DNA of 64,000 bases, taken from the NCBI GenBank assembly GCA_024277255.1, contig JAJRVQ010000126.1:1-64000 (forward strand), written 5' to 3'. This document shows, in pieces, positions 1 to 64,000 of the stretch. The notes under the pieces are model-generated. The model did no database searches, was not told the DNA's origin, and was given only the letters and a program-made list of their open reading frames with translations. Positions within the stretch are counted from its first letter, which is position 1. Each line of letters starts with the position of its first letter. Made by a program: the position numbers and the translations under genes. This DNA is from Acidobacteriota bacterium (GTDB lineage Bacteria > Acidobacteriota > Thermoanaerobaculia > Multivoradales > SZUA-115).

Positions 1-99
1 CTTCGCCTCCTCCAGCTCAACTTGTTCGAACGAAGGCCGCTCGAACAGCTCCTCAGACCGCCTGATCCCGTCGCAACGGATATTCCTCTTCAGCTCCAC
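1..99 (-). CDS. possible 5' end of a gene cut by the left window edge
   Basis: After the stop of the NuoF-like gene the same frame stays open on the minus strand to the window edge. A GTG at 99-97 could start it (reads roughly VELKRNIRCDGIRRSEEL). No convincing ribosome binding site lies in front of the GTG. It may be the next gene of the peptide operon, or chance. It does not resemble the missing C-terminal part of NuoF. Confidence 0.2.
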   Translation of the reverse strand, partial: MELKRNIRCDGIRRSEELFERPSFEQVELEEAK

Positions 100-117
100 C
101 TCGGGATTGCATGAAAG

Positions 118-1221
118 TTAGTGGGACAGCAGTGGCGTTCGGTTGGTGCCGTCTTGGCACGGTTGACACTTTCCACACGAGGCTCGGTGGAAGAAGGCGC
201 CGAGTTCGATGGCAAGATCGGTGACCGATTGGCCGGCGCCGATCACGATGACCGCGCCAGAACCGAGATCGGAGTCGACTTCGGTCAGCGAATCGAAATC
301 CATTGGGACATCGAACATTTCGGAGGTCAGGATGCGGGAGCCTGGTCCGCCGGGTAGAACACCCTGTATCTCGGTTCCGTCGACGCCTCCACCCCCCAAG
401 TCATAGAGCAGAGTACGAAGGGGCGTTCCGAGAGGCAGTTCGTAGAGTCCGGGCCGCTCGACATCGCCCGAGAGGCTGAAGACCATGGTTCCCGGCGTGT
501 ACCGGCCACCCGTCTTGCGGAAGATCTCTGCGCCATGGCGGGCCACAAAACCGGCGTGCAGGAGAGTCTCCAGGTTGGTGACCGCCGTCGGATGACCGAG
601 GATCCCCTTGCTGGTCGGCAAGGGAGGCTTCCCGCGCGGTCGTCCCACTCTTCCCTCGACGATCTCCATGAGGGCCGTCTCTTCACCGGTGATGTAGCCG
701 CCAGGCGATCGAACGACCAGGAGTTCGATCTCTGTACGAGGTCTGACGGCGGAGAGAGCCTCCTCCAGGAGTCGCTGCTCATCAACGCTCTCTCGGCCCA
801 GGTAGAGAATGCCCACCTGCGCACCCACCGCCCAGGAGGCTAACAGTAGATCGGCGACGACTCTGGCTGGATTCTTGCTGAGAAGAAGCCGTGCCTTGAA
901 GGTTCCGGGTGCGCCGGAATGAGCGTTGCAAACGAAGAAACGCGCTTCGTCCTCGCCCGAAGCTAGCTGTTGCCATTTCCAGGCAACCGGAAACCCTCCG
1001 CCTGCTCGGCCTCGTAGCCCAGACCTTTCAAGTTCCAGGAGGAAGCTCTCCCGGGATGAGTACTGCGCCTTGATCGACGCGAGGACTGCCAGCGGGTCCG
1101 TTGCCTCGACTGCCAGATCCCGGAGGAGCGGCCCTGGATGGACGAGTGGCTCGAAGTCCGAGCTACGGAGAGGACTCAGCAAACCTCTGGAACACGTAAG
1201 CTGCATCTGGGCTAGTTCCAT
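118..1221 (-). CDS. NuoF-like flavoprotein in a RiPP operon, C-terminally shortened
   Basis: This 367-aa protein resembles the 51-kDa FMN/NADH-binding subunit of complex I (NuoF/HoxF family, normally about 420-440 aa). Visible signatures are the glycine-rich GRAGGGFP at residues 71-78, GEETALMEIVEG at 179-190, the KPP segment at 198-200, an SLBB-like region and the iron-sulfur motif CGKCQPC at 349-355. Two points are odd. The acidic NADESEPG motif of the nucleotide pocket reads NAHSGAPG (99-106). The chain also ends 12 residues after the third cluster cysteine, so the usual fourth cysteine ligand is absent. No other nuo gene is nearby, and it overlaps the end of the secreted-protein gene, so it is probably the last readable gene of the peptide operon. 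An electron-donor or flavin redox role in peptide maturation is inference. The ATG at 1221 is tentative; another in-frame ATG lies at 1206. Confidence 0.75.
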   Translation of the reverse strand: MELAQMQLTCSRGLLSPLRSSDFEPLVHPGPLLRDLAVEATDPLAVLASIKAQYSSRESFLLELERSGLRGRAGGGFPVAWKWQQLASGEDEARFFVCNAHSGAPGTFKARLLLSKNPARVVADLLLASWAVGAQVGILYLGRESVDEQRLLEEALSAVRPRTEIELLVVRSPGGYITGEETALMEIVEGRVGRPRGKPPLPTSKGILGHPTAVTNLETLLHAGFVARHGAEIFRKTGGRYTPGTMVFSLSGDVERPGLYELPLGTPLRTLLYDLGGGGVDGTEIQGVLPGGPGSRILTSEMFDVPMDFDSLTEVDSDLGSGAVIVIGAGQSVTDLAIELGAFFHRASCGKCQPCQDGTNRTPLLSH

Positions 1222-1627
1222 AACCGATGGTGGGTTTTTCAGTTTGTAGTCGGAATTCGTGGTCGATCCTCACAAATGCCACCGCCGGATGGGGCAACAT
1301 CGGTACACCAGAGTCCAGCTCGATCACTGTTCCTGCAATGTCAATCCGAAGGCTGTTTTTCCGGAACTCTCCCGCCACCTCTGCGCCATCAAAGTCCTGC
1401 GTTGCGACCGTGAGCAAACCCAGGCCCGGCAAATAGAGGAAGATATATTCGAGCTGGCTCAGCACCATCGACAGATCCTCTAGGACCAGATCATCATTCA
1501 CGCTGACCCTGCCATCCGCAACCTGAAATCCACCCATGCGGCTCGCCATTGCGGGGGATACAGAACCCGCCGTTACAATGGTCGTTGCCACCATCGTCGT
1601 CACGAGTCGTTTCGCTTGTTCGTTCAT
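1163..1627 (-). CDS. small secreted protein of the RiPP operon, unknown function
   Basis: This 154-aa protein has a clear signal peptide (MNEQAKRLVTTMVATT..., with a likely cleavage after AMAS near residue 29). A mature part of about 125 residues follows, rich in short beta-like hydrophobic stretches. I recognise no family. A GGGAG ribosome binding site precedes the ATG. The gene follows the precursor peptide by about 180 bp on the same strand and overlaps the NuoF-like gene by 59 bp, so the two are probably co-expressed. Its export suggests that it works in the periplasm or outside the cell, perhaps as a binding or immunity protein for the mature peptide; that role is a guess from position only. 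Confidence 0.6.
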   Translation of the reverse strand: MNEQAKRLVTTMVATTIVTAGSVSPAMASRMGGFQVADGRVSVNDDLVLEDLSMVLSQLEYIFLYLPGLGLLTVATQDFDGAEVAGEFRKNSLRIDIAGTVIELDSGVPMLPHPAVAFVRIDHEFRLQTEKPTIGYGTSPDAAYVFQRFAESSP

Positions 1628-1714
1628 TCGCTACCCACTCCCTTTCTCGAAGCACTGGACGATGTTCTCTGCAAGAACTACGTCCATCACGACACTCCGT
1701 GCTAGATTGAAAAC

Positions 1715-1789
1715 GCAGCCCGAACCTCCTAGCGTCCACGCTGGAAGCATCAGCTGACAAACGTGCGCCGTTTCTAAGGTTCGGGCTGC
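1715..1789 (-). other. long-range inverted repeat between precursor and next gene
   Basis: Thirteen bases at 1715-1727 (GCAGCCCGAACCT) are exactly complementary to 1777-1789, with a 49-base loop that holds a further small AGCG/CGCT hairpin. It lies just downstream of the precursor peptide gene on the minus strand. There is no T-run, so it is not a classical terminator. It could act as an attenuator or as an RNA-end stabiliser that raises precursor mRNA relative to the genes behind it. Confidence 0.6.
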
Positions 1790-1806
1790 ATCTCAGCTAC
1801 CGAGAG

Positions 1807-1941
1807 CTAGCGCTTAGCCCCAGCCCCACCGCCACCGCCACCGCCACCGCCGGCGCCACCCTGGCACGAGCAGCCACATGAGCAAGCAGCTATCACGTCT
1901 GGCTGGATAGCCGTGGACACAAAGGCTTGTGGAATGAACAT
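1807..1941 (-). CDS. RiPP precursor peptide, 44 aa, CxCxCxC plus polyglycine core
   Basis: A short gene lies just downstream of the radical SAM maturase. It encodes 44 residues: a leader starting MFIPQAFVSTAIQ, then CSCGCSC at residues 20-26, QGGA, nine consecutive glycines (31-39) and a final AGAKR. A near-ideal Shine-Dalgarno sequence (AAGGAGGTGA, 1957-1948) sits six bases before the ATG, stronger than those of its neighbours, as expected for a highly translated precursor. The alternating cysteines are the likely sites for thioether or other radical-based crosslinks made by the SPASM enzyme, and the leader would be bound by that enzyme's PqqD-like domain. The cleavage site is not evident: there is no GG motif before the cysteines, and the exporter lacks a C39 peptidase. 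I cannot match this core pattern to a named RiPP family. Confidence 0.8.
   Translation of the reverse strand: MFIPQAFVSTAIQPDVIAACSCGCSCQGGAGGGGGGGGGAGAKR
1826..1849. repeat. hexamer microsatellite inside the precursor core
   Basis: Four perfect tandem copies of CCACCG (plus strand) encode the alternating GGC/GGT glycine codons of the precursor tail. Such a tract could gain or lose Gly-Gly units by slippage without breaking the frame. Confidence 0.85.
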
Positions 1942-1947
1942 CTAGTT

Positions 1948-1957
1948 TCACCTCCTT
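1948..1957 (-). promoter_or_regulatory. strong ribosome binding site of the precursor
   Basis: The minus strand reads AAGGAGGTGA, an extended match to the 16S anti-Shine-Dalgarno sequence, six bases before the ATG at 1941. It fixes the start of the 44-aa peptide. Confidence 0.85.
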
Positions 1958-2006
1958 TCCAAAAGGGATTTTCGCAACGCCCTAGGCGCGCGAACTGTTG
2001 TCTATT

Positions 2007-2026
2007 GCCTAATCGTTACATTAGGC
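2007..2026 (-). terminator. hairpin over the stop codon of the radical SAM gene
   Basis: Seven-base arms (GCCTAAT at 2007-2013 and ATTAGGC at 2020-2026) enclose a six-base loop and overlap the TAA of the maturase gene. No T-run follows, so this may be a weak terminator, a processing site or an mRNA-stability hairpin between maturase and precursor. Confidence 0.35.
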
Positions 2027-3427
2027 GCATGCTGTGACGTGCGATTCCACGGGAATATCGCTCGACCCCCACATCTTCTCGATCGCGATCTTCTCGAGAT
2101 GCCGGCAGTAGATTTCGTTGAGGGCGTCGAAGCGCCGATAAACGTTGTAGGCCGTTGCGCGACAGCCTCCATTGCAGAGGTTCTTCAGGTCGCAGTGTAG
2201 GCAGGCATCGATCCGGTCGACCACCATGCCCCGGACCTGCCGCATCACCGGGGAGGTGTCGAAGATCTCCTGGATGTCTGTCTCTCGAATGTTGCCGCAG
2301 AGAAACTCGTCGAAGTGGAGGGACTGACACGGGTAGACAAAACCGGAGGGGTCGATGCTGAACTCGCCGTGCCCAACGCCGCAGTGGTTTCTTGGTGCAA
2401 TGCCCTGTGCCGGTTCGCACTCGACGCTCAGACTCTTGCGCCGCTTGTCAAGGTAGGCAACGAGTCTCTCTTGTGCCGCGTTCCACTCTTCTAGCATCGG
2501 TATCTGCTCGAGGCTTAATTTTTGATGATCTCCTGCTTGAAAGATGATCGGCGCCAAGAAGTCGGCGCCCAGGTCGTCCAGGGCAAACTCGAAGATCTCC
2601 TTGAGGAAACCTATGTTCTTGTCGGTGAGAGCTGGAACGAGCGCGATGTGAGGCTTCTCCGTGCCTCTCTTCTCCCGAACCTCGACGAGATTTCTAATTC
2701 CCCGAACTGTCGGCAAGAACGTGTTCTTGCCTCGAAAGTGCTCATGGAGATGGCTCTCGTGCCCGTCGATGCTGATGGTGACGGTGTCGACCAGGTCGAC
2801 CAGGCGCTCAGCCACTTCGCCCTTGATGAGGATTCCATTGGTCAACACCTCGAGGGTGAGGTCGTCGCTAAGGGAACGCGCATGCTCCAATAGATCCAGG
2901 ACATCCGGTCTCATCAGTGGCTCTCCACCGGTGAAGAACAGGTGCTTCGCTCCGAGGGAGACGATGCGATCGAGAAGAGCCTTGTACTCGTCGGTGGTGA
3001 GGATCGGAGCGAAGCGCCCCTTCTTCTGGAGTTCGATCTTGAACTCCCGATCGCTCTTGTTGTAGCAGTATGGGCACTTGAGGTTGCAGTCGTTGGTCAG
3101 GTGGAGATAGATGGCATAGGCAAACTCTCTCGGAGCGAATTCGAAGCGCTCGTTCTCGCGGTACCGCTCGCTGTGCAAGAAGCCGGACTCGACCAGCGGC
3201 TGGACGAAGTCGTCCACGGCGGTCCTCGCCTCCTGCTCGGCAATGTCGAAGGTCTCGCCGACTTCCCCGATGACCTGTTCCACGGTGCGGTACTTCCGGA
3301 ACTGCTCGATGAGAAAACGCCCGCTCTCGTTGACCCGAACCCAGGTGAAGTTGTATGGGTCGAAGTACAGGAACCACTCCCCTTGCCGAAATACGCGGGT
3401 GCGTGGCGGGACCAGGACTCTATTCAC
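2021..3427 (-). CDS. PqqD-like/radical SAM/SPASM peptide maturase
   Basis: This 468-aa enzyme probably modifies the 44-aa precursor encoded immediately downstream. Residues 1-90 resemble a PqqD-type RiPP recognition element (leader-binding winged helix). The radical SAM cluster motif is CNLKCPYC (C114, C118, C121), followed by GGEP at 167-170. A full SPASM region carries two auxiliary-cluster cysteine sets (C349, C367, C377, C409, C412, C418, C422, C441). The GTG at 3427 is chosen as start because a GAGGAGG ribosome binding site (3440-3434) precedes it by six bases. This makes the gene overlap the exporter stop by eight bases, so the two are translationally coupled. Enzymes of this architecture make thioether, C-C or other crosslinks; the exact chemistry here cannot be read from sequence. 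Confidence 0.9.
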   Translation of the reverse strand: MNRVLVPPRTRVFRQGEWFLYFDPYNFTWVRVNESGRFLIEQFRKYRTVEQVIGEVGETFDIAEQEARTAVDDFVQPLVESGFLHSERYRENERFEFAPREFAYAIYLHLTNDCNLKCPYCYNKSDREFKIELQKKGRFAPILTTDEYKALLDRIVSLGAKHLFFTGGEPLMRPDVLDLLEHARSLSDDLTLEVLTNGILIKGEVAERLVDLVDTVTISIDGHESHLHEHFRGKNTFLPTVRGIRNLVEVREKRGTEKPHIALVPALTDKNIGFLKEIFEFALDDLGADFLAPIIFQAGDHQKLSLEQIPMLEEWNAAQERLVAYLDKRRKSLSVECEPAQGIAPRNHCGVGHGEFSIDPSGFVYPCQSLHFDEFLCGNIRETDIQEIFDTSPVMRQVRGMVVDRIDACLHCDLKNLCNGGCRATAYNVYRRFDALNEIYCRHLEKIAIEKMWGSSDIPVESHVTACA

Positions 3428-5219
3428 GGAGTACCTCCTCGAGAGCGAGTGCATCCTGCTCCGCGAGAGGGTCGACCGCTTGCTGGGGACGGAACTGTTG
3501 CCTGAACAACCGCGTGTAGGCACCGTCTCTTGCCAGCAGCTCCGTGTGGGACCCCTCTTCGATCACCGATCCGTCTTCCAGCATCACGACTCGATCGGCG
3601 AGCATGAGCGATGAGAGACGGTGCGCGATGACGATCGTCGTGCGGTCTTGGGTAAGGCGCTGAAGGGCCTGTTGAATCTCTGCTTCTGACTCAGAATCGA
3701 CGGCCGAGACGGCTTCGTCGAGAATCAGGACCGTCGGGTTCCTGAGGAAAGCGCGAGCCAGCGCGATTCGCTGAGCCTGTCCTCCAGACAGTCTCGCTCC
3801 ACGCTCGCCGACGACGGTGTCGTAGCCGTCGTCGAGCTGCTGAATGAAATCGTGGGCGCTGGCCAACCGACATGCTTGCTCGACCTCGGCCCGGGTTGCT
3901 TCGACTGACGCCTGGCGCAGATTCTCGAGAATGCTCCCCTGGAACAAGAAGGTCTGCTGATCGACAATCCCGATGGTGCTCCGGAGCGTCTCAAGAGAGA
4001 TGTCCAGCACATCGCGCCCGCTGAGAAAAACGGTTCCGGGAGGCGGTTCGTAGAAGCGGAGCAACAGGTTCATCAGTGTGCTCTTGCCGACCCCCGATCG
4101 GCCGACCAGAGCGACGGTCGACCCCTTCGGGACGGAAAGGGTGACGTCGTGCAGAACCTCACAGCCATCGTCGTAACCGAAGGAGAGCTGGCGAAACTCG
4201 AGATCTCCTTCGAGGGTAGCCCCGACCTCGCCATCGCTCGGCTCGGGCTGCTCGTCGAGGAACTCGTAGATTCGGCTCAGTGCCGACGCTGCCGACTGGA
4301 CGCTCAGGTTCCCTGCCACAATGCCGTTGACCGGACCAAAGATGAAGGTCAGAAGGGAGAGGATGCCGACGACCTCTCCGACGGTCATCGTGCCGTTGAT
4401 GACAGCCGTCATGCCGTACCAGAGGATGAACGTGATGCAAAGAGAGGTGATCAGTCCCGTACCGATCGTGCTGATGATTCCGAACCAATTGGCTCTGACA
4501 TAGACGTCTTTGAGCCTCCCGAGACTTCGAGAGGTCACTCTCTCTCGACCCTCTTGGTGTTGCAGCGCCTTGATGGTACGGATTCCCGCAAAGCTCTCCG
4601 CAACCAGTGCGGAGCTGACCGCCTGCGATTCCTGCATCTCGCTACTGAGGTCTCTCATGCGGGCGTTGGCGAAGAAACGGATGTAGGCGAAGGGAGCGAC
4701 CATCAACAGTAGGAACGCCCCCAATTGCCAATGCAGCACCATGACCACAACCGCTCCAACAATGAAGGTCAGGCCATTCATCACCAGGCCCAAGATGGTG
4801 CGGACGAGAGCCCCCTCAATCGCTCGCGAGTCATTCATCACCCTTGACTGCAGGTAGGTCGAGTGCTGGTTCGAGAAAAACCGGAGGGGTAACGCCTGAA
4901 CATGGTGAACCAACCTCTTCAGTACGTCGAAGATGATCGATTCGCGCAGCCGTAGAGTCAGCGACTCATTCAGGTAGGTAACGAGATGGCTAACGAGAAC
5001 GAGGACGAGCATGATCGCCGCGAGGAGAGAGACCGCCTGCAGGTCGCGGGTCTCCACCGCCTTGTCGATGATGAGCATGGTGAGGAGCGGCGCCGGTAGC
5101 TGGAGCAGCACCGCGGCCAGCATCAACCCACCGATTGCGACGAGCCGCAACTTGTAGGCACTCAGGAAATCACGCCAGAAACGGCGGACCAGGCTCACGC
5201 TTCTCGACTCTAAAGTCAC
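3420..5219 (-). CDS. ABC exporter (fused membrane and ATPase domains) of the RiPP operon
   Basis: This 599-aa half-transporter has a six-helix type-1 exporter membrane domain (about residues 20-315) and a nucleotide-binding domain with Walker A GRSGVGKS (373-380), LSGGQ (477-481) and Walker B VLILDE (497-502). It has no N-terminal C39 peptidase, so leader removal must be done elsewhere. The GTG at 5219 with GGGAG upstream is preferred as start. Longer readings run into the promoter at 5322-5350. It is the first gene of the operon and overlaps the radical SAM gene, so export of the mature peptide or immunity is the natural inference. A lipid or drug exporter of the MsbA type cannot be excluded from sequence alone. 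Confidence 0.85.
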   Translation of the reverse strand: MTLESRSVSLVRRFWRDFLSAYKLRLVAIGGLMLAAVLLQLPAPLLTMLIIDKAVETRDLQAVSLLAAIMLVLVLVSHLVTYLNESLTLRLRESIIFDVLKRLVHHVQALPLRFFSNQHSTYLQSRVMNDSRAIEGALVRTILGLVMNGLTFIVGAVVVMVLHWQLGAFLLLMVAPFAYIRFFANARMRDLSSEMQESQAVSSALVAESFAGIRTIKALQHQEGRERVTSRSLGRLKDVYVRANWFGIISTIGTGLITSLCITFILWYGMTAVINGTMTVGEVVGILSLLTFIFGPVNGIVAGNLSVQSAASALSRIYEFLDEQPEPSDGEVGATLEGDLEFRQLSFGYDDGCEVLHDVTLSVPKGSTVALVGRSGVGKSTLMNLLLRFYEPPPGTVFLSGRDVLDISLETLRSTIGIVDQQTFLFQGSILENLRQASVEATRAEVEQACRLASAHDFIQQLDDGYDTVVGERGARLSGGQAQRIALARAFLRNPTVLILDEAVSAVDSESEAEIQQALQRLTQDRTTIVIAHRLSSLMLADRVVMLEDGSVIEEGSHTELLARDGAYTRLFRQQFRPQQAVDPLAEQDALALEEVLRE

Positions 5220-5321
5220 ACTACGCTCCCGGAATCGCCGATCCCCAAAGGCGACGGGGTTGTGCGAGGAGTGTAGTGTAGAGGCTGTACATGCAGACCT
5301 CAGAGAAATGTAAGGGGAGAT

Positions 5322-5350
5322 ATAGTACCATAGCTCCCTGGGAGTAGCAA
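5322..5350 (-). promoter_or_regulatory. sigma-70-like promoter of the RiPP operon
   Basis: On the minus strand TTGCTA (5350-5345) and TACTAT (5327-5322) are separated by exactly 17 bases. The spacer contains the palindrome CTCCC-A-GGGAG (5334-5344), a possible operator. The predicted start lies near 5315, leaving a leader of about 95 bases before the exporter start. Confidence 0.55.
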
Positions 5351-5466
5351 CCATCAGAGAAGGCGTGAAATACGGATATCTGGCGCTGTAGCAAGCGGAG
5401 TTCCGAGAGACCTCAGGTCGTCACTTCTTCGGTGCCCGGTAACCCTTGAAATGAGGTTTGGCGGTC

Positions 5467-7875
5467 ATGCAGACGATGTATAGCTCGATGCGTTGGTTGG
5501 CGCAGCCGTTGCGCAAGCTCAAGAGTCAGGGACGCTTGGTAGCCTCGATTGTCACCATCTTGACCCTGGGGATCGGACCGAGCGCCGCGATCTTCTGCAT
5601 CGCCTATGGCGTGCTTCTCAAACCTCTGAGTTACGACCAACCAGGGAAGCTGGTGAGTCTCTGGCCAGACAGGATGGTGAACAAGCTGGCGTTTCGGGAA
5701 GTCGCCGAGAAGAGCACCAGCTTCGAGTTCGTCACGGCATACGCAGCCCACCGCTTTCCGGTCACCGGGAAGACGGACTCATTCGTGGTGAATGGGAGTC
5801 TGGTCGGCACGGATCACTTCCAGTTGCTGAGAGAGGAGCCCTGGCTTGGGCGAGTCTTCTTGCCTGAGGAGAGTCAGCCGGGCAAGAACCAAGTCCTGAT
5901 CCTCAGCCATCGACTCTGGTTGCAGCGTTACGGAGGTGACCGAGAGATCGTAGACAGCTTCCTGTCTATCGACGGAATTCCCTACGTGGTGGTTGGTGTG
6001 ATGAAGCCCGATTTTCGTCCTCTCGACGCCAGCTGGGAGATGTGGTCTCCACTGCCCATCGATTCCTCGAATGAGCAGGACTTCCTCGGTTCGTTCTACC
6101 TGAAGCTCGTCGGCCGTCTCCGTCCGGAGGCGAGTCCTGAGATCGCCACCAGCGAACTCCGCTGGACTTGCCAACAGCTCCAGGTGGCCTATCCGAATCT
6201 CATCTTGGATGAAATGGTGGAGGCGGCGAAGGTGGTGAGTCTGCGAGAGTATCTCTCCGGGCAAGCTGCTCCAGTTCTCGCTGTTCTCCTGGGAGCGGTG
6301 GTCTTTCTCTTCGTGATCGCCTGCGCCAACGTTGCCAACCTTCTGCTGGTCGCCGCTCGGGCGCGGCGAAAGGAGACGGCGATTCGCTCAGCTCTCGGAG
6401 CCGCTCCTTCGCGCTTGTTCCGCGAAGCCCTCGGCGAAAGCCTCCTCCTCGGCCTCGTTGGCGGAGCCACCGGCCTCGTTGCCGGAGCCGTGGCGGTGAA
6501 ACTAATCCTGTTGAGGTTTCCCGCCATCTTGCCGCGCTCGCCCGACATCGGCTTTTCCGGCCCCGTTTTTCTCTACACGTTCCTGCTCGCGGTGGCCGCA
6601 GCCGTATTGTCTGGCGCATGGCCGGCCTATCGCGTCTTCCGCACGAGGCTTCAGGGCGACCTGCAAGCAGGTGAGGAGAAGAGTGGGAGGCGTCGCGGTT
6701 TCGCATCGGGCTACCTCCTCTTCGCGATTCAAGTGATGGCCTCGACGATCTTGTTGATCGCGGCCGGCCTGATCCTCAACAGCCTGACAAAGCTGAGAGC
6801 GGTCGATCCGGGCTTCACCGAATCCGGTCTTCTGACTCTTCGGCTCGACCCGCCGTCGGCGATCTACCGAGAACCTGAAAGTCTGGTCTCGTACCATCAG
6901 CACGTGCTCGATAACGTCCGCGCGCTACCCGGCGTGACCGCGGCTGGAGCGATCCACCTGCTTCCGCTGACCTCGGACAATTGGAGCTTTCCCTACATGA
7001 CCGAGGACCTGACACTTCCCTCGGATGGATCTCAAATGGCCTTGCCGACTGCGAACTTTCGGGTTGTCACTCCTGGGTACTTCGAGGCTCTCTCGATTCC
7101 AGTACGTTCAGGCGAGGTCTTTTCTATCGAGAATACGGCGGACAGTCCGGCCGTGGGACTGATCAACCAAACCTTGGCCGACAACCTCTGGCCTGAGGAG
7201 CCGGCCGAGGGCAAGACTATCCAGCTTTTCGGCTCCGGCGGTCCCACTTTCACCGTGATCGGAGTTGTTGGAGACGTGCACCAGCACAGTCTGGACAAGC
7301 GGGCCGAGCCGGAGATCTATCGCCCGATCACCCAGTGGTCGATTGGACCGATGTATCTGATGGTCCGCTCGCCGCTACCCGCGAAGTCTCTTTGGGGTCA
7401 ACTCCGGGCGACGATCTCTTCGATCGACCCAGCCGTGCCAATCTCCCAAACGCGCCCGATGAAGGAGGTTGTCGCGGCGTCGATGTCCGACAGGCTGTTA
7501 ACCGTCAGCCTGGTCACGATCTTCGCCGGGCTTGCCCTATCGCTCTCGATCGCGGGGATCTATAGCGTTCTGAGCTACTCGGTGGCTCGCCGCCGCCGGG
7601 AGATCGGTATCCGAATGGCCTTGGGAGCTCGCCGAAGCGACATCGCCAGAACCGTCGTTGGCCGCGGGCTCGCCGTGGCTGGACTTGCCTTGGCCGTGGG
7701 ATTGGCGCTCGGGATCGTCCTTTCGCGCTACTTGGCGTCGCAGTTGTTCGAGGTCACCCCTTCCGATCCAGTAACGCTGGTCTCGGTCGTTCTCATCGTC
7801 CTGGCAACCGTCGTCGTGAGCCTGTGGATTCCGACCCACCGTGCCACTCTCGTTGATCCGCGGACCGTGATGTGA
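5467..7875 (+). CDS. ADOP-family FtsX/MacB-like permease
   Basis: This protein of about 802 aa has the double-FtsX layout typical of acidobacterial orphan permeases. It has a first membrane helix near residues 25-45, a MacB-type periplasmic core, a first FtsX block around 270-390 (CANVANLLLVAARARRKE), another helix near 425, a second periplasmic part and a final FtsX block (ARRRREIGIRMALGARR). There is no ATPase domain and no adjacent ATPase gene on its strand. The ATG at 5467 is preferred over an upstream TTG because GAGG lies about 11 bases before it. It is divergent from the RiPP operon, sharing a 250-bp intergenic region. These proteins may couple to MacB-like ATPases in export or cell-envelope stress; a link to peptide export or immunity is only positional. 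Confidence 0.85.
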   Translation: MQTMYSSMRWLAQPLRKLKSQGRLVASIVTILTLGIGPSAAIFCIAYGVLLKPLSYDQPGKLVSLWPDRMVNKLAFREVAEKSTSFEFVTAYAAHRFPVTGKTDSFVVNGSLVGTDHFQLLREEPWLGRVFLPEESQPGKNQVLILSHRLWLQRYGGDREIVDSFLSIDGIPYVVVGVMKPDFRPLDASWEMWSPLPIDSSNEQDFLGSFYLKLVGRLRPEASPEIATSELRWTCQQLQVAYPNLILDEMVEAAKVVSLREYLSGQAAPVLAVLLGAVVFLFVIACANVANLLLVAARARRKETAIRSALGAAPSRLFREALGESLLLGLVGGATGLVAGAVAVKLILLRFPAILPRSPDIGFSGPVFLYTFLLAVAAAVLSGAWPAYRVFRTRLQGDLQAGEEKSGRRRGFASGYLLFAIQVMASTILLIAAGLILNSLTKLRAVDPGFTESGLLTLRLDPPSAIYREPESLVSYHQHVLDNVRALPGVTAAGAIHLLPLTSDNWSFPYMTEDLTLPSDGSQMALPTANFRVVTPGYFEALSIPVRSGEVFSIENTADSPAVGLINQTLADNLWPEEPAEGKTIQLFGSGGPTFTVIGVVGDVHQHSLDKRAEPEIYRPITQWSIGPMYLMVRSPLPAKSLWGQLRATISSIDPAVPISQTRPMKEVVAASMSDRLLTVSLVTIFAGLALSLSIAGIYSVLSYSVARRRREIGIRMALGARRSDIARTVVGRGLAVAGLALAVGLALGIVLSRYLASQLFEVTPSDPVTLVSVVLIVLATVVVSLWIPTHRATLVDPRTVM

Positions 7876-7903
7876 GGGGAGGAACGAGTTTTCGATCCAA
7901 CCA

Positions 7904-8215
7904 GGGCTAGGCCCCGGCCAGCACCGGCTCGTAGCGCTCCACCTCGATCTCACCGGCACGGGCGTTCGCCTGGGCGATGTCGTAGGCCGCCTGAAGCTTG
8001 ATCCAGCCACCCGGCGTGGAGCCGAAAGCTTTCGACAAGCGGATGGCCATCTCCGGCGAGATCCCGGCGTGCCCATGGATCAACCGTGACAGCGTAGTAC
8101 GGCTCACTCCCAGCACCCGAGCCCCCGCGCTCACCGACAAGCCGAGAGGGTCGAGGCAGTTGATCCGAACCGAAAGGCCGGGATGGGGCGGATTCTTCAT
8201 CGGCATGGCATTCAC
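7904..8215. repeat. direct repeat, left copy (contains higA)
   Basis: This segment is nearly identical to 9867-10178 at a constant offset of 1963 bases. The few differences are mostly synonymous in higA. The pair brackets higB, a gene remnant and the DUF3800 gene and could recombine to delete or duplicate that cassette. Confidence 0.85.
7907..8206 (-). CDS. higA: HigA-type antitoxin, XRE family
   Basis: This 99-aa helix-turn-helix protein belongs to the HigA/VapI antidote family: NPPHPGLSVRI at the N-terminus, then a DNA-binding HTH (LGVSRTTLSRLIHGHAGISP) and a C-terminal helix that usually contacts the toxin. It follows higB by 18 bases on the same strand, in the toxin-first order characteristic of hig loci. 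A GAGGTG ribosome binding site precedes the start; a GTG three codons upstream is an alternative. The product should neutralise HigB and, with it, repress the operator palindrome at 8516-8533. A second almost identical copy lies at 9870-10169. Confidence 0.9.
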   Translation of the reverse strand: MPMKNPPHPGLSVRINCLDPLGLSVSAGARVLGVSRTTLSRLIHGHAGISPEMAIRLSKAFGSTPGGWIKLQAAYDIAQANARAGEIEVERYEPVLAGA

Positions 8216-8224
8216 CTCGTTTCT

Positions 8225-8503
8225 TCAGTGGTAGTCCAGAAGCTCGACTCCGTGGGCATGTCCGCCTTCAAAGCGGAAGATCACCCGCCAGTTTCCGCTC
8301 ACGCTGACCGAGCACAAGCCCTTGCGGTTCCCCTTGAGCGGACGAAGACGGAAACCCGGCAGGCTCATCTCCTCGATGGTCTCGGCCTCGTCGAGATGAG
8401 CCAAGACCGTCCTCACTTTGATCAGGAGATCGGGACGGATCCCACGCGAATCATCCCTCTCGTACAGCCGCTTCAGACCCTTGTGGCGGAAGCTCTGGAT
8501 CAC
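8225..8503 (-). CDS. higB: HigB-type mRNA interferase toxin
   Basis: This 92-aa RelE-superfamily toxin begins VIQSFRHKGLKRLYERDD and ends GNWRVIFRFEGG...VELLDYH, the usual HigB length and signature. The family cleaves mRNA on the ribosome. The GTG at 8503 is chosen because homologues start at this point. The promoter elements at 8510-8538 place transcription start at or next to this GTG, so the message may be leaderless. It forms an operon with higA, 18 bases downstream. No disruption is visible, so the module looks active. Confidence 0.9.
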   Translation of the reverse strand: MIQSFRHKGLKRLYERDDSRGIRPDLLIKVRTVLAHLDEAETIEEMSLPGFRLRPLKGNRKGLCSVSVSGNWRVIFRFEGGHAHGVELLDYH

Positions 8504-8509
8504 CCGTAC

Positions 8510-8538
8510 ACCGTAGCGCGTAGCGCTACGCGCGTCAA
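8510..8538 (-). promoter_or_regulatory. higBA promoter with an 18-bp palindromic operator
   Basis: On the minus strand TTGACG (8538-8533) and TACGGT (8515-8510) are 17 bases apart. The perfect palindrome GCGCGTAGC/GCTACGCGC (8516-8533) fills the spacer, so HigA binding there would block RNA polymerase directly. The right copy of the repeat lacks this operator. Confidence 0.7.
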
Positions 8539-8728
8539 CGCCATCTTCTTGTGACACCGGTTACGCAAGTCGTTTAGAATCGGTCCCTACCCAACAAGTC
8601 GCGCCTACTCCGGCCATCAGTTAGGAATTCGGCCGCCAACCAACAGAGACCTTCACGAGCATGAACAGCAGGACTTTTAGAGCTGGCAGCGAGCGTAGCG
8701 CCGAGCCAACTAAGTGGCGGGCACGTAG

Positions 8729-8827
8729 AAGATCCGGTGGCGCATCGCGCTGGGCTGGCTCCTGCTCTACACCCTCTGCGGCCTGCTGCTGGCGGGGCTG
8801 GCGGGACAGCTGCAGGAGACGGCCTAA
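8729..8827 (+). pseudogene. C-terminal remnant of a membrane protein gene
   Basis: A 33-codon open stretch follows an in-frame TAG and ends in TAA. It encodes KIRWRIALGWLLLYTL and a further LLLAGLAGQLQETA tail, a typical transmembrane helix and C-terminus with no start codon. It looks like the end of a gene whose front was lost, probably when the higBA/DUF3800 cassette arrived. The parent family cannot be named. Confidence 0.45.
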
Positions 8828-8844
8828 GCCTCGAACGTGCAGGA

Positions 8845-9708
8845 ATGAGTTCTGAGTACATCATCTACGCGGACGAATCCGTGGAGAAAGGTCGCTACTT
8901 CTCTAACTTCTACGGCGGAGCGCTGGTCGAGTCCGGCAACTTGAATGAAGTTAGAGATTCGCTTAGTGATACGAAGAGCCGCCTCAACCTGACCGGCGAA
9001 GCAAAGTGGTCGAAGATCTCTATTGCCTATGAGAGCAAGTATATTGCCCTAGTTGATGAGCTCTTCCGGCTGGTCAGAGAAGACAAGATCAAGCTCAGGG
9101 TGATGTTCCGGCAGAATTTCCATGTGCCTGAGAATCTGGAGGTCAGTCAGCGAGAGAACGGCTACTTTCTTCTCTACTACCAGTTCCTGAAGCACGCTTT
9201 CGGCCTCATGTACCGGCCCTGCGTGGAAGGCAGAATGAGTGTGCGCCTCTATCTGGACCGGCTGCCAGGAACTCTCGAGCGTCGCGCGCAGTTCAGAGGC
9301 TACATCTCCGGGCTGCAAAACAATCCCGAGTTCCGCAAAGCGCGCCTCGATTTGCCTGTCGACCAGATCGCGGAAGTCGTCTCGCATGAGCACGTCCTAC
9401 TCCAATGCGTCGACGTTGTGCTGGGGTCAATCCAATTCAGGATGAACAGATTGCACGAGGTCAAACCAACGGGATCACGCGTCAGAGGCAAGAAAACCAG
9501 AGCCAAAGAAAGAGTATACAAGCACATTCTGAGCCGCATTCGAGACGTGACTCATCGCAACTTCAACCCAGGGATCACGACGGGCCATAAAGGCGACCCA
9601 GCCAATAGGTGGCACCACCCATACCGTCACTGGCTCTTCAAACCGAGAGCATATGGACTTGACTACAGCAAGACTCGGAAAGGGAAGAAGGAGGAGAGAA
9701 AGAGGTAA
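8845..9708 (+). CDS. DUF3800 protein
   Basis: This 287-aa protein starts MSSEYIIYADESVEKGRYF, with the YxDES motif near the N-terminus that defines DUF3800, followed by conserved acidic and basic positions and a strongly basic tail (KTRKGKKEERKR). The fold is thought to be RNase H-like. Many members sit in phage, plasmid or defense islands, but the activity is not established. The ATG at 8845 is chosen because the family begins at this MSSEYIIYADES; longer readings run through the gene remnant upstream. Its lower GC and position between two higA repeats support recent acquisition. Confidence 0.8.
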   Translation: MSSEYIIYADESVEKGRYFSNFYGGALVESGNLNEVRDSLSDTKSRLNLTGEAKWSKISIAYESKYIALVDELFRLVREDKIKLRVMFRQNFHVPENLEVSQRENGYFLLYYQFLKHAFGLMYRPCVEGRMSVRLYLDRLPGTLERRAQFRGYISGLQNNPEFRKARLDLPVDQIAEVVSHEHVLLQCVDVVLGSIQFRMNRLHEVKPTGSRVRGKKTRAKERVYKHILSRIRDVTHRNFNPGITTGHKGDPANRWHHPYRHWLFKPRAYGLDYSKTRKGKKEERKR

Positions 9709-9866
9709 ACCCCGCAACCGCTATGCCCGAAGGCGTATCCCAGGTAGGAACCTGAGACTTCACGGAGTGCAGGGCACTACCATGGTAACACCGTCCGATC
9801 GAGATGTCGACTGCCGTGAGAAGGCGGTACTGAGTCAGTTTCCGAAGGGTACCAACACTCCAGCCG

Positions 9867-10178
9867 GGGCTAGGCCCCGGCCAGCACCGGCTCGTAGCGC
9901 TCCACCTCGATCTCACCGGCACGGGCGTTCGCCTGGGCGATGTCGTAGGCCGCCTGAAGCTTGATCCAGCCACCCGGCGTGGAGCCGAAAGCTTTCGACA
10001 GGCGGATGGCCATCTCCGGAGAGATGCCGGCGTGCCCATGGATCAAACGCGACAGCGTGGTACGGCTCACCCCCAGCACCCGAGCCCCCGCGCTCACCGA
10101 CAAGCCGAGAGGTTCGAGGCAGTTGATCCGAACCGAAAGGCCGGGGTGGGGCGGATTCTTCACTGCCATGGCATTCAC
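9867..10178. repeat. direct repeat, right copy (contains second higA)
   Basis: This is the right-hand copy of the repeat at 7904-8215. Homology fades just beyond the higA start, where the left copy enters the 3' end of higB. Here only a diverged trace of that end remains. Confidence 0.85.
9870..10169 (-). CDS. second HigA-type antitoxin, without a toxin gene
   Basis: This 99-aa HTH antitoxin is nearly identical to the one at 7907-8206: after the first few residues only an Asp/Glu exchange is apparent, although the DNA differs at several mostly synonymous sites. The start ATG at 10169 has AGAGGTGA upstream. No toxin gene precedes it; the sequence upstream is an unrelated membrane protein gene. 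It may be a leftover of duplication, an anti-addiction copy that protects against loss of the complete module, or one kept alike by gene conversion. Confidence 0.85.
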   Translation of the reverse strand: MAVKNPPHPGLSVRINCLEPLGLSVSAGARVLGVSRTTLSRLIHGHAGISPEMAIRLSKAFGSTPGGWIKLQAAYDIAQANARAGEIEVERYEPVLAGA

Positions 10179-10233
10179 CTCTTTTCTTCGAGCGGTAGGC
10201 CAGGATGCTGACAAGGTGGCGCCCATTCAGGAA

Positions 10234-10713
10234 TCACCCCGGCGGCTTGGCGCGGATGCGGGCTATCGTCTCCGAACTCAATTCCAGCCGGTGGGTGGCG
10301 CTGGTCAAGCGGCGCAGGTCGACCCGTGGCACGGCCTCCAGTTCCCGCTGGACGGTGGCGCGGACTCGGGGGTCGAGGGTCTGAGCGTTCAAGCTACGCA
10401 CCAGGGTCGCCATCTGGACACGCTGGCTGGTCGCCGCCTTGTCTAGTTTGGTGACCTCTTCTGAAACCACGGCGGCGGCTTCGGCCACATCTTGCACTCC
10501 CTTCTTCAAGCTGTCGAACTCGGCTTTGAACTGACCCAGTTCTAAGGAGACCCGCGACCACAGGGAGAGGCCGACGAGAACCACGCCGAAGGCGGTGATC
10601 AGGATCTCGCCGTAGGCGAAGCCCTGTTTTTTGATCCCCACCAAAACCGCCGCCGCTATCAGCACGGCGCCGAGGATCAATCCGACGACGATGACAAGGG
10701 TCTGGATATCCAT
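10234..10713 (-). CDS. two-helix membrane protein with coiled coil, unknown function
   Basis: This 159-aa protein has two N-terminal transmembrane helices (about residues 5-27 and 33-53). A region rich in E, K, Q and A follows (about 60-110) and looks like a coiled coil, then a basic tail. No family is recognised. It stands alone between the second higA and the lipid/polyketide cluster, which is transcribed divergently. The small size and layout resemble membrane-anchored scaffolding proteins, but no role can be assigned. Confidence 0.65.
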   Translation of the reverse strand: MDIQTLVIVVGLILGAVLIAAAVLVGIKKQGFAYGEILITAFGVVLVGLSLWSRVSLELGQFKAEFDSLKKGVQDVAEAAAVVSEEVTKLDKAATSQRVQMATLVRSLNAQTLDPRVRATVQRELEAVPRVDLRRLTSATHRLELSSETIARIRAKPPG

Positions 10714-10836
10714 GCGAGGCCTCCTGACGAGATGAAGGGAGCGGAATGAGCGGCTCTACTGTACAGGTGCAGCTGGCGCCGATTAGTTGCACACAGCCGT
10801 GGCTCGGATTCCTCGCAGCGAAGGGGCTGCAACCGC

Positions 10837-11931
10837 ATGGTAGCCTCCGCCCTCGTGAGAATCCTTTCCGTCGGCAAGGCACTGCCGGACCATTTCTACG
10901 ATCAACAGACCCTCCTGGCAGCGCTCAAGCGGCACTGGGGTAAGCGGCACTTCAACCTCGAACGGCTGGAGAAGCTGCACAAGAATGTGTTGGTCGGCGG
11001 CCGCCATCTGGCCTTGCCGATCGAGGAGTACGATCGCATCGAGCGCTGGGGCCAGGCCAACGACGCCTGGATCCGGGTGGCGCAAGAGGTCGGCGAAGTT
11101 GCGGTGCGCGACGCGCTGGAGCGCGCAGGTCTCGGGGTGAAGGAGGTCGGTAGCTTCTTCTTTGTCACCGTCACCGGAGTCGCCACCCCTTCGATCGACG
11201 CTCGGCTGATGAATCGGCTGGCGATGCCGCCGCAGGTCAAGCGGGTGCCCATCTTCGGCCTCGGTTGCGTCGCCGGAGCCGCCGGCATTGCCCGCGCCGC
11301 CGATTACGTACGTGCCTTTCCCGACCAGATCGCCATCCTGCTCTCGGTGGAGCTGTGCTCGCTGACCCTGCAACGCGAAGATCTTTCGGTACCCAATCTG
11401 ATCGCCAGCGGCCTGTTTGGCGACGGCGCCGCCGCGGTGGTCGTCGCCGGAGCTGAACATCCGGCGGCGCAAAGGGAACCCACCGGGCGTCCGGCAGGGC
11501 CGAGCGTGCTGGCCAGCCGCTCGATCTTCTACCCCGACAGCGAGGAGGTGATGGGCTGGGAAATCACCGAAAAGGGGTTCGGCATCGTCCTTTCCGCCGG
11601 TGTGCCCGAGGTGGCGCGCAAGTTTCTGCGCCACGATGTCGACGCTTTTCTCGCCGACCACAACCTCCAGCGCACGGACATCGCCTCCTGGGTCTGTCAC
11701 CCGGGAGGGCCGAAAGTGCTGACCGCACTCGAAGAGTCGCTGGAATTACCGGAGGGCGCGCTCGACGTCACCTGGCGCAGCTTGCGGGAGGTCGGCAACC
11801 TCTCCTCGACCTCGGTGTTGATGGTGCTGGAGGAGACTCTGGAACGGCAGCGCCCCGAGCCGGGCAGCTTGGGCCTGCTGCTGGCGATGGGACCGGGATT
11901 CTGCTCCGAGTTGGTCTTGCTCCAGTGGTAG
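10837..11931 (+). CDS. type III polyketide synthase (alkylresorcinol/alkylpyrone type)
   Basis: This 364-aa ketosynthase is of the chalcone/stilbene synthase superfamily. The catalytic triad is visible: Cys144 in GLGCVAG, His288 in CHPGGPK and Asn321 in GNLSST. The GFGIVLSAGVP segment is also typical of bacterial type III PKSs such as SrsA, ArsB and BpsA. It would extend a fatty-acyl starter with malonyl-CoA to give alkylresorcinols or alkylpyrones. It leads a same-strand cluster with a methyltransferase, ACP, fatty-acyl-AMP ligase and flavin monooxygenase. The ATG at 10837 has only a weak AAGGGG upstream. Confidence 0.88.
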   Translation: MVASALVRILSVGKALPDHFYDQQTLLAALKRHWGKRHFNLERLEKLHKNVLVGGRHLALPIEEYDRIERWGQANDAWIRVAQEVGEVAVRDALERAGLGVKEVGSFFFVTVTGVATPSIDARLMNRLAMPPQVKRVPIFGLGCVAGAAGIARAADYVRAFPDQIAILLSVELCSLTLQREDLSVPNLIASGLFGDGAAAVVVAGAEHPAAQREPTGRPAGPSVLASRSIFYPDSEEVMGWEITEKGFGIVLSAGVPEVARKFLRHDVDAFLADHNLQRTDIASWVCHPGGPKVLTALEESLELPEGALDVTWRSLREVGNLSSTSVLMVLEETLERQRPEPGSLGLLLAMGPGFCSELVLLQW

Positions 11932-11944
11932 TTGAATAGCCCAG

Positions 11945-12577
11945 ATGAATTCCGACGCTCTCGCTGCCCAGCCTTTCGACTCGCCGGCCTTCGATTCAAT
12001 GGTCTTCTATGGAGCCCTCATCGCGCTGATCGCGGTCGAACGGCTAATGGAGCTGGTGATTTCGCGGCGCCATGAGCAACACCTGCGGGAGCGAGGCGCG
12101 GTCGAAGTCGGAGCCGGCCATTTCCCCGTCATGGTGGCGCTCCACTCGGCCTTCCTGGTCGCTTGCGTAGCGGAGGTGTGGTGGCTGGATCGGCCCTTCG
12201 TCGCTCCTCTGGCGGCGGCGATGACCGTTCTCATCATCGCCACCATGTCCTTACGCTTCTGGGTGATCGCCACCTTGGGGCAACGGTGGACGGCAAGGGT
12301 GCTGGTGCTCCCCAAGTCTCCTCCGGTGACCGATGGCCCCTACCGCTTCTTGCGCCACCCCAACTACCTGGGCGTGGTGGTGGAGATCCTGGCCATACCG
12401 CTAGTTCATTGCGCTTGGTTGACCGCCTTGCTCTTCTCCGTGGCCAACGCCGCACTGCTGGCGGTGCGCATCCGCAGCGAAGAGAGTGCGCTCACCGCGG
12501 CCGGCGGCTACGAGCAGTTCGCCGCCTATCCGCGGCTTCTGCCGGTGGCCGGCAAGCGCCGAAAGGGACCACGATGA
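11945..12577 (+). CDS. ICMT-like membrane methyltransferase
   Basis: This 210-aa integral membrane protein of the isoprenylcysteine carboxyl methyltransferase/phospholipid methyltransferase family has a C-terminal SAM-binding signature GPYRFLRHPNYLG with EE downstream. In characterised type III PKS clusters (BpsB in Bacillus, SrsB in Streptomyces griseus) homologues O-methylate alkylpyrones or alkylresorcinols. It follows the PKS by 13 bases and ends in an ATGA overlap with the ACP gene, so the three are almost certainly one operon. Membrane location fits a lipophilic product. Confidence 0.85.
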   Translation: MNSDALAAQPFDSPAFDSMVFYGALIALIAVERLMELVISRRHEQHLRERGAVEVGAGHFPVMVALHSAFLVACVAEVWWLDRPFVAPLAAAMTVLIIATMSLRFWVIATLGQRWTARVLVLPKSPPVTDGPYRFLRHPNYLGVVVEILAIPLVHCAWLTALLFSVANAALLAVRIRSEESALTAAGGYEQFAAYPRLLPVAGKRRKGPR

Positions 12578-12828
12578 CCGACGGCGAGATTCTCCACGCC
12601 ATCGCCGAGGTAGGGCGCGAGCACCTCGGCTGGGATCGAGATATGACCCCTCAGTTGCACCTGGTCGAAGACTTGCATCTCGACTCGGTGCGCCTGCTGA
12701 CCCTCGCCATCGAAGTCGAGAACCGTTTTCAGATCTGCCTGGATGAAGAGGACGAATTCGGCATCGAAACCGTCGGCGACCTGGTGGCGGCAGTGAAACG
12801 AGGGCTCGCCGCGACGCTCGACGGCTAG
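12574..12828 (+). CDS. acyl carrier protein of the lipid/polyketide cluster
   Basis: This 84-aa stand-alone carrier has the phosphopantetheine-attachment serine at residue 38 in LHLDSVRLL, with the acidic helix II (AIEVENRF) that normally docks partner enzymes. The start overlaps the methyltransferase stop (ATGA). It would receive an acyl group from the fatty-acyl-AMP ligase encoded 180 bases downstream and pass it to the type III PKS. Its DSV in place of the usual DSL/DSI motif is a minor variation. Confidence 0.88.
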   Translation: MTDGEILHAIAEVGREHLGWDRDMTPQLHLVEDLHLDSVRLLTLAIEVENRFQICLDEEDEFGIETVGDLVAAVKRGLAATLDG

Positions 12829-13006
12829 ATCCGTTCATATTCTCGTAACGTAGCCCACTTATGCTGCTCTTGGTCGTCCGCACTCGGCCTCTTTCACTCC
12901 ACCACGACTCCGCGGACGGCTCTAACGCGACGATTCCTACTGCGACCGCCTATGCTGATTCACCCACTGCGCTATCCACGACAGCCGGCTCCGGAAGTGG
13001 TGAGAA

Positions 13007-14797
13007 ATGCAGCCTGAAACCGCGCCAACTCTGGCTCACGGCTTGTCCCGTGCCGCGCGGCTGGTTTCCAGCGGCGAAGTCGAACGGTGTGGTTTGCGCT
13101 TCCTCGACCGCCACGAGCGCGAGACCTTCCTCGACTGGGCTGAGATAGAAGCGCGCGCCCGGCGAATAGCTGCCCAGCTGCGCACCCTCGGTGTCGAAAA
13201 GGGCGAGCGGATCGTCTTGATCTACCCCACCGGCCCGGAGTTCTTCGACGCCTTCTTCGGTGCCGTGCTGGCCGGTGCCGTACCGGTACCGCTCTACCCA
13301 CCGGTACGGCTGGGGCGACTGGATGAATACCACCAGCGCACGGCGACGATGATCGAACTCTCCGGCGCTCGTCTGGTTCTCGCCCATCGCCGCGTTCGCC
13401 GCATCCTCGGCCAGACCATCACCCTGGCCAGACCGGCCTTCGGTTGCCGGGAGCTGGCCGACCTTCCGCCCGGCGAACTCTCACTCGCGGGTGACGGCGA
13501 AGTCGTCAGTGAGGACGATCTCGCCTTGGTGCAGTTCTCTTCCGGAACCACCGTCGATCCCAAGCCGGTCGCCCTGTCGCATCGAGCGGTGATGGCACAG
13601 GTCCACACGCTCAACGGCATGTGGCCCCGCGAAAGTGCCCTGCGCCATTCCGGCGTCAGCTGGTTGCCCCTCTACCACGACATGGGCTTGATCGGCTGCA
13701 TCTTTCCAGCCATGGCGTTGCCCACCGATTTGACCCTCCTCGGCCCCGAACTCTTCGTCGCCAAACCAGCCCTGTGGCTGCGCGCCATCTCCCACTACCG
13801 AGCTACCGTTTCGCCCGCTCCCAATTTCGCCTATGGCCTCTGCGTGGCGAAGATTCGCGATGAAGAGATGGAGGGGGTCGACCTCTCCTGCTGGCGGGTT
13901 GCACTCAACGGCGCCGAGGCGGTCGCGCCGTCGGTTTTGCGCTCTTTCCGCGACCGCTTCGCCCAGTGGGGGCTTCGCGGCGAAGCACTGACACCGGTCT
14001 ATGGCCTCTCCGAGGCCTCGCTGGCGGTGACCTTCTCGGCGCTCGCCCACCCCTTTACCTGCCGCCGCTTCGCCCGGCTGCCTCTGGCCGAGCAGGGAAT
14101 CGCCCACCACCATGAGGAAGGCCAGGAGCTGGTTTCGGTCGGCCGTCCGCTGCCCGGCTTCGCCGTCGAGATTCGCGATGACGACGGCAAGCCGCTGCCG
14201 GCGAGACACACCGGGCGCGTCTGGGTGCGCGGCCCTTCGCTGATGGACGGCTATCTCGATCAGCCGCGGGCCACCGCCCGAGCGCTGGTCGACGGCTGGC
14301 TCGACACCGGCGATCTCGGCTTCTGGTTCGACGAGGAGCTCTACCTGACCGGCCGGGCCAAGGAGTTGATCATCTTGCGCGGTCGTAACTACCCGCCCGA
14401 GATGGTGGAACGGCCGCTCCTCGGCTTGGCGGGGTTGCGCACCGGCTGCGCCGTGGCGCTGAGTTGGCTGCCCGAAGGGGCCGACGGGGAGGTGCTGTGG
14501 ATCTTCGTCGAAACGGCCCGTAACGCATCGCGAACGGTCATCGATGAGCTGGCGCAAGCCTGCCGGCGAGCGATCCTGCAAGCCACCGGACTGGTGGTCG
14601 ACGCGGTTCACCTGCTGGCACCGGGCACCCTGCCTCGCACCTCCTCCGGCAAGATGCGCCGCGGCGAAACCCTGCGCCAATTCCTCGCCGACGAGTTGCA
14701 GCCACCAGGGTCCGCTTCGCCGCTGCACATGGTAGGCGCCCTTGCCCGCTCGAGCCTGGCTTTCACTAAATTACGTTGGAGTAGCAGCGATGGCTAA
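13007..14797 (+). CDS. fatty-acyl-AMP ligase (FAAL-like)
   Basis: This 596-aa adenylate-forming enzyme has the AMP-binding motif FSSGTTVDPKPVALSHRA, SWLPLYHDMGLIG, YGLSEASLAVTF, the DTGDLGFW core and a C-terminal SSGKMRR lysine. The YHDMGLIG and YPPV segments are typical of FAALs, which make acyl-AMP and load it on a carrier protein rather than on CoA. It lies 178 bases after the ACP, and its last bases overlap the monooxygenase start by eight bases. It probably supplies the fatty starter unit of the cluster through the ACP. The intergenic stretch before it shows nothing notable. Confidence 0.88.
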   Translation: MQPETAPTLAHGLSRAARLVSSGEVERCGLRFLDRHERETFLDWAEIEARARRIAAQLRTLGVEKGERIVLIYPTGPEFFDAFFGAVLAGAVPVPLYPPVRLGRLDEYHQRTATMIELSGARLVLAHRRVRRILGQTITLARPAFGCRELADLPPGELSLAGDGEVVSEDDLALVQFSSGTTVDPKPVALSHRAVMAQVHTLNGMWPRESALRHSGVSWLPLYHDMGLIGCIFPAMALPTDLTLLGPELFVAKPALWLRAISHYRATVSPAPNFAYGLCVAKIRDEEMEGVDLSCWRVALNGAEAVAPSVLRSFRDRFAQWGLRGEALTPVYGLSEASLAVTFSALAHPFTCRRFARLPLAEQGIAHHHEEGQELVSVGRPLPGFAVEIRDDDGKPLPARHTGRVWVRGPSLMDGYLDQPRATARALVDGWLDTGDLGFWFDEELYLTGRAKELIILRGRNYPPEMVERPLLGLAGLRTGCAVALSWLPEGADGEVLWIFVETARNASRTVIDELAQACRRAILQATGLVVDAVHLLAPGTLPRTSSGKMRRGETLRQFLADELQPPGSASPLHMVGALARSSLAFTKLRWSSSDG

Positions 14798-16049
14798 TTC
14801 ACGGCAGGCCGACCTGCTCATCGTCGGCGGCGGACCCGCCGGTTTGGCTACGGCACTGGCCGCCAGCCAGCATGGCCTCCACCGTGTGGTGGTCGTCGAC
14901 AGCCGCCGGCCACCGATCGACAAACCTTGTGGCGAGGGGTTGATGCCAGACGGGGTTGCGCGCCTCGCCGAACTCGGGGTGCGTATACCTCGCCACCAAT
15001 GCACGCCCTTCACCGGCATTCGCTACGTCGACGGAGCCGTCGAAGCCACCGGTAGCTTCCCGCAGACAAGCGGCCTGGGTGTTCGCCGTACCGTTCTGCA
15101 TGCCGCGATGGTTCGCGCCGCCGAAGAGGCCGGCGTCGACTTGCGCTGGGGAACCAAGGTACAGCGCTTGCTCCCGGCCACCCTCGAGCACCCTCGCAAG
15201 TCGGCGAGCGGCGGTGTCGAGCTTGCCGGTGGACAGATTCCGGCACGCTGGGTGGTCGCCGCCGATGGACTCAATTCGCGCTTGCGCGCTCAGGCGGAAC
15301 TCGACAAAGAGGTTCCCGCCATCACCCATCGTTCGACTCGCTTCGGTGTGCGCCGCCATTTCAACATCGAGCCGTGGACCGACAAGGTGGAGGTGCACTG
15401 GCGCGACGGACTGGAGGCCTACGTCACACCGGTCGGTCCGCAAGAGGTGGGGATCGCCTTGGCGATCAGCGGCAACAAAGCTCACTTCGACAGCCTGCTG
15501 CAGCAGTTTCCGCAGCTGGCGGAGCGGCTGCGCGGTGCCGCATGGAGCAGTCGGGCCGCGGGGCTTGGACCGCTACGACGACAAGTGAAGGCGGTGACCC
15601 GAGGGCGTCTCGCACTGGTTGGAGACGCCTCCGGCTACCTCGACCCGATCACCGGTGAGGGGCTGTCCCTGGCCTTCCATCAAGCTGTGGCGCTGGCCGA
15701 GAGTCTCGCCACCGACTCCCTGACCCACTATGCGCGTGCCCATCGCCGCATCGGACGGTTGCCCAACACCATGACTCGGCTGATCCTGGCCATCGAAAGG
15801 CGGCCCCGCTTGCGCCGCCGGGTGATCAAGACACTCGCCTCTGAACCGAGACTCTTCGATCGCTTTCTCGGCATCCACAGCCGCGTGCTGCCGTTGTCCG
15901 CCATCGGCCTCGGCGGAGTTCTGCGCCTCGCCCGCAGGCTCGCGATGCCGGTGGCCGCGGCCATTCCGATGCCCCTGGAGCCCGCGACCTCCGTGGCCAC
16001 GCGGAAGATACGCATCAGCCATCTCGCACCGCCGCGAGAGCCGCGATAG
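14790..16049 (+). CDS. FAD-dependent monooxygenase/reductase of the lipid cluster
   Basis: This flavoprotein of about 419 aa has a Rossmann FAD motif near the N-terminus (LLIVGGGPAGLATAL), DKPCGEGLMP, and the second FAD motif ALVGDASGYLDPITGEGLSLA. It sits between the geranylgeranyl-reductase and PHBH-like groups. The ATG at 14790 has GGAG upstream and overlaps the ligase gene. In the S. griseus srs cluster a flavin hydroxylase (SrsC) oxidises methylated alkylresorcinols to hydroquinones/quinones, and the same step is the best guess here. Confidence 0.82.
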   Translation: MANSRQADLLIVGGGPAGLATALAASQHGLHRVVVVDSRRPPIDKPCGEGLMPDGVARLAELGVRIPRHQCTPFTGIRYVDGAVEATGSFPQTSGLGVRRTVLHAAMVRAAEEAGVDLRWGTKVQRLLPATLEHPRKSASGGVELAGGQIPARWVVAADGLNSRLRAQAELDKEVPAITHRSTRFGVRRHFNIEPWTDKVEVHWRDGLEAYVTPVGPQEVGIALAISGNKAHFDSLLQQFPQLAERLRGAAWSSRAAGLGPLRRQVKAVTRGRLALVGDASGYLDPITGEGLSLAFHQAVALAESLATDSLTHYARAHRRIGRLPNTMTRLILAIERRPRLRRRVIKTLASEPRLFDRFLGIHSRVLPLSAIGLGGVLRLARRLAMPVAAAIPMPLEPATSVATRKIRISHLAPPREPR

Positions 16050-16166
16050 AGACCCAGATTTTTCCATCCGCACTCGAGCCATGAACCCTCGCGGCCGCCC
16101 CGGTAACCTACACCAAGACCAAGGGCAGTGGCCGCACTGCGGGTTACGACAGGGGAGCAAGAAAGT

Positions 16167-16775
16167 ATGACCAGAAGACTACCGATCTGCTGTGCCGGCC
16201 TGATTCTGCTATCGACCTTCGCCTTCCATCCGGTGAGCCAAGCGGCCGAACTCGTGGCACGGCTCGATCCACCACAAACGAAGATCTCTTTTACCCTGGG
16301 ATCTACATTGCATACGGTGGAGGGATCCTTTGAGCTGGTGAGCGGCGAGCTTCGCCTCGACCCGCAAAGCCGAGCCCTCGCCGGAGAGGTGGTGGTCAAC
16401 GCCGTCAGTGCCGAGACGGGCAACGACAAGCGCGATCACAAGATGCACGCCCATGTGCTGGAGAGTGAGCGCTTCCCCGAGATCACCCTGACCGCCGAGC
16501 GCTTCGAAGGCGAGTTCACCGCTTCGGGCAAGAGCACCGTGACTCTCTTCGGTAAGCTCTCGGTGCACGGCGACAGCCATGCCGTCGAACTGCCGGTCGA
16601 AGTCGAAGTCGATGGCGAGCGGCTATCGATTCACCTCGAAATGACCATCCCCTACGTCGAATGGGGAATGAAGGATCCCAGCGTTCTTGTCTTCAGAGCG
16701 GCGAAGGAGGTCGACGTACAGATCGACGCCAAGGGTACCCTCAGCGCCGCACCCGAGGATCCGCACGAAGACTAA
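16167..16775 (+). CDS. YceI-family periplasmic lipid-binding protein
   Basis: This 202-aa protein has a cleavable signal peptide (MTRRLPICCAGLILL... to SQAAE) and the YceI beta-barrel pattern: LDPPQTKISFTLGSTLHTVEGSF, DKRDHKMHAHVLESERFPEI, and a closing LIPY-like strand IPYVEWGMKDPS. YceI proteins bind long polyisoprenoid or lipid tails. GGGGAG precedes the ATG. It lies directly after the flavin enzyme on the same strand, about 120 bases away. Carrying the lipophilic product of the neighbouring cluster through the periplasm is an attractive inference, but YceI genes are also common elsewhere. Confidence 0.85.
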   Translation: MTRRLPICCAGLILLSTFAFHPVSQAAELVARLDPPQTKISFTLGSTLHTVEGSFELVSGELRLDPQSRALAGEVVVNAVSAETGNDKRDHKMHAHVLESERFPEITLTAERFEGEFTASGKSTVTLFGKLSVHGDSHAVELPVEVEVDGERLSIHLEMTIPYVEWGMKDPSVLVFRAAKEVDVQIDAKGTLSAAPEDPHED

Positions 16776-16893
16776 TGTTGTCCTCGCAAGTGGCGCGAAC
16801 TGCGCGGAAATCCAGCCTCATGGGCCGTCTACTCCAGTAGAAGTCGCTATCATGAGCCATCGTTTCGCCAGTTGAGCTTGCGAGGAGGTTCCC

Positions 16894-19671
16894 ATGCTCC
16901 GACGATTGGAAGGTTGGGCACGACCGCTCGTGCTGAGCGTACTCGGCGTTCTGACGTTCGCCTTGATGGTGTGGATGGCGACACTCGACACTCCGCTGCA
17001 GGCGACGGAGGCCAGCCCCCGGGGCATCGTCTCGTTGGAGATGGCGGATAGCGAAGAAGGGATCGCGACGATCCTCTCCGCATGGCGGCAGGAAGAGCTG
17101 GTCGCCACGGCGAAGCGGAGCGTCTGGATCGACTTTCCTTTCCTGCTCGCCTATTCCTCCTTCCTCGCCCTACTCACCCTCTTCCTGCGCAAGAAGCTGC
17201 GCGCGCTTACCCGAGAATCCGCCCCCGCGCAGAAGGGTTGGTTCGACAAGCTCTGTGCCCTGCACTTGAAGCTGCTGCCCTTCGTGGCCATCGCCTTCTG
17301 GCTGGCCGGATTTCTCGATTTGATAGAGAACGTCCTGCTCCTGCGCTTGTTGAACGGCGCAACCGGCCCGGCAGCCTACTGGCTGGCGACCGCCAAGTTC
17401 ACCCTGCTCAAGATCGGCGCGGTCGTGCTGGCGCTCAGCCTGATCCTACTGGCCTTGCTACGCCAACGCACCTTCCCCTTCCTCCAGTTTCTCTTCTACT
17501 CTCGTTTCCCGCTCCTGCTCGCTGTGCTGCTCCTGCTGCTCGGGCCCATCTGCGTCCTGCTCGCGCCCGGGCTACTCAGGAACCTGTTTTCCCTTACTCC
17601 CGGCCAGCTTTGCTGGGTGAGCTTCCTCGCCCTGCTGTGGTCCGGGGCGGTGCTCATCTCGCTGCAGAACGTACTGCGCTACGGCACCGTCCGGTTCAGT
17701 GCTTCGCCACCGCCGCCCAGCACGCTGATCGCCCTGCTCCACCGCTACTGGTGGTTGTGGATCGCCTTGCTTGCTGCACCGATTCTGCTCACCGCGCTGC
17801 TCGTCTCCGAGGTCAGCTTCTTCCACTGGCTCGGACTCGCCGGAGGAGTGGCCCTGGCGATCCTCTTCTACTGGTTCGCGGCCCTATTCCAAGAGCTGTT
17901 CGGCAATCCCGGCCGCTCCCCCGACGAGACCCTCTTTTCGAGCGCCCGCCGCAGCAAGGTGGTGGTGCGCAAGTTCCGCGTCGATGCGCGCGCCATCGCC
18001 GGCAAGAGCAAGGCCCTGCGCGGGATCAGCGGCTGGATCGAGCGCAACTTTCCCGGCTACTTCGACAACGGCGCAATCCTCTCCGGCCACCTGCAAGCCA
18101 TCTCGTTCATGGCCCTGGCGCTCGTGGTCTACGCCGCCGGGTATTTTCTGCTCAAGCCGGACTATGGGCACAGCAGTGCGGTGCCGGCGCTGGGCTACGT
18201 GATCGTGATCTTGATCGTCTTTACCTGGCTGCTGCCCGCCATCTCCTTCTTCTTCGACCGTTACCGGGTTCCGGCCTTGTTGATCCTGATTGCCGTGCCG
18301 ACGGCGCTGAACCTCCTGTTCGCCGCCGACCACTTCTTCGCCCTGACCTCGCAGACCGGTCAACGCGGTGCCGCCATCGTCGAGAGCTTCCAGCAACGGG
18401 ACGCGCAGGCGCAGCGCTTTCTGGGCGCGGAAGATAGTGAGCCCGGCGCCAAGCCGCCGATCGTGGTGGTGGCGGCCAGCGGCGGCGGTATCAAAGCGTC
18501 GCTGTGGACCGCCACCGTCCTGACCGGTTTGCAGCACGATCTCGGGGAGGCTTTCACCAGGTCGGTGAACCTGCTGAGCACCGTCTCGGGCGGCAGCGTG
18601 GGTGCACTCTTCTATCTCGACGAGCTTGCCGCCAAGGGTCGGCTCGATGAGGGCTCGATCGAGCGGATCCTGCAGGCGGCCGGCCGAACCAGCCTACACG
18701 GATCGGCCTGGGGCTTTGCCTATCCGGACCTGCTGCGCGGCGTCGCTCCCTTCCTGGTCACCAACCAGCAGTTCGACCGCGGGTGGGCACTGGAGACGAT
18801 ATGGAGGGAGGAACTGAATGAGCCGCAAGCGGGGCTCGGTTCCTGGGTTCCCTGCGTCGCCCAAGGCCGGCTGCCGCCGGTGATCTTCAACGCCACCCAG
18901 ATCGAAACCGGGGAACACTTCGTGCTTAGTCCGCTGCAGATCGACGGCTGGCAGCGCTGGGGCACGCGCGGACACTTCGAAGCCTACGGCGGGCGCGACG
19001 TGCCCGCCGCAACTGCCGCGCGCCTCTCCGCCGCCTTCCCCTGGGTCACCCCGATCTCACGGCCGGATAGCCGGTACCTGCAAGGGGCTTCGCCCGAGGC
19101 GAGCAAAGCACTGAAACGCCATCTCGCCGATGGCGGCTACTACGACAATTTCGGTGTCGTCTCCACCATCCTCTGGCTGGAAACCGTGCTCGCCGAACGG
19201 GCCGAGGATCTGCGCGACCGGCAGGTGCTGGTGCTCTTGATCCGCGTCTCCGCCTACGATGAAGAGAACCATACGGGCGACGACGGCAAGGAAATGAAGG
19301 GCTGGATCTACAGCACCATCGGACCGATCCTCGGCCTGGTGAAGGTGCGCAACACCACCCAGTTTTCCCGCAACGAGAAGGAACTCGCACTGCTGGCCGA
19401 CAAGTGGGGGTCCAAGAAGGGAATCAAGATCACCACCGTCGAGTTCGAACTTGACCGCGACGGGCCGCTCTCCTGGAAACTGACCGACCGCGAGTGGTGC
19501 CACCTTTTTTGCGGCTGGCACGACGAGCACAATCTCGATCAGCGCCGCCGGTTACTGGCCCACTTCCAGCAATTGCCCGGCAGCTGGCGCGATCGGCCAG
19601 ACGACTCGTGGCTACCGCAGCGATGCGCGCGGGAAGGGCTTTCAGTAGCCGAGATCTGCAAGGATTCTTAG
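16894..19671 (+). CDS. membrane-anchored patatin-like phospholipase
   Basis: This 925-aa protein starts with a long membrane region of roughly 10-12 helices (residues 10-480). A cytoplasmic or periplasmic patatin domain follows. Its active-site parts are the oxyanion loop AASGGGIKASLW, the nucleophile Ser568 in GGSVG and Asp746 in DGGYYDN, completing the Ser-Asp dyad. Patatins hydrolyse acyl esters of phospholipids. GAGGAGG precedes the start. The fusion of a large membrane domain to patatin is less usual than the soluble form. It is the last plus-strand gene before the convergent M20 peptidase. Confidence 0.85.
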   Translation: MLRRLEGWARPLVLSVLGVLTFALMVWMATLDTPLQATEASPRGIVSLEMADSEEGIATILSAWRQEELVATAKRSVWIDFPFLLAYSSFLALLTLFLRKKLRALTRESAPAQKGWFDKLCALHLKLLPFVAIAFWLAGFLDLIENVLLLRLLNGATGPAAYWLATAKFTLLKIGAVVLALSLILLALLRQRTFPFLQFLFYSRFPLLLAVLLLLLGPICVLLAPGLLRNLFSLTPGQLCWVSFLALLWSGAVLISLQNVLRYGTVRFSASPPPPSTLIALLHRYWWLWIALLAAPILLTALLVSEVSFFHWLGLAGGVALAILFYWFAALFQELFGNPGRSPDETLFSSARRSKVVVRKFRVDARAIAGKSKALRGISGWIERNFPGYFDNGAILSGHLQAISFMALALVVYAAGYFLLKPDYGHSSAVPALGYVIVILIVFTWLLPAISFFFDRYRVPALLILIAVPTALNLLFAADHFFALTSQTGQRGAAIVESFQQRDAQAQRFLGAEDSEPGAKPPIVVVAASGGGIKASLWTATVLTGLQHDLGEAFTRSVNLLSTVSGGSVGALFYLDELAAKGRLDEGSIERILQAAGRTSLHGSAWGFAYPDLLRGVAPFLVTNQQFDRGWALETIWREELNEPQAGLGSWVPCVAQGRLPPVIFNATQIETGEHFVLSPLQIDGWQRWGTRGHFEAYGGRDVPAATAARLSAAFPWVTPISRPDSRYLQGASPEASKALKRHLADGGYYDNFGVVSTILWLETVLAERAEDLRDRQVLVLLIRVSAYDEENHTGDDGKEMKGWIYSTIGPILGLVKVRNTTQFSRNEKELALLADKWGSKKGIKITTVEFELDRDGPLSWKLTDREWCHLFCGWHDEHNLDQRRRLLAHFQQLPGSWRDRPDDSWLPQRCAREGLSVAEICKDS

Positions 19672-19675
19672 CGGA

Positions 19676-21268
19676 TCAGTCCAGCCCGTCCAACGTCGGC
19701 CCGAAGCGATCCATCAAGGCGGCGTAGAGTTCGATGCCTTGCCACAAGTTCTTGAGCCGCAAGTTCTCGTTCGGCGCGTGCTGGTTGTTGTCGTGGTTGA
19801 CCATCGGCACCACCACCAGCGGAACGCCAAGTTCCTCTTCGAACAGATAGAGCGGCAGGCTGCCGCCGAGGATCGGCAGGGGCACGGCGGGCTGCTGCGT
19901 CGCCCCGTTGACCACCTGCTGCACGGCGCGGGCGAAGGGCAGGTCGAGCGGTGTCTGCATCGCCCTGTACCCCGATCCCCACTCCAGCCGCACGATGCGC
20001 GGATGGGCCAGCCGGGTTTCGAGGTCGGGCTCTTCGCCAACGATGAACCAACCGGCCTGGCGCAGATGGCGCTCGACCGCGGCGCGCAGATGATCGAGCG
20101 TCTGGTCGGGCACCAGCCGGAAGCCGAGCGACGCAGTCGCCGTGGTCGGAATGGCGTTCTTCGCTTCTTCGCCAACCATGCCCGAAGCGAGCCCCTTGAC
20201 GTTGAGCGCCGGGCGCAGGATGCGCTCCACCAGCCGTGCGTTGTTGGCCTCCGAGCGGGCCAGCCCCAGTGAGCGGCGCAGCGCCTGGTCGGCGTCCGGC
20301 ACCTGAGCCAGCGCCGCCCGATCGCTCTCGGTCAGCGACCGAACTTCGTCGTAGACCCCGTTGATGAGAATCTCGCCTTCCGAGTCGCGCATGCTCGCCA
20401 CCAGTTCGGCCAGCATCGCCGCCGGGTTGGGCGCCCAGTTGCCGTAGTGGCCGCTGTGCAGCGAGCGCAGCGGTCCGTAGACGGTCAGGTCGAAGCCGAG
20501 TACCCCGCGCACGCCGTAGACCACCTGCGGTCGCCGGCTCTGGTGCACAGGGCCATCGCAGAAGATCCAACCGTCCGCCGCCAGGAGATCGGCGTGACGG
20601 CGCAGCATCTCGCCCAAGTGCGGCGAACCGGCCTCTTCCTCGCCATCGAAGAAGAACTTGAGATTGACCGACGGCGTGCGGCCAGCGGCGCGCAGAGCGT
20701 CGAGTGCCGTCAGCATGGCGACGATCGGTGATTTGTCATCGCTCGCCGAGCGTGCGTAGAGCCTCCACTCCTCACCCATCGGACCCTCGGCGTGCCGCCA
20801 ATCCACCTCGCGGGCCTCCTGCTCGCCGGCCCGCTCGCCGAGCGAGCCGGCGCGCATCAACGGCTCCCACGGCTCACTAGCCCACTGCGTCGGGTCGACC
20901 GGCTGGCCGTCGTAGTGCGCATAGAAGACCAGCGTGTGCTCGGCACCCGGCACCTTCAGCTCGCCGTAGATCGCCGGCGGCGAAGCGGGCGAAGCGAGTC
21001 GTCGAGCGGTGATTCCACGACGTTCCAGCATGGCGATCAGCAGGTCGGCGTTGCGTTCGACGTTGGCTCGGTCACTCGACAGGTTTGGAATCCGCAAGAG
21101 CTGAACCAGTTCGCCAACGATCTCCTTCTCGTGCGCCTGCCGGTAGCCCTGGACCTCATCGCGCAGCGAGGCGGCATGGACCGCTGCGGGTAACGTCGCC
21201 GCCAGAACGAGCACCAAGGCGCAACAGTGAATACCACGGGGCCGAGAACTACGGGGACGGCAGCTCAT
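19676..21268 (-). CDS. secreted M20-family metallopeptidase
   Basis: This protein of about 530 aa has an N-terminal signal peptide (ALVLVLAATLPAAVHA) and the M20/M28-type dinuclear zinc site: AHYDGQPVD, SDDKSP, FDGEEEAGS, a later Asp, and HDNNQHAPNE near the C-terminus. A dimerisation insert lies in the middle (about 230-380). The family removes amino acids from dipeptides or small peptides. GGAG lies eight bases before the ATG at 21268. The gene is monocistronic and convergent with the patatin gene, with four bases between stops. Confidence 0.85.
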   Translation of the reverse strand: MSCRPRSSRPRGIHCCALVLVLAATLPAAVHAASLRDEVQGYRQAHEKEIVGELVQLLRIPNLSSDRANVERNADLLIAMLERRGITARRLASPASPPAIYGELKVPGAEHTLVFYAHYDGQPVDPTQWASEPWEPLMRAGSLGERAGEQEAREVDWRHAEGPMGEEWRLYARSASDDKSPIVAMLTALDALRAAGRTPSVNLKFFFDGEEEAGSPHLGEMLRRHADLLAADGWIFCDGPVHQSRRPQVVYGVRGVLGFDLTVYGPLRSLHSGHYGNWAPNPAAMLAELVASMRDSEGEILINGVYDEVRSLTESDRAALAQVPDADQALRRSLGLARSEANNARLVERILRPALNVKGLASGMVGEEAKNAIPTTATASLGFRLVPDQTLDHLRAAVERHLRQAGWFIVGEEPDLETRLAHPRIVRLEWGSGYRAMQTPLDLPFARAVQQVVNGATQQPAVPLPILGGSLPLYLFEEELGVPLVVVPMVNHDNNQHAPNENLRLKNLWQGIELYAALMDRFGPTLDGLD

Positions 21269-21529
21269 AGCGAGACTCCAAGCAAGTCGAACGGTTGCGC
21301 TCTCTTTTGACGGCAAGACACTCGCTGAGCTTACCGCTTGGCGCTAGAATCCGGACACTGTGAACTTCAGCACGCTGACCCGCCACCCTGAGACCCGGCG
21401 AGCCATGGCACGACGATGAGCGCGACACTCCGCCATCTAGTCGCTGCTGCGCCCGCTTGGACGCCGGCGGCCCGGCTGTTTCGCCACACGAGCCGCAGCG
21501 CCGAAACGGCGCAGGGGTAAGCCGCACTC

Positions 21530-23785
21530 GTGGCAAACTCCGGCGGCTGGTTAGCTCTCGTCTTGGCGCGGCGACGAACGGTCCTCGCCGTGTGGGCACT
21601 CGTCGCGCTCGCTCTGTTGCCCGGGGTGCGAAATCTACAGACCGTCAACTCCCCGGAGATCTTCTTCCCCAAGCGGGCTGCCGAAATCGAGCTTTACCAG
21701 CGGCTGCAGCAGCTCTTCGGCAACGACCAGGCATTACGCTTGATGGTCAGCGGTGAAGAGATCTGGACCACTCAAGGTCTCGAATGGTTGGGCCACTTTG
21801 AACAGGCCGTCGCCACCCTCCCCTCCGTCGCACGAACCGTCGGGCCGGTAACTCTGGCCGGCGCTCGGCAACCTTGGCCGCCCACCGATCCTCAGCTCTG
21901 GGTCGATCGATTGATCGAAGACCCGCTCGTCACTGAGCTAGGATTGTTCGCCAGCGGCGGCAAGCTTGCCACTGTCCTGGTTCTGCTGGCGGCGGAGCAG
22001 CCGCCCCAACGGACCCTCGATGGTTTACGGCTGAGGCTGGCACAAGCCCCTCCCCCACCGGGGATCACCGCTCGCCTCGTCGGCTTGCCGGTCCTCGACG
22101 AAACACTCAATACCTCCTCGCGCGAGATCGGCCAGCAGTTCTTCCCCCTGCTCATCCTCTTCGCGGTGGTGCTGCTCGCGGCGGCGTTTCGCACCTGGCG
22201 CGGCGTCATCGTCCCTCTCGTCTTCGTTGCGGTCTGCCAAGCCATCGTCTTCGGAACGATGGCCCTGGCCGGAGTCCGAATGAACCTCCTCATGGCGGTG
22301 CTGGCACCCCTGCTCTTCGTCATCAGCATGGCCACCGCGGTTCATCTCTTGATCTGCTTCCGCAGTCTTCAGAGGCAGGGATTGACCACCGAGGCTGCGG
22401 TCCACGAGACCTACCGCATCAAGGGTTGGGCGGTGCTGTGGACCGGTTTGACCACCTTGGTCGGCTTTGCCTCACTCACCGTCAGCCCGATCATCCCAGT
22501 ACGCTCCCTGGGGCTCTGGTTCGGCATCGGCATCCTGCTGATGACCGCCGCCGCCTTCACCTTCTACCCGGCACTCCTCCTCTCTTGGCCCGGCCACTCA
22601 GCGCGGCGCAGGCAGCGGTCGCTGGAGCCGGCTATTCGACGTCTCGGCGAGCGCTGGGCGCGCTGGTCGATCCGCTGGCGGCGGCCCTTGCTGGCGGCGC
22701 TAGGCCTCTCGTTCGTGGCGGCATTGGCGGGCACTTTGAGGCTCGAAGTGGAGAGCAACGCGCTGCACTATCTGGCCACCGATCACCCACTGCGGGCGGC
22801 GGTCGAGGAACTCGAGGATGCCGGCGTGGGGAGTACCGCTGTCGAACTGTTGCTCAGCTTGCCGGAAGAGGCCACCGCCGGCACTTTCGCCACGGCGCTC
22901 CAGAGGCGGCGTCTGCAACAACTGACCAGTCGCTTGCGCCGACTTCCCGAGGTGGTCGGAGCGATCAGTGTCGCCGACCTGTTCGCCTCCGGTCTTCGGC
23001 GCTTCGGCAGTTCAGGATTCAACCCCGGTCTTTCTGCCCCGGCAGGCCCCAGCGCAGAAGATTTGCAGACCTTGGGGAGTTACCTGAGCGAGGACGGACT
23101 GCATGCGCGGATCACCCTCTTCACCCCGACGACCGGCGCCGAATTGCTCGACCCGATCCAAGCCGAGGCCCAGGCGGCAAGCCGGGAGATCTTCCCCCAA
23201 GCGACCGTCGAACTGACCGGTCTGCAGACCCTCCTCCTCGGCACCCAGCGCAAACTTCTGCGCACTCTCGGCACCTCCTTCGCGCTCACCGCCCTCTTCA
23301 TCCTGCTGATCCTCCGCTTCATCCTCGGCGGGTGGAAGCTGGCCTGGCTCGCCATGCCGCCCAACCTGTGGCCCATCTTCAGTGTTCTGGGAATGATGGG
23401 CTGGGCGCACGTTCCGTTGGACATCGCCACCGCGATGGTCGCCTCGATGTTGCTCGGCCTGGCGGTCGACGACACGCTCCACACTTTGGGTCACTACCGC
23501 CAGCTCGCTCCCCGGCTGGGCCGTGAGGCAGCGATTGCCGGCACCCTCGAACGCACCGCCGCCGCCTACCTGCTGACCGGCATCATCCTCAGCGCGGGCT
23601 TCGGAGTCTGCGCCCTGTCGAACTTCGCACCAACCGCCCGCTTCGGCGCCTTGGCGGCACTCGGCATCGTTCTGGCGGTCGTCGCCGACCTCTTCCTGCT
23701 CCCCGCCATCCTCGCCATCGCGCCGGCCGCAGCACTGGCCCGACTCGAATGCGAAGATTGCACGGCCGAAGACCGTAACGGATAG
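21530..23785 (+). CDS. RND/MMPL-family exporter
   Basis: This 751-aa protein has two repeats of one helix, a large periplasmic loop and five or six helices, the MMPL/HpnN layout (about half the size of an AcrB). The GTG start is followed by a basic stretch and the first helix (VWALVALALLPG). SSD-like blocks contain LMAVLAPLLFVISMATAVHLL and DIATAMVASMLLGLAVDDTLH. Such proteins move lipids, hopanoids or hydrophobic compounds, or serve as lipid-precursor flippases. The next gene starts on the base after its stop. Substrate is unknown. Confidence 0.82.
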   Translation: MANSGGWLALVLARRRTVLAVWALVALALLPGVRNLQTVNSPEIFFPKRAAEIELYQRLQQLFGNDQALRLMVSGEEIWTTQGLEWLGHFEQAVATLPSVARTVGPVTLAGARQPWPPTDPQLWVDRLIEDPLVTELGLFASGGKLATVLVLLAAEQPPQRTLDGLRLRLAQAPPPPGITARLVGLPVLDETLNTSSREIGQQFFPLLILFAVVLLAAAFRTWRGVIVPLVFVAVCQAIVFGTMALAGVRMNLLMAVLAPLLFVISMATAVHLLICFRSLQRQGLTTEAAVHETYRIKGWAVLWTGLTTLVGFASLTVSPIIPVRSLGLWFGIGILLMTAAAFTFYPALLLSWPGHSARRRQRSLEPAIRRLGERWARWSIRWRRPLLAALGLSFVAALAGTLRLEVESNALHYLATDHPLRAAVEELEDAGVGSTAVELLLSLPEEATAGTFATALQRRRLQQLTSRLRRLPEVVGAISVADLFASGLRRFGSSGFNPGLSAPAGPSAEDLQTLGSYLSEDGLHARITLFTPTTGAELLDPIQAEAQAASREIFPQATVELTGLQTLLLGTQRKLLRTLGTSFALTALFILLILRFILGGWKLAWLAMPPNLWPIFSVLGMMGWAHVPLDIATAMVASMLLGLAVDDTLHTLGHYRQLAPRLGREAAIAGTLERTAAAYLLTGIILSAGFGVCALSNFAPTARFGALAALGIVLAVVADLFLLPAILAIAPAAALARLECEDCTAEDRNG

Positions 23786-24709
23786 ATGGCCAACGCAACC
23801 TGCTTTCAGCATCCGGTCAAGATGGCTCGCTACCGCTGCGAGGGTTGCGGCACGTCGCTGTGCAGCGACTGTATCGATGAAGGCCACCGCCTTCTCTTTT
23901 GCCGCCTGTGCGGCGAACAGGCGCTGCCGCTGGCCGGCGGGCGGCCGCTCTCCGCCCCCGCGCTCAAGCAATACCGCGCCACCCACAGCGCCTACGACTT
24001 CCTCGATGCCTTCGGCTACCCCTTCCGTGGCCAAGGTAGTTACCTGCTCTGGGGCTACATCATAGTCCTCACCCTACCGGCACTACTCACCAGCCTCTTG
24101 CCCCTCGTCGGTTGCCTGGCCTTCCCCTTGCGCCTGGCGGTCTTCGTCCTCACCCCCGGCCTGGTCTTCAACATCATCCGCCACAGCGCCGAGGGCGACA
24201 ACGAACTGCCCGACTGGCCCGACTTCTCCGAGTTCGGTGCCCGCCTCCAAGAACTCCTCTTCTTCTTCGCCTCCTTCTTCCTTGCCGGCTTCCCCGTCTA
24301 CCTGGCACTGCGCCTGGCCGGCTGCGGCCTGCCAGAAGCCACGGGCGGCGGCATGGAGGCCCTGGGTTGCGCCGTCGCCGCCGTCGCCGGTGCCCTCATC
24401 GGCACCCTCCTCTGGGTTCCCGCCATGGGCGCCACCAGCACCTACGAAAGCTTCTGGCTCACCTTCCGCCTGGATCTCCACGCCAAAGCCCTCCACGCCG
24501 CCGGCGAAGATGCGATCACCGTAGCCGCCCTGGTCTTCGGCCTCTTCGCCGCCAACCTCATCGCCCAACTCTTCCTCCCCACCATCCCCTTGATCGGCGA
24601 CGCCCTGAGCATTCTGCTCAGCGCCTACGCCCTCTTTACCTCAGCTCACTTGATCGGCCTCTTCATGCGTCGGCACACGGACTCAATGGAGAGGATCTAT
24701 CTCCATTGA
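23786..24709 (+). CDS. B-box zinc finger/DUF4013-like membrane protein
   Basis: This 307-aa protein begins with a B-box-type zinc finger (CFQHPVKMARYRCEGCGTSL with CSDC and CRLC following, residues 6-44). About six helices in the DUF4013 pattern follow. Such combinations are frequent in Acidobacteriota and Myxococcota; function is unknown. The ATG immediately follows the exporter stop, so the two are likely one transcript. The strong terminator overlaps its last codons. Confidence 0.75.
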   Translation: MANATCFQHPVKMARYRCEGCGTSLCSDCIDEGHRLLFCRLCGEQALPLAGGRPLSAPALKQYRATHSAYDFLDAFGYPFRGQGSYLLWGYIIVLTLPALLTSLLPLVGCLAFPLRLAVFVLTPGLVFNIIRHSAEGDNELPDWPDFSEFGARLQELLFFFASFFLAGFPVYLALRLAGCGLPEATGGGMEALGCAVAAVAGALIGTLLWVPAMGATSTYESFWLTFRLDLHAKALHAAGEDAITVAALVFGLFAANLIAQLFLPTIPLIGDALSILLSAYALFTSAHLIGLFMRRHTDSMERIYLH

Positions 24710-24730
24710 GTCCGTGTGCTTTTTGTTTTT
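24673..24730 (+). terminator. strong intrinsic terminator
   Basis: Twenty-base perfectly complementary arms (24673-24692 and 24700-24719) with a seven-base loop are followed by a T-rich run (TTTTTGTTTTT). The left arm includes the stop codon region of the B-box protein gene, so the plus-strand operon ends here. The stem is longer than in most terminators. Confidence 0.9.
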
Positions 24731-24781
24731 AGGGGTCTCTCTCCGAGACCCCTTCAGACGAAAAAACGTGGTTTTTCGTCT
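24731..24781. other. two further consecutive hairpins
   Basis: Nine-base arms at 24731-24739 and 24745-24753 (AGGGGTCTC/GAGACCCCT, five-base loop) are followed by ten-base arms at 24756-24765 and 24772-24781 (AGACGAAAAA/TTTTTCGTCT, six-base loop). Together with the preceding terminator they form three adjacent perfect stem-loops. The A/T-rich second stem could serve as a bidirectional terminator. Confidence 0.7.
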
Positions 24782-24951
24782 TCAACCCCAAGGAGGCCGC
24801 CCTTCGGCCGGGCTCGCCCTGCGGGCTCACGCGCTACGCTCCACGTTTGTTCCTCCCGATACGCGCAGCGGCGAGGTCTCGATTTCTGGAGCAGGATCGA
24901 AGCAAGATCGCGCAAAGCGCGAGCGAGGCATCCACAACCCCAAGGGAGGGG
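24782..24951. other. noncoding stretch with short hairpins
   Basis: No gene is supported here. Several small stems occur (GGCCG/CGGCC at 24795-24809, CGCGC/GCGCG at 24909-24921). The open frames lack start signals and family resemblance. It continues the hairpin-rich interval between the B-box protein gene and the radical SAM gene. Confidence 0.5.
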
Positions 24952-25087
24952 CCTTCCCGCCAAGTCAGCCCTGAGGGCGCGCGCAACGGAAAACCACAGT
25001 CACCTCAGTGGATTGCGCGCCCGAAGCGCAGGGGCGGGCAGGCTGACCGCATCTCGTAGAGCCCGCCCCGGTGACTTGGCGGGAAGG
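24952..25087. repeat. 136-bp cruciform-like element with 16-bp terminal inverted repeats
   Basis: Perfect 16-base ends (24952-24967 and 25072-25087) enclose two inner stems: about 24975-24986 with 25013-25023 (GGGCGCGCGCAA against TTGCGCGCCC, one CG bulged, with CCAC/GTGG inside), and 25031-25039 with 25061-25069 (GGGGCGGGC/GCCCGCCCC). The whole folds like a three-way junction. It could be a structured RNA, a palindromic interspersed repeat or a small MITE-type element. No target-site duplication is evident. Confidence 0.6.
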
Positions 25088-25166
25088 ACCCGACCGACCC
25101 CGGCCACTTGGCAGCAGAGACCGACTCGGCCGCTCAGCCTCAACGCGCGTACAATGGCCAGTGCCC

Positions 25167-26798
25167 ATGAAGAACCGCAAGCGCCCTCAAGCGCCCGCCC
25201 ACACGTGGGCTCCGTTCCGCGCTGACGAGCGCCCTCTTCGCCGTTTCTCCCCCCACGGCGAACATCGCCTCGCCCTGGCCTACGCCAACAGCTACCACGT
25301 CGGCATGTCGAGCCTCGGCTTTCAGCGCACCTACGAGCTGATCCATGGCCGGCCCGGTTGGAGTTGTGAGCGTTTCTTCACCGACGGCTCAGGCGCACCG
25401 CTCTCCGTGGAAACCGACTCGCCGCTGAACAACTTCAAAGCCGTCGCCTTCTCCGTCTCCTTCGAGCAAGACTACATCCACCTGCTCCAGATGCTCGACC
25501 GTGCCGGCATCCCGCTACGCCGTAGCCAACGCACGCCGTGGGATCCATTGGTGGTGATGGGCGGCTCCTGCGCCGCGATCAATCCCCTTCCGATGGCTGA
25601 CTTCATCGACCTCTTCGCGCTGGGTGCCGCCGAAAACATCCTTCCTGAACTCCTCGGCACCCTCGAAGCCGAGCCTCACCGCGGCACCTTGCTCGAACGG
25701 CTCGCCGCCACCCCCGGCTTCTTCGTTCCACAGCATCATGATCCTGAAGCACAAGATCTTGGCGCCGACCGCACGGGCTCCCCGCGCACCAAGCTCGACA
25801 AGCTGGAGCTGAGCGCGGAGCAAATGCGCACCCCCGGCCATCTGCCGGTCACCGCCATCGTCACCCCGCGCACCGAGTTCGCCAACAAGGCATTGATCGA
25901 AATGTCGCGCGGTTGCCCCGAGAAATGTCGCTACTGCTGGGCCACCTTCGGTATGGGCGTCTTCCGCTGGCACCCGACCGAGTACATCTTGGAGGCCATC
26001 GAGCGCGCTCGCACCGTCACCGACCAGGTCGGCTTCGTCGCCACCGCGGTCGGCGATCACCCCGAGATCGAGAAGATCCTGTGGGAAGCCAACCGCCTTG
26101 GCATGCGCGCCGCCGTCTCTTCGATCCGCATCCCCGCCGTCACCGACGGCGTGCTCGCCGCCCTCCACGCCTCCGGCGACCGCTCGATCACCCTCGCCCC
26201 CGAAACCGGCAGGGACAGCCTGCGCGCCAAGATGGGCAAGCCTCTCACCAATGCCCTCCTCCTCGACAAGATCCACCGCATCTTCGCCGCCGGCTTCACC
26301 CAGCTCAAGCTCTACTTCATCGTCGGCCTGCCGGGCGAGACGATGGATGACGTGCAGGCCATCCTCGACCTCGCCGATGAGGCTCGCCAGCTCATGCTCC
26401 GCGAAGCCGCCAAGAGCGGTGTCATCGGCCACATTCATCTCGGTACCAACGTCCTCGTCCCCAAGCCCTACACCCCCTGGCAACGCGAGCCGATGGACGA
26501 CGAGCACACTCTCAAGAAGAAGATCACCTTGCTCAACAAAGGCGTCGCCAAGATGGCCAACGTCTCCCTGGGCTCCGTCTCCGTCCGTCAAGCCATCTGG
26601 CAGACCTTCATCAGCCGAGCCGGCAGCGAGGCGAGCGAGCCGATTGAAAAGATGGCCCAAGGGATGTCCCTAAGCCAGGTGCTCAGAACTTACGAAGAGC
26701 AGATCCGGCCGGAAGTCTTCGAGAGATTCGAAGGCCACTGCCGCTGGCACTTCATGCAGCAGCGCACCGGCGCACTGGCGACGAAAGCCGCCAGCTGA
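25167..26798 (+). CDS. uncharacterised radical SAM protein (TIGR03960-like N-terminal half)
   Basis: This 543-aa protein has a B12-binding-like N-terminal region (about 30-200) and a radical SAM domain with CPEKCRYC about residues 250-257, then GLPGETMDD further on. It resembles the conserved N-terminal part of the TIGR03960 family; the C-terminal TIGR03936-type fusion is absent. The ATG at 25167 is chosen because longer readings run through the cruciform element. It stands alone after a 457-bp hairpin-rich gap and converges with the acyl-CoA synthetase. Role unknown; tRNA or rRNA modification is a frequent suggestion for such enzymes. Confidence 0.78.
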   Translation: MKNRKRPQAPAHTWAPFRADERPLRRFSPHGEHRLALAYANSYHVGMSSLGFQRTYELIHGRPGWSCERFFTDGSGAPLSVETDSPLNNFKAVAFSVSFEQDYIHLLQMLDRAGIPLRRSQRTPWDPLVVMGGSCAAINPLPMADFIDLFALGAAENILPELLGTLEAEPHRGTLLERLAATPGFFVPQHHDPEAQDLGADRTGSPRTKLDKLELSAEQMRTPGHLPVTAIVTPRTEFANKALIEMSRGCPEKCRYCWATFGMGVFRWHPTEYILEAIERARTVTDQVGFVATAVGDHPEIEKILWEANRLGMRAAVSSIRIPAVTDGVLAALHASGDRSITLAPETGRDSLRAKMGKPLTNALLLDKIHRIFAAGFTQLKLYFIVGLPGETMDDVQAILDLADEARQLMLREAAKSGVIGHIHLGTNVLVPKPYTPWQREPMDDEHTLKKKITLLNKGVAKMANVSLGSVSVRQAIWQTFISRAGSEASEPIEKMAQGMSLSQVLRTYEEQIRPEVFERFEGHCRWHFMQQRTGALATKAAS

Positions 26799-26801
26799 AC
26801 T

Positions 26802-28976
26802 CTACGCCGAATCGTCCGCAGAAGGCTCCACCCGGATTCGCACATCGAGCGCCACCGCTCGTCCGCCGCGCGGCGCCGCCAGGAAGGGGTTGATGTCCAG
26901 CTCGCGAATCCTCGGGTGGCGCTGAGCCAGCTGGGCCAGGCGCAAGAGAACTTCCACCAAGAGTTCCACGTCCGCGGGCGGCTCGCCGCGCACACCGTCG
27001 AGCAAGGCAACGCCACGGATGCGACGGATCACATCTTTCGCCTCGGCGGCGGTCAGCGGGGTGACGGCGAAGCGCACGTCGCGCAACACCTCGACGTACT
27101 TGCCGCCGAGGCCGAACATCAACAGCGGACCGAAGCGCGGATCGGTCGAGATGCCAAAAATGACTTCATGGCCGGCTGCCCGAATCTGCTCCTGTACCAG
27201 GTAGCCACTCGGAGGATGACCGGCGGCGGTGAGGCGTTGGCGCATCGCGGCGATCTCCTGGCGCAACTCAGCCTCGTTGCCGATTCCGACCACCACCCCG
27301 CCCGAGTCGCTCTTGTGCACCAAATCCGGCGCATGCGCCTTGAGGACCACCGGATAGCCGAGTTCGGTAGCGGCGGCGAGCGCTGCTTCGGGCTCGGTGA
27401 CCATCCGGCAGGGCACCACCGGCACACCGTACAACTCGAGAACGCGGAAGGCGGCGCACGGATCCAGGTAGCCGCTCGCCGGTGCGGCGAGGATGTCGCG
27501 CACCTCGTCGTCGGGAACTTCGAACTCGATCGGGCTCTCATCGGCCGGCCGCCGCCGCCAGGTGGCGTAGCGCGACAACATCGCTAGAGCGCGGGCCGCC
27601 GGCTCGGGGAATCGGTATACCGGCGGCTGGTCGGTACGTCGCTGTACCTCCGCGTAGAATTCCTCCGTCGCCATGATCACCGCCAGCACCGGCTTACCGG
27701 CGCCCGCTCCCGCGTTCGCCGCCCGAACGCTCTCGTTGACCGCCTCCATCACGTCGCGCGGATCGCCGACCAGAGGCTTGACGTTGATCACCATCACCAT
27801 GTCGACTTGGGCGTCGGCGAGCAGCACGGTGAGCGCCCGACCATAACCCGCGGCATCAGCCGAAGCGATCATGTCGATCGGGTTGCCGAAGCTCGCCTCC
27901 GGGGGCAGGAAACTGGCCAACTCGGCGCGCGTTGCCTCGCTCAGCGTTGCGATCTCCAAACCGAGGTTGACGCAGGCGTCCGTCGCCATGATTGCCGGCC
28001 CGCCGGCGTTGGTGAGGATCGCCACTCTCCGGCCTCGCGGCAATGGACAACGGTCGAGAGCGCGGGCGATGTCGAAGAGGTCGGCGATCGAGTTGGCCCG
28101 CACTACACCGCACTGCTCCAGAAAGGCGGAAACGGTGACGTCGGCTCCCGCCAAGGCGCCGGTATGGCTGGAAGCGGCGCGGGCACCTTCGGTGGTGCGC
28201 CCCGATTTGACGATCAGAATCGGCTTCTTGCGCCCCACCCGCTTGGCGATCTCGGTGAAGTGGCGCGGGTTACCGAACGACTCGAGGTACATCGCGATCA
28301 CCCGCGTGGCTTCGTCATTCTCCCAATACTCGAGCAAGTCGTTGCCTGAGACGTCCGCCTTGTTGCCGATCGAGACGAATTGGGTGAAGCCGATTCCGAG
28401 TTCTTCCGCCACGTTGAGAATCGCCACGCCCAGCGCCCCGGACTGGCTGACGAAACCGACCGAGCCGGCAGTGGCCGGGGTGGGAGCGAAGGTAGCATTC
28501 AAGCGCACTGATCGGTCGGCGTTGATCACTCCCATGCAATTGGGACCGATCATGCGCAGCCCCGCATCGCGTACCCGCTGGCAGATCCGCTCCTCTAGCC
28601 GCGCCCCCTCATCGCCGACTTCCGCGAAGCCGGCGGTAATCACCACCAAGCCGCGCACCCCTTTCGCGATCGCCTCTTCCACCACCCCCTCGATCACCGA
28701 ACTGGGCACGGCGATCACCGCCAGGTCGACGGGATCCGGCACCGCGGTCAAGCTCGGGTAGGCTTTGAGAGAGTGGATCGCTCCGCCATGCGGATTGATC
28801 GGAAAGACCGTGCCGGCGAACTCGTTGATCAGCAGGTTGTGGATCAGCGAGAAGCCAATCGAGTTGCGACGGCGCGAGGCTCCGACCACGGCAACCGAGC
28901 GGGGCGAAAAAACCGCGTCGAGCGAGGTCAGATCTTGGCTCAAGGAGGTTTCATCGCAGAGGTTCCGATCGCTCAA
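26802..28976 (-). CDS. ADP-forming acetate/acyl-CoA synthetase, fused alpha-beta form
   Basis: This 724-aa protein joins an N-terminal CoA-binding domain ([16 protein letters not shown]), two succinyl-CoA-ligase-like domains ([27 protein letters not shown] with the phospho-His) and a C-terminal ATP-grasp ([19 protein letters not shown]). It interconverts acyl-CoA + ADP + Pi with acid + CoA + ATP. The TTG at 28976 is taken as start: GGGGAG lies about seven bases before it, and it overlaps the ruvB stop by four bases. Homology also begins here, not at upstream codons that lie inside ruvB. Confidence 0.88.
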
Positions 28977-29998
28977 AAGAGACTCCCCGCGGTACCGACC
29001 GGCGGTGGGTAGCCAAGGTGCTCGTAGGCACGGCGGGTGGCCACTCGGCCGCGGGGCGTGCGCTGGATGAAGCCCTCCTGGATGAGGAAAGGTTCGTAGA
29101 GATCCTCCAGCGTGCCACGATCCTCTCCGACGGCGGCGGCGATGGCGGCGATCCCCGCCGGTCCGCCTCCGTAGTGTTCGATCAACGTACACAGGAGCTT
29201 GCGATCCAGTTCGTCGAAACCGAGTTCATCCACCTCCAACAGCGCCAACCCCTGCCGGGCCATGGGCTCGTCGATGACTCCGTCGCCCTCCACCTCGGCG
29301 AAGTCTCGCACTCTGCGCAACAGGCGGTTGGCAACTCGCGGAGTGCCCCGGCTGCGACTGGCGATCTCCATCGCGCCGGCCGGTTCGAGCGGAATCGACA
29401 ACAACTCGGCCGAGCGATGAACGATCCGCGCCAGCTCCTCCGCACGATAGAAGTTCAACCGTTGAACGATCCCGAAGCGGGAGCGAAGCGGTGCGGTGAT
29501 CATTCCAGCGCGGGTGGTGGCTCCGACCAGGGTGAAGCGGGGTAGGGGGTGGTGCAAGGTGCGAGCCGCAGGCCCTTGGCCGATGATCAGATCGATGTGG
29601 AAGTCTTCGAGCGCCGGATAGAGCACCTCCTCGACGGTAGCGCCCAAGCGATGGATCTCATCGATGAACAAGACCTCTCCCGGTTCCAGATTGGTCAGGA
29701 TCGCCGCCAGGTCGCCCGCTTTCTCGATCACCGGCCCCGAGGTCGTGCGCAGCGGCACCCCCATCTCGCTGGCGATGATGTGGGCCAGCGTGGTCTTGCC
29801 CAGCCCCGGCGGACCGAAGAGCAGCGCATGATCCAGAACCTCGCCCCGGCGCAGAGCGGCGCGGATAAAGACCCGGAGATTGTCGACCACCTTCTCCTGG
29901 CCGACGTACTCTTCCAGGTCGCGTGGCCGCAAGGTAACTTCTAGCCCAACCTCTTCTTCCAGCAATTCGGCGGAGGTGAGTGTGCGCTCAATCGGCAT
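28973..29998 (-). CDS. ruvB: Holliday junction branch-migration ATPase RuvB
   Basis: This 341-aa AAA+ motor of the RuvAB complex drives branch migration at stalled forks and recombination junctions. The family signatures are complete: [14 protein letters not shown], Walker [10 protein letters not shown], Walker [10 protein letters not shown], sensor GATTRAG, arginine finger region LRSRFG, and the C-terminal winged helix ending [13 protein letters not shown]. Length is normal. ruvA lies on the same strand but 2.3 kb upstream, separated by the peptide/sigma/TPR cassette, whereas ruvA-ruvB adjacency is the common arrangement. Confidence 0.97.
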
Positions 29999-30132
29999 GG
30001 AGGGATTGTAGCCCGTGGGGAGAGATAGCCAACAAGGAAGTCTGACCTTGCCAGACGTTCAGCGCGCGGGCTAAGCGACACTGTCGGCGACGGCGCCGAG
30101 CGGCTTCTTCTACTTAGGAGTCCGTGGGTCTT

Positions 30133-31374
30133 CTAGCTAAGAGAGACCGCGTCCAGTTGCGACTTGGCCTGCCTCGGTTCGACCTGCAACTTCTCCAAGC
30201 GGGAACGAACCTGCTCGACCAAACTGAGGGTTGCCCGCTCCGCTTCGACAGCCTGACGAAAGAGGAGGAGAGCGGCCATCACGTCATCGTGCAACTCGCG
30301 CGACTCGAAGACGGGCAGGATCTCGATCACCAGCTGCTTCATGTCCGCTGTGCGCCCCTGGCGCGCATAGAGCAGCGCCAGATCCAGCGTGACTTCGGCG
30401 ACCTGCAAACTGCGGTTGCAGCGCAGGAAACCTTGCCGAGCCACCAGAAAAGCCTGTTCGGCCCGCCAGTCGTTGCCGGTAGCCATCTCGATTCGCCCTT
30501 CGCACCAACGATGGCGAATGCGGCTGATCTCATGGCCGCTCAGGCCACTGAGAATCTGCCGAGCCTTTTGAAGAGCAGCCCGCGCTTCGGCGTAGCGGTG
30601 ACAATCGAGAAGAATCCAACTCAGATTCTCGGCAGCGAATAGAGCCAACTGAGGCTCAACCGCGACATCGATCAGTGACACTCCCATGCCCAGGCAAGCC
30701 AGCGCCTTCTCAGGCTCTCCTTCCAGGGTGTGAAGCGACGACATTTTGATCAGGGCACGACCTTGAAGATGGCAATCACCCACCTCGCCGAAAAGAACCA
30801 ACGACTCTTGCTGGAGCTTCTTGCTTTCATCCAGACGATTCTGATCCTTGCGAAGCGACGCCGCCAAGCTCAGCAACCAGGCACGCTCTAGGGAATCTCC
30901 AGTTCCGCGCTCGAGATGCTCTTTGGCAACTACGAAGGCGGCATCGGCACCGCGGAAGTCGTCGAGGATTCGCCGAGCATTGCCGATCTGCCCCCAGCAG
31001 CGCGCCTTCAGATCTTCGACCGCACCTTGGCTATAGCGCGCCTCGGAGAGACTCCCTGCCACCACCAGTGCCAAGTTGGCGAGGGCCAGCGACTCGGCCG
31101 GCGCTTCGAATCCTTGCCGATGGCTTTCTACGACCAGCTGTTGACAGATGGCCAAAGTCTGGTACTTGAGGCTGTTTTTCGCCAGTAGGCTTCTACGACC
31201 CCGCGGAAGACGCAGCAGCTCCGAGGTCAGTCGACCAGCTTCCTGCCGCTCCAAATCCGCCACTTGCTGGAAGTGATCCAGCTCACTAGCGATGGTCTCA
31301 AAGGCACTCGCGTAAGGCGACTCCGGCCTCGACGGTTGCGCCTCTCGCGCACCTGGGTTCAACTCTCGAATCAT
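30133..31374 (-). CDS. TPR-repeat protein paired with a sigma-2-like mini-protein
   Basis: This 413-aa all-helical protein has degenerate tetratricopeptide repeats (for example ALANLALVVAGSLSEARYS, KALACLGMGVSLIDVAVE, EARAALQKARQILSG, QAFLVARQGFLRCNRS), covering about residues 90-370. No catalytic motif or membrane segment is seen, so a cytoplasmic protein- or peptide-binding role is likely. The ATG at 31374 overlaps the stop of the preceding gene (ATGA), showing translational coupling. With the upstream 31-aa peptide the layout recalls TPR sensors that bind small peptides, but no helix-turn-helix domain is present; this comparison is speculative. Confidence 0.7.
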   Translation of the reverse strand: MIRELNPGAREAQPSRPESPYASAFETIASELDHFQQVADLERQEAGRLTSELLRLPRGRRSLLAKNSLKYQTLAICQQLVVESHRQGFEAPAESLALANLALVVAGSLSEARYSQGAVEDLKARCWGQIGNARRILDDFRGADAAFVVAKEHLERGTGDSLERAWLLSLAASLRKDQNRLDESKKLQQESLVLFGEVGDCHLQGRALIKMSSLHTLEGEPEKALACLGMGVSLIDVAVEPQLALFAAENLSWILLDCHRYAEARAALQKARQILSGLSGHEISRIRHRWCEGRIEMATGNDWRAEQAFLVARQGFLRCNRSLQVAEVTLDLALLYARQGRTADMKQLVIEILPVFESRELHDDVMAALLLFRQAVEAERATLSLVEQVRSRLEKLQVEPRQAKSQLDAVSLS

Positions 31375-31676
31375 CCCAGGCCATCCCACGGCTGTTGATC
31401 CTCAGCCGCTTCAAGAAGGGTGACGCATTTGCGTTCCAGAATTGCCAACAGCCAAGCCTGACGGTTGCGCACTGCTTCCCACTTCCACGCCAAGGCCTGC
31501 AAGGTCTCGCGCAGCAAACGCTCCGCTACCTTCGCCGGAACCTTGTGCAGCAAGAAAAGGTCCTCGATGCTGGGCCGCAACTCGCGAAGCAATGTCGCCA
31601 ATGGGCCGACCGTCCGCTCCTCGTTTGAGCGGAAAATCCAATCGTAGTTGCTGTCGAAACCTCTGGTGGGAAGCAT
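31371..31676 (-). CDS. mini-protein resembling sigma-factor region 2
   Basis: This 101-aa protein contains FLLHKVPAKVAERLLRETLQ, ALAWKWEAVRNRQAWLLAIL and ERKCVTLLEAAED. These follow the spacing of ECF sigma region 2 (ED-LVQE-FL-LW, then RN-AWL--IARN). Regions 3/4, needed for -35 recognition, are missing, so it is not a complete sigma factor. It may be an orphan core-RNA-polymerase-binding domain or an unrelated helical protein. It is coupled to the TPR gene by an ATGA overlap and lies 140 bases after the 31-aa peptide. No good ribosome binding site is visible before its ATG. Confidence 0.55.
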   Translation of the reverse strand: MLPTRGFDSNYDWIFRSNEERTVGPLATLLRELRPSIEDLFLLHKVPAKVAERLLRETLQALAWKWEAVRNRQAWLLAILERKCVTLLEAAEDQQPWDGLG

Positions 31677-31743
31677 GAGATCCGTAAGTATAGACGCAGA
31701 GCTACATCTTTGGCAAGCTCTGGATACAGCTCTCCCCTCAGAC

Positions 31744-31769
31744 CTTCTTCTGGCGGCCGCCAGAAGAAG
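31744..31769. repeat. 26-bp perfect palindrome
   Basis: The 13-base half CTTCTTCTGGCGG is followed directly by its exact reverse complement. It lies between the 31-aa peptide and the sigma-2-like gene. As RNA it would make a stable hairpin without a T-run (attenuator or processing site); as DNA it could be a dimer binding site. Confidence 0.8.
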
Positions 31770-31816
31770 CGAGCGACTCGACCGGCCGGCGGGTCAGGAT
31801 CAGCTAGGTTGCGGAT

Positions 31817-31912
31817 CTACCACTTGCCGTCTGGATCGGTGGCCAGCCCTCTCAGGACCAGGGTCATGATGAGATCTGCGGCGCTAGGAATGAGCGAGAT
31901 GAGCTGAGGCAT
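31817..31912 (-). CDS. 31-aa small peptide ahead of the sigma-2-like/TPR genes
   Basis: This short gene encodes a hydrophobic peptide starting MPQLISLIPSAADLIMTLVL and ending GLATDPDGKW. A GGGAG ribosome binding site lies several bases before its ATG, and it is the first coding unit downstream of the near-consensus promoter at 32071-32099. The middle could form one amphipathic or membrane helix, and the tail is polar. Possibilities are a signalling or sensor peptide for the TPR protein, a leader peptide controlling the operon through the palindrome at 31744, or a RiPP-like precursor. I recognise no family. Confidence 0.55.
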   Translation of the reverse strand: MPQLISLIPSAADLIMTLVLRGLATDPDGKW

Positions 31913-31998
31913 GGAAGTTCTCCCTTCCGTTCTGGCGGGTTGATTTACCCACCCCCGTTGATTGAGCGAGCCTAACGCCCGCATCCCATAGATCGACG

Positions 31999-32023
31999 TC
32001 TCTCCCACGGAACGGGGGAGAGA
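31999..32023 (-). other. leader hairpin upstream of the 31-aa peptide
   Basis: Eight-base arms (31999-32006 and 32016-32023, TCTCTCCC/GGGAGAGA type) with a nine-base loop lie in the untranslated leader of the cassette, between the promoter and the peptide start. It could affect mRNA stability or translation. Confidence 0.45.
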
Positions 32024-32070
32024 GCTGTCCATAATGATGGCCCGTCTTCCAGGCTTAGGGGTTGCCCGGA

Positions 32071-32099
32071 AGTATATTGGATATGTACAGATGTGTAAA
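32071..32099 (-). promoter_or_regulatory. near-consensus sigma-70 promoter of the peptide/sigma/TPR cassette
   Basis: The minus strand shows TTTACA (32099-32094), exactly 17 bases, then TATACT (32076-32071). Each hexamer differs from consensus at one position. Transcription would start near 32064, giving a leader of about 150 bases before the 31-aa peptide. This is among the strongest promoters visible in the window. Confidence 0.75.
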
Positions 32100-32262
32100 T
32101 AGGGTCAGGCATCCTACCGCGTCCCAAGTACAAAAGCCACAACAAAAGCCACACCTTTCACCTCACGGAAACCACCACCGCGAGAAAGCTTGCTCGCACA
32201 AGGTAAAGTTGCTTTCCAGCCCGTTGCCGTGGACAAAAAAGACTAGTGTCCCGCACGGACCT
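32100..32262. other. gap between ruvA and the cassette promoter
   Basis: No gene is seen. Reading from ruvA, a small GTCC/GGAC hairpin followed by CTTTTTT (about 32230-32256, minus strand) may be a weak terminator for ruvA. A GCGAG/CTCGC stem lies near 32180-32197. Confidence 0.35.
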
Positions 32263-32853
32263 CTAAGCGCGTGAGAGACCCTTGAGGCTGGCGCGCAGCA
32301 GTTCGTGGAACTCCGCTTGCGGCAGTTCGCGGCGAGCGGCGGCAACCGCGCGGTCGGCGACCGCCTGTTTGTAGCCCAGGTTGAGCAATGCGGAGACGAC
32401 ATCGGTGTCACTCGGTTGCACCGAGGGTCCCGCTGCCAACCCTAGTTTCTTGACTCGGTCGCGCAACTCGACGACCATCCGCTCGGCGGTCTTTTTGCCG
32501 ATACCCGGAATGGCGGTGAGGCGGGCGGCATCACCGGCTGCCAGCGCCGAAACCAGCTCTTCCGGCGCCACCCCGGAGAGAATCACCCGCGCCATTTTCG
32601 GGCCAATTCCACTCACCGCGATCAGCTGTTCGAACAGTGTCTTCTCGTGCTCGGTCCAGAAACCATAGAGGGAAATCTCGCTCTCCCGCATGTGGGTGTG
32701 GATGAAGAGACCGACCTCGGCGCCGCTCCCCTTGTTGTCAATCTCGTAGTAGGTCGAGAGCGATGTCTGCACCGTGTACCCCACCCCGCCCACGTCGAGG
32801 AGGGTGCTGTCGGGAGCGCACGAGATCGGCACTCCCTTGAGGTAGCCGATCAT
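32263..32853 (-). CDS. ruvA: Holliday junction-binding protein RuvA
   Basis: This 196-aa protein has all three RuvA domains: the OB-fold (MIGYLKGVPISCAPDSTLLDVGGVGY), the double helix-hairpin-helix (FEQLIAVSGIGPKMARVILSG and LTAIPGIGKKTAERMVVELRD) and the C-terminal three-helix domain that contacts RuvB. RuvA tetramers hold the four-way junction for RuvB. It lies nine bases after the PpiD-like gene. Its partner ruvB is displaced by an inserted cassette. Confidence 0.96.
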   Translation of the reverse strand: MIGYLKGVPISCAPDSTLLDVGGVGYTVQTSLSTYYEIDNKGSGAEVGLFIHTHMRESEISLYGFWTEHEKTLFEQLIAVSGIGPKMARVILSGVAPEELVSALAAGDAARLTAIPGIGKKTAERMVVELRDRVKKLGLAAGPSVQPSDTDVVSALLNLGYKQAVADRAVAAARRELPQAEFHELLRASLKGLSRA

Positions 32854-32862
32854 CCTTGAAAA

Positions 32863-34815
32863 CTAGCTTTCGACCCGGCTGGGGTCGATCTCGAACGAGT
32901 CGATGAAGGCGCGAGTGAAACTGGCGTCGAGTTCCAACCGCTTTTGCTGCAGCAAAGCATCGACCAGCCGTTGCAATTCGGCGTTCTCGAGTGCTGCTCG
33001 CGTCGAATTCTTATTCTCCTCGAACTCGGCTGGGTCCCACTGTTTGCGCTCGACAACCTCGAACAGGACTGCCCCCTGTGCATCCGCGTAGGGGCCTCCA
33101 ACCTCACCCTCGACCATCGAGAAGGCAGCCTGCGAGACCGCGGCACTGGCACTTCCCAGCTCTGTCACCGGGGTTCCACGCCCGAATTCTTGACTCTCCT
33201 TGACCTCGAGACCCAGCTCAGCGGCTACCGTTTCGATGCTGTCGCCGGCGGCGATCTTCTCTTTGGCGGCGCGCAAGCTCTCCATCGCCCTTTCCTGTTG
33301 GCGCTCTCTTTTCAGCGCTTGGAGGACCCGTAGTTCTATCTCGGCCAGCGGCGGAATCGACGGCTCGAGAATCTCCTCGACGAGCGCCAGGGTCCATCCG
33401 CGCGGCGCCTTGATCGGATCGGTGATGCCGCCCACCTCCGCTTCGAAAACGGCGGCTGCCAGGGAAGGAACCTGGCCGATTCCAGGGATCGCCCCTAGGC
33501 TCTCAAACGGCGGCGAAGTACCGAACGTCACCTCGTCGGACTCCTCGGCCAACGCTTGCCATTGCTCCTTGGTCGACAGCCCCTCGCTGGCGATGCGGGC
33601 CGCCAGAGCACGCATGCGACTCTCAGCCTCCGGCTCGGCGCGCTGATTCTGTAGCTTGAAGCGGATTTGATTCTTCGCCTGATCCAGCGGCGTGACCCCG
33701 CTCTGAGGATGGGCGGTGACCTTGATCAGATGGACACCGATCTCGGTGCGCACCGGCCCGACCAGCTCACCCACTTGCGCATTGAAGGCAGCCTCCTCGA
33801 AAGCGGCGCCACCCATCTTCCCTCGGCCAAAAAAATTGAGATCTCCACCGCGCGCCTTGCTCTGTGTGTCTTGCGAAAACTCGCGCGCCAACTTGGCGAA
33901 CTCCTCGCCACCCTCGATTCGCCGCTTGATCTGCTCCAGCTTGCGCTCGGCCTCGGCCACTTCGTCATCGCCGTCGGCCAACAACAGGATATGGCTAGCG
34001 CGCACCTGTTCTTCGCGGGTGAACTCGGCCTTGTTGGTCTCGTAGTAGTTTTCGATCTCTTCGTCGGTGACTTCGATTTGGGGCCGTAGACGAGCGCTAT
34101 CCACCAGCAGATAGGAGATCGCCCGGCGCTCGGAGCGGCGGTACTCATTCTCGTGCTGCGCGTAGTAAGCGGCCACCTCGCCACCCGAAACATCCACCTG
34201 CGCGGCGAACTGGCTACGGGGCAGCTGCACGTAGCGAACCTTGGCTCGCTCCACCTGATCGCGGTAGCTGCGTTCGACCTCGCTGTCGGGCACATAGACG
34301 TTCTGGGCCAGCACCGTGAAGACCTTCTGCATCAGCAGATCGCTGCGCATCCCTTCTTCAAAGCTGGCGGATGAGGGATATCCAACGCTGCGCAGGATGC
34401 GCTGGTAATCCTCTTCACCGATGAAGTTGCCATCCGCATCAAGAAAAACAGACTGCTTGAGGATCGCTTCCCCGAGTTCCTTATCGCTGATCTGGAGCCC
34501 CATCTCCTTGGCTTCGGCGATCAGCACTCTCTGGTTGATCAGATCGTTCGCCACTTGCAAGGGCAGCTGAAACTGCCGCATCAACTCCGGCGTAGCCTGA
34601 TCACCTAGCCGCTGCTTCAGCTCTTGCTCCTTCTGCTGGTACGCACGGCGGAATTCATCCATCGAAACGACGTCGTCGCCTACCGTCGCGATAATGTCAC
34701 CGCGCTCTTTCTTCGGAGTCAGCAAATCCGGAATGTAGAGCGCGATGAACGCGATGATGACCAGACCCAGGGTCCAGGAGAAGGTTTTCAGGTTGTCTCT
34801 CAGCCATTGAAGCAT
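32863..34815 (-). CDS. PpiD-like periplasmic peptidyl-prolyl isomerase
   Basis: This 650-aa membrane-anchored chaperone has one N-terminal helix (LGLVIIAFIALYIPDLL, about 15-31), a SurA-N/PpiD-N chaperone region (about 40-220), a parvulin domain around 270-370 (RASHILLLADG, FSQDTQSKARGGDLNFFG, VGPVRTEIGVHLI) and a C-terminal second degenerate parvulin-like part. PpiD helps outer-membrane and periplasmic proteins leave the Sec translocon. The ATG at 34815 with GGGGAGG upstream is chosen, since homology begins MLQWLRDN. ruvA follows closely. Confidence 0.9.
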   Translation of the reverse strand: MLQWLRDNLKTFSWTLGLVIIAFIALYIPDLLTPKKERGDIIATVGDDVVSMDEFRRAYQQKEQELKQRLGDQATPELMRQFQLPLQVANDLINQRVLIAEAKEMGLQISDKELGEAILKQSVFLDADGNFIGEEDYQRILRSVGYPSSASFEEGMRSDLLMQKVFTVLAQNVYVPDSEVERSYRDQVERAKVRYVQLPRSQFAAQVDVSGGEVAAYYAQHENEYRRSERRAISYLLVDSARLRPQIEVTDEEIENYYETNKAEFTREEQVRASHILLLADGDDEVAEAERKLEQIKRRIEGGEEFAKLAREFSQDTQSKARGGDLNFFGRGKMGGAAFEEAAFNAQVGELVGPVRTEIGVHLIKVTAHPQSGVTPLDQAKNQIRFKLQNQRAEPEAESRMRALAARIASEGLSTKEQWQALAEESDEVTFGTSPPFESLGAIPGIGQVPSLAAAVFEAEVGGITDPIKAPRGWTLALVEEILEPSIPPLAEIELRVLQALKRERQQERAMESLRAAKEKIAAGDSIETVAAELGLEVKESQEFGRGTPVTELGSASAAVSQAAFSMVEGEVGGPYADAQGAVLFEVVERKQWDPAEFEENKNSTRAALENAELQRLVDALLQQKRLELDASFTRAFIDSFEIDPSRVES

Positions 34816-35114
34816 GGATATTCCTCCCCGCCCCGGCGAGGGCAGGTATTGCCAGGTTAAGGCCGGAACCTTACCAGCCCCTCTCACGGCCGGGCAAGGC
34901 AGCGAGGTCCATCGGGCTGAAGAGGATTCGGCCAACGCTCGGCGAGAGATTTCTCCGGCAGCTCTAACCCTCAGTATCTACAAGAACTTGTGGTATATTG
35001 CCGCGCTCATGCACGATGCGGTGCATCGGCCATGGACCACCCAACCCGGACCATCCGCGAGGCTCGCTCGAAGAGCCTATACGCCCTAGCTTCGCCTAGT
35101 TTGGATCGACCAGC
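34816..35114. other. divergent gap between ppiD-like and FecR-domain genes
   Basis: No gene is supported. On the plus strand an extended -10-like TGGTATATT ends at 34999, about 115 bases before the FecR-protein start; no clear -35 accompanies it. Nothing else stands out. Confidence 0.35.
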
Positions 35115-37642
<2,528 letters not shown>

Positions 37643-37709
37643 TGACCCCTTCGTTCGCACGCGCGCCGCATGTCGAGTTTGAACCTCGAATCAAACCTCC
37701 CCGGCGCAC

Positions 37710-38555
37710 GTGACCGAGCGACAGACAGCCTGGCTGCTAATCGTCCTGCTGGTGGGCCAGTTCATCCTGGTCGCCTCCCAGGTCACGGCCGGTGACTCTC
37801 AGCGCTCACAACTTGCCGCTTTCGGCCTCCGACTGACGGCGCCCTTGGCACGAGCGGCTCACGGTGGCATCGGCTCGGTGAGCGATCTCAGCGATCACTT
37901 CCATGGCCGGCGGAGCCTCCTGCGCGAGAACGAGCGACTGCGCCAAGAGGTCGAAGGTCTGCGCCTGGAGTTGACCCGACTGCACGGCCTCGACGAAGAG
38001 GCGGAACGGTTGGCCAAAGCTATCGGGTTCACGCGCCAGCAACGCGGCGACCTGCGCGTCGCCGAGATCGTCTACCTCGACACCACCTCTTGGCTGCGCA
38101 ACATGGTCGTCTACGCCGGTCGCTCCGATCTCGAAGTCAACCAGCCGGTGCTGGCCGCCGACGGCCTCGTCGGCAGGATCGTCCTGGTGAGCGCACCCTA
38201 CGCTCAGATCCAGCTGCTCACCGACGCCGCTGCCAGCGTCTCCGCCATGGTTGAACGCACCCGCCGGCAGGCGCTGGTGCAAGGAACCAACAGTGGCGGG
38301 CTGGAGATGATCTACATGCCGTTGCAGGCCGACGTCCAGGTCGGGGACCTCGTGGCCACGGCCGGAATCGACGGCGTCTACCCGCGCGGAATCCCGATCG
38401 GCACGGTGACCAGTGTCGAGCCCGGAGACGAATTGTTCCATCGGATTCAGCTCAAGCCGGCGGTGAATCTGAACCGGTTGGATCGTGTCTACACGCTGGA
38501 TCGGCCAGCCCTTCCGCCGACCCTGAAGGAGCCACCGCGCCTTGCGAATCCTTAG
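37710..38555 (+). CDS. mreC: rod-shape-determining protein MreC
   Basis: This 281-aa bitopic protein has an N-terminal helix (LLIVLLVGQFILVAS), a coiled coil (LLRENERLRQEVEGLRLEL, about 68-95) and the periplasmic double beta-barrel of MreC. It links MreB to the PBP2-RodA synthase. The GTG at 37710 is the start that fits the family; the ribosome binding site is weak, suggesting coupling to mreB. It overlaps mreD by 14 bases. Confidence 0.93.
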   Translation: MTERQTAWLLIVLLVGQFILVASQVTAGDSQRSQLAAFGLRLTAPLARAAHGGIGSVSDLSDHFHGRRSLLRENERLRQEVEGLRLELTRLHGLDEEAERLAKAIGFTRQQRGDLRVAEIVYLDTTSWLRNMVVYAGRSDLEVNQPVLAADGLVGRIVLVSAPYAQIQLLTDAAASVSAMVERTRRQALVQGTNSGGLEMIYMPLQADVQVGDLVATAGIDGVYPRGIPIGTVTSVEPGDELFHRIQLKPAVNLNRLDRVYTLDRPALPPTLKEPPRLANP

Positions 38556-39054
38556 GTTTCTAGCAGTGCTCGTTGCAGTGGTCTGTTTGCAGCTTCTCGG
38601 CGCCCGCCTCTATCCGAACTTTCCCCGCGCCTTCGACCTGTTCCTGGTCCTCACCGTACTCTGCGCCTTGCGGGGCAACTCCACGGTTGGCCTGCTAGCC
38701 GGTCTGGCCACCGGATTGACCGCCGACGCGCTATCCAGTGGACCCTATGGCCTATTCGGGTTCACCAACACGCTGATCGGTTACTCCACGGCACGGGTGA
38801 GCCAGCGTCTCGTCATCCAGCGTGCATCGCAAGTCTTTCTGCTCACCGCGGCCACCGTCGCGGTGCAACAACTCCTGCTCACCGGTTTCGCCTACCTGTT
38901 GCTCGACAAGGGTGAACTGCCGGACCTGGCCTGGCTGGTGATCAAGGCCGTCACCGGTGGGCTAGTCGCCTTCCTGACCATCGTCCTCACCGCGGCCCTG
39001 CGCCGCACCCGGGAACGGCGCCGTCGAGGCCGCCTGGAGCGGCTGCGACTGTGA
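38542..39054 (+). CDS. mreD: rod-shape-determining protein MreD
   Basis: This 170-aa integral membrane protein has five or six predicted helices and a basic C-terminus (RRTRERRRRGRLERLRL). MreD is poorly conserved, so position counts: it lies between mreC and mrdA and overlaps mreC. It starts with TTG at 38542. It belongs to the elongasome and is thought to modulate MreC's effect on PBP2. Confidence 0.9.
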   Translation: MRILRFLAVLVAVVCLQLLGARLYPNFPRAFDLFLVLTVLCALRGNSTVGLLAGLATGLTADALSSGPYGLFGFTNTLIGYSTARVSQRLVIQRASQVFLLTAATVAVQQLLLTGFAYLLLDKGELPDLAWLVIKAVTGGLVAFLTIVLTAALRRTRERRRRGRLERLRL

Positions 39055-39118
39055 TCACACACCCCGTATCCGCACCCGAGCAGCGCTCCACCGGCAATAC
39101 CGGTGATAATCGGCAAAC

Positions 39119-40936
39119 ATGATGAACGTTCGGGAACATCTCGACGACCTCCTGCGCCGGGTCCGTCTGCTGCTCGGCCTCTTCTACCTGCTGCTGATGG
39201 TGGTCGCCGGAGGCTTCTGGTTCGTCCAGGTCGCCCAGGGCACCTACTATCGCGAACTGGCGGAAAACAACCGGCTGCGCAAACGGCCGATCCGAGCGCC
39301 GCGTGGCCTGATCTCGGATCGCAACGGCCGGTTGCTAGTGGAGAACATTCCGAGCTACGACCTTCTGCTGGACCGCAGCCGTAGTGCCGACATCACGGCC
39401 AGTTTGGCCTTCGCCGCCGGGGTTCTCGAGCAGCCGGTCGACGAGCTGGCCGCGACCCTGGAACGCAGTCGCAACCAACCGGCCTTCAAACCGGTTCCTC
39501 TGTCCAGCGATCTGACTCTCGCCGATGTCGCCCGTTTCCAGGTCGAGAGCCTGGAGCATCCCGAGTTCGAAATCGCCGTGCGTCACCTACGCCTCTATCG
39601 TCACGGCAGCCAAACTGCGCACGCGCTGGGCTATCTGGGCGAGGTCAGCGAGAGGGAGTTGGTCGACCATCCACGACGCTACTCCGCCGGCGACCTGCTG
39701 GGCCGCAAAGGTATCGAACGCACCTATGACGATCAGCTGCGCGGCACCGACGGCGAACGGGTCGTCGTGGTCGACAGTCGCGGCAAGCCGCTCGACGAAC
39801 GCGATCAACGGCCGGCGCAGCCCGGTGCCAGCCTCTCGGTCTCGATCGATCTCGATCTGCAGCAAACGGCACAGCGGCTCATCGGCGACCGCGTCGGAGT
39901 GGTCTTGGCACTGGAGCCAAAGAGCGGCCAGATTCTCGCTCTGGTCTCTTCGCCTTCCTACAATCCCAACCTCTTCGCCCGGCGCATGGACTCGCAACAA
40001 TGGCGCAAGCTGATCGAAGACCCCTTTCACCCGCTACAGAACCGGGCGGTGCAGAGCGGCTACTCGCCCGGCTCGATCTTCAAGATCGTCCTAGCCGTCG
40101 CCGGCCTGACGGAAAATGTCATCGACGAGTCGGACACGGTCTTCTGCGGCGGCGCGGTGAAACTCTACAACCGGCGCTTTCGCTGCTGGAAATCGGGTGG
40201 GCACGGCTGGGTAAACCTCCGTGGAGCGCTCAAGTACTCCTGCGACATTTACTTCTACCAGCTGGGCCAGAAGTTGGGTATCGAGCGGATTGCCGACTAT
40301 GCCCGCCGCTTCGGGCTCGGCCGTACCACCGGCATCGATCTCGGCGACGAGAAATCCGGTCTGGTTCCCGACGCCAACTGGAGCCGTCGGGTACGCAAGC
40401 AACCCTGGTACCCGGGTGAGACGATCTCGGTGGCGATCGGTCAGGGACCGCTGGTGACCACACCGCTGCAGATCGCGGCGATGGTGGCCGGGGTTGCCAA
40501 CGGCGGTTGGCTACCCACCCCCCGCCTGGCGCTCACTCCGAGAGCCCCCGCCAACGCCAGAGCTGCCGCACCGCAGGCGATCGGCGTCAACCCGAAGGCG
40601 CTCGACGTGGTGCGCGAGGCGCTACGGGCGGTGGTCAACGAGACCGGCGGCACCGGTCAAGGCGCTTTTCTGCCGCAAGTGCAGATTGCCGGCAAGACCG
40701 GTACTGTGCAGGTAGTGACCCAGAAGACCTGGACCAAGAACGAAGATCTGCCTTTCGAACTGCGCGATCACGCCTGGTTTGTCTCCTTCGCTCCCGCCGA
40801 CGATCCCGAGCTGGTGATCGTCGTTTTTCTCGGACATGGCGGCGCCGGCTCGAAAACGGCCGCCCCCGTCGCCAAGGGCCTGTATGAGCATTACTTCCGC
40901 AACACTGAGTTCCGTGACCTCGGTTTCGGTGGCTAG
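39119..40936 (+). CDS. mrdA: penicillin-binding protein 2, elongation transpeptidase
   Basis: This 605-aa class B PBP has one N-terminal helix (LLGLFYLLLMVVAGGFWF), a pedestal dimerisation domain and a transpeptidase domain. The active-site motifs are SIFK in SPGSIFK (catalytic Ser), SCD (in KYSCDIYFY) and KTG (in AGKTGTVQ). It crosslinks new peptidoglycan in side-wall growth with RodA. The start could be either of two adjacent ATG codons. It overlaps the 5' end of rodA. Confidence 0.95.
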   Translation: MMNVREHLDDLLRRVRLLLGLFYLLLMVVAGGFWFVQVAQGTYYRELAENNRLRKRPIRAPRGLISDRNGRLLVENIPSYDLLLDRSRSADITASLAFAAGVLEQPVDELAATLERSRNQPAFKPVPLSSDLTLADVARFQVESLEHPEFEIAVRHLRLYRHGSQTAHALGYLGEVSERELVDHPRRYSAGDLLGRKGIERTYDDQLRGTDGERVVVVDSRGKPLDERDQRPAQPGASLSVSIDLDLQQTAQRLIGDRVGVVLALEPKSGQILALVSSPSYNPNLFARRMDSQQWRKLIEDPFHPLQNRAVQSGYSPGSIFKIVLAVAGLTENVIDESDTVFCGGAVKLYNRRFRCWKSGGHGWVNLRGALKYSCDIYFYQLGQKLGIERIADYARRFGLGRTTGIDLGDEKSGLVPDANWSRRVRKQPWYPGETISVAIGQGPLVTTPLQIAAMVAGVANGGWLPTPRLALTPRAPANARAAAPQAIGVNPKALDVVREALRAVVNETGGTGQGAFLPQVQIAGKTGTVQVVTQKTWTKNEDLPFELRDHAWFVSFAPADDPELVIVVFLGHGGAGSKTAAPVAKGLYEHYFRNTEFRDLGFGG

Positions 40937-42026
40937 ACCTCACCTGCGCCACTTCGCTTCGGTGCGATGGGGTCTGGTGGTGTCCGCTCTGCTGCTGTCG
41001 CTGATCGGGTTGGCCACCGTGCATAGTGCCACCGCCGAACTCTCGGTCAACGTGCTACCGAGGCAACTGCTGTGGATCGGACTCGGTTTGGTGGTCATGT
41101 TGATCGCCTTTAGCGTCGACTACCACGCGGTGCTCGACTTTTCGCTGATCTTGTACGGGCTGGGAATCGCCTCGTTGTTGCTGGTTCTATTCTTCGGCGA
41201 GAAGATCGGAGGCGCGCGCAGCTGGATTGGCATCGGCTCGTTCGGGGGCCAACCCGCCGAGCTGATGAAACCGGCGGTGGCACTGATGTTGGCGCGCTAC
41301 CTGGCCACCGCCGAACGACGCTATCTCGGTCCACTGCAAGTCGCAGCTGCCGGGATGATCGTCGCTCTTCCGATCTTTCTTGTCGCGCTGGAACCCGACT
41401 ACGGCAGCGCCGCCATGTTCTTGCCCATCCTCATGGCCACCTTGCTGATCGCCGGGGTGCGCTGGCGTACGCTCGCCGCCTTCGCTCCGGCAGTGATCTT
41501 GCTGCTGACCGCGATCTTCTTCTTCGGCCTCCACGACTACCAGCGACAGCGAATCCTCACCTTCGCCTCACCCGGCAGCGACCATCTCGGCGCCGGCTAC
41601 CAAGTACATCAAAGCAAGATCGCCGTCGGCTCGGGTGAGCTGCTCGGTCGCGGCTACATGCAGGGAACGCAGAGTCAGTTGCGCTTCTTGCCCGAGCGCC
41701 ACACCGACTTCGTCTTCGCGGTGCTGGCCGAAGAGTGGGGGTTCGTTGGCGTCCTTACCGTCCTGGGTCTTTACGCGTTCTACTTTGCCAACGGAGCGCA
41801 GGTGGCGATGCGAGCCCGCGACCGTGCGGGGGTGTTGGTGGTGGTCGGCCTGCTCTCGCTTTCCGCCTTCCATGTCTTGTACAACACGGCGATGGTGGTA
41901 GGAATGCTGCCCATCACGGGCATTCCGCTGCCCTTCTTGTCGTACGGCGGCTCGTTCACTCTGGTCAACTTCCTGGCAACCGGGCTCATCCTGGGTGTCG
42001 ATCTACGAAGGCACGTCAACCGATGA
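40884..42026 (+). CDS. rodA: peptidoglycan glycosyltransferase RodA
   Basis: This SEDS-family polymerase has about ten helices and the hallmark segments HSATAELS..., ARSWIGIGSFGGQPAELMKP, ALEPDYGSAAMF, RFLPERHTDFVFAVLAEEWG and GIPLPFLSYGGS. Partnered with PBP2, it polymerises lipid II during elongation. Start is uncertain: the ATG at 40884 lies inside mrdA; later GTG codons near 40908-40926 would also fit the family. It ends three codons before the RNase G start. Confidence 0.94.
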   Translation: MSITSATLSSVTSVSVARPHLRHFASVRWGLVVSALLLSLIGLATVHSATAELSVNVLPRQLLWIGLGLVVMLIAFSVDYHAVLDFSLILYGLGIASLLLVLFFGEKIGGARSWIGIGSFGGQPAELMKPAVALMLARYLATAERRYLGPLQVAAAGMIVALPIFLVALEPDYGSAAMFLPILMATLLIAGVRWRTLAAFAPAVILLLTAIFFFGLHDYQRQRILTFASPGSDHLGAGYQVHQSKIAVGSGELLGRGYMQGTQSQLRFLPERHTDFVFAVLAEEWGFVGVLTVLGLYAFYFANGAQVAMRARDRAGVLVVVGLLSLSAFHVLYNTAMVVGMLPITGIPLPFLSYGGSFTLVNFLATGLILGVDLRRHVNR

Positions 42027-42036
42027 AGTTCCCCTC

Positions 42037-43584
42037 ATGAGCTCGAAGATGTTCATCGAAAGCGATTCCCACCAGACGGGCATCGCCGTACTCGAAGAGG
42101 ATCGCCTTACCGAGGTGTTCATCGAACGCCATCGGGCACGCTCCATCGTCGGCAACCTGTACAAGGGCCGGGTGACGCGCGTGCTGCCCGGAATGCAGGC
42201 GGCGTTCGTCGACATCGGCCTGGAGCGCGACGCATTTCTCTACGTCACCGACGTCGGCGAGATCGCCGAGGCGCTGCACGAGGGAGAGGCCGGCGATGAC
42301 TCTATTCGCTCCGCCAAAGCGCTCGCCTCCGAGCCTTCCGAGGGCGACGACGAGGAGGGGCCGCAGCCCACCATCGACGAGCTGCTCAAACAGGGGCAGC
42401 ACCTGCTGGTGCAGGTGGTCAAAGCGCCGCTCTCCAACAAAGGCGCCCGCATCACCACCCATGTCACCCTGCCCGGCCGTTACCTGGTCCTGCTGCCCAC
42501 GGTGCGCCACTTCGGCGTCTCTCGTCGCATCGAGGATGAGGAGGAACGCGAGCGCTTGTTGCGTTCACTCGAGGAAATCGCACCGGCCTCCGGAGGGTTG
42601 ATCGTGCGCACCGTCGGCGAAGGCAAGGGGCGGGAAGAATTCGAAGCCGACCTCGTCCACTTGAGCGAGCTGTGGTCGCGCATCCGCGACCGCGCCGCCC
42701 GTGTCTCGCCGCCGACTCTGGTGCACAGCGACTACGACTTGGCACTGCGGGTGGTTCGCGACCTGTTCAACCCTGAGTTCAGCGTCCTGATGGTCGACGG
42801 TGAGGTGACCTACACCCGCATCGTCGAGTTCCTCGATCAGGTGCAGCCCTCCCTGGTCGGGCGAGTCAAGATGCACCGCGGCGACGGCACTCTCTTCGAC
42901 CGCTTTGGCATTCAGGATCAGATCGAAGCGGCACTCAAGAGCAAAGTGTGGCTCAAGTCCGGCGGCTACCTGGTGATCAACCAGACCGAGGCACTGGTAG
43001 CGGTCGACGTCAACACCGGGCGCTACGTCGGTCGAGACAACCTCGAAGACACGGTGCTCAAGATCAACCTCGAAGCGGTCAAAGAGGTGGTGCGCCAGAT
43101 CCGCCTACGCGACCTCGGCGGCATCATCGTCATCGATCTCATCGACATGGTGGACGAGGAACACCGCCAGGAGGTTTCCGCGGCACTGGAGGCCGAACTG
43201 GCCAAGGACCGATCCAAGAACAAGGTCCTCAACATCTCCGAGTTCGGCCTGGTGGAAATCACCCGCAAGCGCAGCCGCACCAACCTGGAACGGCTCCTCA
43301 CCCAGCCGTGCAGCTACTGTGGAGGCAGCGGCCGCATCAAGTCCCTTTCCACCATCTGCCTCGCCCTACGGCGCGAAGTACTGCGCATCCACGGCGAACC
43401 CACGCGCTGGGACAGTGCCCACCGCCCCGACATTCTGGTGCGGGTTCACCCCGAAGTCTCCCAGGCCCTACAACACGAAGAGCGCAGCATCCTCGACGAA
43501 CTTGAAGAGACGCTAGGAATCACCATCCTGGTGCAGAGCGACCCCGACCTGCATCAGGAGCGGTTCGATGTGACCGAAGTGTAA
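42037..43584 (+). CDS. rng: ribonuclease G (RNase E/G family)
   Basis: This 515-aa endoribonuclease processes 16S rRNA and mRNA. It has an N-terminal S1-like domain (GNLYKGRVTRVLPGMQAAFVD), split by an acidic insert (EGDDEEGPQ). The DNase I-like catalytic part has metal ligands in VAVDVNTG and VIDLIDMVDEEH, and the Zn-link is CSYCGGSG. It lacks the long C-terminal scaffold of RNase E. The ATG at 42037 fits homologues. It follows rodA as in many bacteria. Confidence 0.94.
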   Translation: MSSKMFIESDSHQTGIAVLEEDRLTEVFIERHRARSIVGNLYKGRVTRVLPGMQAAFVDIGLERDAFLYVTDVGEIAEALHEGEAGDDSIRSAKALASEPSEGDDEEGPQPTIDELLKQGQHLLVQVVKAPLSNKGARITTHVTLPGRYLVLLPTVRHFGVSRRIEDEEERERLLRSLEEIAPASGGLIVRTVGEGKGREEFEADLVHLSELWSRIRDRAARVSPPTLVHSDYDLALRVVRDLFNPEFSVLMVDGEVTYTRIVEFLDQVQPSLVGRVKMHRGDGTLFDRFGIQDQIEAALKSKVWLKSGGYLVINQTEALVAVDVNTGRYVGRDNLEDTVLKINLEAVKEVVRQIRLRDLGGIIVIDLIDMVDEEHRQEVSAALEAELAKDRSKNKVLNISEFGLVEITRKRSRTNLERLLTQPCSYCGGSGRIKSLSTICLALRREVLRIHGEPTRWDSAHRPDILVRVHPEVSQALQHEERSILDELEETLGITILVQSDPDLHQERFDVTEV

Positions 43585-43629
43585 GGCTGCATCGACCCTC
43601 GAGGTGTTGCGAGTTTCTTCCACCGCACG

Positions 43630-45744
43630 CTAGCTATGGGCGCGCGCCCGCAGCTCGGCAAGCTGCTGTTTCCTCTCGGCGATCTTCGCCAAGAGATCCT
43701 TCTTGACCTCCTCTACTTCCTGGGGCGCTCGGTACTTCTCGCCGACCAGTTCCTTGAGCGCTACGAGCAAAGGCTCCATGGCTCGTGCCGCGGCGGTGCC
43801 GGACAGGATGGTCAATACTCGACCTGCCTGCCCGTCAGCCGCAGCGTCGACAAGAATGGACAGGAACACAACTGATTCGATCTCCACAAGAGCTTCATCG
43901 TCCACCACCGAACCGAGCTGTTCCAGTGCTGCTGTCCAGCGACCCGCCAGGCCGTAGACCCATGCCAGAGTGAGTCGATGATTCCTCTCCGCAGGTTCGA
44001 GGGCAACCGCCTTTTCAGAGGTCTCGATGGCCTCCTCTAGATGGTTCAGGTCCACATCTACAAGGAGACTCGCTTTAGCGTTCAGCGCCGAGGCTAGTGC
44101 ACTTCGTTGGTGTCGATCCTCGGTCCCCGACAATCGCTCTATCACTTCGTCGTAGGTTTCGAGAGCCTCTCGCTTGCGACCGAGTCTCTGTAGACCTAGA
44201 GCCCGCAATACCAAAGCCTCAGCCACCGAAGCGACGGTCCTTGAATCCTCAGCGTCCAAGAACAGTCTCACCACTTCGCCGCTAGTCACGACTGGCAACT
44301 CGAAATCATCGTCAAAATAGGAGCTGATCATCGAAAAAGCCTGCTTCATCGTCATGCTGAGGGAGTTCTCATCCTGATCCCACGCGGACTCTTGCTCACG
44401 CGAGATGAATTCGCGTACCTCCGGCAAGGCAAGAAAGGCAGGCGGAGTCGCATCGAGCGCACGCTCCCGGATCTCGTCGGGCATTTCCGTGTTGATCAGT
44501 TCTCGATAGCCCTCGATGAATCTCAACCTACTCCGCAACTCGGATGCACACGCCGCCTCGGCCAACGAGCGCGCCAGGTTATCTTCGCCATACAGAGGCA
44601 CCATGAAACGCACGAAGGCGCGCATGCGATCGGCCTCGGAGCCAGAGAGGCGCATCAGGTAGTAGATGCTGTAGATCCGTTCGGCAACCTGGTACAGCTT
44701 GCCGCGACCCTCTTTGCCGCGCTCCACCACCACGCCTCGATTGACCAGACTCTTGAGTACCGCGCTCGTCGTGTTGGAGGTCAGCCGGCAGCGCTCGCCC
44801 ACCCGGCGAGCGGACGAGGGTTCCCATAGCTTGGCGAGATTGACGAAGACCCGGCGTTCCTGGGGCGGGAGGGCGTCGATGTTGCTTTTCAAGAACGGCG
44901 TGTGGTCGTCGATCAGTTCGGCCAGATTGTCCATCAGCTCTTGGAGGGGTCGCTCGGGAGCGAAGGTGGCGAGGATCGCCAGCAGCCGGGGGTTACCCCC
45001 GGTGAGGATCTCCATCGGCCGGATTCGCTGATCTACGAGGTTCTGCCCGGAAACGGCTTCCCAAAGCTCTCGACAACCATCGGTGGAGAGAGGTCTGAGT
45101 TCCAATTCACGGAAGAGTTCGTAGGCAGCGAAGGCCGGCTGTGCGATCTGGGCGAAACGTGTTGTGGCCGTCAGCACCAACATGATCTCGGGCCGGTTGA
45201 GCAGCGTCTTGCGCAAGTCCCAGTCCGCGTCCTTGGCGAATTGCTCGCCGAGGAGCATCTGGAGATTCTCGATCACGACCAGCAGCCGCTTGCCTTGCTC
45301 GCTGGAAAACTCGATCAAGGCGCCTAGAGTTCCAGCCCGCAACCGATCCTCATCCGTTTCTTTGATCAGCCTCCGATACCGTTCATTCCAGCGGTCGAAG
45401 TCACCGCCCTCTTCTCGTAACTGGTCGGCGAGGCTTCTGAGCACCGCTAGCCAGATCTCGCCTTCCGTTCCCGCATCGTAAATCTCCTCGGGAGCCACGA
45501 TCGGGTACCAGCGGTCCTTCAGCTCCGGGTCGCAGCGAACCCAGAGGCCGAGCCGTCGAACCAACATCGTCTTGCCCATTCCGCGCAGGCCGATGACCAG
45601 TGCGTGCTGGTTTACCTCTCCTCGGTTGTCGCGGATGAGGTTGGCGAGGATCTGGAGTTCCGCCGTTCGGACGACAAAGGCCTCTTCCAGTTCCGCATCC
45701 GTCCGTAAGGCCGGATTGTGCTTGATGAGGCGCGACGCAGCCAT
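43630..45744 (-). CDS. STAND-like ATPase with winged helix and TPR tail
   Basis: This 704-aa protein has an AAA_16-type P-loop domain (Walker A GLRGMGKTM about residues 52-60; Walker B-like LLVVIENLQ with Glu/Asn after the strand), a winged-helix region (about 310-360: SNTTSAVLKSLVNRGVVVER) and a C-terminal helical TPR-like region (about 500-690). This is the layout of signal-transducing STAND NTPases, some of which act in defense or regulation. It begins six bases after the second ATPase gene, so the two are surely co-expressed. Target unknown. Confidence 0.75.
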   Translation of the reverse strand: MAASRLIKHNPALRTDAELEEAFVVRTAELQILANLIRDNRGEVNQHALVIGLRGMGKTMLVRRLGLWVRCDPELKDRWYPIVAPEEIYDAGTEGEIWLAVLRSLADQLREEGGDFDRWNERYRRLIKETDEDRLRAGTLGALIEFSSEQGKRLLVVIENLQMLLGEQFAKDADWDLRKTLLNRPEIMLVLTATTRFAQIAQPAFAAYELFRELELRPLSTDGCRELWEAVSGQNLVDQRIRPMEILTGGNPRLLAILATFAPERPLQELMDNLAELIDDHTPFLKSNIDALPPQERRVFVNLAKLWEPSSARRVGERCRLTSNTTSAVLKSLVNRGVVVERGKEGRGKLYQVAERIYSIYYLMRLSGSEADRMRAFVRFMVPLYGEDNLARSLAEAACASELRSRLRFIEGYRELINTEMPDEIRERALDATPPAFLALPEVREFISREQESAWDQDENSLSMTMKQAFSMISSYFDDDFELPVVTSGEVVRLFLDAEDSRTVASVAEALVLRALGLQRLGRKREALETYDEVIERLSGTEDRHQRSALASALNAKASLLVDVDLNHLEEAIETSEKAVALEPAERNHRLTLAWVYGLAGRWTAALEQLGSVVDDEALVEIESVVFLSILVDAAADGQAGRVLTILSGTAAARAMEPLLVALKELVGEKYRAPQEVEEVKKDLLAKIAERKQQLAELRARAHS

Positions 45745-45750
45745 GGTTGG

Positions 45751-46998
45751 CTAAGCCTCCGAACCGGCCGGTATATAGCCGGTACCGAACCGGCTGCGCC
45801 ACCAGTCGCGAATCAAGGGTGAGACAAAGACCCAATCGCCCGCGTCGCCGGTCTTTTCGAGATAGCCGTCGTGATCGAGGACACGCAGCACATCGCGGAG
45901 CGCCTTCACCGGCTCTTCGAGTTGGTGGGAGGCGACACACAGCTGGGCTGCATTCCAAGTCAATCGACCGACCACCGCCGCCTCGGTCAAGAGAGCGAGT
46001 GCCAGATCCACCGTAGACTCCTCGAGAACCCGTAACAGCCGTTCTTCGTAGTCCGCCAACTCGGCGTGGCCCCGTGTGCTGAGCATATGCGTAGTCCACA
46101 CCCGCTCCACGTCCAGGGCGGAGGGCGTTTCCGTTCGGCGCATCCGGCACTCGTCCATGACGTGTCCGAAGTACATCTGGAGATGATGCGGAACGAAATG
46201 CACCAGCTTGTCCAGCAGTGCCCTTCGGCTCTCCTCTGGCCATGGCTGTCCCTCGGATGCCGCCAGACCTCGGAGGCAAGCATCCGCGGTTTCCCTGGTC
46301 CAGGGTGGGAGGTGGAAGGGGCGCAGATGGCCCACGGTAAAACTCAGGTTGTGTCGGGCCAGAATCGGTTCGAGACCGATGGAGCCGCAGATGATCCAGC
46401 GGATCTTCTCCGGATGGGCGGTGAGCGTCGCTCGCAGCCAAGAGAGGAAGATCTCAGCCTCGGCCCGATTCTTTGATGCTTCGCCGGTTCCCGTGACCAG
46501 ACGGTTCAGCATGACCGGCAACTCGTCGAGGCAAATCGCGATCGGCCGATCCGCCTCGGCAAGGCTCTGCACGATCTTCCTGGCCTTGGCCTTCCAGTCT
46601 CCGGCGATGCCCTCGCGGAAACGCAGCTCGAGGATCTCGACGGAACCAACACTCTCCACCGTGTCCCGGAAACCGGTCCAGATGGCCGCAAAGGCCTCCT
46701 TGACCTTCAAGGCCAACCGCTTGTGGGGCTGTACCGCCAGAGATAGTGCCACGATGACATCCTCAGGCGACCTGCAATCCTGCACATCGACGAAGACCGG
46801 GTAGTCCTTGTCCCGTTCGTCCATCCGGCGGAAGGTCTCGCGGACCAGACTGGTTTTGCCGATTCTGCGCGGCGCCACCAGAAGGATATTGTTCTTCTCG
46901 TCGAGAAGCTGCGTAAGCCGCTCGACTTCGGCATCACGGTTGAAGAACTCTGCTCCGATCACCCACGGGCCGAACTTGTTGGGGAGCTTCCTATCCAC
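45751..46998 (-). CDS. archaeal-type AAA ATPase, partner of the STAND-like ATPase
   Basis: This 415-aa protein has an ATPase domain (Walker A APRRIGKTSLV, Walker B IAICLDELPVML) and C-terminal winged-helix-like part. The family is common in archaea and often linked to mobile elements or toxin-like roles. The GTG at 46998 is chosen because GGAGG lies four bases before it; a longer reading would cover the operator repeats upstream. It and the following STAND-like gene form a two-ATPase operon under the inverted repeat at 47037-47058. Confidence 0.75.
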   Translation of the reverse strand: MDRKLPNKFGPWVIGAEFFNRDAEVERLTQLLDEKNNILLVAPRRIGKTSLVRETFRRMDERDKDYPVFVDVQDCRSPEDVIVALSLAVQPHKRLALKVKEAFAAIWTGFRDTVESVGSVEILELRFREGIAGDWKAKARKIVQSLAEADRPIAICLDELPVMLNRLVTGTGEASKNRAEAEIFLSWLRATLTAHPEKIRWIICGSIGLEPILARHNLSFTVGHLRPFHLPPWTRETADACLRGLAASEGQPWPEESRRALLDKLVHFVPHHLQMYFGHVMDECRMRRTETPSALDVERVWTTHMLSTRGHAELADYEERLLRVLEESTVDLALALLTEAAVVGRLTWNAAQLCVASHQLEEPVKALRDVLRVLDHDGYLEKTGDAGDWVFVSPLIRDWWRSRFGTGYIPAGSEA

Positions 46999-47022
46999 TC
47001 TGCCTCCTACCAGGGCCGGCAC

Positions 47023-47155
47023 TGCCAAGAGAATCATTGCCAAGAGTTTTCTTGGCAAGAGATCTCTAGCGTAGGGCTTAGTCGAAGGGCTGTCAAGTGG
47101 TCCGGGGCAGCCAAGACTCAGCCGGAGACGTCTGGTCTCAACTCTCATGCCAAGA
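47023..47155 (-). promoter_or_regulatory. operator-like cluster upstream of the ATPase pair
   Basis: The octamer TGCCAAGA occurs at 47023-47030, 47038-47045 and 47148-47155, with an inverted copy at 47050-47057. The central pair forms perfect nine-base arms (47037-47045 and 47050-47058) around a four-base spacer. A possible -35 (TTGCCA on the minus strand) overlaps it. The cluster sits about 40 bases before the ATPase start, consistent with repressor control. Confidence 0.6.
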
Positions 47156-47263
47156 AGTCACCTGACTTGCTCAACGGTATGAATGAACGGTTTGTGGCCA
47201 ACACTGGGCAGGAAGAGGCGCTACTCGGTGATAACTTGCGAGCGGTCTTGGACCCGTAACGCC

Positions 47264-49564
47264 ATGTCGTCTTCCTCTTCAGCCGCACAGCCTGGCGCTC
47301 CTGGCACCCGCGAGTTCCACCTTCCGGACCAACACAGTCCCGATCAACACAGTCCCGACCAAACCAGCCCCGGCCCACACGGGGACAGCCTGCACACCAC
47401 CGACTTGCGCGGTGAAGTGTCCGCCGCCTGGCAACCCGCCGATCTCGAGGCCGAGGTGCGGCGGATTATCGATCCGGCAGCGGCGAAGCAGAGCCTGCAC
47501 TGGGGGCGCAACTACCTCTACCGGGCCGAGTTGTCCCACGCTGGCGAGACGATCTCGGTGGCGGTCAAGCAGTTTCGCGGCGATCGGCTCCGCGAACGGT
47601 GGCGGCGGCGCTGGCGCAGCACCAAGGCTCGGCTCTCCTGGGAGATGGCGCAGGCCTTCCGGGCCGCAGGGGTCGACACTCCGGAGCCGCTATTGCTGAT
47701 TGAATCGCAAGCGCCGGGCGGGCCAGCCTTCTACATTTGCCGCCATCTCGAAGGGGTCACCGAGGCGCGCTATCTGCTGCGCGCCGCCGCCGCCGGCCGC
47801 GCCGCCGAAGAGTTTCCCGAGATCGACCTGGCATCCTTCCTCGAAACGCTCGGTGCCACGGCACGCAAGCTGCACGACGCGGGGATCCTGCACCGCGACC
47901 TGTCGGTGGGCAACGTGCTGATCGAGCCCCGCAGCGATGCCGCTCCGCGGCTCTGGTTGGTCGATTTGAACCGTGCTCGCCAGGGCTCAAAACCCGGCCA
48001 ATTCGCCCGCCTGCGCGACCTGTGTCGCTTGGCCCTCTTCCGCCGCGAGGATCGAGCCCGCCTGCTGCACGGTTATTTCGGTGCCCCGCCGAGCCCGGTC
48101 GCGCTGCGCAAGTATGGCGCGCTGCACCACCTTTTTCAGCTGCGCCACCGGGTGAAGGCACCGCTGGCGCCGCTGCGCAAGGGGCTCGCCGGCAAGCTCG
48201 CCCGCCGCCGGCCACACGCCCACATCCCTGCCGCGCCCACCGGGGCTTCCACCCGAGACAAAGTGGTCTGGGACTATCTTTCCGACCAACCGCACCAGCA
48301 TGCCACCCGCGCCGAGAAGGCGGCGATCCGCCTGAGCGATCTCAGGGGTCACCTTGAAGAGGCCCGCACCATCGCCGCCGTGCTGCCTCGCGTGTGGAAG
48401 CGCCACCGTGAGCTGACGGCAGCTCTGCACCGCCAGCCTGTCACCTGGAGCGGCATGGGTCTGTGCCTGCGACCTCAACCCAAAGATCCCGAGGGTCTGC
48501 TCGCCGCCGTCGAACAACTCGGGGTGCGCAAACTCCTCCTGCGCCTCCATCCCTGGCAGGAAGAGCACGACGACGAAGAGGAGTTGGCGCGCGAGTTGGT
48601 GTCGCGCGGTTACGAGCTGGCCTTCGCCCTGCCGCAGAACCGAGACTTGGTCCGCGATCCCAAGCGATGGCGGGCCTCGATCACCCAGCTCGGCGAGCGC
48701 TTCGCGCCGCTGGGCCGCCATTTCCAGATCGGCCAGGCGATCAACCGCAGCAAGTGGGGAATCTGGCGGGCGCAAGAGTATGTCGACCTCTACTTGGCGG
48801 CCGCCGAGCAGTTACGACAGCACCCGGGTGTCGAGCTGCTGGGTCCCGCGGTGATCGACTTCGAACACCACACCGCCGCCTCGGTGTTGAATCTGCGGCG
48901 CTCGGGACTCCACTTCGACATCGTCTCGGCACTGCTCTACGTCGACCGCCGAGGAGCGCCCGAGAACCGGCAAGCCGGCTTCGATACCGTCGGCAAGGCA
49001 ACGCTGCTCAAAGCGATCGCCGAAACCTCGCGCAACGCCGGCCCCCGGTGCTGGATCACCGAGTTCAACTGGCCGCTGTGGGAAGGGCCACACTCCCCGG
49101 CCGGCAAGAAGGTCTCGGTGGACGAGGAGACGGCGGCGGACTACACCGTTCGCTACTTCCTCTTGACCCTCGCCTGCGGTCTGATCGAGCGCGCCTACTT
49201 CTGGCAACTGGCCGCCCGCGGCTACGGTCTCCTGGCGCCAAGCGAAGAGGGCATCTTGGAGGCCGGTCGCAAGCGCCCCGCCTTCGCCGCCATCGCCACC
49301 TTGCATCGTGAACTGGAAGGGGCCACCTGCGAAGGACCGATCGCCGCTCCCGAGGGAGCGCGGCTCTTGCGCTTCACCCGTCCCGACGGCGGCGAGACCT
49401 TGGTCGGCTGGACCACCGGAGACCGGTCGCACCCGCCGGTGACCGTCACCCTGCCCTCCACGCCGCGGACGCTCCTCGACCGCGACGGCAAACAACTCGC
49501 CGCGGCCGGAGCCCACGTTCAGCTGCGCTCCTCGCCGACTTACTTCCGGTGGAAAACCGTCTAG
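47264..49564 (+). CDS. fusion of LPS-kinase-like and glycoside-hydrolase-like domains
   Basis: In this 766-aa protein, residues about 60-330 resemble Kdo/heptose (WaaP/KdkA) lipid A-core kinases, with catalytic HRDLSVGNVLI and metal-binding DLNRAR. From about 400 a beta/alpha-barrel-like region follows, with EFNWPLWEG and an aromatic/acidic pattern similar to GH39/GH5-like clans. The N-terminus carries a DQHSPDQHSP mini-repeat. The ATG at 47264 is chosen since homology lies well inside. A single protein combining sugar phosphorylation with a glycosidase-like domain is unusual. The C-terminal catalytic residues could not be fixed, so the hydrolase part is a fold-level guess. Confidence 0.6.
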   Translation: MSSSSSAAQPGAPGTREFHLPDQHSPDQHSPDQTSPGPHGDSLHTTDLRGEVSAAWQPADLEAEVRRIIDPAAAKQSLHWGRNYLYRAELSHAGETISVAVKQFRGDRLRERWRRRWRSTKARLSWEMAQAFRAAGVDTPEPLLLIESQAPGGPAFYICRHLEGVTEARYLLRAAAAGRAAEEFPEIDLASFLETLGATARKLHDAGILHRDLSVGNVLIEPRSDAAPRLWLVDLNRARQGSKPGQFARLRDLCRLALFRREDRARLLHGYFGAPPSPVALRKYGALHHLFQLRHRVKAPLAPLRKGLAGKLARRRPHAHIPAAPTGASTRDKVVWDYLSDQPHQHATRAEKAAIRLSDLRGHLEEARTIAAVLPRVWKRHRELTAALHRQPVTWSGMGLCLRPQPKDPEGLLAAVEQLGVRKLLLRLHPWQEEHDDEEELARELVSRGYELAFALPQNRDLVRDPKRWRASITQLGERFAPLGRHFQIGQAINRSKWGIWRAQEYVDLYLAAAEQLRQHPGVELLGPAVIDFEHHTAASVLNLRRSGLHFDIVSALLYVDRRGAPENRQAGFDTVGKATLLKAIAETSRNAGPRCWITEFNWPLWEGPHSPAGKKVSVDEETAADYTVRYFLLTLACGLIERAYFWQLAARGYGLLAPSEEGILEAGRKRPAFAAIATLHRELEGATCEGPIAAPEGARLLRFTRPDGGETLVGWTTGDRSHPPVTVTLPSTPRTLLDRDGKQLAAAGAHVQLRSSPTYFRWKTV

Positions 49565-49869
49565 TCGAGATCGAAGGGGCGCAATGGCGGGTTTTCGTCG
49601 GGATCTTCTTCGGCCCGCTTCATCGCCTGGCGGAACTTCTCTTCCAGCAGGCGGTCACGATCCTCGAAGGCGGCTTTCTCGCGCTCGAAGACTGCCTCGG
49701 CGCGGGCCTTCTGATCATCCAGACCTTGCAGCAGGTCGTCGAAGGTATGACCGCCGGCCAGCGGTCGTTTCGCCGCGCGGTGGTGGAGCACCGTGCCGGT
49801 GGCGGTGTCGATCTTCAACTCGCAACCGCAATCCGGACAAGTGACGGTAATTGTCGCCGGGTCAGCCAT
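49561..49869 (-). CDS. small zinc-ribbon/coiled-coil protein, unknown function
   Basis: This 102-aa protein has an N-terminal CPDCGCEL motif (one half of a zinc ribbon) and a C-terminal charged helix (FEREKAAFEDRDRLLEEKFR) likely to form a coiled coil. It ends DPDENPPLRPFDLD. It overlaps the end of the kinase fusion gene by four bases in the convergent direction. No function is known. Confidence 0.65.
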   Translation of the reverse strand: MADPATITVTCPDCGCELKIDTATGTVLHHRAAKRPLAGGHTFDDLLQGLDDQKARAEAVFEREKAAFEDRDRLLEEKFRQAMKRAEEDPDENPPLRPFDLD

Positions 49870-49914
49870 CCCCACCATTCTATGACTACCGGCCGAAGCC
49901 GATAAACTCGGCCG

Positions 49915-50481
49915 ATGAATGAAACTCTACCCTCCCGCGAGCAAGCTTGGAAGCTGCTCTGCGAGTACACCACCAAACCCGGCCTGCGCAAGCACGGCCT
50001 CGGCGTGGAAGGCTGCATGCGAGCCTTCGCCCGCCGGGCTGGCGAGAACGAGGAACTCTGGGGGCTCACCGGCCTGCTGCACGATTTCGACTACGAGCGC
50101 TGGCCGGATGAGGAGAATCATCCCTACCGCGGGATCGAGATCCTGGAGCAACTCGGCTATCCTGAAATCATGAGGACGGCGATCCTCGGCCATGCGCCCT
50201 ACACTGGCGTGGCGCGCGAAACCGCGCTCGCCAAGACCCTCTTTGCGGTCGACGAGCTGTCTGGTTTCATCGTCGCCGTCGCCCTGATCAAGCCGTCGAA
50301 GAAGCTGGCGGACGTCGATGTGCACGGGGTTAGAAAGCGGCTCAAAGAGAAAGCGTTCGCCCGCGGCGTCAGCCGCGAGGATGTCTATGCCGGTGCCGAG
50401 GAGTTGGGCGTGCCGCTCGACGAGCACATCGAAGCGACCATCAGCGCCATGCAGGCCATCTCCGCTGAGTTGGGGTTGTAG
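49915..50481 (+). CDS. HD-domain phosphohydrolase
   Basis: This 188-aa HDIG-type protein has HGLGVEGCMRAFARR, the metal-binding LLHDFDYERWPDEENHPYRG and GHAPY. HD proteins hydrolyse nucleotides or cyclic nucleotides; this small form is widespread, and its substrate is not known. It is monocistronic and convergent with the large membrane protein gene (three bases between stops). Confidence 0.85.
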   Translation: MNETLPSREQAWKLLCEYTTKPGLRKHGLGVEGCMRAFARRAGENEELWGLTGLLHDFDYERWPDEENHPYRGIEILEQLGYPEIMRTAILGHAPYTGVARETALAKTLFAVDELSGFIVAVALIKPSKKLADVDVHGVRKRLKEKAFARGVSREDVYAGAEELGVPLDEHIEATISAMQAISAELGL

Positions 50482-50483
50482 CG

Positions 50484-52952
50484 CTACCTGTCTGAGACCC
50501 ACTGATCTGTCGCTACACGACGCGAATGCGGAGCCAGCACAGCGGCGAGAAGCGCTGTCCAACCCAGGGCGGCCAACAGGCAACCGAGCAAGAAGCCAGG
50601 TGGCCGATAGAGCAGAGCGACCTGGTGCGACCCGGCAGGCAGGCGGGCGGAAACGAAGGGCGATTGGGTCGCCGGCGACCGCTGCCGCCGGCCATCGACC
50701 AGCAGCCGCCAGCCTCCGTCTTGATAGATGCTCGAGTCTAAGCGCCGCGGTGTCGAGTTGTCCAAACTCGTCCGCCACACGGTCGACTCGAGGCTCGCCG
50801 CGCCTTCGGCAACCCCCTGGTGCGGTCCGCGCCGCCAGCGCGTCGCTGGCTCCGCCGGTGTCAGGAAGAGCCGAGTTCGCGGTTGCGGGCGCCGCCAGAC
50901 CCATCCGGAGGGGTGACGCAGAGCCACCTCCAGTGGCGGCGGTAGCACAGCCTCAGGCGGGGTCAACACCCAACGTACGGCCAATCGATCGTAGAGCGGG
51001 TGCTCCGGGTGGCCGTAGACCGGCGCTTCGCCCTGCCACCCCGTGATCAACGACGCGGTCGCCTGGTAAACCGGGTTGGGCGCCATCGGGCCGGCGGTGC
51101 GGATGTCGGAAAGGCCGTAGAGGCTGGCCAGGTTCGCCGGCAGCGCCCGGTCGAGCGCCAGTAGGCGCCAACCAGCGCCGGGAGGCGACTGCTCCACCTC
51201 CTGCCGCAGAAAGGCGAGCGGTGGTGGGGAGGGAAAGGCGAGCCGCTTGGGGCTCGGCGGATTAGCCGGCCGATGGATCAGCAGCAGTTCCATCGCCACC
51301 AGGACCGCCAGGCCATAGGGCAGCCAGTCCTTGCGGCCCCGGCTCCAGCCGGCGAGCCACAGCAAGGCGCCCGAGGCGACGAGAAACCTCAGCTGCCAGC
51401 GCAACCAACCCCAGCGGAAGACTTCGAGTAGCGCGGGATCGTCGGGAAATACAAAGGTCGTGTAGGCCCAAACCAAGAGCACGGCCAGGGCACCACCTGC
51501 CGCGGCGAGCGCAAGTAAGGGCTGGAGCCGCCGACCTGTGCGCTGCCGGTGTTGCCACCGGTGCAGTTCGCAGACCGCCAGATAGACCAGGCTGAAGCCC
51601 AAGGGCAGCAACAGGCGGTGATGAAAGCCCGAAGAGCTTCCCAGCGGCAGGCGGCGAAGTGACTCCGGCAGACCAGGAGGTAGCGCGACCACCAAGGAGC
51701 AGAAGCCCGCAACGGCCCACATCAAACCCTCCTGTGGGTAGAGCCGGTCCGACGGATCCGGCGGCGCGCGCCCCGTTCGATGGCCCATCCGACCCATCCC
51801 GCGCCAGAGCCATCGCAGGCCACCGAGAGCGACCAGCAGTAGACCCACGGTGCCGATGAAACCGGCGGCATCCTCGTTGATGTTGTCGTTGCCCCAGTAG
51901 TGGACGAAACGGTCGTTGCCGAAGGCGTTGGGGGCGACGAGGGGCACCAGCCGAGTCACCGCGCGCACTCCGGCGGCTGGCAGCGCGCTGACCGCGTCCT
52001 GCGCCAGGCGAGCCGCGCGCAGGCTCTGTGGGGCGTAGAGCACCGCCGGCAGCAGCGCTGGCGAGGTGAGACAGAGCGCCAACAAGGCTGCCCCAAGGAC
52101 CCGCCGACCGCCACCGCTGACCGGGCTAAGCGCGATCGACCCAGCTGCGGTCAAGTCAGCGTCCAGCCCCCGCCTCGACTGGCGGCGCCGGGAGAAGTAA
52201 AACAAACCGGCCAGGGCCAGCGCGTAGGCAACGGTCTCGGGATGACCACCGAGCAACAGACCGCTGACCACCGCGCTGAGCAGCAAACCGTCGCGCCGGC
52301 CGGCTCGGTCCTGGCATCGTGCCACCGCGTAGAGCACCGCCGGTAGCCACGCCGCCGAGTTGGCTAGCGGCCAGCCCAGCCAGAGTATGAGGAAACCACC
52401 GAGGCCCCAGGCCAGGGATCCCACCAGCGCCGCTCCTTCTCCCAAGGCCTGCCGCCGCAGCAACAGGCCGGTGAAAAGCAGCGCCAAGAAGACCCGCAAG
52501 GCCGCCGTCACTCCCGCGGCCTTGGCGACGGGAAAGACCGCCGCCGCCAAAGTCAGGGGTTGCAGCGCCTGAGCTTGGGGATCCGCCAGCAGCGGCATCC
52601 CGGCACCCATACGTGAACTCCACAGCGGCCAGCGGCCGTGAGCAAGTTGACGGCGCACCTCTGCCTGAGCCGGCGCGACCAGCTGCAACAGATCGCTCTG
52701 CAGCGGGTTTCCGTGGGGTTCGGTCGCCACCAGTTGACGAAACGGCACTTCGCCTCGCAGATTGTCGAGCGGCAACAGTGAGTCCCCGGCAAAGAGAACT
52801 CGCCCGAAGAGGGCCACCAAGATCGACAGGTAGACCGCGCTGTGGATCCAACTCACCCGATCGAACCAACGATTCAAGGCCCAAACTAGTAGCCAGCACA
52901 GGGCCAGTACCCAAAGGCCTGGAAGGAAGTCGGGGACGAAGGTGGCGAGCAT
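50484..52952 (-). CDS. YfhO-like large membrane protein
   Basis: This protein of about 822 aa has roughly 12-13 helices in its first 570 residues, a typical SRMGAGMPLLADPQAQALQP loop and a C-terminal soluble region ending in one helix. This is the YfhO/GT-C-like pattern; YfhO family members are thought to transfer sugars from polyprenyl carriers to surface polymers. The ATG at 52952 is chosen (MLATFVPDFLPG) because the preceding residues lack homology. Location near the Wzm/Wzt exporter fits a surface-glycan role. Confidence 0.75.
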   Translation of the reverse strand: MLATFVPDFLPGLWVLALCWLLVWALNRWFDRVSWIHSAVYLSILVALFGRVLFAGDSLLPLDNLRGEVPFRQLVATEPHGNPLQSDLLQLVAPAQAEVRRQLAHGRWPLWSSRMGAGMPLLADPQAQALQPLTLAAAVFPVAKAAGVTAALRVFLALLFTGLLLRRQALGEGAALVGSLAWGLGGFLILWLGWPLANSAAWLPAVLYAVARCQDRAGRRDGLLLSAVVSGLLLGGHPETVAYALALAGLFYFSRRRQSRRGLDADLTAAGSIALSPVSGGGRRVLGAALLALCLTSPALLPAVLYAPQSLRAARLAQDAVSALPAAGVRAVTRLVPLVAPNAFGNDRFVHYWGNDNINEDAAGFIGTVGLLLVALGGLRWLWRGMGRMGHRTGRAPPDPSDRLYPQEGLMWAVAGFCSLVVALPPGLPESLRRLPLGSSSGFHHRLLLPLGFSLVYLAVCELHRWQHRQRTGRRLQPLLALAAAGGALAVLLVWAYTTFVFPDDPALLEVFRWGWLRWQLRFLVASGALLWLAGWSRGRKDWLPYGLAVLVAMELLLIHRPANPPSPKRLAFPSPPPLAFLRQEVEQSPPGAGWRLLALDRALPANLASLYGLSDIRTAGPMAPNPVYQATASLITGWQGEAPVYGHPEHPLYDRLAVRWVLTPPEAVLPPPLEVALRHPSGWVWRRPQPRTRLFLTPAEPATRWRRGPHQGVAEGAASLESTVWRTSLDNSTPRRLDSSIYQDGGWRLLVDGRRQRSPATQSPFVSARLPAGSHQVALLYRPPGFLLGCLLAALGWTALLAAVLAPHSRRVATDQWVSDR

Positions 52953-53113
52953 GGTTGAGCGCAGTCTATCGGCGCAGCCGACAAGCTGCTCAAATGGAAC
53001 GGGAACCGGCCGCGGAGAGGCCAAGTCCAACTTGACACCCTCAGGTCTCTGGGTTACAAACCATGGGCCGTTAGTCTGAAACCCGATGTCTGGTTCAGGT
53101 TGGGGAGGAACTC

Positions 53114-54298
53114 ATGGCTCGCCTTATCAAAACGACACTCGTAGCCGGCCTCCTTGCCACTGCCTTCGGGTGTGGCGAGGCCAAGATGGTCCAACTTGGT
53201 GCCGTTCTTCCATTGACCGGCTCTACCGCCCTCTACGGTGAATCGATCAAGAGCGGGATCCAGTTGGCGTTTGACGAGATTCAGGAGCGAGGTGAGTTCC
53301 CATTCCCCGTCGAGTTGAAGATCATCGACTCGGAGAGCAATCCGCAGAAGGCCCGGCAGGCAACCGATCAGCTCTTCGCTGCCGACGCTCTGGCCATCAT
53401 CGGTGGCGTCACCTCTAGCGAAGCGTTGGAGATGGTCGAAGTCGCCGATACCTACGGCAAGATCATCTTGTCGCCTTCCGCCTCCAGCCCGTCGCTCACC
53501 GGCGTGTCGCAGAACTTTTTCCGCGTCTTCCCCTCCGACTTTCTGGATGGGGCGAAGATGGGGAACTTCTCGACGCAGAAGCTGGCCCTGGAATCGGTCG
53601 TCATCATGGCCGCCGAGTCGCTCTACGGCCGTGGCAGTCAACAAGTCTTCAAAGACGAATTCGAGCGCTACGGGGGCGTCGTCCTCGAGGTCATCGAGTA
53701 CCCGGAGGGTACGGCTGATTTCTCGGGCCTGGCCGCCCGCGCCGTCAGCCTCAAACCTGACGCCATTTATCTGGCCGACTTCGCGGGCGAAATCAGCGCC
53801 GCCGTCAAGGAGATCCGCCAGCGCAAGTTCCAAGGACGCATCCTCACCACCCATGCCTTCAACACTCCTGAGGCTCTGGCTGAAGCCGGTGAGGCCGCGG
53901 AAGGCGTCTTTCTGACCCAGCCACGGTATGAAGCGGATAGCGAAGATCCGCACGTCAAGGACTTCGTCGACCGCTATACCCAAGCCTATGGCAAGGCTCC
54001 GGATCTCTATGCCGCGCACGGTTATGACGCGATGATGATCGTCGGCTCGGCACTCAAGAACGCCAAGCGTCCAGCGACCAGCGAGTTTCGCAAGGGGCTA
54101 CGTGGGATCCAGGACTTCCCCGGCGTGACCGGGAACATCCAGTTCGACGAGAAAGGCGACGTCCAGAAGTTCCCCCGCGTCTACATCGTTAGTGACGGAC
54201 GGCTCTTCGATTACGACAGCTATGTCGAAGCCCGTCGCGAAGAGCTGCGGCGGCGGATGAGAGAACTTGATCGCCAGCGCCGCGCCACCCGAAACTAG
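53114..54298 (+). CDS. branched-chain amino-acid-type substrate-binding protein
   Basis: This 394-aa periplasmic binding protein (Peripla_BP_6/LivJ) has an export signal ending TAFGC, probably a lipoprotein (weak lipobox). The ligand-binding lobes contain GAVLPLTGSTALYGES, IGGVTSSEALEMVEVADTYG and HGYDAMMIVGSALKNAK. GGGGAGG precedes the ATG. No Liv permease or ATPase genes are adjacent; the following genes are the Wzm/Wzt polysaccharide exporter. It may act as an orphan sensor or feed a transporter elsewhere. Confidence 0.85.
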   Translation: MARLIKTTLVAGLLATAFGCGEAKMVQLGAVLPLTGSTALYGESIKSGIQLAFDEIQERGEFPFPVELKIIDSESNPQKARQATDQLFAADALAIIGGVTSSEALEMVEVADTYGKIILSPSASSPSLTGVSQNFFRVFPSDFLDGAKMGNFSTQKLALESVVIMAAESLYGRGSQQVFKDEFERYGGVVLEVIEYPEGTADFSGLAARAVSLKPDAIYLADFAGEISAAVKEIRQRKFQGRILTTHAFNTPEALAEAGEAAEGVFLTQPRYEADSEDPHVKDFVDRYTQAYGKAPDLYAAHGYDAMMIVGSALKNAKRPATSEFRKGLRGIQDFPGVTGNIQFDEKGDVQKFPRVYIVSDGRLFDYDSYVEARREELRRRMRELDRQRRATRN

Positions 54299-54336
54299 TT
54301 TCTGCCCGTTGACCTCAGCTTGTTGAGCGGATCGTC

Positions 54337-55137
54337 TTGTTGACCGCGCGCCGGATCTTTCGCCATCGTGGCCTGCTGGCGACGCTCGTCGTGCGCGAGT
54401 TGAAGGCCCGCTACCGCGGCTCTCTGCTGGGCCTGCTCTGGTCGTTCGTCAACCCGCTGTTGCTGCTGGCGGTCTACAGCTTTGTCTTTGGCCTGGTGTT
54501 CACCCGCCCGGGCAGCGACTCCATGTCGCCCTACGCCCTCTTCCTGGTCACCGGCCTTTTCCCCTGGATCTGGGTCTCCAGCACCCTGCTCGAAGGATCG
54601 ATGTCGCTGATCAGCAATTCCGGTTTGATCCGCAAGGCCGTCTTTCCCGCCGAACTCTTGCCCACCGTCTCCGCCCTGTCCAACGGAGTTCATTTCCTCA
54701 TGGCGATGCCAATCCTCGGTATCGCGCTCGCCATCGGCCGCTTCCTCGGCTATCCATTGGGTGGTTGGGCAGCTTTGGCGCTACCGCTGATCGTGGTGCT
54801 GCAACTGCCGATGGTCACCGGTCTCGCCATTGGTCTCTCGGCCTTGACCGTCGTCTTCAAAGACGTCCGCGACCTGTTGTCGAACATCTTGACCTTGCTC
54901 TTCTTTCTCACCCCGATCCTCTACACGGTCGAGGCGATCCCGTACCGGCCGTTGCGCGCCTTCGCCCGGGCCAATCCCATCACTCCCTACACCCTGGCCT
55001 ACCAGGATGCGCTGTTTTTCGACCGCTGGCCGGCAGCTGGGTTATGGCTACATATGGTGGTGGTCAGCCTGATCTGCTGGTGGCTCGGTAGCTGGCTCTT
55101 CAACCGGCTCAAAGAAACTCTGGTGGAGGCGGTGTGA
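54337..55137 (+). CDS. wzm: O-antigen/polysaccharide ABC export permease, Wzm type
   Basis: This 266-aa ABC-2 membrane protein has six helices, the ELKARYRGSLLGLLWSFVNP amphipathic start, and the late LFFLTPILYTVE segment. It exports undecaprenyl-linked polysaccharide across the inner membrane. It starts at TTG and overlaps the wzt start by four bases. Gene symbol is by family and context. Confidence 0.87.
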   Translation: MLTARRIFRHRGLLATLVVRELKARYRGSLLGLLWSFVNPLLLLAVYSFVFGLVFTRPGSDSMSPYALFLVTGLFPWIWVSSTLLEGSMSLISNSGLIRKAVFPAELLPTVSALSNGVHFLMAMPILGIALAIGRFLGYPLGGWAALALPLIVVLQLPMVTGLAIGLSALTVVFKDVRDLLSNILTLLFFLTPILYTVEAIPYRPLRAFARANPITPYTLAYQDALFFDRWPAAGLWLHMVVVSLICWWLGSWLFNRLKETLVEAV

Positions 55138-56480
55138 GCGACGCGATCCACGTCGAGGCACTGACCAAGCTCTTTCGCCGCATGGCGCCGGGTGACCACC
55201 TGCGCACGCTCAAGAGCGCGCTGCTGGAGGGCTCCCTCACCGCTGGCCTCTCTCACTCCGAAGCCATCGTGGCGCTCGATGAGGTCAGTTTCTCGGTTCA
55301 TCGCGGCGAAGCCTTCGGCATCGTCGGTGGTAACGGCTCCGGCAAGTCCACCCTGCTCAAGACGGTCGCCGGCATCCTCAAGCCGACCCACGGCAAGGTC
55401 GAGGTCGACGGACGGGTGGCGGCGCTGATCGAGCTGGGTGCCGGCTTCCACCCGGAGATTTCCGGCCGCGAGAACATCTTCATCAACGGCGCCGTGCTCG
55501 GCCTGCCCAAGAAGGAGATCGAGCGCCGCTACGACAGCATCGTCGAGTTCTCGGGTCTCGAGGATTTCATCGAAGAGCCGGTCAAGAACTACTCTTCCGG
55601 GATGTACGTGCGCCTCGGCTTCGCGGTGGCGATCCACACTGATCCCGACGTGCTGCTGGTCGACGAAGTTCTCGCCGTCGGCGACGAGGCTTTCGCCCAT
55701 CGCTGCCTGGCCCGCATTGAACAGTTCCTCGCCAAGGGCAGGACTCTACTCCTGGTCAGCCACTCGTTGGCGCTGGTCGAGGACTATTGCGACCGTGTTC
55801 TGTGGATGGATCAAGGCCGGGCGCGGTTGGTCGGCTCACCACGGCGGGTGATCGACGCATACCGGCAAGCGGTGGCCGAAGACGAGGGGGAAGCGCACCG
55901 CAGCGCCAAGCAGCAGGCCGACGCACAGGCCGGCCAAACAGAGTCTGGGCCGTCCTCGTCGCAAGACGATCCCACCGCGCCGAGCCCACCAGCCACCCAC
56001 GGCGCCTCCACCGGGCGGGTCCGTCGTTGGGGCTCCGGCAAGGCGCGGGTGGAGAGTGTGCGCCTGCTGGTTGACGGCGAAGAACGCTACCATTTTCGAA
56101 GCGGTGAACCGGTGGTCTTCGAACTCATCGTCAAGAGTAGTGAACCGCTCACCGACTTCGTCTTCGGGGTAATGATCTCGACACCGCGCGGCATCGAGTG
56201 TTGGGGAACCAATACCGACCTCGCCAACCTCACAGCCAAACGGTTCGACGGCACCGCGCTGGTGCGCTTGGTCTGCCCCGCGCTTCGGTTGGCGCCCGGT
56301 GAGTACCTCGTCGACGCCGCCGTCCACGCCCGCGACGGATCACCCTACGACTACCGCAAACAGGCAGCCGCCTTCACCGTCACGGCGCAGGCGCGAGGCG
56401 TCGGCCTCTATTTTCCCCAACACAGCTGGCAGATCGAGGGCGACGCCTCCTGGGATCGCCCGGACGAGACGGCCTCGTAA
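55134..56480 (+). CDS. wzt: O-antigen/polysaccharide ABC export ATPase, Wzt with sugar-binding C-terminus
   Basis: This 448-aa protein has an ATPase domain at about 40-240 (Walker A GGNGSGKSTLL, signature NYSSGMYVRLGFA, Walker B VLLVDEVLAVGD), a linker rich in Q/A/S/P (245-300) and a C-terminal beta-sandwich (about 305-440), as in Wzt proteins that recognise the sugar-chain end. GTG start with GGAGG upstream, overlapping wzm. The presence of the C-terminal domain suggests a capped chain. Glycosyltransferase genes are not in this window. Confidence 0.9.
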   Translation: MSDAIHVEALTKLFRRMAPGDHLRTLKSALLEGSLTAGLSHSEAIVALDEVSFSVHRGEAFGIVGGNGSGKSTLLKTVAGILKPTHGKVEVDGRVAALIELGAGFHPEISGRENIFINGAVLGLPKKEIERRYDSIVEFSGLEDFIEEPVKNYSSGMYVRLGFAVAIHTDPDVLLVDEVLAVGDEAFAHRCLARIEQFLAKGRTLLLVSHSLALVEDYCDRVLWMDQGRARLVGSPRRVIDAYRQAVAEDEGEAHRSAKQQADAQAGQTESGPSSSQDDPTAPSPPATHGASTGRVRRWGSGKARVESVRLLVDGEERYHFRSGEPVVFELIVKSSEPLTDFVFGVMISTPRGIECWGTNTDLANLTAKRFDGTALVRLVCPALRLAPGEYLVDAAVHARDGSPYDYRKQAAAFTVTAQARGVGLYFPQHSWQIEGDASWDRPDETAS

Positions 56481-56543
56481 AGCCAGGACGCCGTGCCGAC
56501 GCGTGTCACGAGGGGCCTGGAGCCGGTAGTAAGCTCGGCAACG

Positions 56544-57179
56544 ATGCGTGCGATGGCCAACCAGCGACACTGGACGTGGCTGCTGGCGCTCACCTTGGTG
56601 ATCGGGTGTAGCGCGAACAGCTCCGGCCCGAAAGTCACCGCCGGTGCCCGCCTGTGGGCCGCCGGACCGGTGCGCTGGTTGATGTTGCCCGAAGAATCCA
56701 GCCGCTTCCACCAGCTCAGCACCAACCGCCAGGCGCTCGAGTTCATCGATGAGTTCTGGCGGCGCCGTGATCCAACACCCGGCGAGCTGGAGAACCCTCT
56801 GCGCGTCAGCTTCTTCGAACGCGCCGCCGCCGCCGACCGCTTCTACGGCGAGAAAGAGACCGCCGGCAGCCTTACCGATCGCGGACGCACGCTCATCCTA
56901 CTTGGACATCCACCCATCCTGCGCACCCGGCGCAAGGCCGTTCCCCGCCTCGATCCAGCCCTCGGTGACCAAGCCAACCGGGTCTGGGTTCGCCTTTTGA
57001 TCTGGGCCTATCCGATCCAAGAGCTGCCGCCTCGGGTTCAAGCCATCCTGGAAGAGCGCGAGCTGACGGAACTCACTCTGACCTTCGTGGACCACGGTGA
57101 TCGAACCACCTTGCTGGAAGGGGAGCGTTTCCTCAAACTGATCCCCCGAGCACTCGTACGCCCCGAAGCCATGCCATAA
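56544..57179 (+). CDS. GWxTD-domain lipoprotein
   Basis: This 211-aa protein has a lipoprotein signal (LLALTLVIGCS). The GWxTD domain follows: FIDEFWRRRDPTPGELENPL, FFERAAAADRFYGE and a GSLTDRGR version of the motif, then LLGHP. The domain is common in Acidobacteriota and of unknown function. ATG codons at 56544 and 56553 are both possible. It lies about 60 bases after wzt, probably in the same transcript. Confidence 0.82.
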   Translation: MRAMANQRHWTWLLALTLVIGCSANSSGPKVTAGARLWAAGPVRWLMLPEESSRFHQLSTNRQALEFIDEFWRRRDPTPGELENPLRVSFFERAAAADRFYGEKETAGSLTDRGRTLILLGHPPILRTRRKAVPRLDPALGDQANRVWVRLLIWAYPIQELPPRVQAILEERELTELTLTFVDHGDRTTLLEGERFLKLIPRALVRPEAMP

Positions 57180-57194
57180 CTCAGCGGAGAAACC

Positions 57195-57902
57195 ATGGAT
57201 TCTCGTCGCCTCCTCTTGATCAGTAACTCCACCTCTCACGGCAGCGGCTACCTCGATCATTGCGCTGAGCACTTCCAAACTCGCCTGGCCGGCGTGCAGC
57301 GGGTTCTCTTCGTCCCCTTCGCTCTCTTCGATCGCGACCGCTATGCCGCCACCGCCCGAGCGCGGCTGGAGCAGATGGGCTTCGCCGTCGATGCGCTGCA
57401 CCGAGCCGCGGACCCGCGCGAGGCGGTCGCCGAGGCGGAAGCCATCTTCGTCGGCGGCGGCAACACCTTCCGGCTGCTCGATTCGCTCTATCGGCTGGGG
57501 CTCATCGAAGCGATCCGCCAGCGCGTCGCCAGCGGTACCCCCTACATCGGCACCAGCGCCGGCTCCAACGTCGCCTGCCTCTCGATCAAGACCACCAACG
57601 ACATGCCGATCGTCCAGCCACCCAGCTTCGACGCACTCGGCCTCGTTCCCTTCAACATCAACCCGCACTACCTCGATCCTGACCCCGACTCCACTCACCA
57701 GGGCGAAACCCGCGAACAGCGCATTCGCGAGTTCCACGAAGAAAACACCCCCCCGGTGGTCGCCCTACGCGAAAGCGCCATGCTCCACATCGAAGGCAAC
57801 CACGTCACCTTCCACGGCAACACCGGCGCCCGACTCTTCCAAAGGGGAAGAGACCCTGTCGAGCACAAGGATGGGGATCGGCTTGACTTCTTGTTGCACT
57901 AG
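57195..57902 (+). CDS. pepE: peptidase E (alpha-aspartyl dipeptidase)
   Basis: This 235-aa serine peptidase of family S51 has the nucleophile elbow GTSAGSNVA, the GGGNTF motif and NPHYLDP. PepE cleaves Asp-X dipeptides, and length matches the family. GGAG precedes the ATG. It overlaps the convergent hutI stop by four bases. Confidence 0.92.
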   Translation: MDSRRLLLISNSTSHGSGYLDHCAEHFQTRLAGVQRVLFVPFALFDRDRYAATARARLEQMGFAVDALHRAADPREAVAEAEAIFVGGGNTFRLLDSLYRLGLIEAIRQRVASGTPYIGTSAGSNVACLSIKTTNDMPIVQPPSFDALGLVPFNINPHYLDPDPDSTHQGETREQRIREFHEENTPPVVALRESAMLHIEGNHVTFHGNTGARLFQRGRDPVEHKDGDRLDFLLH

Positions 57903-59161
57903 CCCACCACCACCTCACCGCCCTTGACCACCGCGGCGACCGGATTGACGCCGAAGTGGTAGGCGAGGTTGAACAGGTTGGGGGCGTCGAGGAGGACGAG
58001 GTCGGCCCGCTTTCCCTCTTCGACGCTGCCGATCTCTTCGCCCAAGCCGAGGCAGCAGGCCGGGTTGAGGGTGATGGCGGTGAGACATTCTTCAATGGTC
58101 AGACCCAACTTGAAGACGCCGAGCCAGACGATGAAGGGCAGCGACTCGGTGTGGGACGAACCGGGATTGCAGTCGGTGGCCAGAGCCAGCGCGACTCCCG
58201 CGCCGATCAGCCGCCGAGCCGGTGCATAGCCCTCCTTGCGCAGGAAGAAGCTGACACCGGGCAGCATCACCGCCATCACCTCGCGAGCCGCCATCGCCTC
58301 GATGCCGGCCTCGGATACCGCCACCAGATGGTCCGCCGAGGCAGCGCCCAGTTCAGCGGCCAGGCCGGCGGCCCCCGAGTCGACGAATTCGTCGGCGTGC
58401 AGGCGCGGCACCAGCCCGTGGTCGATGCCGGCCCGCAACACCCGGCGCGATTCCTCGACGGTGAAAACCCCCTCTTCGCAAAAGACGTCGCAGAAGGTGG
58501 CCAGCCCTTCGCTCGCCGCGGCCGGGGTAATCTCCTGACAGATTTCATCGAGGAAGCGCGCCCGTTCGGCGGCGCTACCCCGGCGTTCAGCCGGCACCTC
58601 GTGCGCCGCCAACAGTGTCGCCACCACGTCCACCACGTGGCCGTCTGCACCCCGGCGAATCGCCCGCAGCTGTTTGAGTTCTGCCGGGAGCGACAATCCG
58701 TAGCCGCTTTTCGCCTCGGCGGTGGTGGTGCCATGCGCCAGCATCCGGTCGAGCCGGGAGCGAACGTTTTCCGCCAGCTCCTCTTCGCTGGCCGCGCGGG
58801 TGGCGGCCACCGTCGACAGGATGCCACCGCCGGCGGCGGCAATCTCCTGGTAGCTCTTCCCCGCCAATCGTGCCGCCAGCTCATGCTCGCGGCTCCCGGC
58901 CCAGGGCAGATGGGTATGGCAATCGACGAAGCCCGGTACCAAGGTCTTGCCGGTGCCGTCGAGCCTGGTCGCATGCGGCAGCTCTCCAAAGCGTTGCCGG
59001 CGATCTTCAGCGCTACCCACAAAGAGGATTTTGCCGTCGCGGCAGAACACCTCTCTACCCGGCGAACGGCAGACTTCTTTGAGTTCGCTACCGCGGCGCG
59101 GTGTCGTTCCCAGCGGCGTGGCAATCTCGGCGAGACGGTGAATCAGTAGATCCATGTGCAT
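57899..59161 (-). CDS. hutI: imidazolonepropionase
   Basis: This 420-aa amidohydrolase of histidine degradation (step 3) has metal and substrate motifs DCHTHLPWAGSREHE, AKSGYGL, LHADEF, SADHL and ATDCNPGSS. The start is ATG 59161 or 59155, both after GAGAG. The other hut genes are not in the window. It begins 31 bases after the nucleotidyltransferase gene. Confidence 0.93.
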   Translation of the reverse strand: MHMDLLIHRLAEIATPLGTTPRRGSELKEVCRSPGREVFCRDGKILFVGSAEDRRQRFGELPHATRLDGTGKTLVPGFVDCHTHLPWAGSREHELAARLAGKSYQEIAAAGGGILSTVAATRAASEEELAENVRSRLDRMLAHGTTTAEAKSGYGLSLPAELKQLRAIRRGADGHVVDVVATLLAAHEVPAERRGSAAERARFLDEICQEITPAAASEGLATFCDVFCEEGVFTVEESRRVLRAGIDHGLVPRLHADEFVDSGAAGLAAELGAASADHLVAVSEAGIEAMAAREVMAVMLPGVSFFLRKEGYAPARRLIGAGVALALATDCNPGSSHTESLPFIVWLGVFKLGLTIEECLTAITLNPACCLGLGEEIGSVEEGKRADLVLLDAPNLFNLAYHFGVNPVAAVVKGGEVVVG

Positions 59162-59192
59162 ACTCTCTTGAAATTTTCCGGCCCCGCGGTTG

Positions 59193-59858
59193 TCACCCGG
59201 CCAGCAGATCGTTGCCCAGCTTCTCGACCTGCTCGTCCAACCACTCTTCGACTTCCTCCCAGCGTAACCCCTCAGCCTGGCGGACCATCGGTTCGCCCTC
59301 GATGAGCGAACGGTCGGCCAGCCCTTTGAGTGCCTGCAACGGGAAGTCGCGAACGTGTCCGAACTTGTCGGCCGAGCGTGCCAGGAGTTGCGCCAGCGGC
59401 AGGTGGCGGCAAAGGAGGTAGAGATCGACAAAGTCCCGCCGCCCCCCTCGGCTGATGATCGCACCGAGCTTCATCAAGCCGAGGTCCACCGGTGAAGCTA
59501 ACGCCAGGTTGGAGAAAAGAGGGGTCGGGTCGACCAACGGATAGGGATAGTGAAAGAGCTTCAGCGCAACCTCACCGACTCGGGCGAACAGATAGCCGTC
59601 GCGCGCCGTTTCAACCCTCGTGGTGTCATCCAAGGCGAGAAGATCGATCAGGAGATCTCGGCGCTGAGCGCTGGCCAACCGATTGTGCGCCGTCATCAGA
59701 TCGAGGCTGACCACCGATCGGTGGCCGGTGTAGAGCGCCAATGCTGCCGAGCCGGCCAGGTAGAAGTCCTCCGCCCAAGCGCGGTCGCCCAGCCGCGCCA
59801 CCAACTCGCGGCTGGTTTTCGCCAGACTATTGGCAAACCTGGGCTCTAGTGTGGCCAC
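59193..59858 (-). CDS. AbiEii-like nucleotidyltransferase (putative toxin)
   Basis: This 221-aa protein has the AbiEii/DUF1814 pattern LAGSAALALYTGHR followed by VVSLDLMTA. Typical members have two aspartates (SxDLDLF); here the first position appears to be Ser, so activity may be altered. The family transfers nucleotides, some to tRNA, as type IV toxins. It overlaps the upstream DUF6922-like gene by 13 bases, a known toxin-antitoxin-like pairing. Confidence 0.75.
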   Translation of the reverse strand: MATLEPRFANSLAKTSRELVARLGDRAWAEDFYLAGSAALALYTGHRSVVSLDLMTAHNRLASAQRRDLLIDLLALDDTTRVETARDGYLFARVGEVALKLFHYPYPLVDPTPLFSNLALASPVDLGLMKLGAIISRGGRRDFVDLYLLCRHLPLAQLLARSADKFGHVRDFPLQALKGLADRSLIEGEPMVRQAEGLRWEEVEEWLDEQVEKLGNDLLAG

Positions 59859-60154
59859 AGAGCCTCCCGAGCTAGCCGCGAAGACTCAGGCTCGCTACCC
59901 GAGATCCCGAAAACCCGCTGCCAGAAACGATGACTGCGGCGCGACAGCTGGCGGCTGCCGCGCTGCTCCACCCAGTGGCACAATGCCGGCCGGCCGACTT
60001 CGGTACTGAGCCAGGCGAGATCGGAGGAATCGCCCTCTTCCAACAACCGCCCGATGACGAACTCCTGCGCTTCGGGAGTAGCCAGCTGGTGCTCTTCGTA
60101 GCCGTCGAAAAGGCGCAAGGTTGCCACTGGCAGAGAGTTTCTTGATCGTTCCAC
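59846..60154 (-). CDS. DUF6922-like putative antitoxin
   Basis: This 102-aa protein contains FVIGRLLEEGDSSDLAWLS, then LSRRSHRFWQRVFG, the spacing of DUF6922 proteins found beside AbiEii-like nucleotidyltransferases. It would be the antitoxin or accessory partner. The GTG start overlaps the yggS stop by one base, so it is coupled to the upstream operon. Confidence 0.65.
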   Translation of the reverse strand: MERSRNSLPVATLRLFDGYEEHQLATPEAQEFVIGRLLEEGDSSDLAWLSTEVGRPALCHWVEQRGSRQLSRRSHRFWQRVFGISGSEPESSRLAREALWPH

Positions 60155-60852
60155 TACTGGGCGTTTCCCAGGTCCAGGCGCGGTCCGAACAGAGCGGTTC
60201 CAACCCGAACGTGCGTCGCTCCCTCTTCGATCGCCACTTCGAAATCACCGCTCATCCCCATCGAGAGCCAGCCTGAAAAATCGCTCCACTCGTTGCGCTC
60301 GGCCAACTCGTCGCGCAGACCGCGCAGCTGCCGAAACCAGGCGCGGCTGGCCTCCGGATCGGCACCGTAAGGAGGAATCGCCATCAACCCTTGGATACTG
60401 AGCGATTCCAGCTCGGCCAGCGGCGTCACGGTGGCGGCTAAACCGTCGGCCGAAAAGCCGTGTTTTGACCCTTCACCGCCGAGGTTGATCTCCAGCAGGC
60501 AGGGAATGCGGCGACCGAGCCGTTTCGCCTCGCGGTCCAGCACCCGAGCGATCTTGAGGCGATCGACCGAATGGATCACATCGAACAGCTGCGCCGCCAA
60601 CCGCGCCTTGTTGGATTGCAGAGGGCCGATCAGATGCCACTGAACATCCTTCGGCAAGAGGTCGATCTTCGACTTCGCCTCTTGCACCCGGTTCTCGCCA
60701 AAAACCGAGAGGCCCGCTTGGTGGGCCGCCAGCAGCTTCTCCACCGGCTGCCGCTTGCTGGCTCCGACCAGGGTCACGCAGCTGGGATCGCGCCCACTTC
60801 GCTCGCAGGCCGCTTCGATGCGCCGTTGAATCTGGCGCCACCGTTCGCTGAT
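60154..60852 (-). CDS. yggS: YggS-family PLP-binding protein, with non-standard start codon
   Basis: This protein of about 232 aa has the YggS/PROSC alanine racemase-like barrel: the PLP lysine in VGASKRQ, FGENRVQEAKSKI, WHLIGPLQSNKA, HSVDRLKIA, SMGMSGDFEVAI and ATHVRVGTALFG. It maintains PLP and amino acid balance. Homology starts with SERWRQIQRRIEAA, but no ATG, GTG or TTG is available there. The nearest candidate is ATC at 60852, with GGAGG 12 bases before it and overlapping the preceding stop. An ACG codon precedes it. A base-call error is also possible. Confidence 0.85.
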   Translation of the reverse strand: MSERWRQIQRRIEAACERSGRDPSCVTLVGASKRQPVEKLLAAHQAGLSVFGENRVQEAKSKIDLLPKDVQWHLIGPLQSNKARLAAQLFDVIHSVDRLKIARVLDREAKRLGRRIPCLLEINLGGEGSKHGFSADGLAATVTPLAELESLSIQGLMAIPPYGADPEASRAWFRQLRGLRDELAERNEWSDFSGWLSMGMSGDFEVAIEEGATHVRVGTALFGPRLDLGNAQ

Positions 60853-60859
60853 CGTGGGC

Positions 60860-61609
60860 CTAGCCCTCCGCTTCCTGCTCCGGTGGCAAGAAGAGAACCC
60901 GTTTGCAGCTGTCGCAAAGGACGATCGAACCGGAGGTGCGAATCTCGACAACACTCTGCGGCCGCACTCTGTAGTTGCAGCCGCCGCAGTGCCACATGCG
61001 CTGGTCACGGCTGCTGTCGGCCAAGCGAACGGCGGCGAGCGGGTGGCCACCGTGACGCTCGAACAGCCGGTTGAACTGGCTGAGAACTCCGGGTGAAAGA
61101 CGCTCGCGCAAGGTCGCTACCGTGCCGTTCAGCCGCTCGATTCTCTCCGCGACCGCTGGCTTCTCCGCTTCCCACTTTTCAAGTTCGGTCTTGTAACGCT
61201 GGTCGAGGTCGGCGAAGGCTTGGCGCTGCTCTTCCAGATCCTTTTCCGCCTGTTCGCGACTCTCCATCGCCGCCAGCCCAAGCTCCTCGCAGGACTGAAT
61301 CTGCCGCTTCATCGTGTCGATTTCATGCAGCAGGGCGCCGTACTCGCGCTGGGTCGAAACCTGGTTGATCTGCTGCTGGTAGCGCTTCAGCTTCTCTTGC
61401 GCGTCGGCGATTTCCCCCTCCGCGCTGCGCCGCTCGGCCCGTGCCGCTTCGACCGCCTCCTCCAGCTTGGCGATCTCAGCCAGCCTTTCGCTGTGCTCAC
61501 CGTGAAGCTCGCTCATCCACTCTGGAATCCCGTTGAGCTGCTCTTCGGCAGCATGCAACTGATCCAGGGCGTTTTGCAGGGGTACGATCGATTCGAGTGG
61601 GCCCGACAT
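60860..61609 (-). CDS. zinc-ribbon coiled-coil protein (DUF164/zf-RING_7)
   Basis: This 249-aa protein has a long coiled coil (about 10-170) and a C-terminal C4 zinc ribbon (CGGC ... CDSC, about 208-238). The family is widespread, often next to yggS or RNase HI genes, and is thought to bind nucleic acid. ATG 61609 fits the family better than an upstream ATG. It ends inside the ribosome-binding region of yggS. Confidence 0.85.
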   Translation of the reverse strand: MSGPLESIVPLQNALDQLHAAEEQLNGIPEWMSELHGEHSERLAEIAKLEEAVEAARAERRSAEGEIADAQEKLKRYQQQINQVSTQREYGALLHEIDTMKRQIQSCEELGLAAMESREQAEKDLEEQRQAFADLDQRYKTELEKWEAEKPAVAERIERLNGTVATLRERLSPGVLSQFNRLFERHGGHPLAAVRLADSSRDQRMWHCGGCNYRVRPQSVVEIRTSGSIVLCDSCKRVLFLPPEQEAEG

Positions 61610-61627
61610 AGGATTCGACGAGATAGT

Positions 61628-61703
61628 TGGTGGGTCCACCTGGATTTGAACCAGGGACCTGCCGGTTATGAGCCGGATGCTCTAACCGCTGAGCTATGGA
61701 CCC
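61628..61703 (-). tRNA. tRNA with CAU anticodon (Met elongator or Ile2)
   Basis: A 73-base cloverleaf plus encoded CCA: acceptor GGGTCCA/TGGACCC, D arm GCTC/GAGC, anticodon loop CTCATAA (anticodon CAU), T arm CCTGG/CCAGG with TTCAAAT. One T-C mismatch at the top of the anticodon stem. Whether C34 is modified to lysidine (Ile2) cannot be seen here. Confidence 0.93.
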
Positions 61704-61777
61704 AGCGACCCCAAAGACCTGTGGGGGAGCCGGAGTATATAGCACCCGGCAGGGGTGCGAAAGGGTCCATTTCGAGG

Positions 61778-63181
61778 CTATTTTTCGGCTTCGATTCCGG
61801 CCCGCAATTCAGTCTCGGACGCCGCTGTGCGCTGCCGGTCCACAAACCGGCTCCAAGCTGCCAGTAGGCGGACCCGCATTTGCTCGGCCAGCTGCGGATC
61901 CACCACATCTTCGACGCCGTTCGGGGTCCACCGTTGCAGCCGCAGTTCCGGCGGATACCGCGGATCGCCCAGAGGAAGCGAGGCCAAGAAGGCACGAAAG
62001 TGACGACCAAAGGCCCGTGGCGAAGCCGCGCCGACTCCGGGTCGCGGGTCAAGCTGATAGGGCCTACCTCGGTAGAAGCTCTCGCCCACCCCCGCGAACC
62101 AGGTGGTAACGCGTAGCTGCATCTCCCCTTCGATCCACGACAGGCGGTTGCTGCCAGCGGCGGCATAGAGTTCGGAGAGAATGCCCGGCTCGGCGTCCCC
62201 CATGAACAGGCTCGGCGCCACCGCGGGCAATGCGGTTCCGCCCGCCGCTTCCACCAGCGTCGCCCACAGCCGCCGGGTGGAAACCCGCTGCCCTGCGGCT
62301 GGCAGGCAGCGGCCTTCGAACGCGGCTGGGAGATCGACCACCATCGGCACTTCGAGCATCTCGCGACTGAGGGTACCTCCGTCCAGCACCCGCCCTTCCT
62401 CCCCGAGGTGTTGACCATAGGCGGATACCACCGCCACGAGTGTCCGCTCGCGCTGTCCACTTTGCTCCAAGGCGCGAAGGAATCGGCCGAGACGAGCATC
62501 GGCGCGAATCACCTCGGCGCGGTAGCTGGCATTCAGCTTCGCTACAAGTTCCTCCGGCAACGGCACATCGGGATCAAAGACGGGCGCCAAATCCGCCAGC
62601 CCCAGTTGCTCCGGTGGCTTGCCGTAGGGAACCCGCGGTTCCGGCAGCTGGATCCAAACAAAGGAGCGACTCTCGCCTAGCGAGCGCAGGAGACGCACCG
62701 CCGGTCTACCGGAACGCAGCGCTTGAAAAATGTCAAAACCCTGATGGTGACCGTGTAAGTGGTTGAACCACCTCCCTTCGCCGAATGCGGCGGTGGCAAA
62801 GCCCCGCTCGGAAAGTGCTTCGGCGAGGGTCACCAAGCCGGGCGCCAGGCTGGCCGAACGCGGGGTCAAGGCTTGATGCTGCCACGGGCGCAAACCGGTC
62901 GCCAGCGAGGCGAGTGCCGGCACCGCCCAACTCGATGATGCCACCGCTCGGGTTGAGAAGTCGGCGCGCGCAATCAGACGATCCAGGTTGGGTGTCCAAC
63001 CAACCTCGCCGCCCAAGCCGCCCACCATGTCCGCCCGCAACCCTTCGAGGGTGATCAAGACGATGGGACCGTCGTGGACGGGAGGCGCCGGTGGCGAATC
63101 GGCTGCGCAGCCGGTCAAACCGACAACGAGAAGGAGAGAGGCAAGGAGCCCGGTCATCGGCTCACCGCGGCGCCCTTTCAC
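61778..63181 (-). CDS. sulfatase-fold lipoprotein, catalytic motif not evident
   Basis: This 467-aa protein has a lipoprotein signal (LLASLLLVVGLTGC) and alkaline phosphatase/sulfatase fold elements: IVLITLEGLRADMVGG, TPNLDRLIA, SSWAVPALASLATGLRP and VVVSAYGQHLGEEG. The canonical C/S-x-P-S-R nucleophile motif is absent in the expected place, so hydrolysis is doubtful. GTG 63181 gives a basic n-region (KGRR) and overlaps the transglycosylase stop by four bases; ATG 63157 is an alternative. Confidence 0.75.
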   Translation of the reverse strand: MKGRRGEPMTGLLASLLLVVGLTGCAADSPPAPPVHDGPIVLITLEGLRADMVGGLGGEVGWTPNLDRLIARADFSTRAVASSSWAVPALASLATGLRPWQHQALTPRSASLAPGLVTLAEALSERGFATAAFGEGRWFNHLHGHHQGFDIFQALRSGRPAVRLLRSLGESRSFVWIQLPEPRVPYGKPPEQLGLADLAPVFDPDVPLPEELVAKLNASYRAEVIRADARLGRFLRALEQSGQRERTLVAVVSAYGQHLGEEGRVLDGGTLSREMLEVPMVVDLPAAFEGRCLPAAGQRVSTRRLWATLVEAAGGTALPAVAPSLFMGDAEPGILSELYAAAGSNRLSWIEGEMQLRVTTWFAGVGESFYRGRPYQLDPRPGVGAASPRAFGRHFRAFLASLPLGDPRYPPELRLQRWTPNGVEDVVDPQLAEQMRVRLLAAWSRFVDRQRTAASETELRAGIEAEK

Positions 63182-64000
63182 GAGTCGCGAGTCGCGATCT
63201 CCGGATACAGGCGGCGGTAACTATCGGCCAGCAGGAGGATCCGCTTGACGTAGCGGCGCGACTCCACCAGCTGCAGCCCTTCGATGAACCGATCGCGCTC
63301 GCCATGGCCGGCTTGGCGCCACAGGCGCTGAATCCGATTGGGTCCACCGTTGTAGCCCGCCAACGCCAACTCAACATCGCCGTCGAAGCGCTCGAGCACC
63401 TGCCGGAAGTAGGCCGTCCCCAAGTACAGGTTGAACTCGGGATCCGACAGGCGCGCCGTGGAGAAGGACAAACCGAGCCGCCTGGCAACCTCGCGTCCGG
63501 TGGCCGGCATCAGTTGCAGCAGGCCGCGGGCGCCCGCGCGACTGACCGCCCGTCGATCGAAGGCGCTCTCTTGGCGCACCATGCCGAGAACCAGATGAGG
63601 ATCGAGCCCTTGCCGCCGCGCCGCCGCGAGAACAGGTGCCGAGAAGTCGAAGGGGTAATACAGCGCCATGGCCTGCGCCGGTACGGCGGTTTGATTGACC
63701 CAGCCGAGTTGGGGAAAGGCTCGGACCACGGCGTCGACACTCGGCCGCCGCTCACCTTGCCGGCCCAAGATCTCAGCTCGCAGAGCGGCTTGCGCCCGGT
63801 GGTCGGCGGCTGTTCCCACGGCCTCGGATTCGGCCATCGCCAAGTCGTCGAGCCCTGCTTCGGTGAGCAATCGGGCTCGTTCGAGGCGCGAGTCTCGCGG
63901 CCAATCGACCGGTGTCGGGGCCGGGACCTCGGCCGTCTCTCCCTTCGGCAACCGGGCCCGCGCATGACGGGCGTAGAAATCGGTGACATCGGAGGCTGCT
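63178..64000 (-). CDS. soluble lytic transglycosylase, C-terminal part (cut by window edge)
   Basis: The reading frame stays open to the window end, so the N-terminus is missing. The SLT domain has the catalytic Glu in GMVRQESAFD, then AGARGLLQLMPATG, NLYLGTAYFRQVL and LAGYNGGP. It cleaves peptidoglycan glycan strands. Upstream residues (helical, QAQAALRAEI) match the superhelical Slt N-domain. It overlaps the sulfatase-fold gene. Confidence 0.85.
   Translation of the reverse strand, partial: AASDVTDFYARHARARLPKGETAEVPAPTPVDWPRDSRLERARLLTEAGLDDLAMAESEAVGTAADHRAQAALRAEILGRQGERRPSVDAVVRAFPQLGWVNQTAVPAQAMALYYPFDFSAPVLAAARRQGLDPHLVLGMVRQESAFDRRAVSRAGARGLLQLMPATGREVARRLGLSFSTARLSDPEFNLYLGTAYFRQVLERFDGDVELALAGYNGGPNRIQRLWRQAGHGERDRFIEGLQLVESRRYVKRILLLADSYRRLYPEIATRDS

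What the first reader, a model, noticed from the sequence alone, without database searches (positions are those of the whole stretch)
1807..1941. Unannotated 44-aa precursor peptide
The gene is easily missed by gene callers. Perfect ribosome binding site, exact position after the maturase and a Cys-rich/Gly-rich core argue that it is real.
Basis: seen in the sequence. Interest (0 to 1): 0.85.

Follow-up and report, generated by a model that had tools for sequence, protein, structure and literature searches.

The report
Cys/Gly-rich radical-SAM peptide precursor
A tiny 44-residue gene next to a radical enzyme is a real, evolutionarily conserved precursor of a chemically modified peptide; the same unnamed peptide system turns up sporadically in soil bacteria and in Xanthomonas/Stenotrophomonas relatives, and its final product is unknown.

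Summary
The ORF is real. It encodes MFIPQAFVSTAIQPDVIAACSCGCSCQGGAGGGGGGGGGAGAKR, has the only AAGGAGGTGA ribosome site in the 64 kb, and starts 79 nt after a PqqD–radical SAM–SPASM gene. Orthologues of that maturase (60–61% identity) occur in Stenotrophomonas, Xanthomonas maliensis and a Pyrinomonadaceae MAG, with a decayed copy in another xanthomonad. All five loci, this one included, carry a short ORF at the same place with the same MFxPQxF leader, CxCxCxC motif and Gly-rich tail. A profile built without the window copy finds it as the only significant hit (E 3e-11). dN/dS is 0.02–0.07 over leader plus cysteines among xanthomonads. The conserved unit is ABC exporter – rSAM – precursor – secreted β-protein – NuoF-like flavoprotein (plus a NuoE-like gene here). 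In this genome nuoF is split by an insertion sequence that begins the window. No Pfam or NCBIfam model matches the precursor, and the maturase falls far below every NCBIfam cutoff seen. Best reading: a rare, unnamed RiPP family whose maturase probably makes Cys thioethers (chemistry untested), exported by the ABC protein. A paralogous cluster in the same genome makes a MFNPLGF…CGCGC peptide.

The parts
1807..1941 (-). precursor peptide gene, 44 aa
   Evidence: ORF; conserved in 5 loci; leave-one-out HMM E 2.7e-11
1885..1941 (-). putative leader MFIPQAFVSTAIQPDVIAA (MFxPQxF motif)
   Evidence: M1 F2 P4 F7 invariant in 8 homologues, Q5 in the 6 close ones; exact cleavage site unknown
1864..1884 (-). 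core motif CSCGCSC (CxCxCxC)
   Evidence: four Cys invariant in the close orthologues
1810..1863 (-). Gly-rich tail QGGAGGGGGGGGGAGAKR
   Evidence: Gly-rich in all close orthologues; last residues variable
1948..1957 (-). ribosome binding site AAGGAGGTGA
   Evidence: 6 nt before the ATG; unique in the window
2021..3427 (-). radical SAM/SPASM peptide maturase with N-terminal PqqD-like (RRE) domain, GTG start, 468 aa
   Evidence: Pfam Radical_SAM 4e-25, SPASM 5e-9, PqqD 9e-9; all catalytic and 7 SPASM Cys invariant
3420..5219 (-). ABC exporter, fused membrane and ATPase domains, no peptidase domain found (ORF open to 5354; start uncertain)
   Evidence: Pfam ABC_membrane and ABC_tran; 51-54% identical homologue at the same place in the xanthomonad loci, partial in L016
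1709..1795 (-). long stem-loop just 3' of the precursor, likely attenuator or mRNA stabiliser
   Evidence: RNA fold z -4.4; 10-13 bp hairpins at the same place in the three xanthomonad loci
1163..1627 (-). secreted all-beta protein of unknown fold, conserved in the cluster
   Evidence: 25-31% identical homologues in all loci; model pLDDT 80, no PDB fold match at E<=0.001
135..1221 (-). NuoF-like flavoprotein, 5' part of an interrupted gene (remainder plus a NuoE-like gene on contig C37)
   Evidence: Pfam Complex1_51K 1e-27; gene split by repeat
1..134 (.). end of a multi-copy insertion element that interrupts nuoF
   Evidence: 14 matches in the genome, mostly at contig ends; shared terminal sequence and 8-9 bp target duplication with C37

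Best explanation
The ORF is the precursor of a ribosomally made, post-translationally modified peptide (RiPP). Its first ~19 residues (MFxPQxF...) are a leader, probably read by the PqqD-like domain of the adjacent radical SAM/SPASM enzyme. That enzyme modifies the CxCxCxC/poly-Gly core, most likely by joining cysteine sulfurs to backbone carbons of the Gly-rich tail (sactipeptide-like thioethers). The MsbA-type ABC protein exports the product. The NuoF-like flavoprotein (with NuoE here) most likely handles electrons for the cluster, for example for the maturase, and the secreted beta-protein may carry or neutralise the product. Shown: gene, conservation, selection, synteny, domain content. 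Inferred: leader reading by the RRE, substrate-enzyme pairing (very likely), export. Guessed: thioether chemistry (~0.6), antagonistic role (~0.4), NuoEF as electron donor (~0.35).
For: Same-position peptide in every locus with the maturase. Leader and Cys invariants. dN/dS 0.15-0.16 over the gene and 0.02-0.07 over leader plus Cys among the three xanthomonads. Leave-one-out HMM. Maturase with PqqD + rSAM + 7-Cys SPASM, all key Cys invariant; nearest named model is the sactipeptide maturase StsB (166.8 bits, cutoff 625) and nearest solved structure is 5wgg, which is CteB, a SCIFF thioether maturase (identification from my own knowledge). A sactionine bond to a Gly is known in streptosactin (Cys31-Gly34; PMC8172795). 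The same logic recurs with a paralogous peptide and maturase in the same genome (C56) and in G619.
Against: Nothing shows that the peptide is modified or secreted. The maturase is below the curated cutoff of every NCBIfam model listed, so its chemistry cannot be named by membership. No leader protease gene was recognised in the cluster. In this genome nuoF is interrupted by an insertion element, so the system may be partly broken here. The acidic residues of the usual NuoF nucleotide-binding loop are replaced in all four homologues, so NADH use is doubtful.
Confidence: 0.65

Rival explanations
1. A RiPP precursor, but the maturase does other radical chemistry (beta/gamma-thioethers as in ranthipeptides, C-C links or epimerisation on the Gly/Ala/Ser tail), and the CxCxCxC thiols stay free to bind metal, so the product is a metal-binding peptide.
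For: Best-matching solved maturase is 5wgg, CteB, a ranthipeptide enzyme. CxCxCxC resembles a metal-thiolate cluster motif. Gly cannot accept beta or gamma links, but the flanking Ser/Ala/Gln could.
Against: No metal-handling gene in the cluster; the dense Gly tail is conserved next to the Cys, which fits alpha-carbon acceptors.
Confidence: 0.25
2. A peptide-derived redox cofactor (PQQ or mycofactocin-like), with the NuoF/NuoE pair as its dedicated dehydrogenase.
For: PqqD-rSAM-SPASM maturase; co-conserved NuoF-like flavoprotein and a NuoE-like gene.
Against: The C-terminal residues are variable (AKR, DDSMQQL, SPEAN, ECGK) and no Tyr/Glu or Val-Tyr pair is conserved; mftC and pqqE model scores are far below cutoff. 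The conserved part is Cys/Gly.
Confidence: 0.07
3. A spurious ORF in a GC-rich, Gly-codon-rich intergenic stretch.
For: Short, low-complexity tail.
Against: Leave-one-out HMM works even without the Gly tail (E 6e-6); purifying selection; same position in five loci across distant taxa.
Confidence: 0.01

Closest known systems
Streptosactin / StsB(GggB)-type sactipeptides (NCBIfam NF045574)
   Same: rSAM/SPASM maturase with N-terminal recognition region; short leader; Cys-to-Gly alpha-thioether known there (PMC8172795)
   Different: Maturase only 166.8 bits against a cutoff of 625; core is CxCxCxC followed by poly-Gly; Gram-negative cluster with ABC exporter, secreted beta-protein and NuoF-like gene instead of a protease and quorum-sensing regulators
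SCIFF ranthipeptides / CteB (TIGR03974, PDB 5wgg)
   Same: PqqD-rSAM-SPASM architecture; closest solved structure; Cys-rich ~45-aa precursor
   Different: 4 Cys packed as CxCxCxC, not six Cys spread over the peptide; model score 101.6 bits against cutoff 425
Hairpin sactipeptides (subtilosin A, thurincin H, SKF)
   Same: Donor Cys in the N-terminal half of the core, potential acceptors in the C-terminal half
   Different: Nearly all potential acceptors are Gly; far more compact Cys motif; no detectable sequence similarity of the precursor to any NCBIfam/Pfam family
Paralogous clusters in the same genome (C56, L017) and G619 (L024)
   Same: MFNPLxF leader + CGCGC, ABC exporter, ~30% identical maturase
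   Different: beta-branched tail (VSVTV...) instead of poly-Gly; ABC-2 permease and kinase/FGE genes instead of NuoF

Membership tests
RiPP (general) | short precursor gene with conserved leader next to a maturase carrying a recognition domain | tested here: met
RiPP (general) | enzymatic modification and leader removal | not testable with these tools
   needs expression and mass spectrometry
Sactipeptide | Cys S to C-alpha thioether in the product | not testable with these tools
   chemistry unknown
Sactipeptide | rSAM maturase with SPASM/twitch auxiliary cluster domain | tested here: met
   SPASM Pfam 5e-9 and 7 invariant SPASM Cys
StsB family (NF045574) | curated score of 625 bits | tested here: not met
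   166.8 bits
SCIFF maturase (TIGR03974) | curated score of 425 bits | tested here: not met
   101.6 bits
SCIFF precursor | six Cys in ~45 residues | tested here: not met
   four Cys, CxCxCxC; no NCBIfam hit
Mycofactocin / PQQ systems | mftC (265 bits) or pqqE (381 bits) cutoffs | tested here: not met
   105.9 and 94.3 bits
Any curated precursor family (Pfam, NCBIfam) | match to a precursor model | tested here: not met
   no hit for the window ORF, none significant for the relatives

The most novel reading that the evidence does not exclude
A separate RiPP class in which one SPASM enzyme stitches a CxCxCxC block to a poly-glycine tail by several Cys-to-Gly alpha-thioethers, driven by its own NuoF/NuoE-type electron-transfer module encoded in the cluster, and shared by horizontal transfer between Acidobacteria-like soil bacteria and xanthomonads.
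Probability: 0.25. Interest if true: 0.7.

Novelty: new variant of a known kind. Interest (0 to 1): 0.5.

Why it matters
It defines a compact, unnamed rSAM peptide family, with five loci and a clear leader motif that could be used to mine more. The Cys/poly-Gly core would be an extreme test of where SPASM enzymes place thioethers. The linked NuoF/NuoE-like genes suggest a testable answer to what reduces such enzymes in vivo. Relatives in cultured Stenotrophomonas and Xanthomonas make it approachable at the bench.

Tried and rejected
Searched plasmids with the peptide (no match) and the maturase (only ~23-30% identical enzymes). Precursor HMM in 396 genomes of the own phylum (one further, paralogous cluster) and 399 Pseudomonadota (only the known locus plus a chance frame in a GC-rich intergenic stretch). 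Maturase searches in the own order/phylum, Xanthomonadaceae, the order of the Pyrinomonadaceae MAG, Stenotrophomonas and Xanthomonas genera gave no further intact copies. Structure of the secreted protein: confident beta-fold but no PDB match at E<=0.001, so no function from it. Structure of the maturase: low confidence with four sequences, not used. Literature searches for CxCxC-type rSAM peptides or NuoF-linked RiPP clusters found nothing that describes this family, but only open-licence papers are held. Promoter scan uninformative.

Full report
What was claimed.

The observation. The minus-strand ORF 1807-1941 encodes MFIPQAFVSTAIQPDVIAACSCGCSCQGGAGGGGGGGGGAGAKR. Its ATG is preceded at 6 nt by AAAGGAGGTGA; the string AAGGAGGTGA occurs once in the 64 kb. 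It begins 79 nt after the stop of a 468-aa GTG-started protein with PqqD-like, radical SAM and SPASM domains, itself directly downstream of an ABC exporter. Downstream lie a small secreted protein and a NuoF-like flavoprotein.

Is it more than chance? A scan of species genomes with the maturase found close orthologues (60-61% identity) in Stenotrophomonas maltophilia EA1 (L004), Xanthomonas maliensis (L005) and a Pyrinomonadaceae MAG (L006); a genome search added a decayed copy in another Xanthomonadaceae genome (G264/L016). Each has a short ORF right after the maturase: MFNPQVFTGTQDLQAAAGACGCGCACSGGGAGGG..., MFDPQVFTGTQDLEAAAGACGCGCACQGGGAGGG..., MFEPQVFAGTQDLEAAAVSCGCGCACQGGGAGGG..., and two tandem copies in L006, each with a purine-rich ribosome site. 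An HMM from these five sequences, without the window copy, picks the window ORF out of 1,690 six-frame stretches at E 2.7e-11; with the Gly tail cut off it is 6e-6, and with the leader alone 0.0074, first each time. Among the three xanthomonad copies dN/dS is 0.15-0.16 over the gene and 0.02-0.07 over leader plus cysteines.

The cluster. Order in the complete relatives: ABC exporter, rSAM, precursor, secreted protein, NuoF-like; L006 is a 3.3-kb contig that shows the last four. The rSAM CxxxCxxC and the seven-Cys SPASM pattern are invariant. The secreted protein models as a compact beta-fold (pLDDT 80) with no PDB match at E<=0.001. A strong stem-loop follows the precursor stop in the window (z -4.4) and 10-13 bp hairpins sit at the same place in L004, L005 and L016. 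A common reason for such hairpins would be to keep precursor mRNA more abundant than downstream genes (inference).

NuoF is broken here. Window 1-134 is the end of a repeat with 14 matches in the genome, mostly at contig ends. The missing C-terminal part of NuoF, including the fourth Fe-S cysteine, lies at the start of contig C37 behind a repeat with the same terminal sequence AGTTAGTGGGACAGCAGTG, with an 8-9 bp target duplication ACCGAACG(C). So an insertion element interrupts nuoF, and C37 continues the cluster with a NuoE-like [2Fe-2S] protein (PF01257, E 1.9e-9). In the four NuoF homologues the usual acidic nucleotide-binding loop (vcNADEGdPG in the hydrogenase relatives) reads CNAHSG/CNANTG, so NADH may not be the electron source.

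Wider family. The precursor HMM found a second type in another genome of the phylum (G619): MFNPLAFASTAALEAATEERCGCGCTGCVSVTVDDVTVEVEVMDACGQQ, between an ABC exporter and a paralogous maturase. The same arrangement exists in the window's own genome on C56: MFNPLGFASSGVLDKSSLGEATCGCGCTGTVSVTVGGIRIIVKF, with a maturase about 30% identical to this one. M1, F2, P4, F7 and the CGC.C core are shared. A third cluster on C42 has a MFDLMKLD...CGCGESHGAGAGGDCLCG ORF before its rSAM. So this is one branch of a larger set of MFxP-leader, CGCG-core precursors with diverging tails.

Distribution. Searches of about 400 genomes each in the own phylum and in Xanthomonadaceae, plus the order of L006 and the genera of L004 and L005, gave no further intact copies of this branch. 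Near-identical cluster content in distant taxa, absence from close kin and lesions in two of five loci fit a horizontally spread, dispensable trait. The assembly is rated 8% contaminated, but the adjacent ADOP permease (TIGR03434 above cutoff) is a hallmark of Acidobacteria (own knowledge).

Mechanism. Best supported: a RiPP precursor whose leader is read by the PqqD-like domain, with the Cys/Gly core modified by the rSAM/SPASM enzyme and exported by the ABC protein. The nearest named maturase model is StsB (166.8 of the 625 bits required), and streptosactin has a Cys-to-Gly alpha-thioether (PMC8172795); the nearest structure is 5wgg, CteB (own knowledge). With four cysteines followed by almost only glycines, alpha-thioethers to Gly are the simplest guess, but this is untested and the enzyme does not belong to any curated family by score. 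An antagonistic peptide is the default role; a metal-binding or cofactor role is less likely.

Verdict. The finding is correct and now backed by comparative evidence. It is a new variant of a known kind (rSAM RiPPs), rare, without a curated family, with a notable core and a linked NuoF/NuoE-like module.

Noticed in passing
window 1-134 and genome contig C37 (L034): A multi-copy insertion element interrupts the nuoF-like gene, with an 8-9 bp target duplication; the rest of nuoF and a NuoE-like gene sit at the start of C37.
   Followed up: yes
L017 (G000 C56) 6134-6268 +: Second, paralogous cluster in the same genome with the precursor MFNPLGFASSGVLDKSSLGEATCGCGCTGTVSVTVGGIRIIVKF, then rSAM, ABC-2 permease, secreted protein and a kinase/FGE protein; the same type occurs in G619 (L024).
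   Followed up: partly
L018 (G000 C42) about 7554-7740 -: Third cluster: MFDLMKLDPVMSAPEGGALILQKSCGCGESHGAGAGGDCLCGSATGNGKGEKK... upstream of an rSAM, with a sigma54/AraC-type regulator, an ADOP permease and a second rSAM (3052-4305).
   Followed up: partly
L006 1612-1767 and 1911-2057: The Pyrinomonadaceae MAG carries two tandem diverged precursors before the secreted-protein gene.
   Followed up: partly
L016 6435-8046: In xanthomonad G264 the ABC C-terminus and rSAM N-terminus are lost next to an IS110-like transposase, while precursor, secreted protein and NuoF-like genes remain intact.
   Followed up: partly
window 1709-1795; L004 9637-9666: Strong stem-loops directly after the precursor stop codon, without a clear U-run.
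   Followed up: partly
NuoF-like proteins, alignment A5 columns about 107-112: The acidic residues of the standard NuoF nucleotide-binding loop are replaced (CNADEGDPG to CNAHSG/CNANTG) in all four homologues.
   Followed up: no
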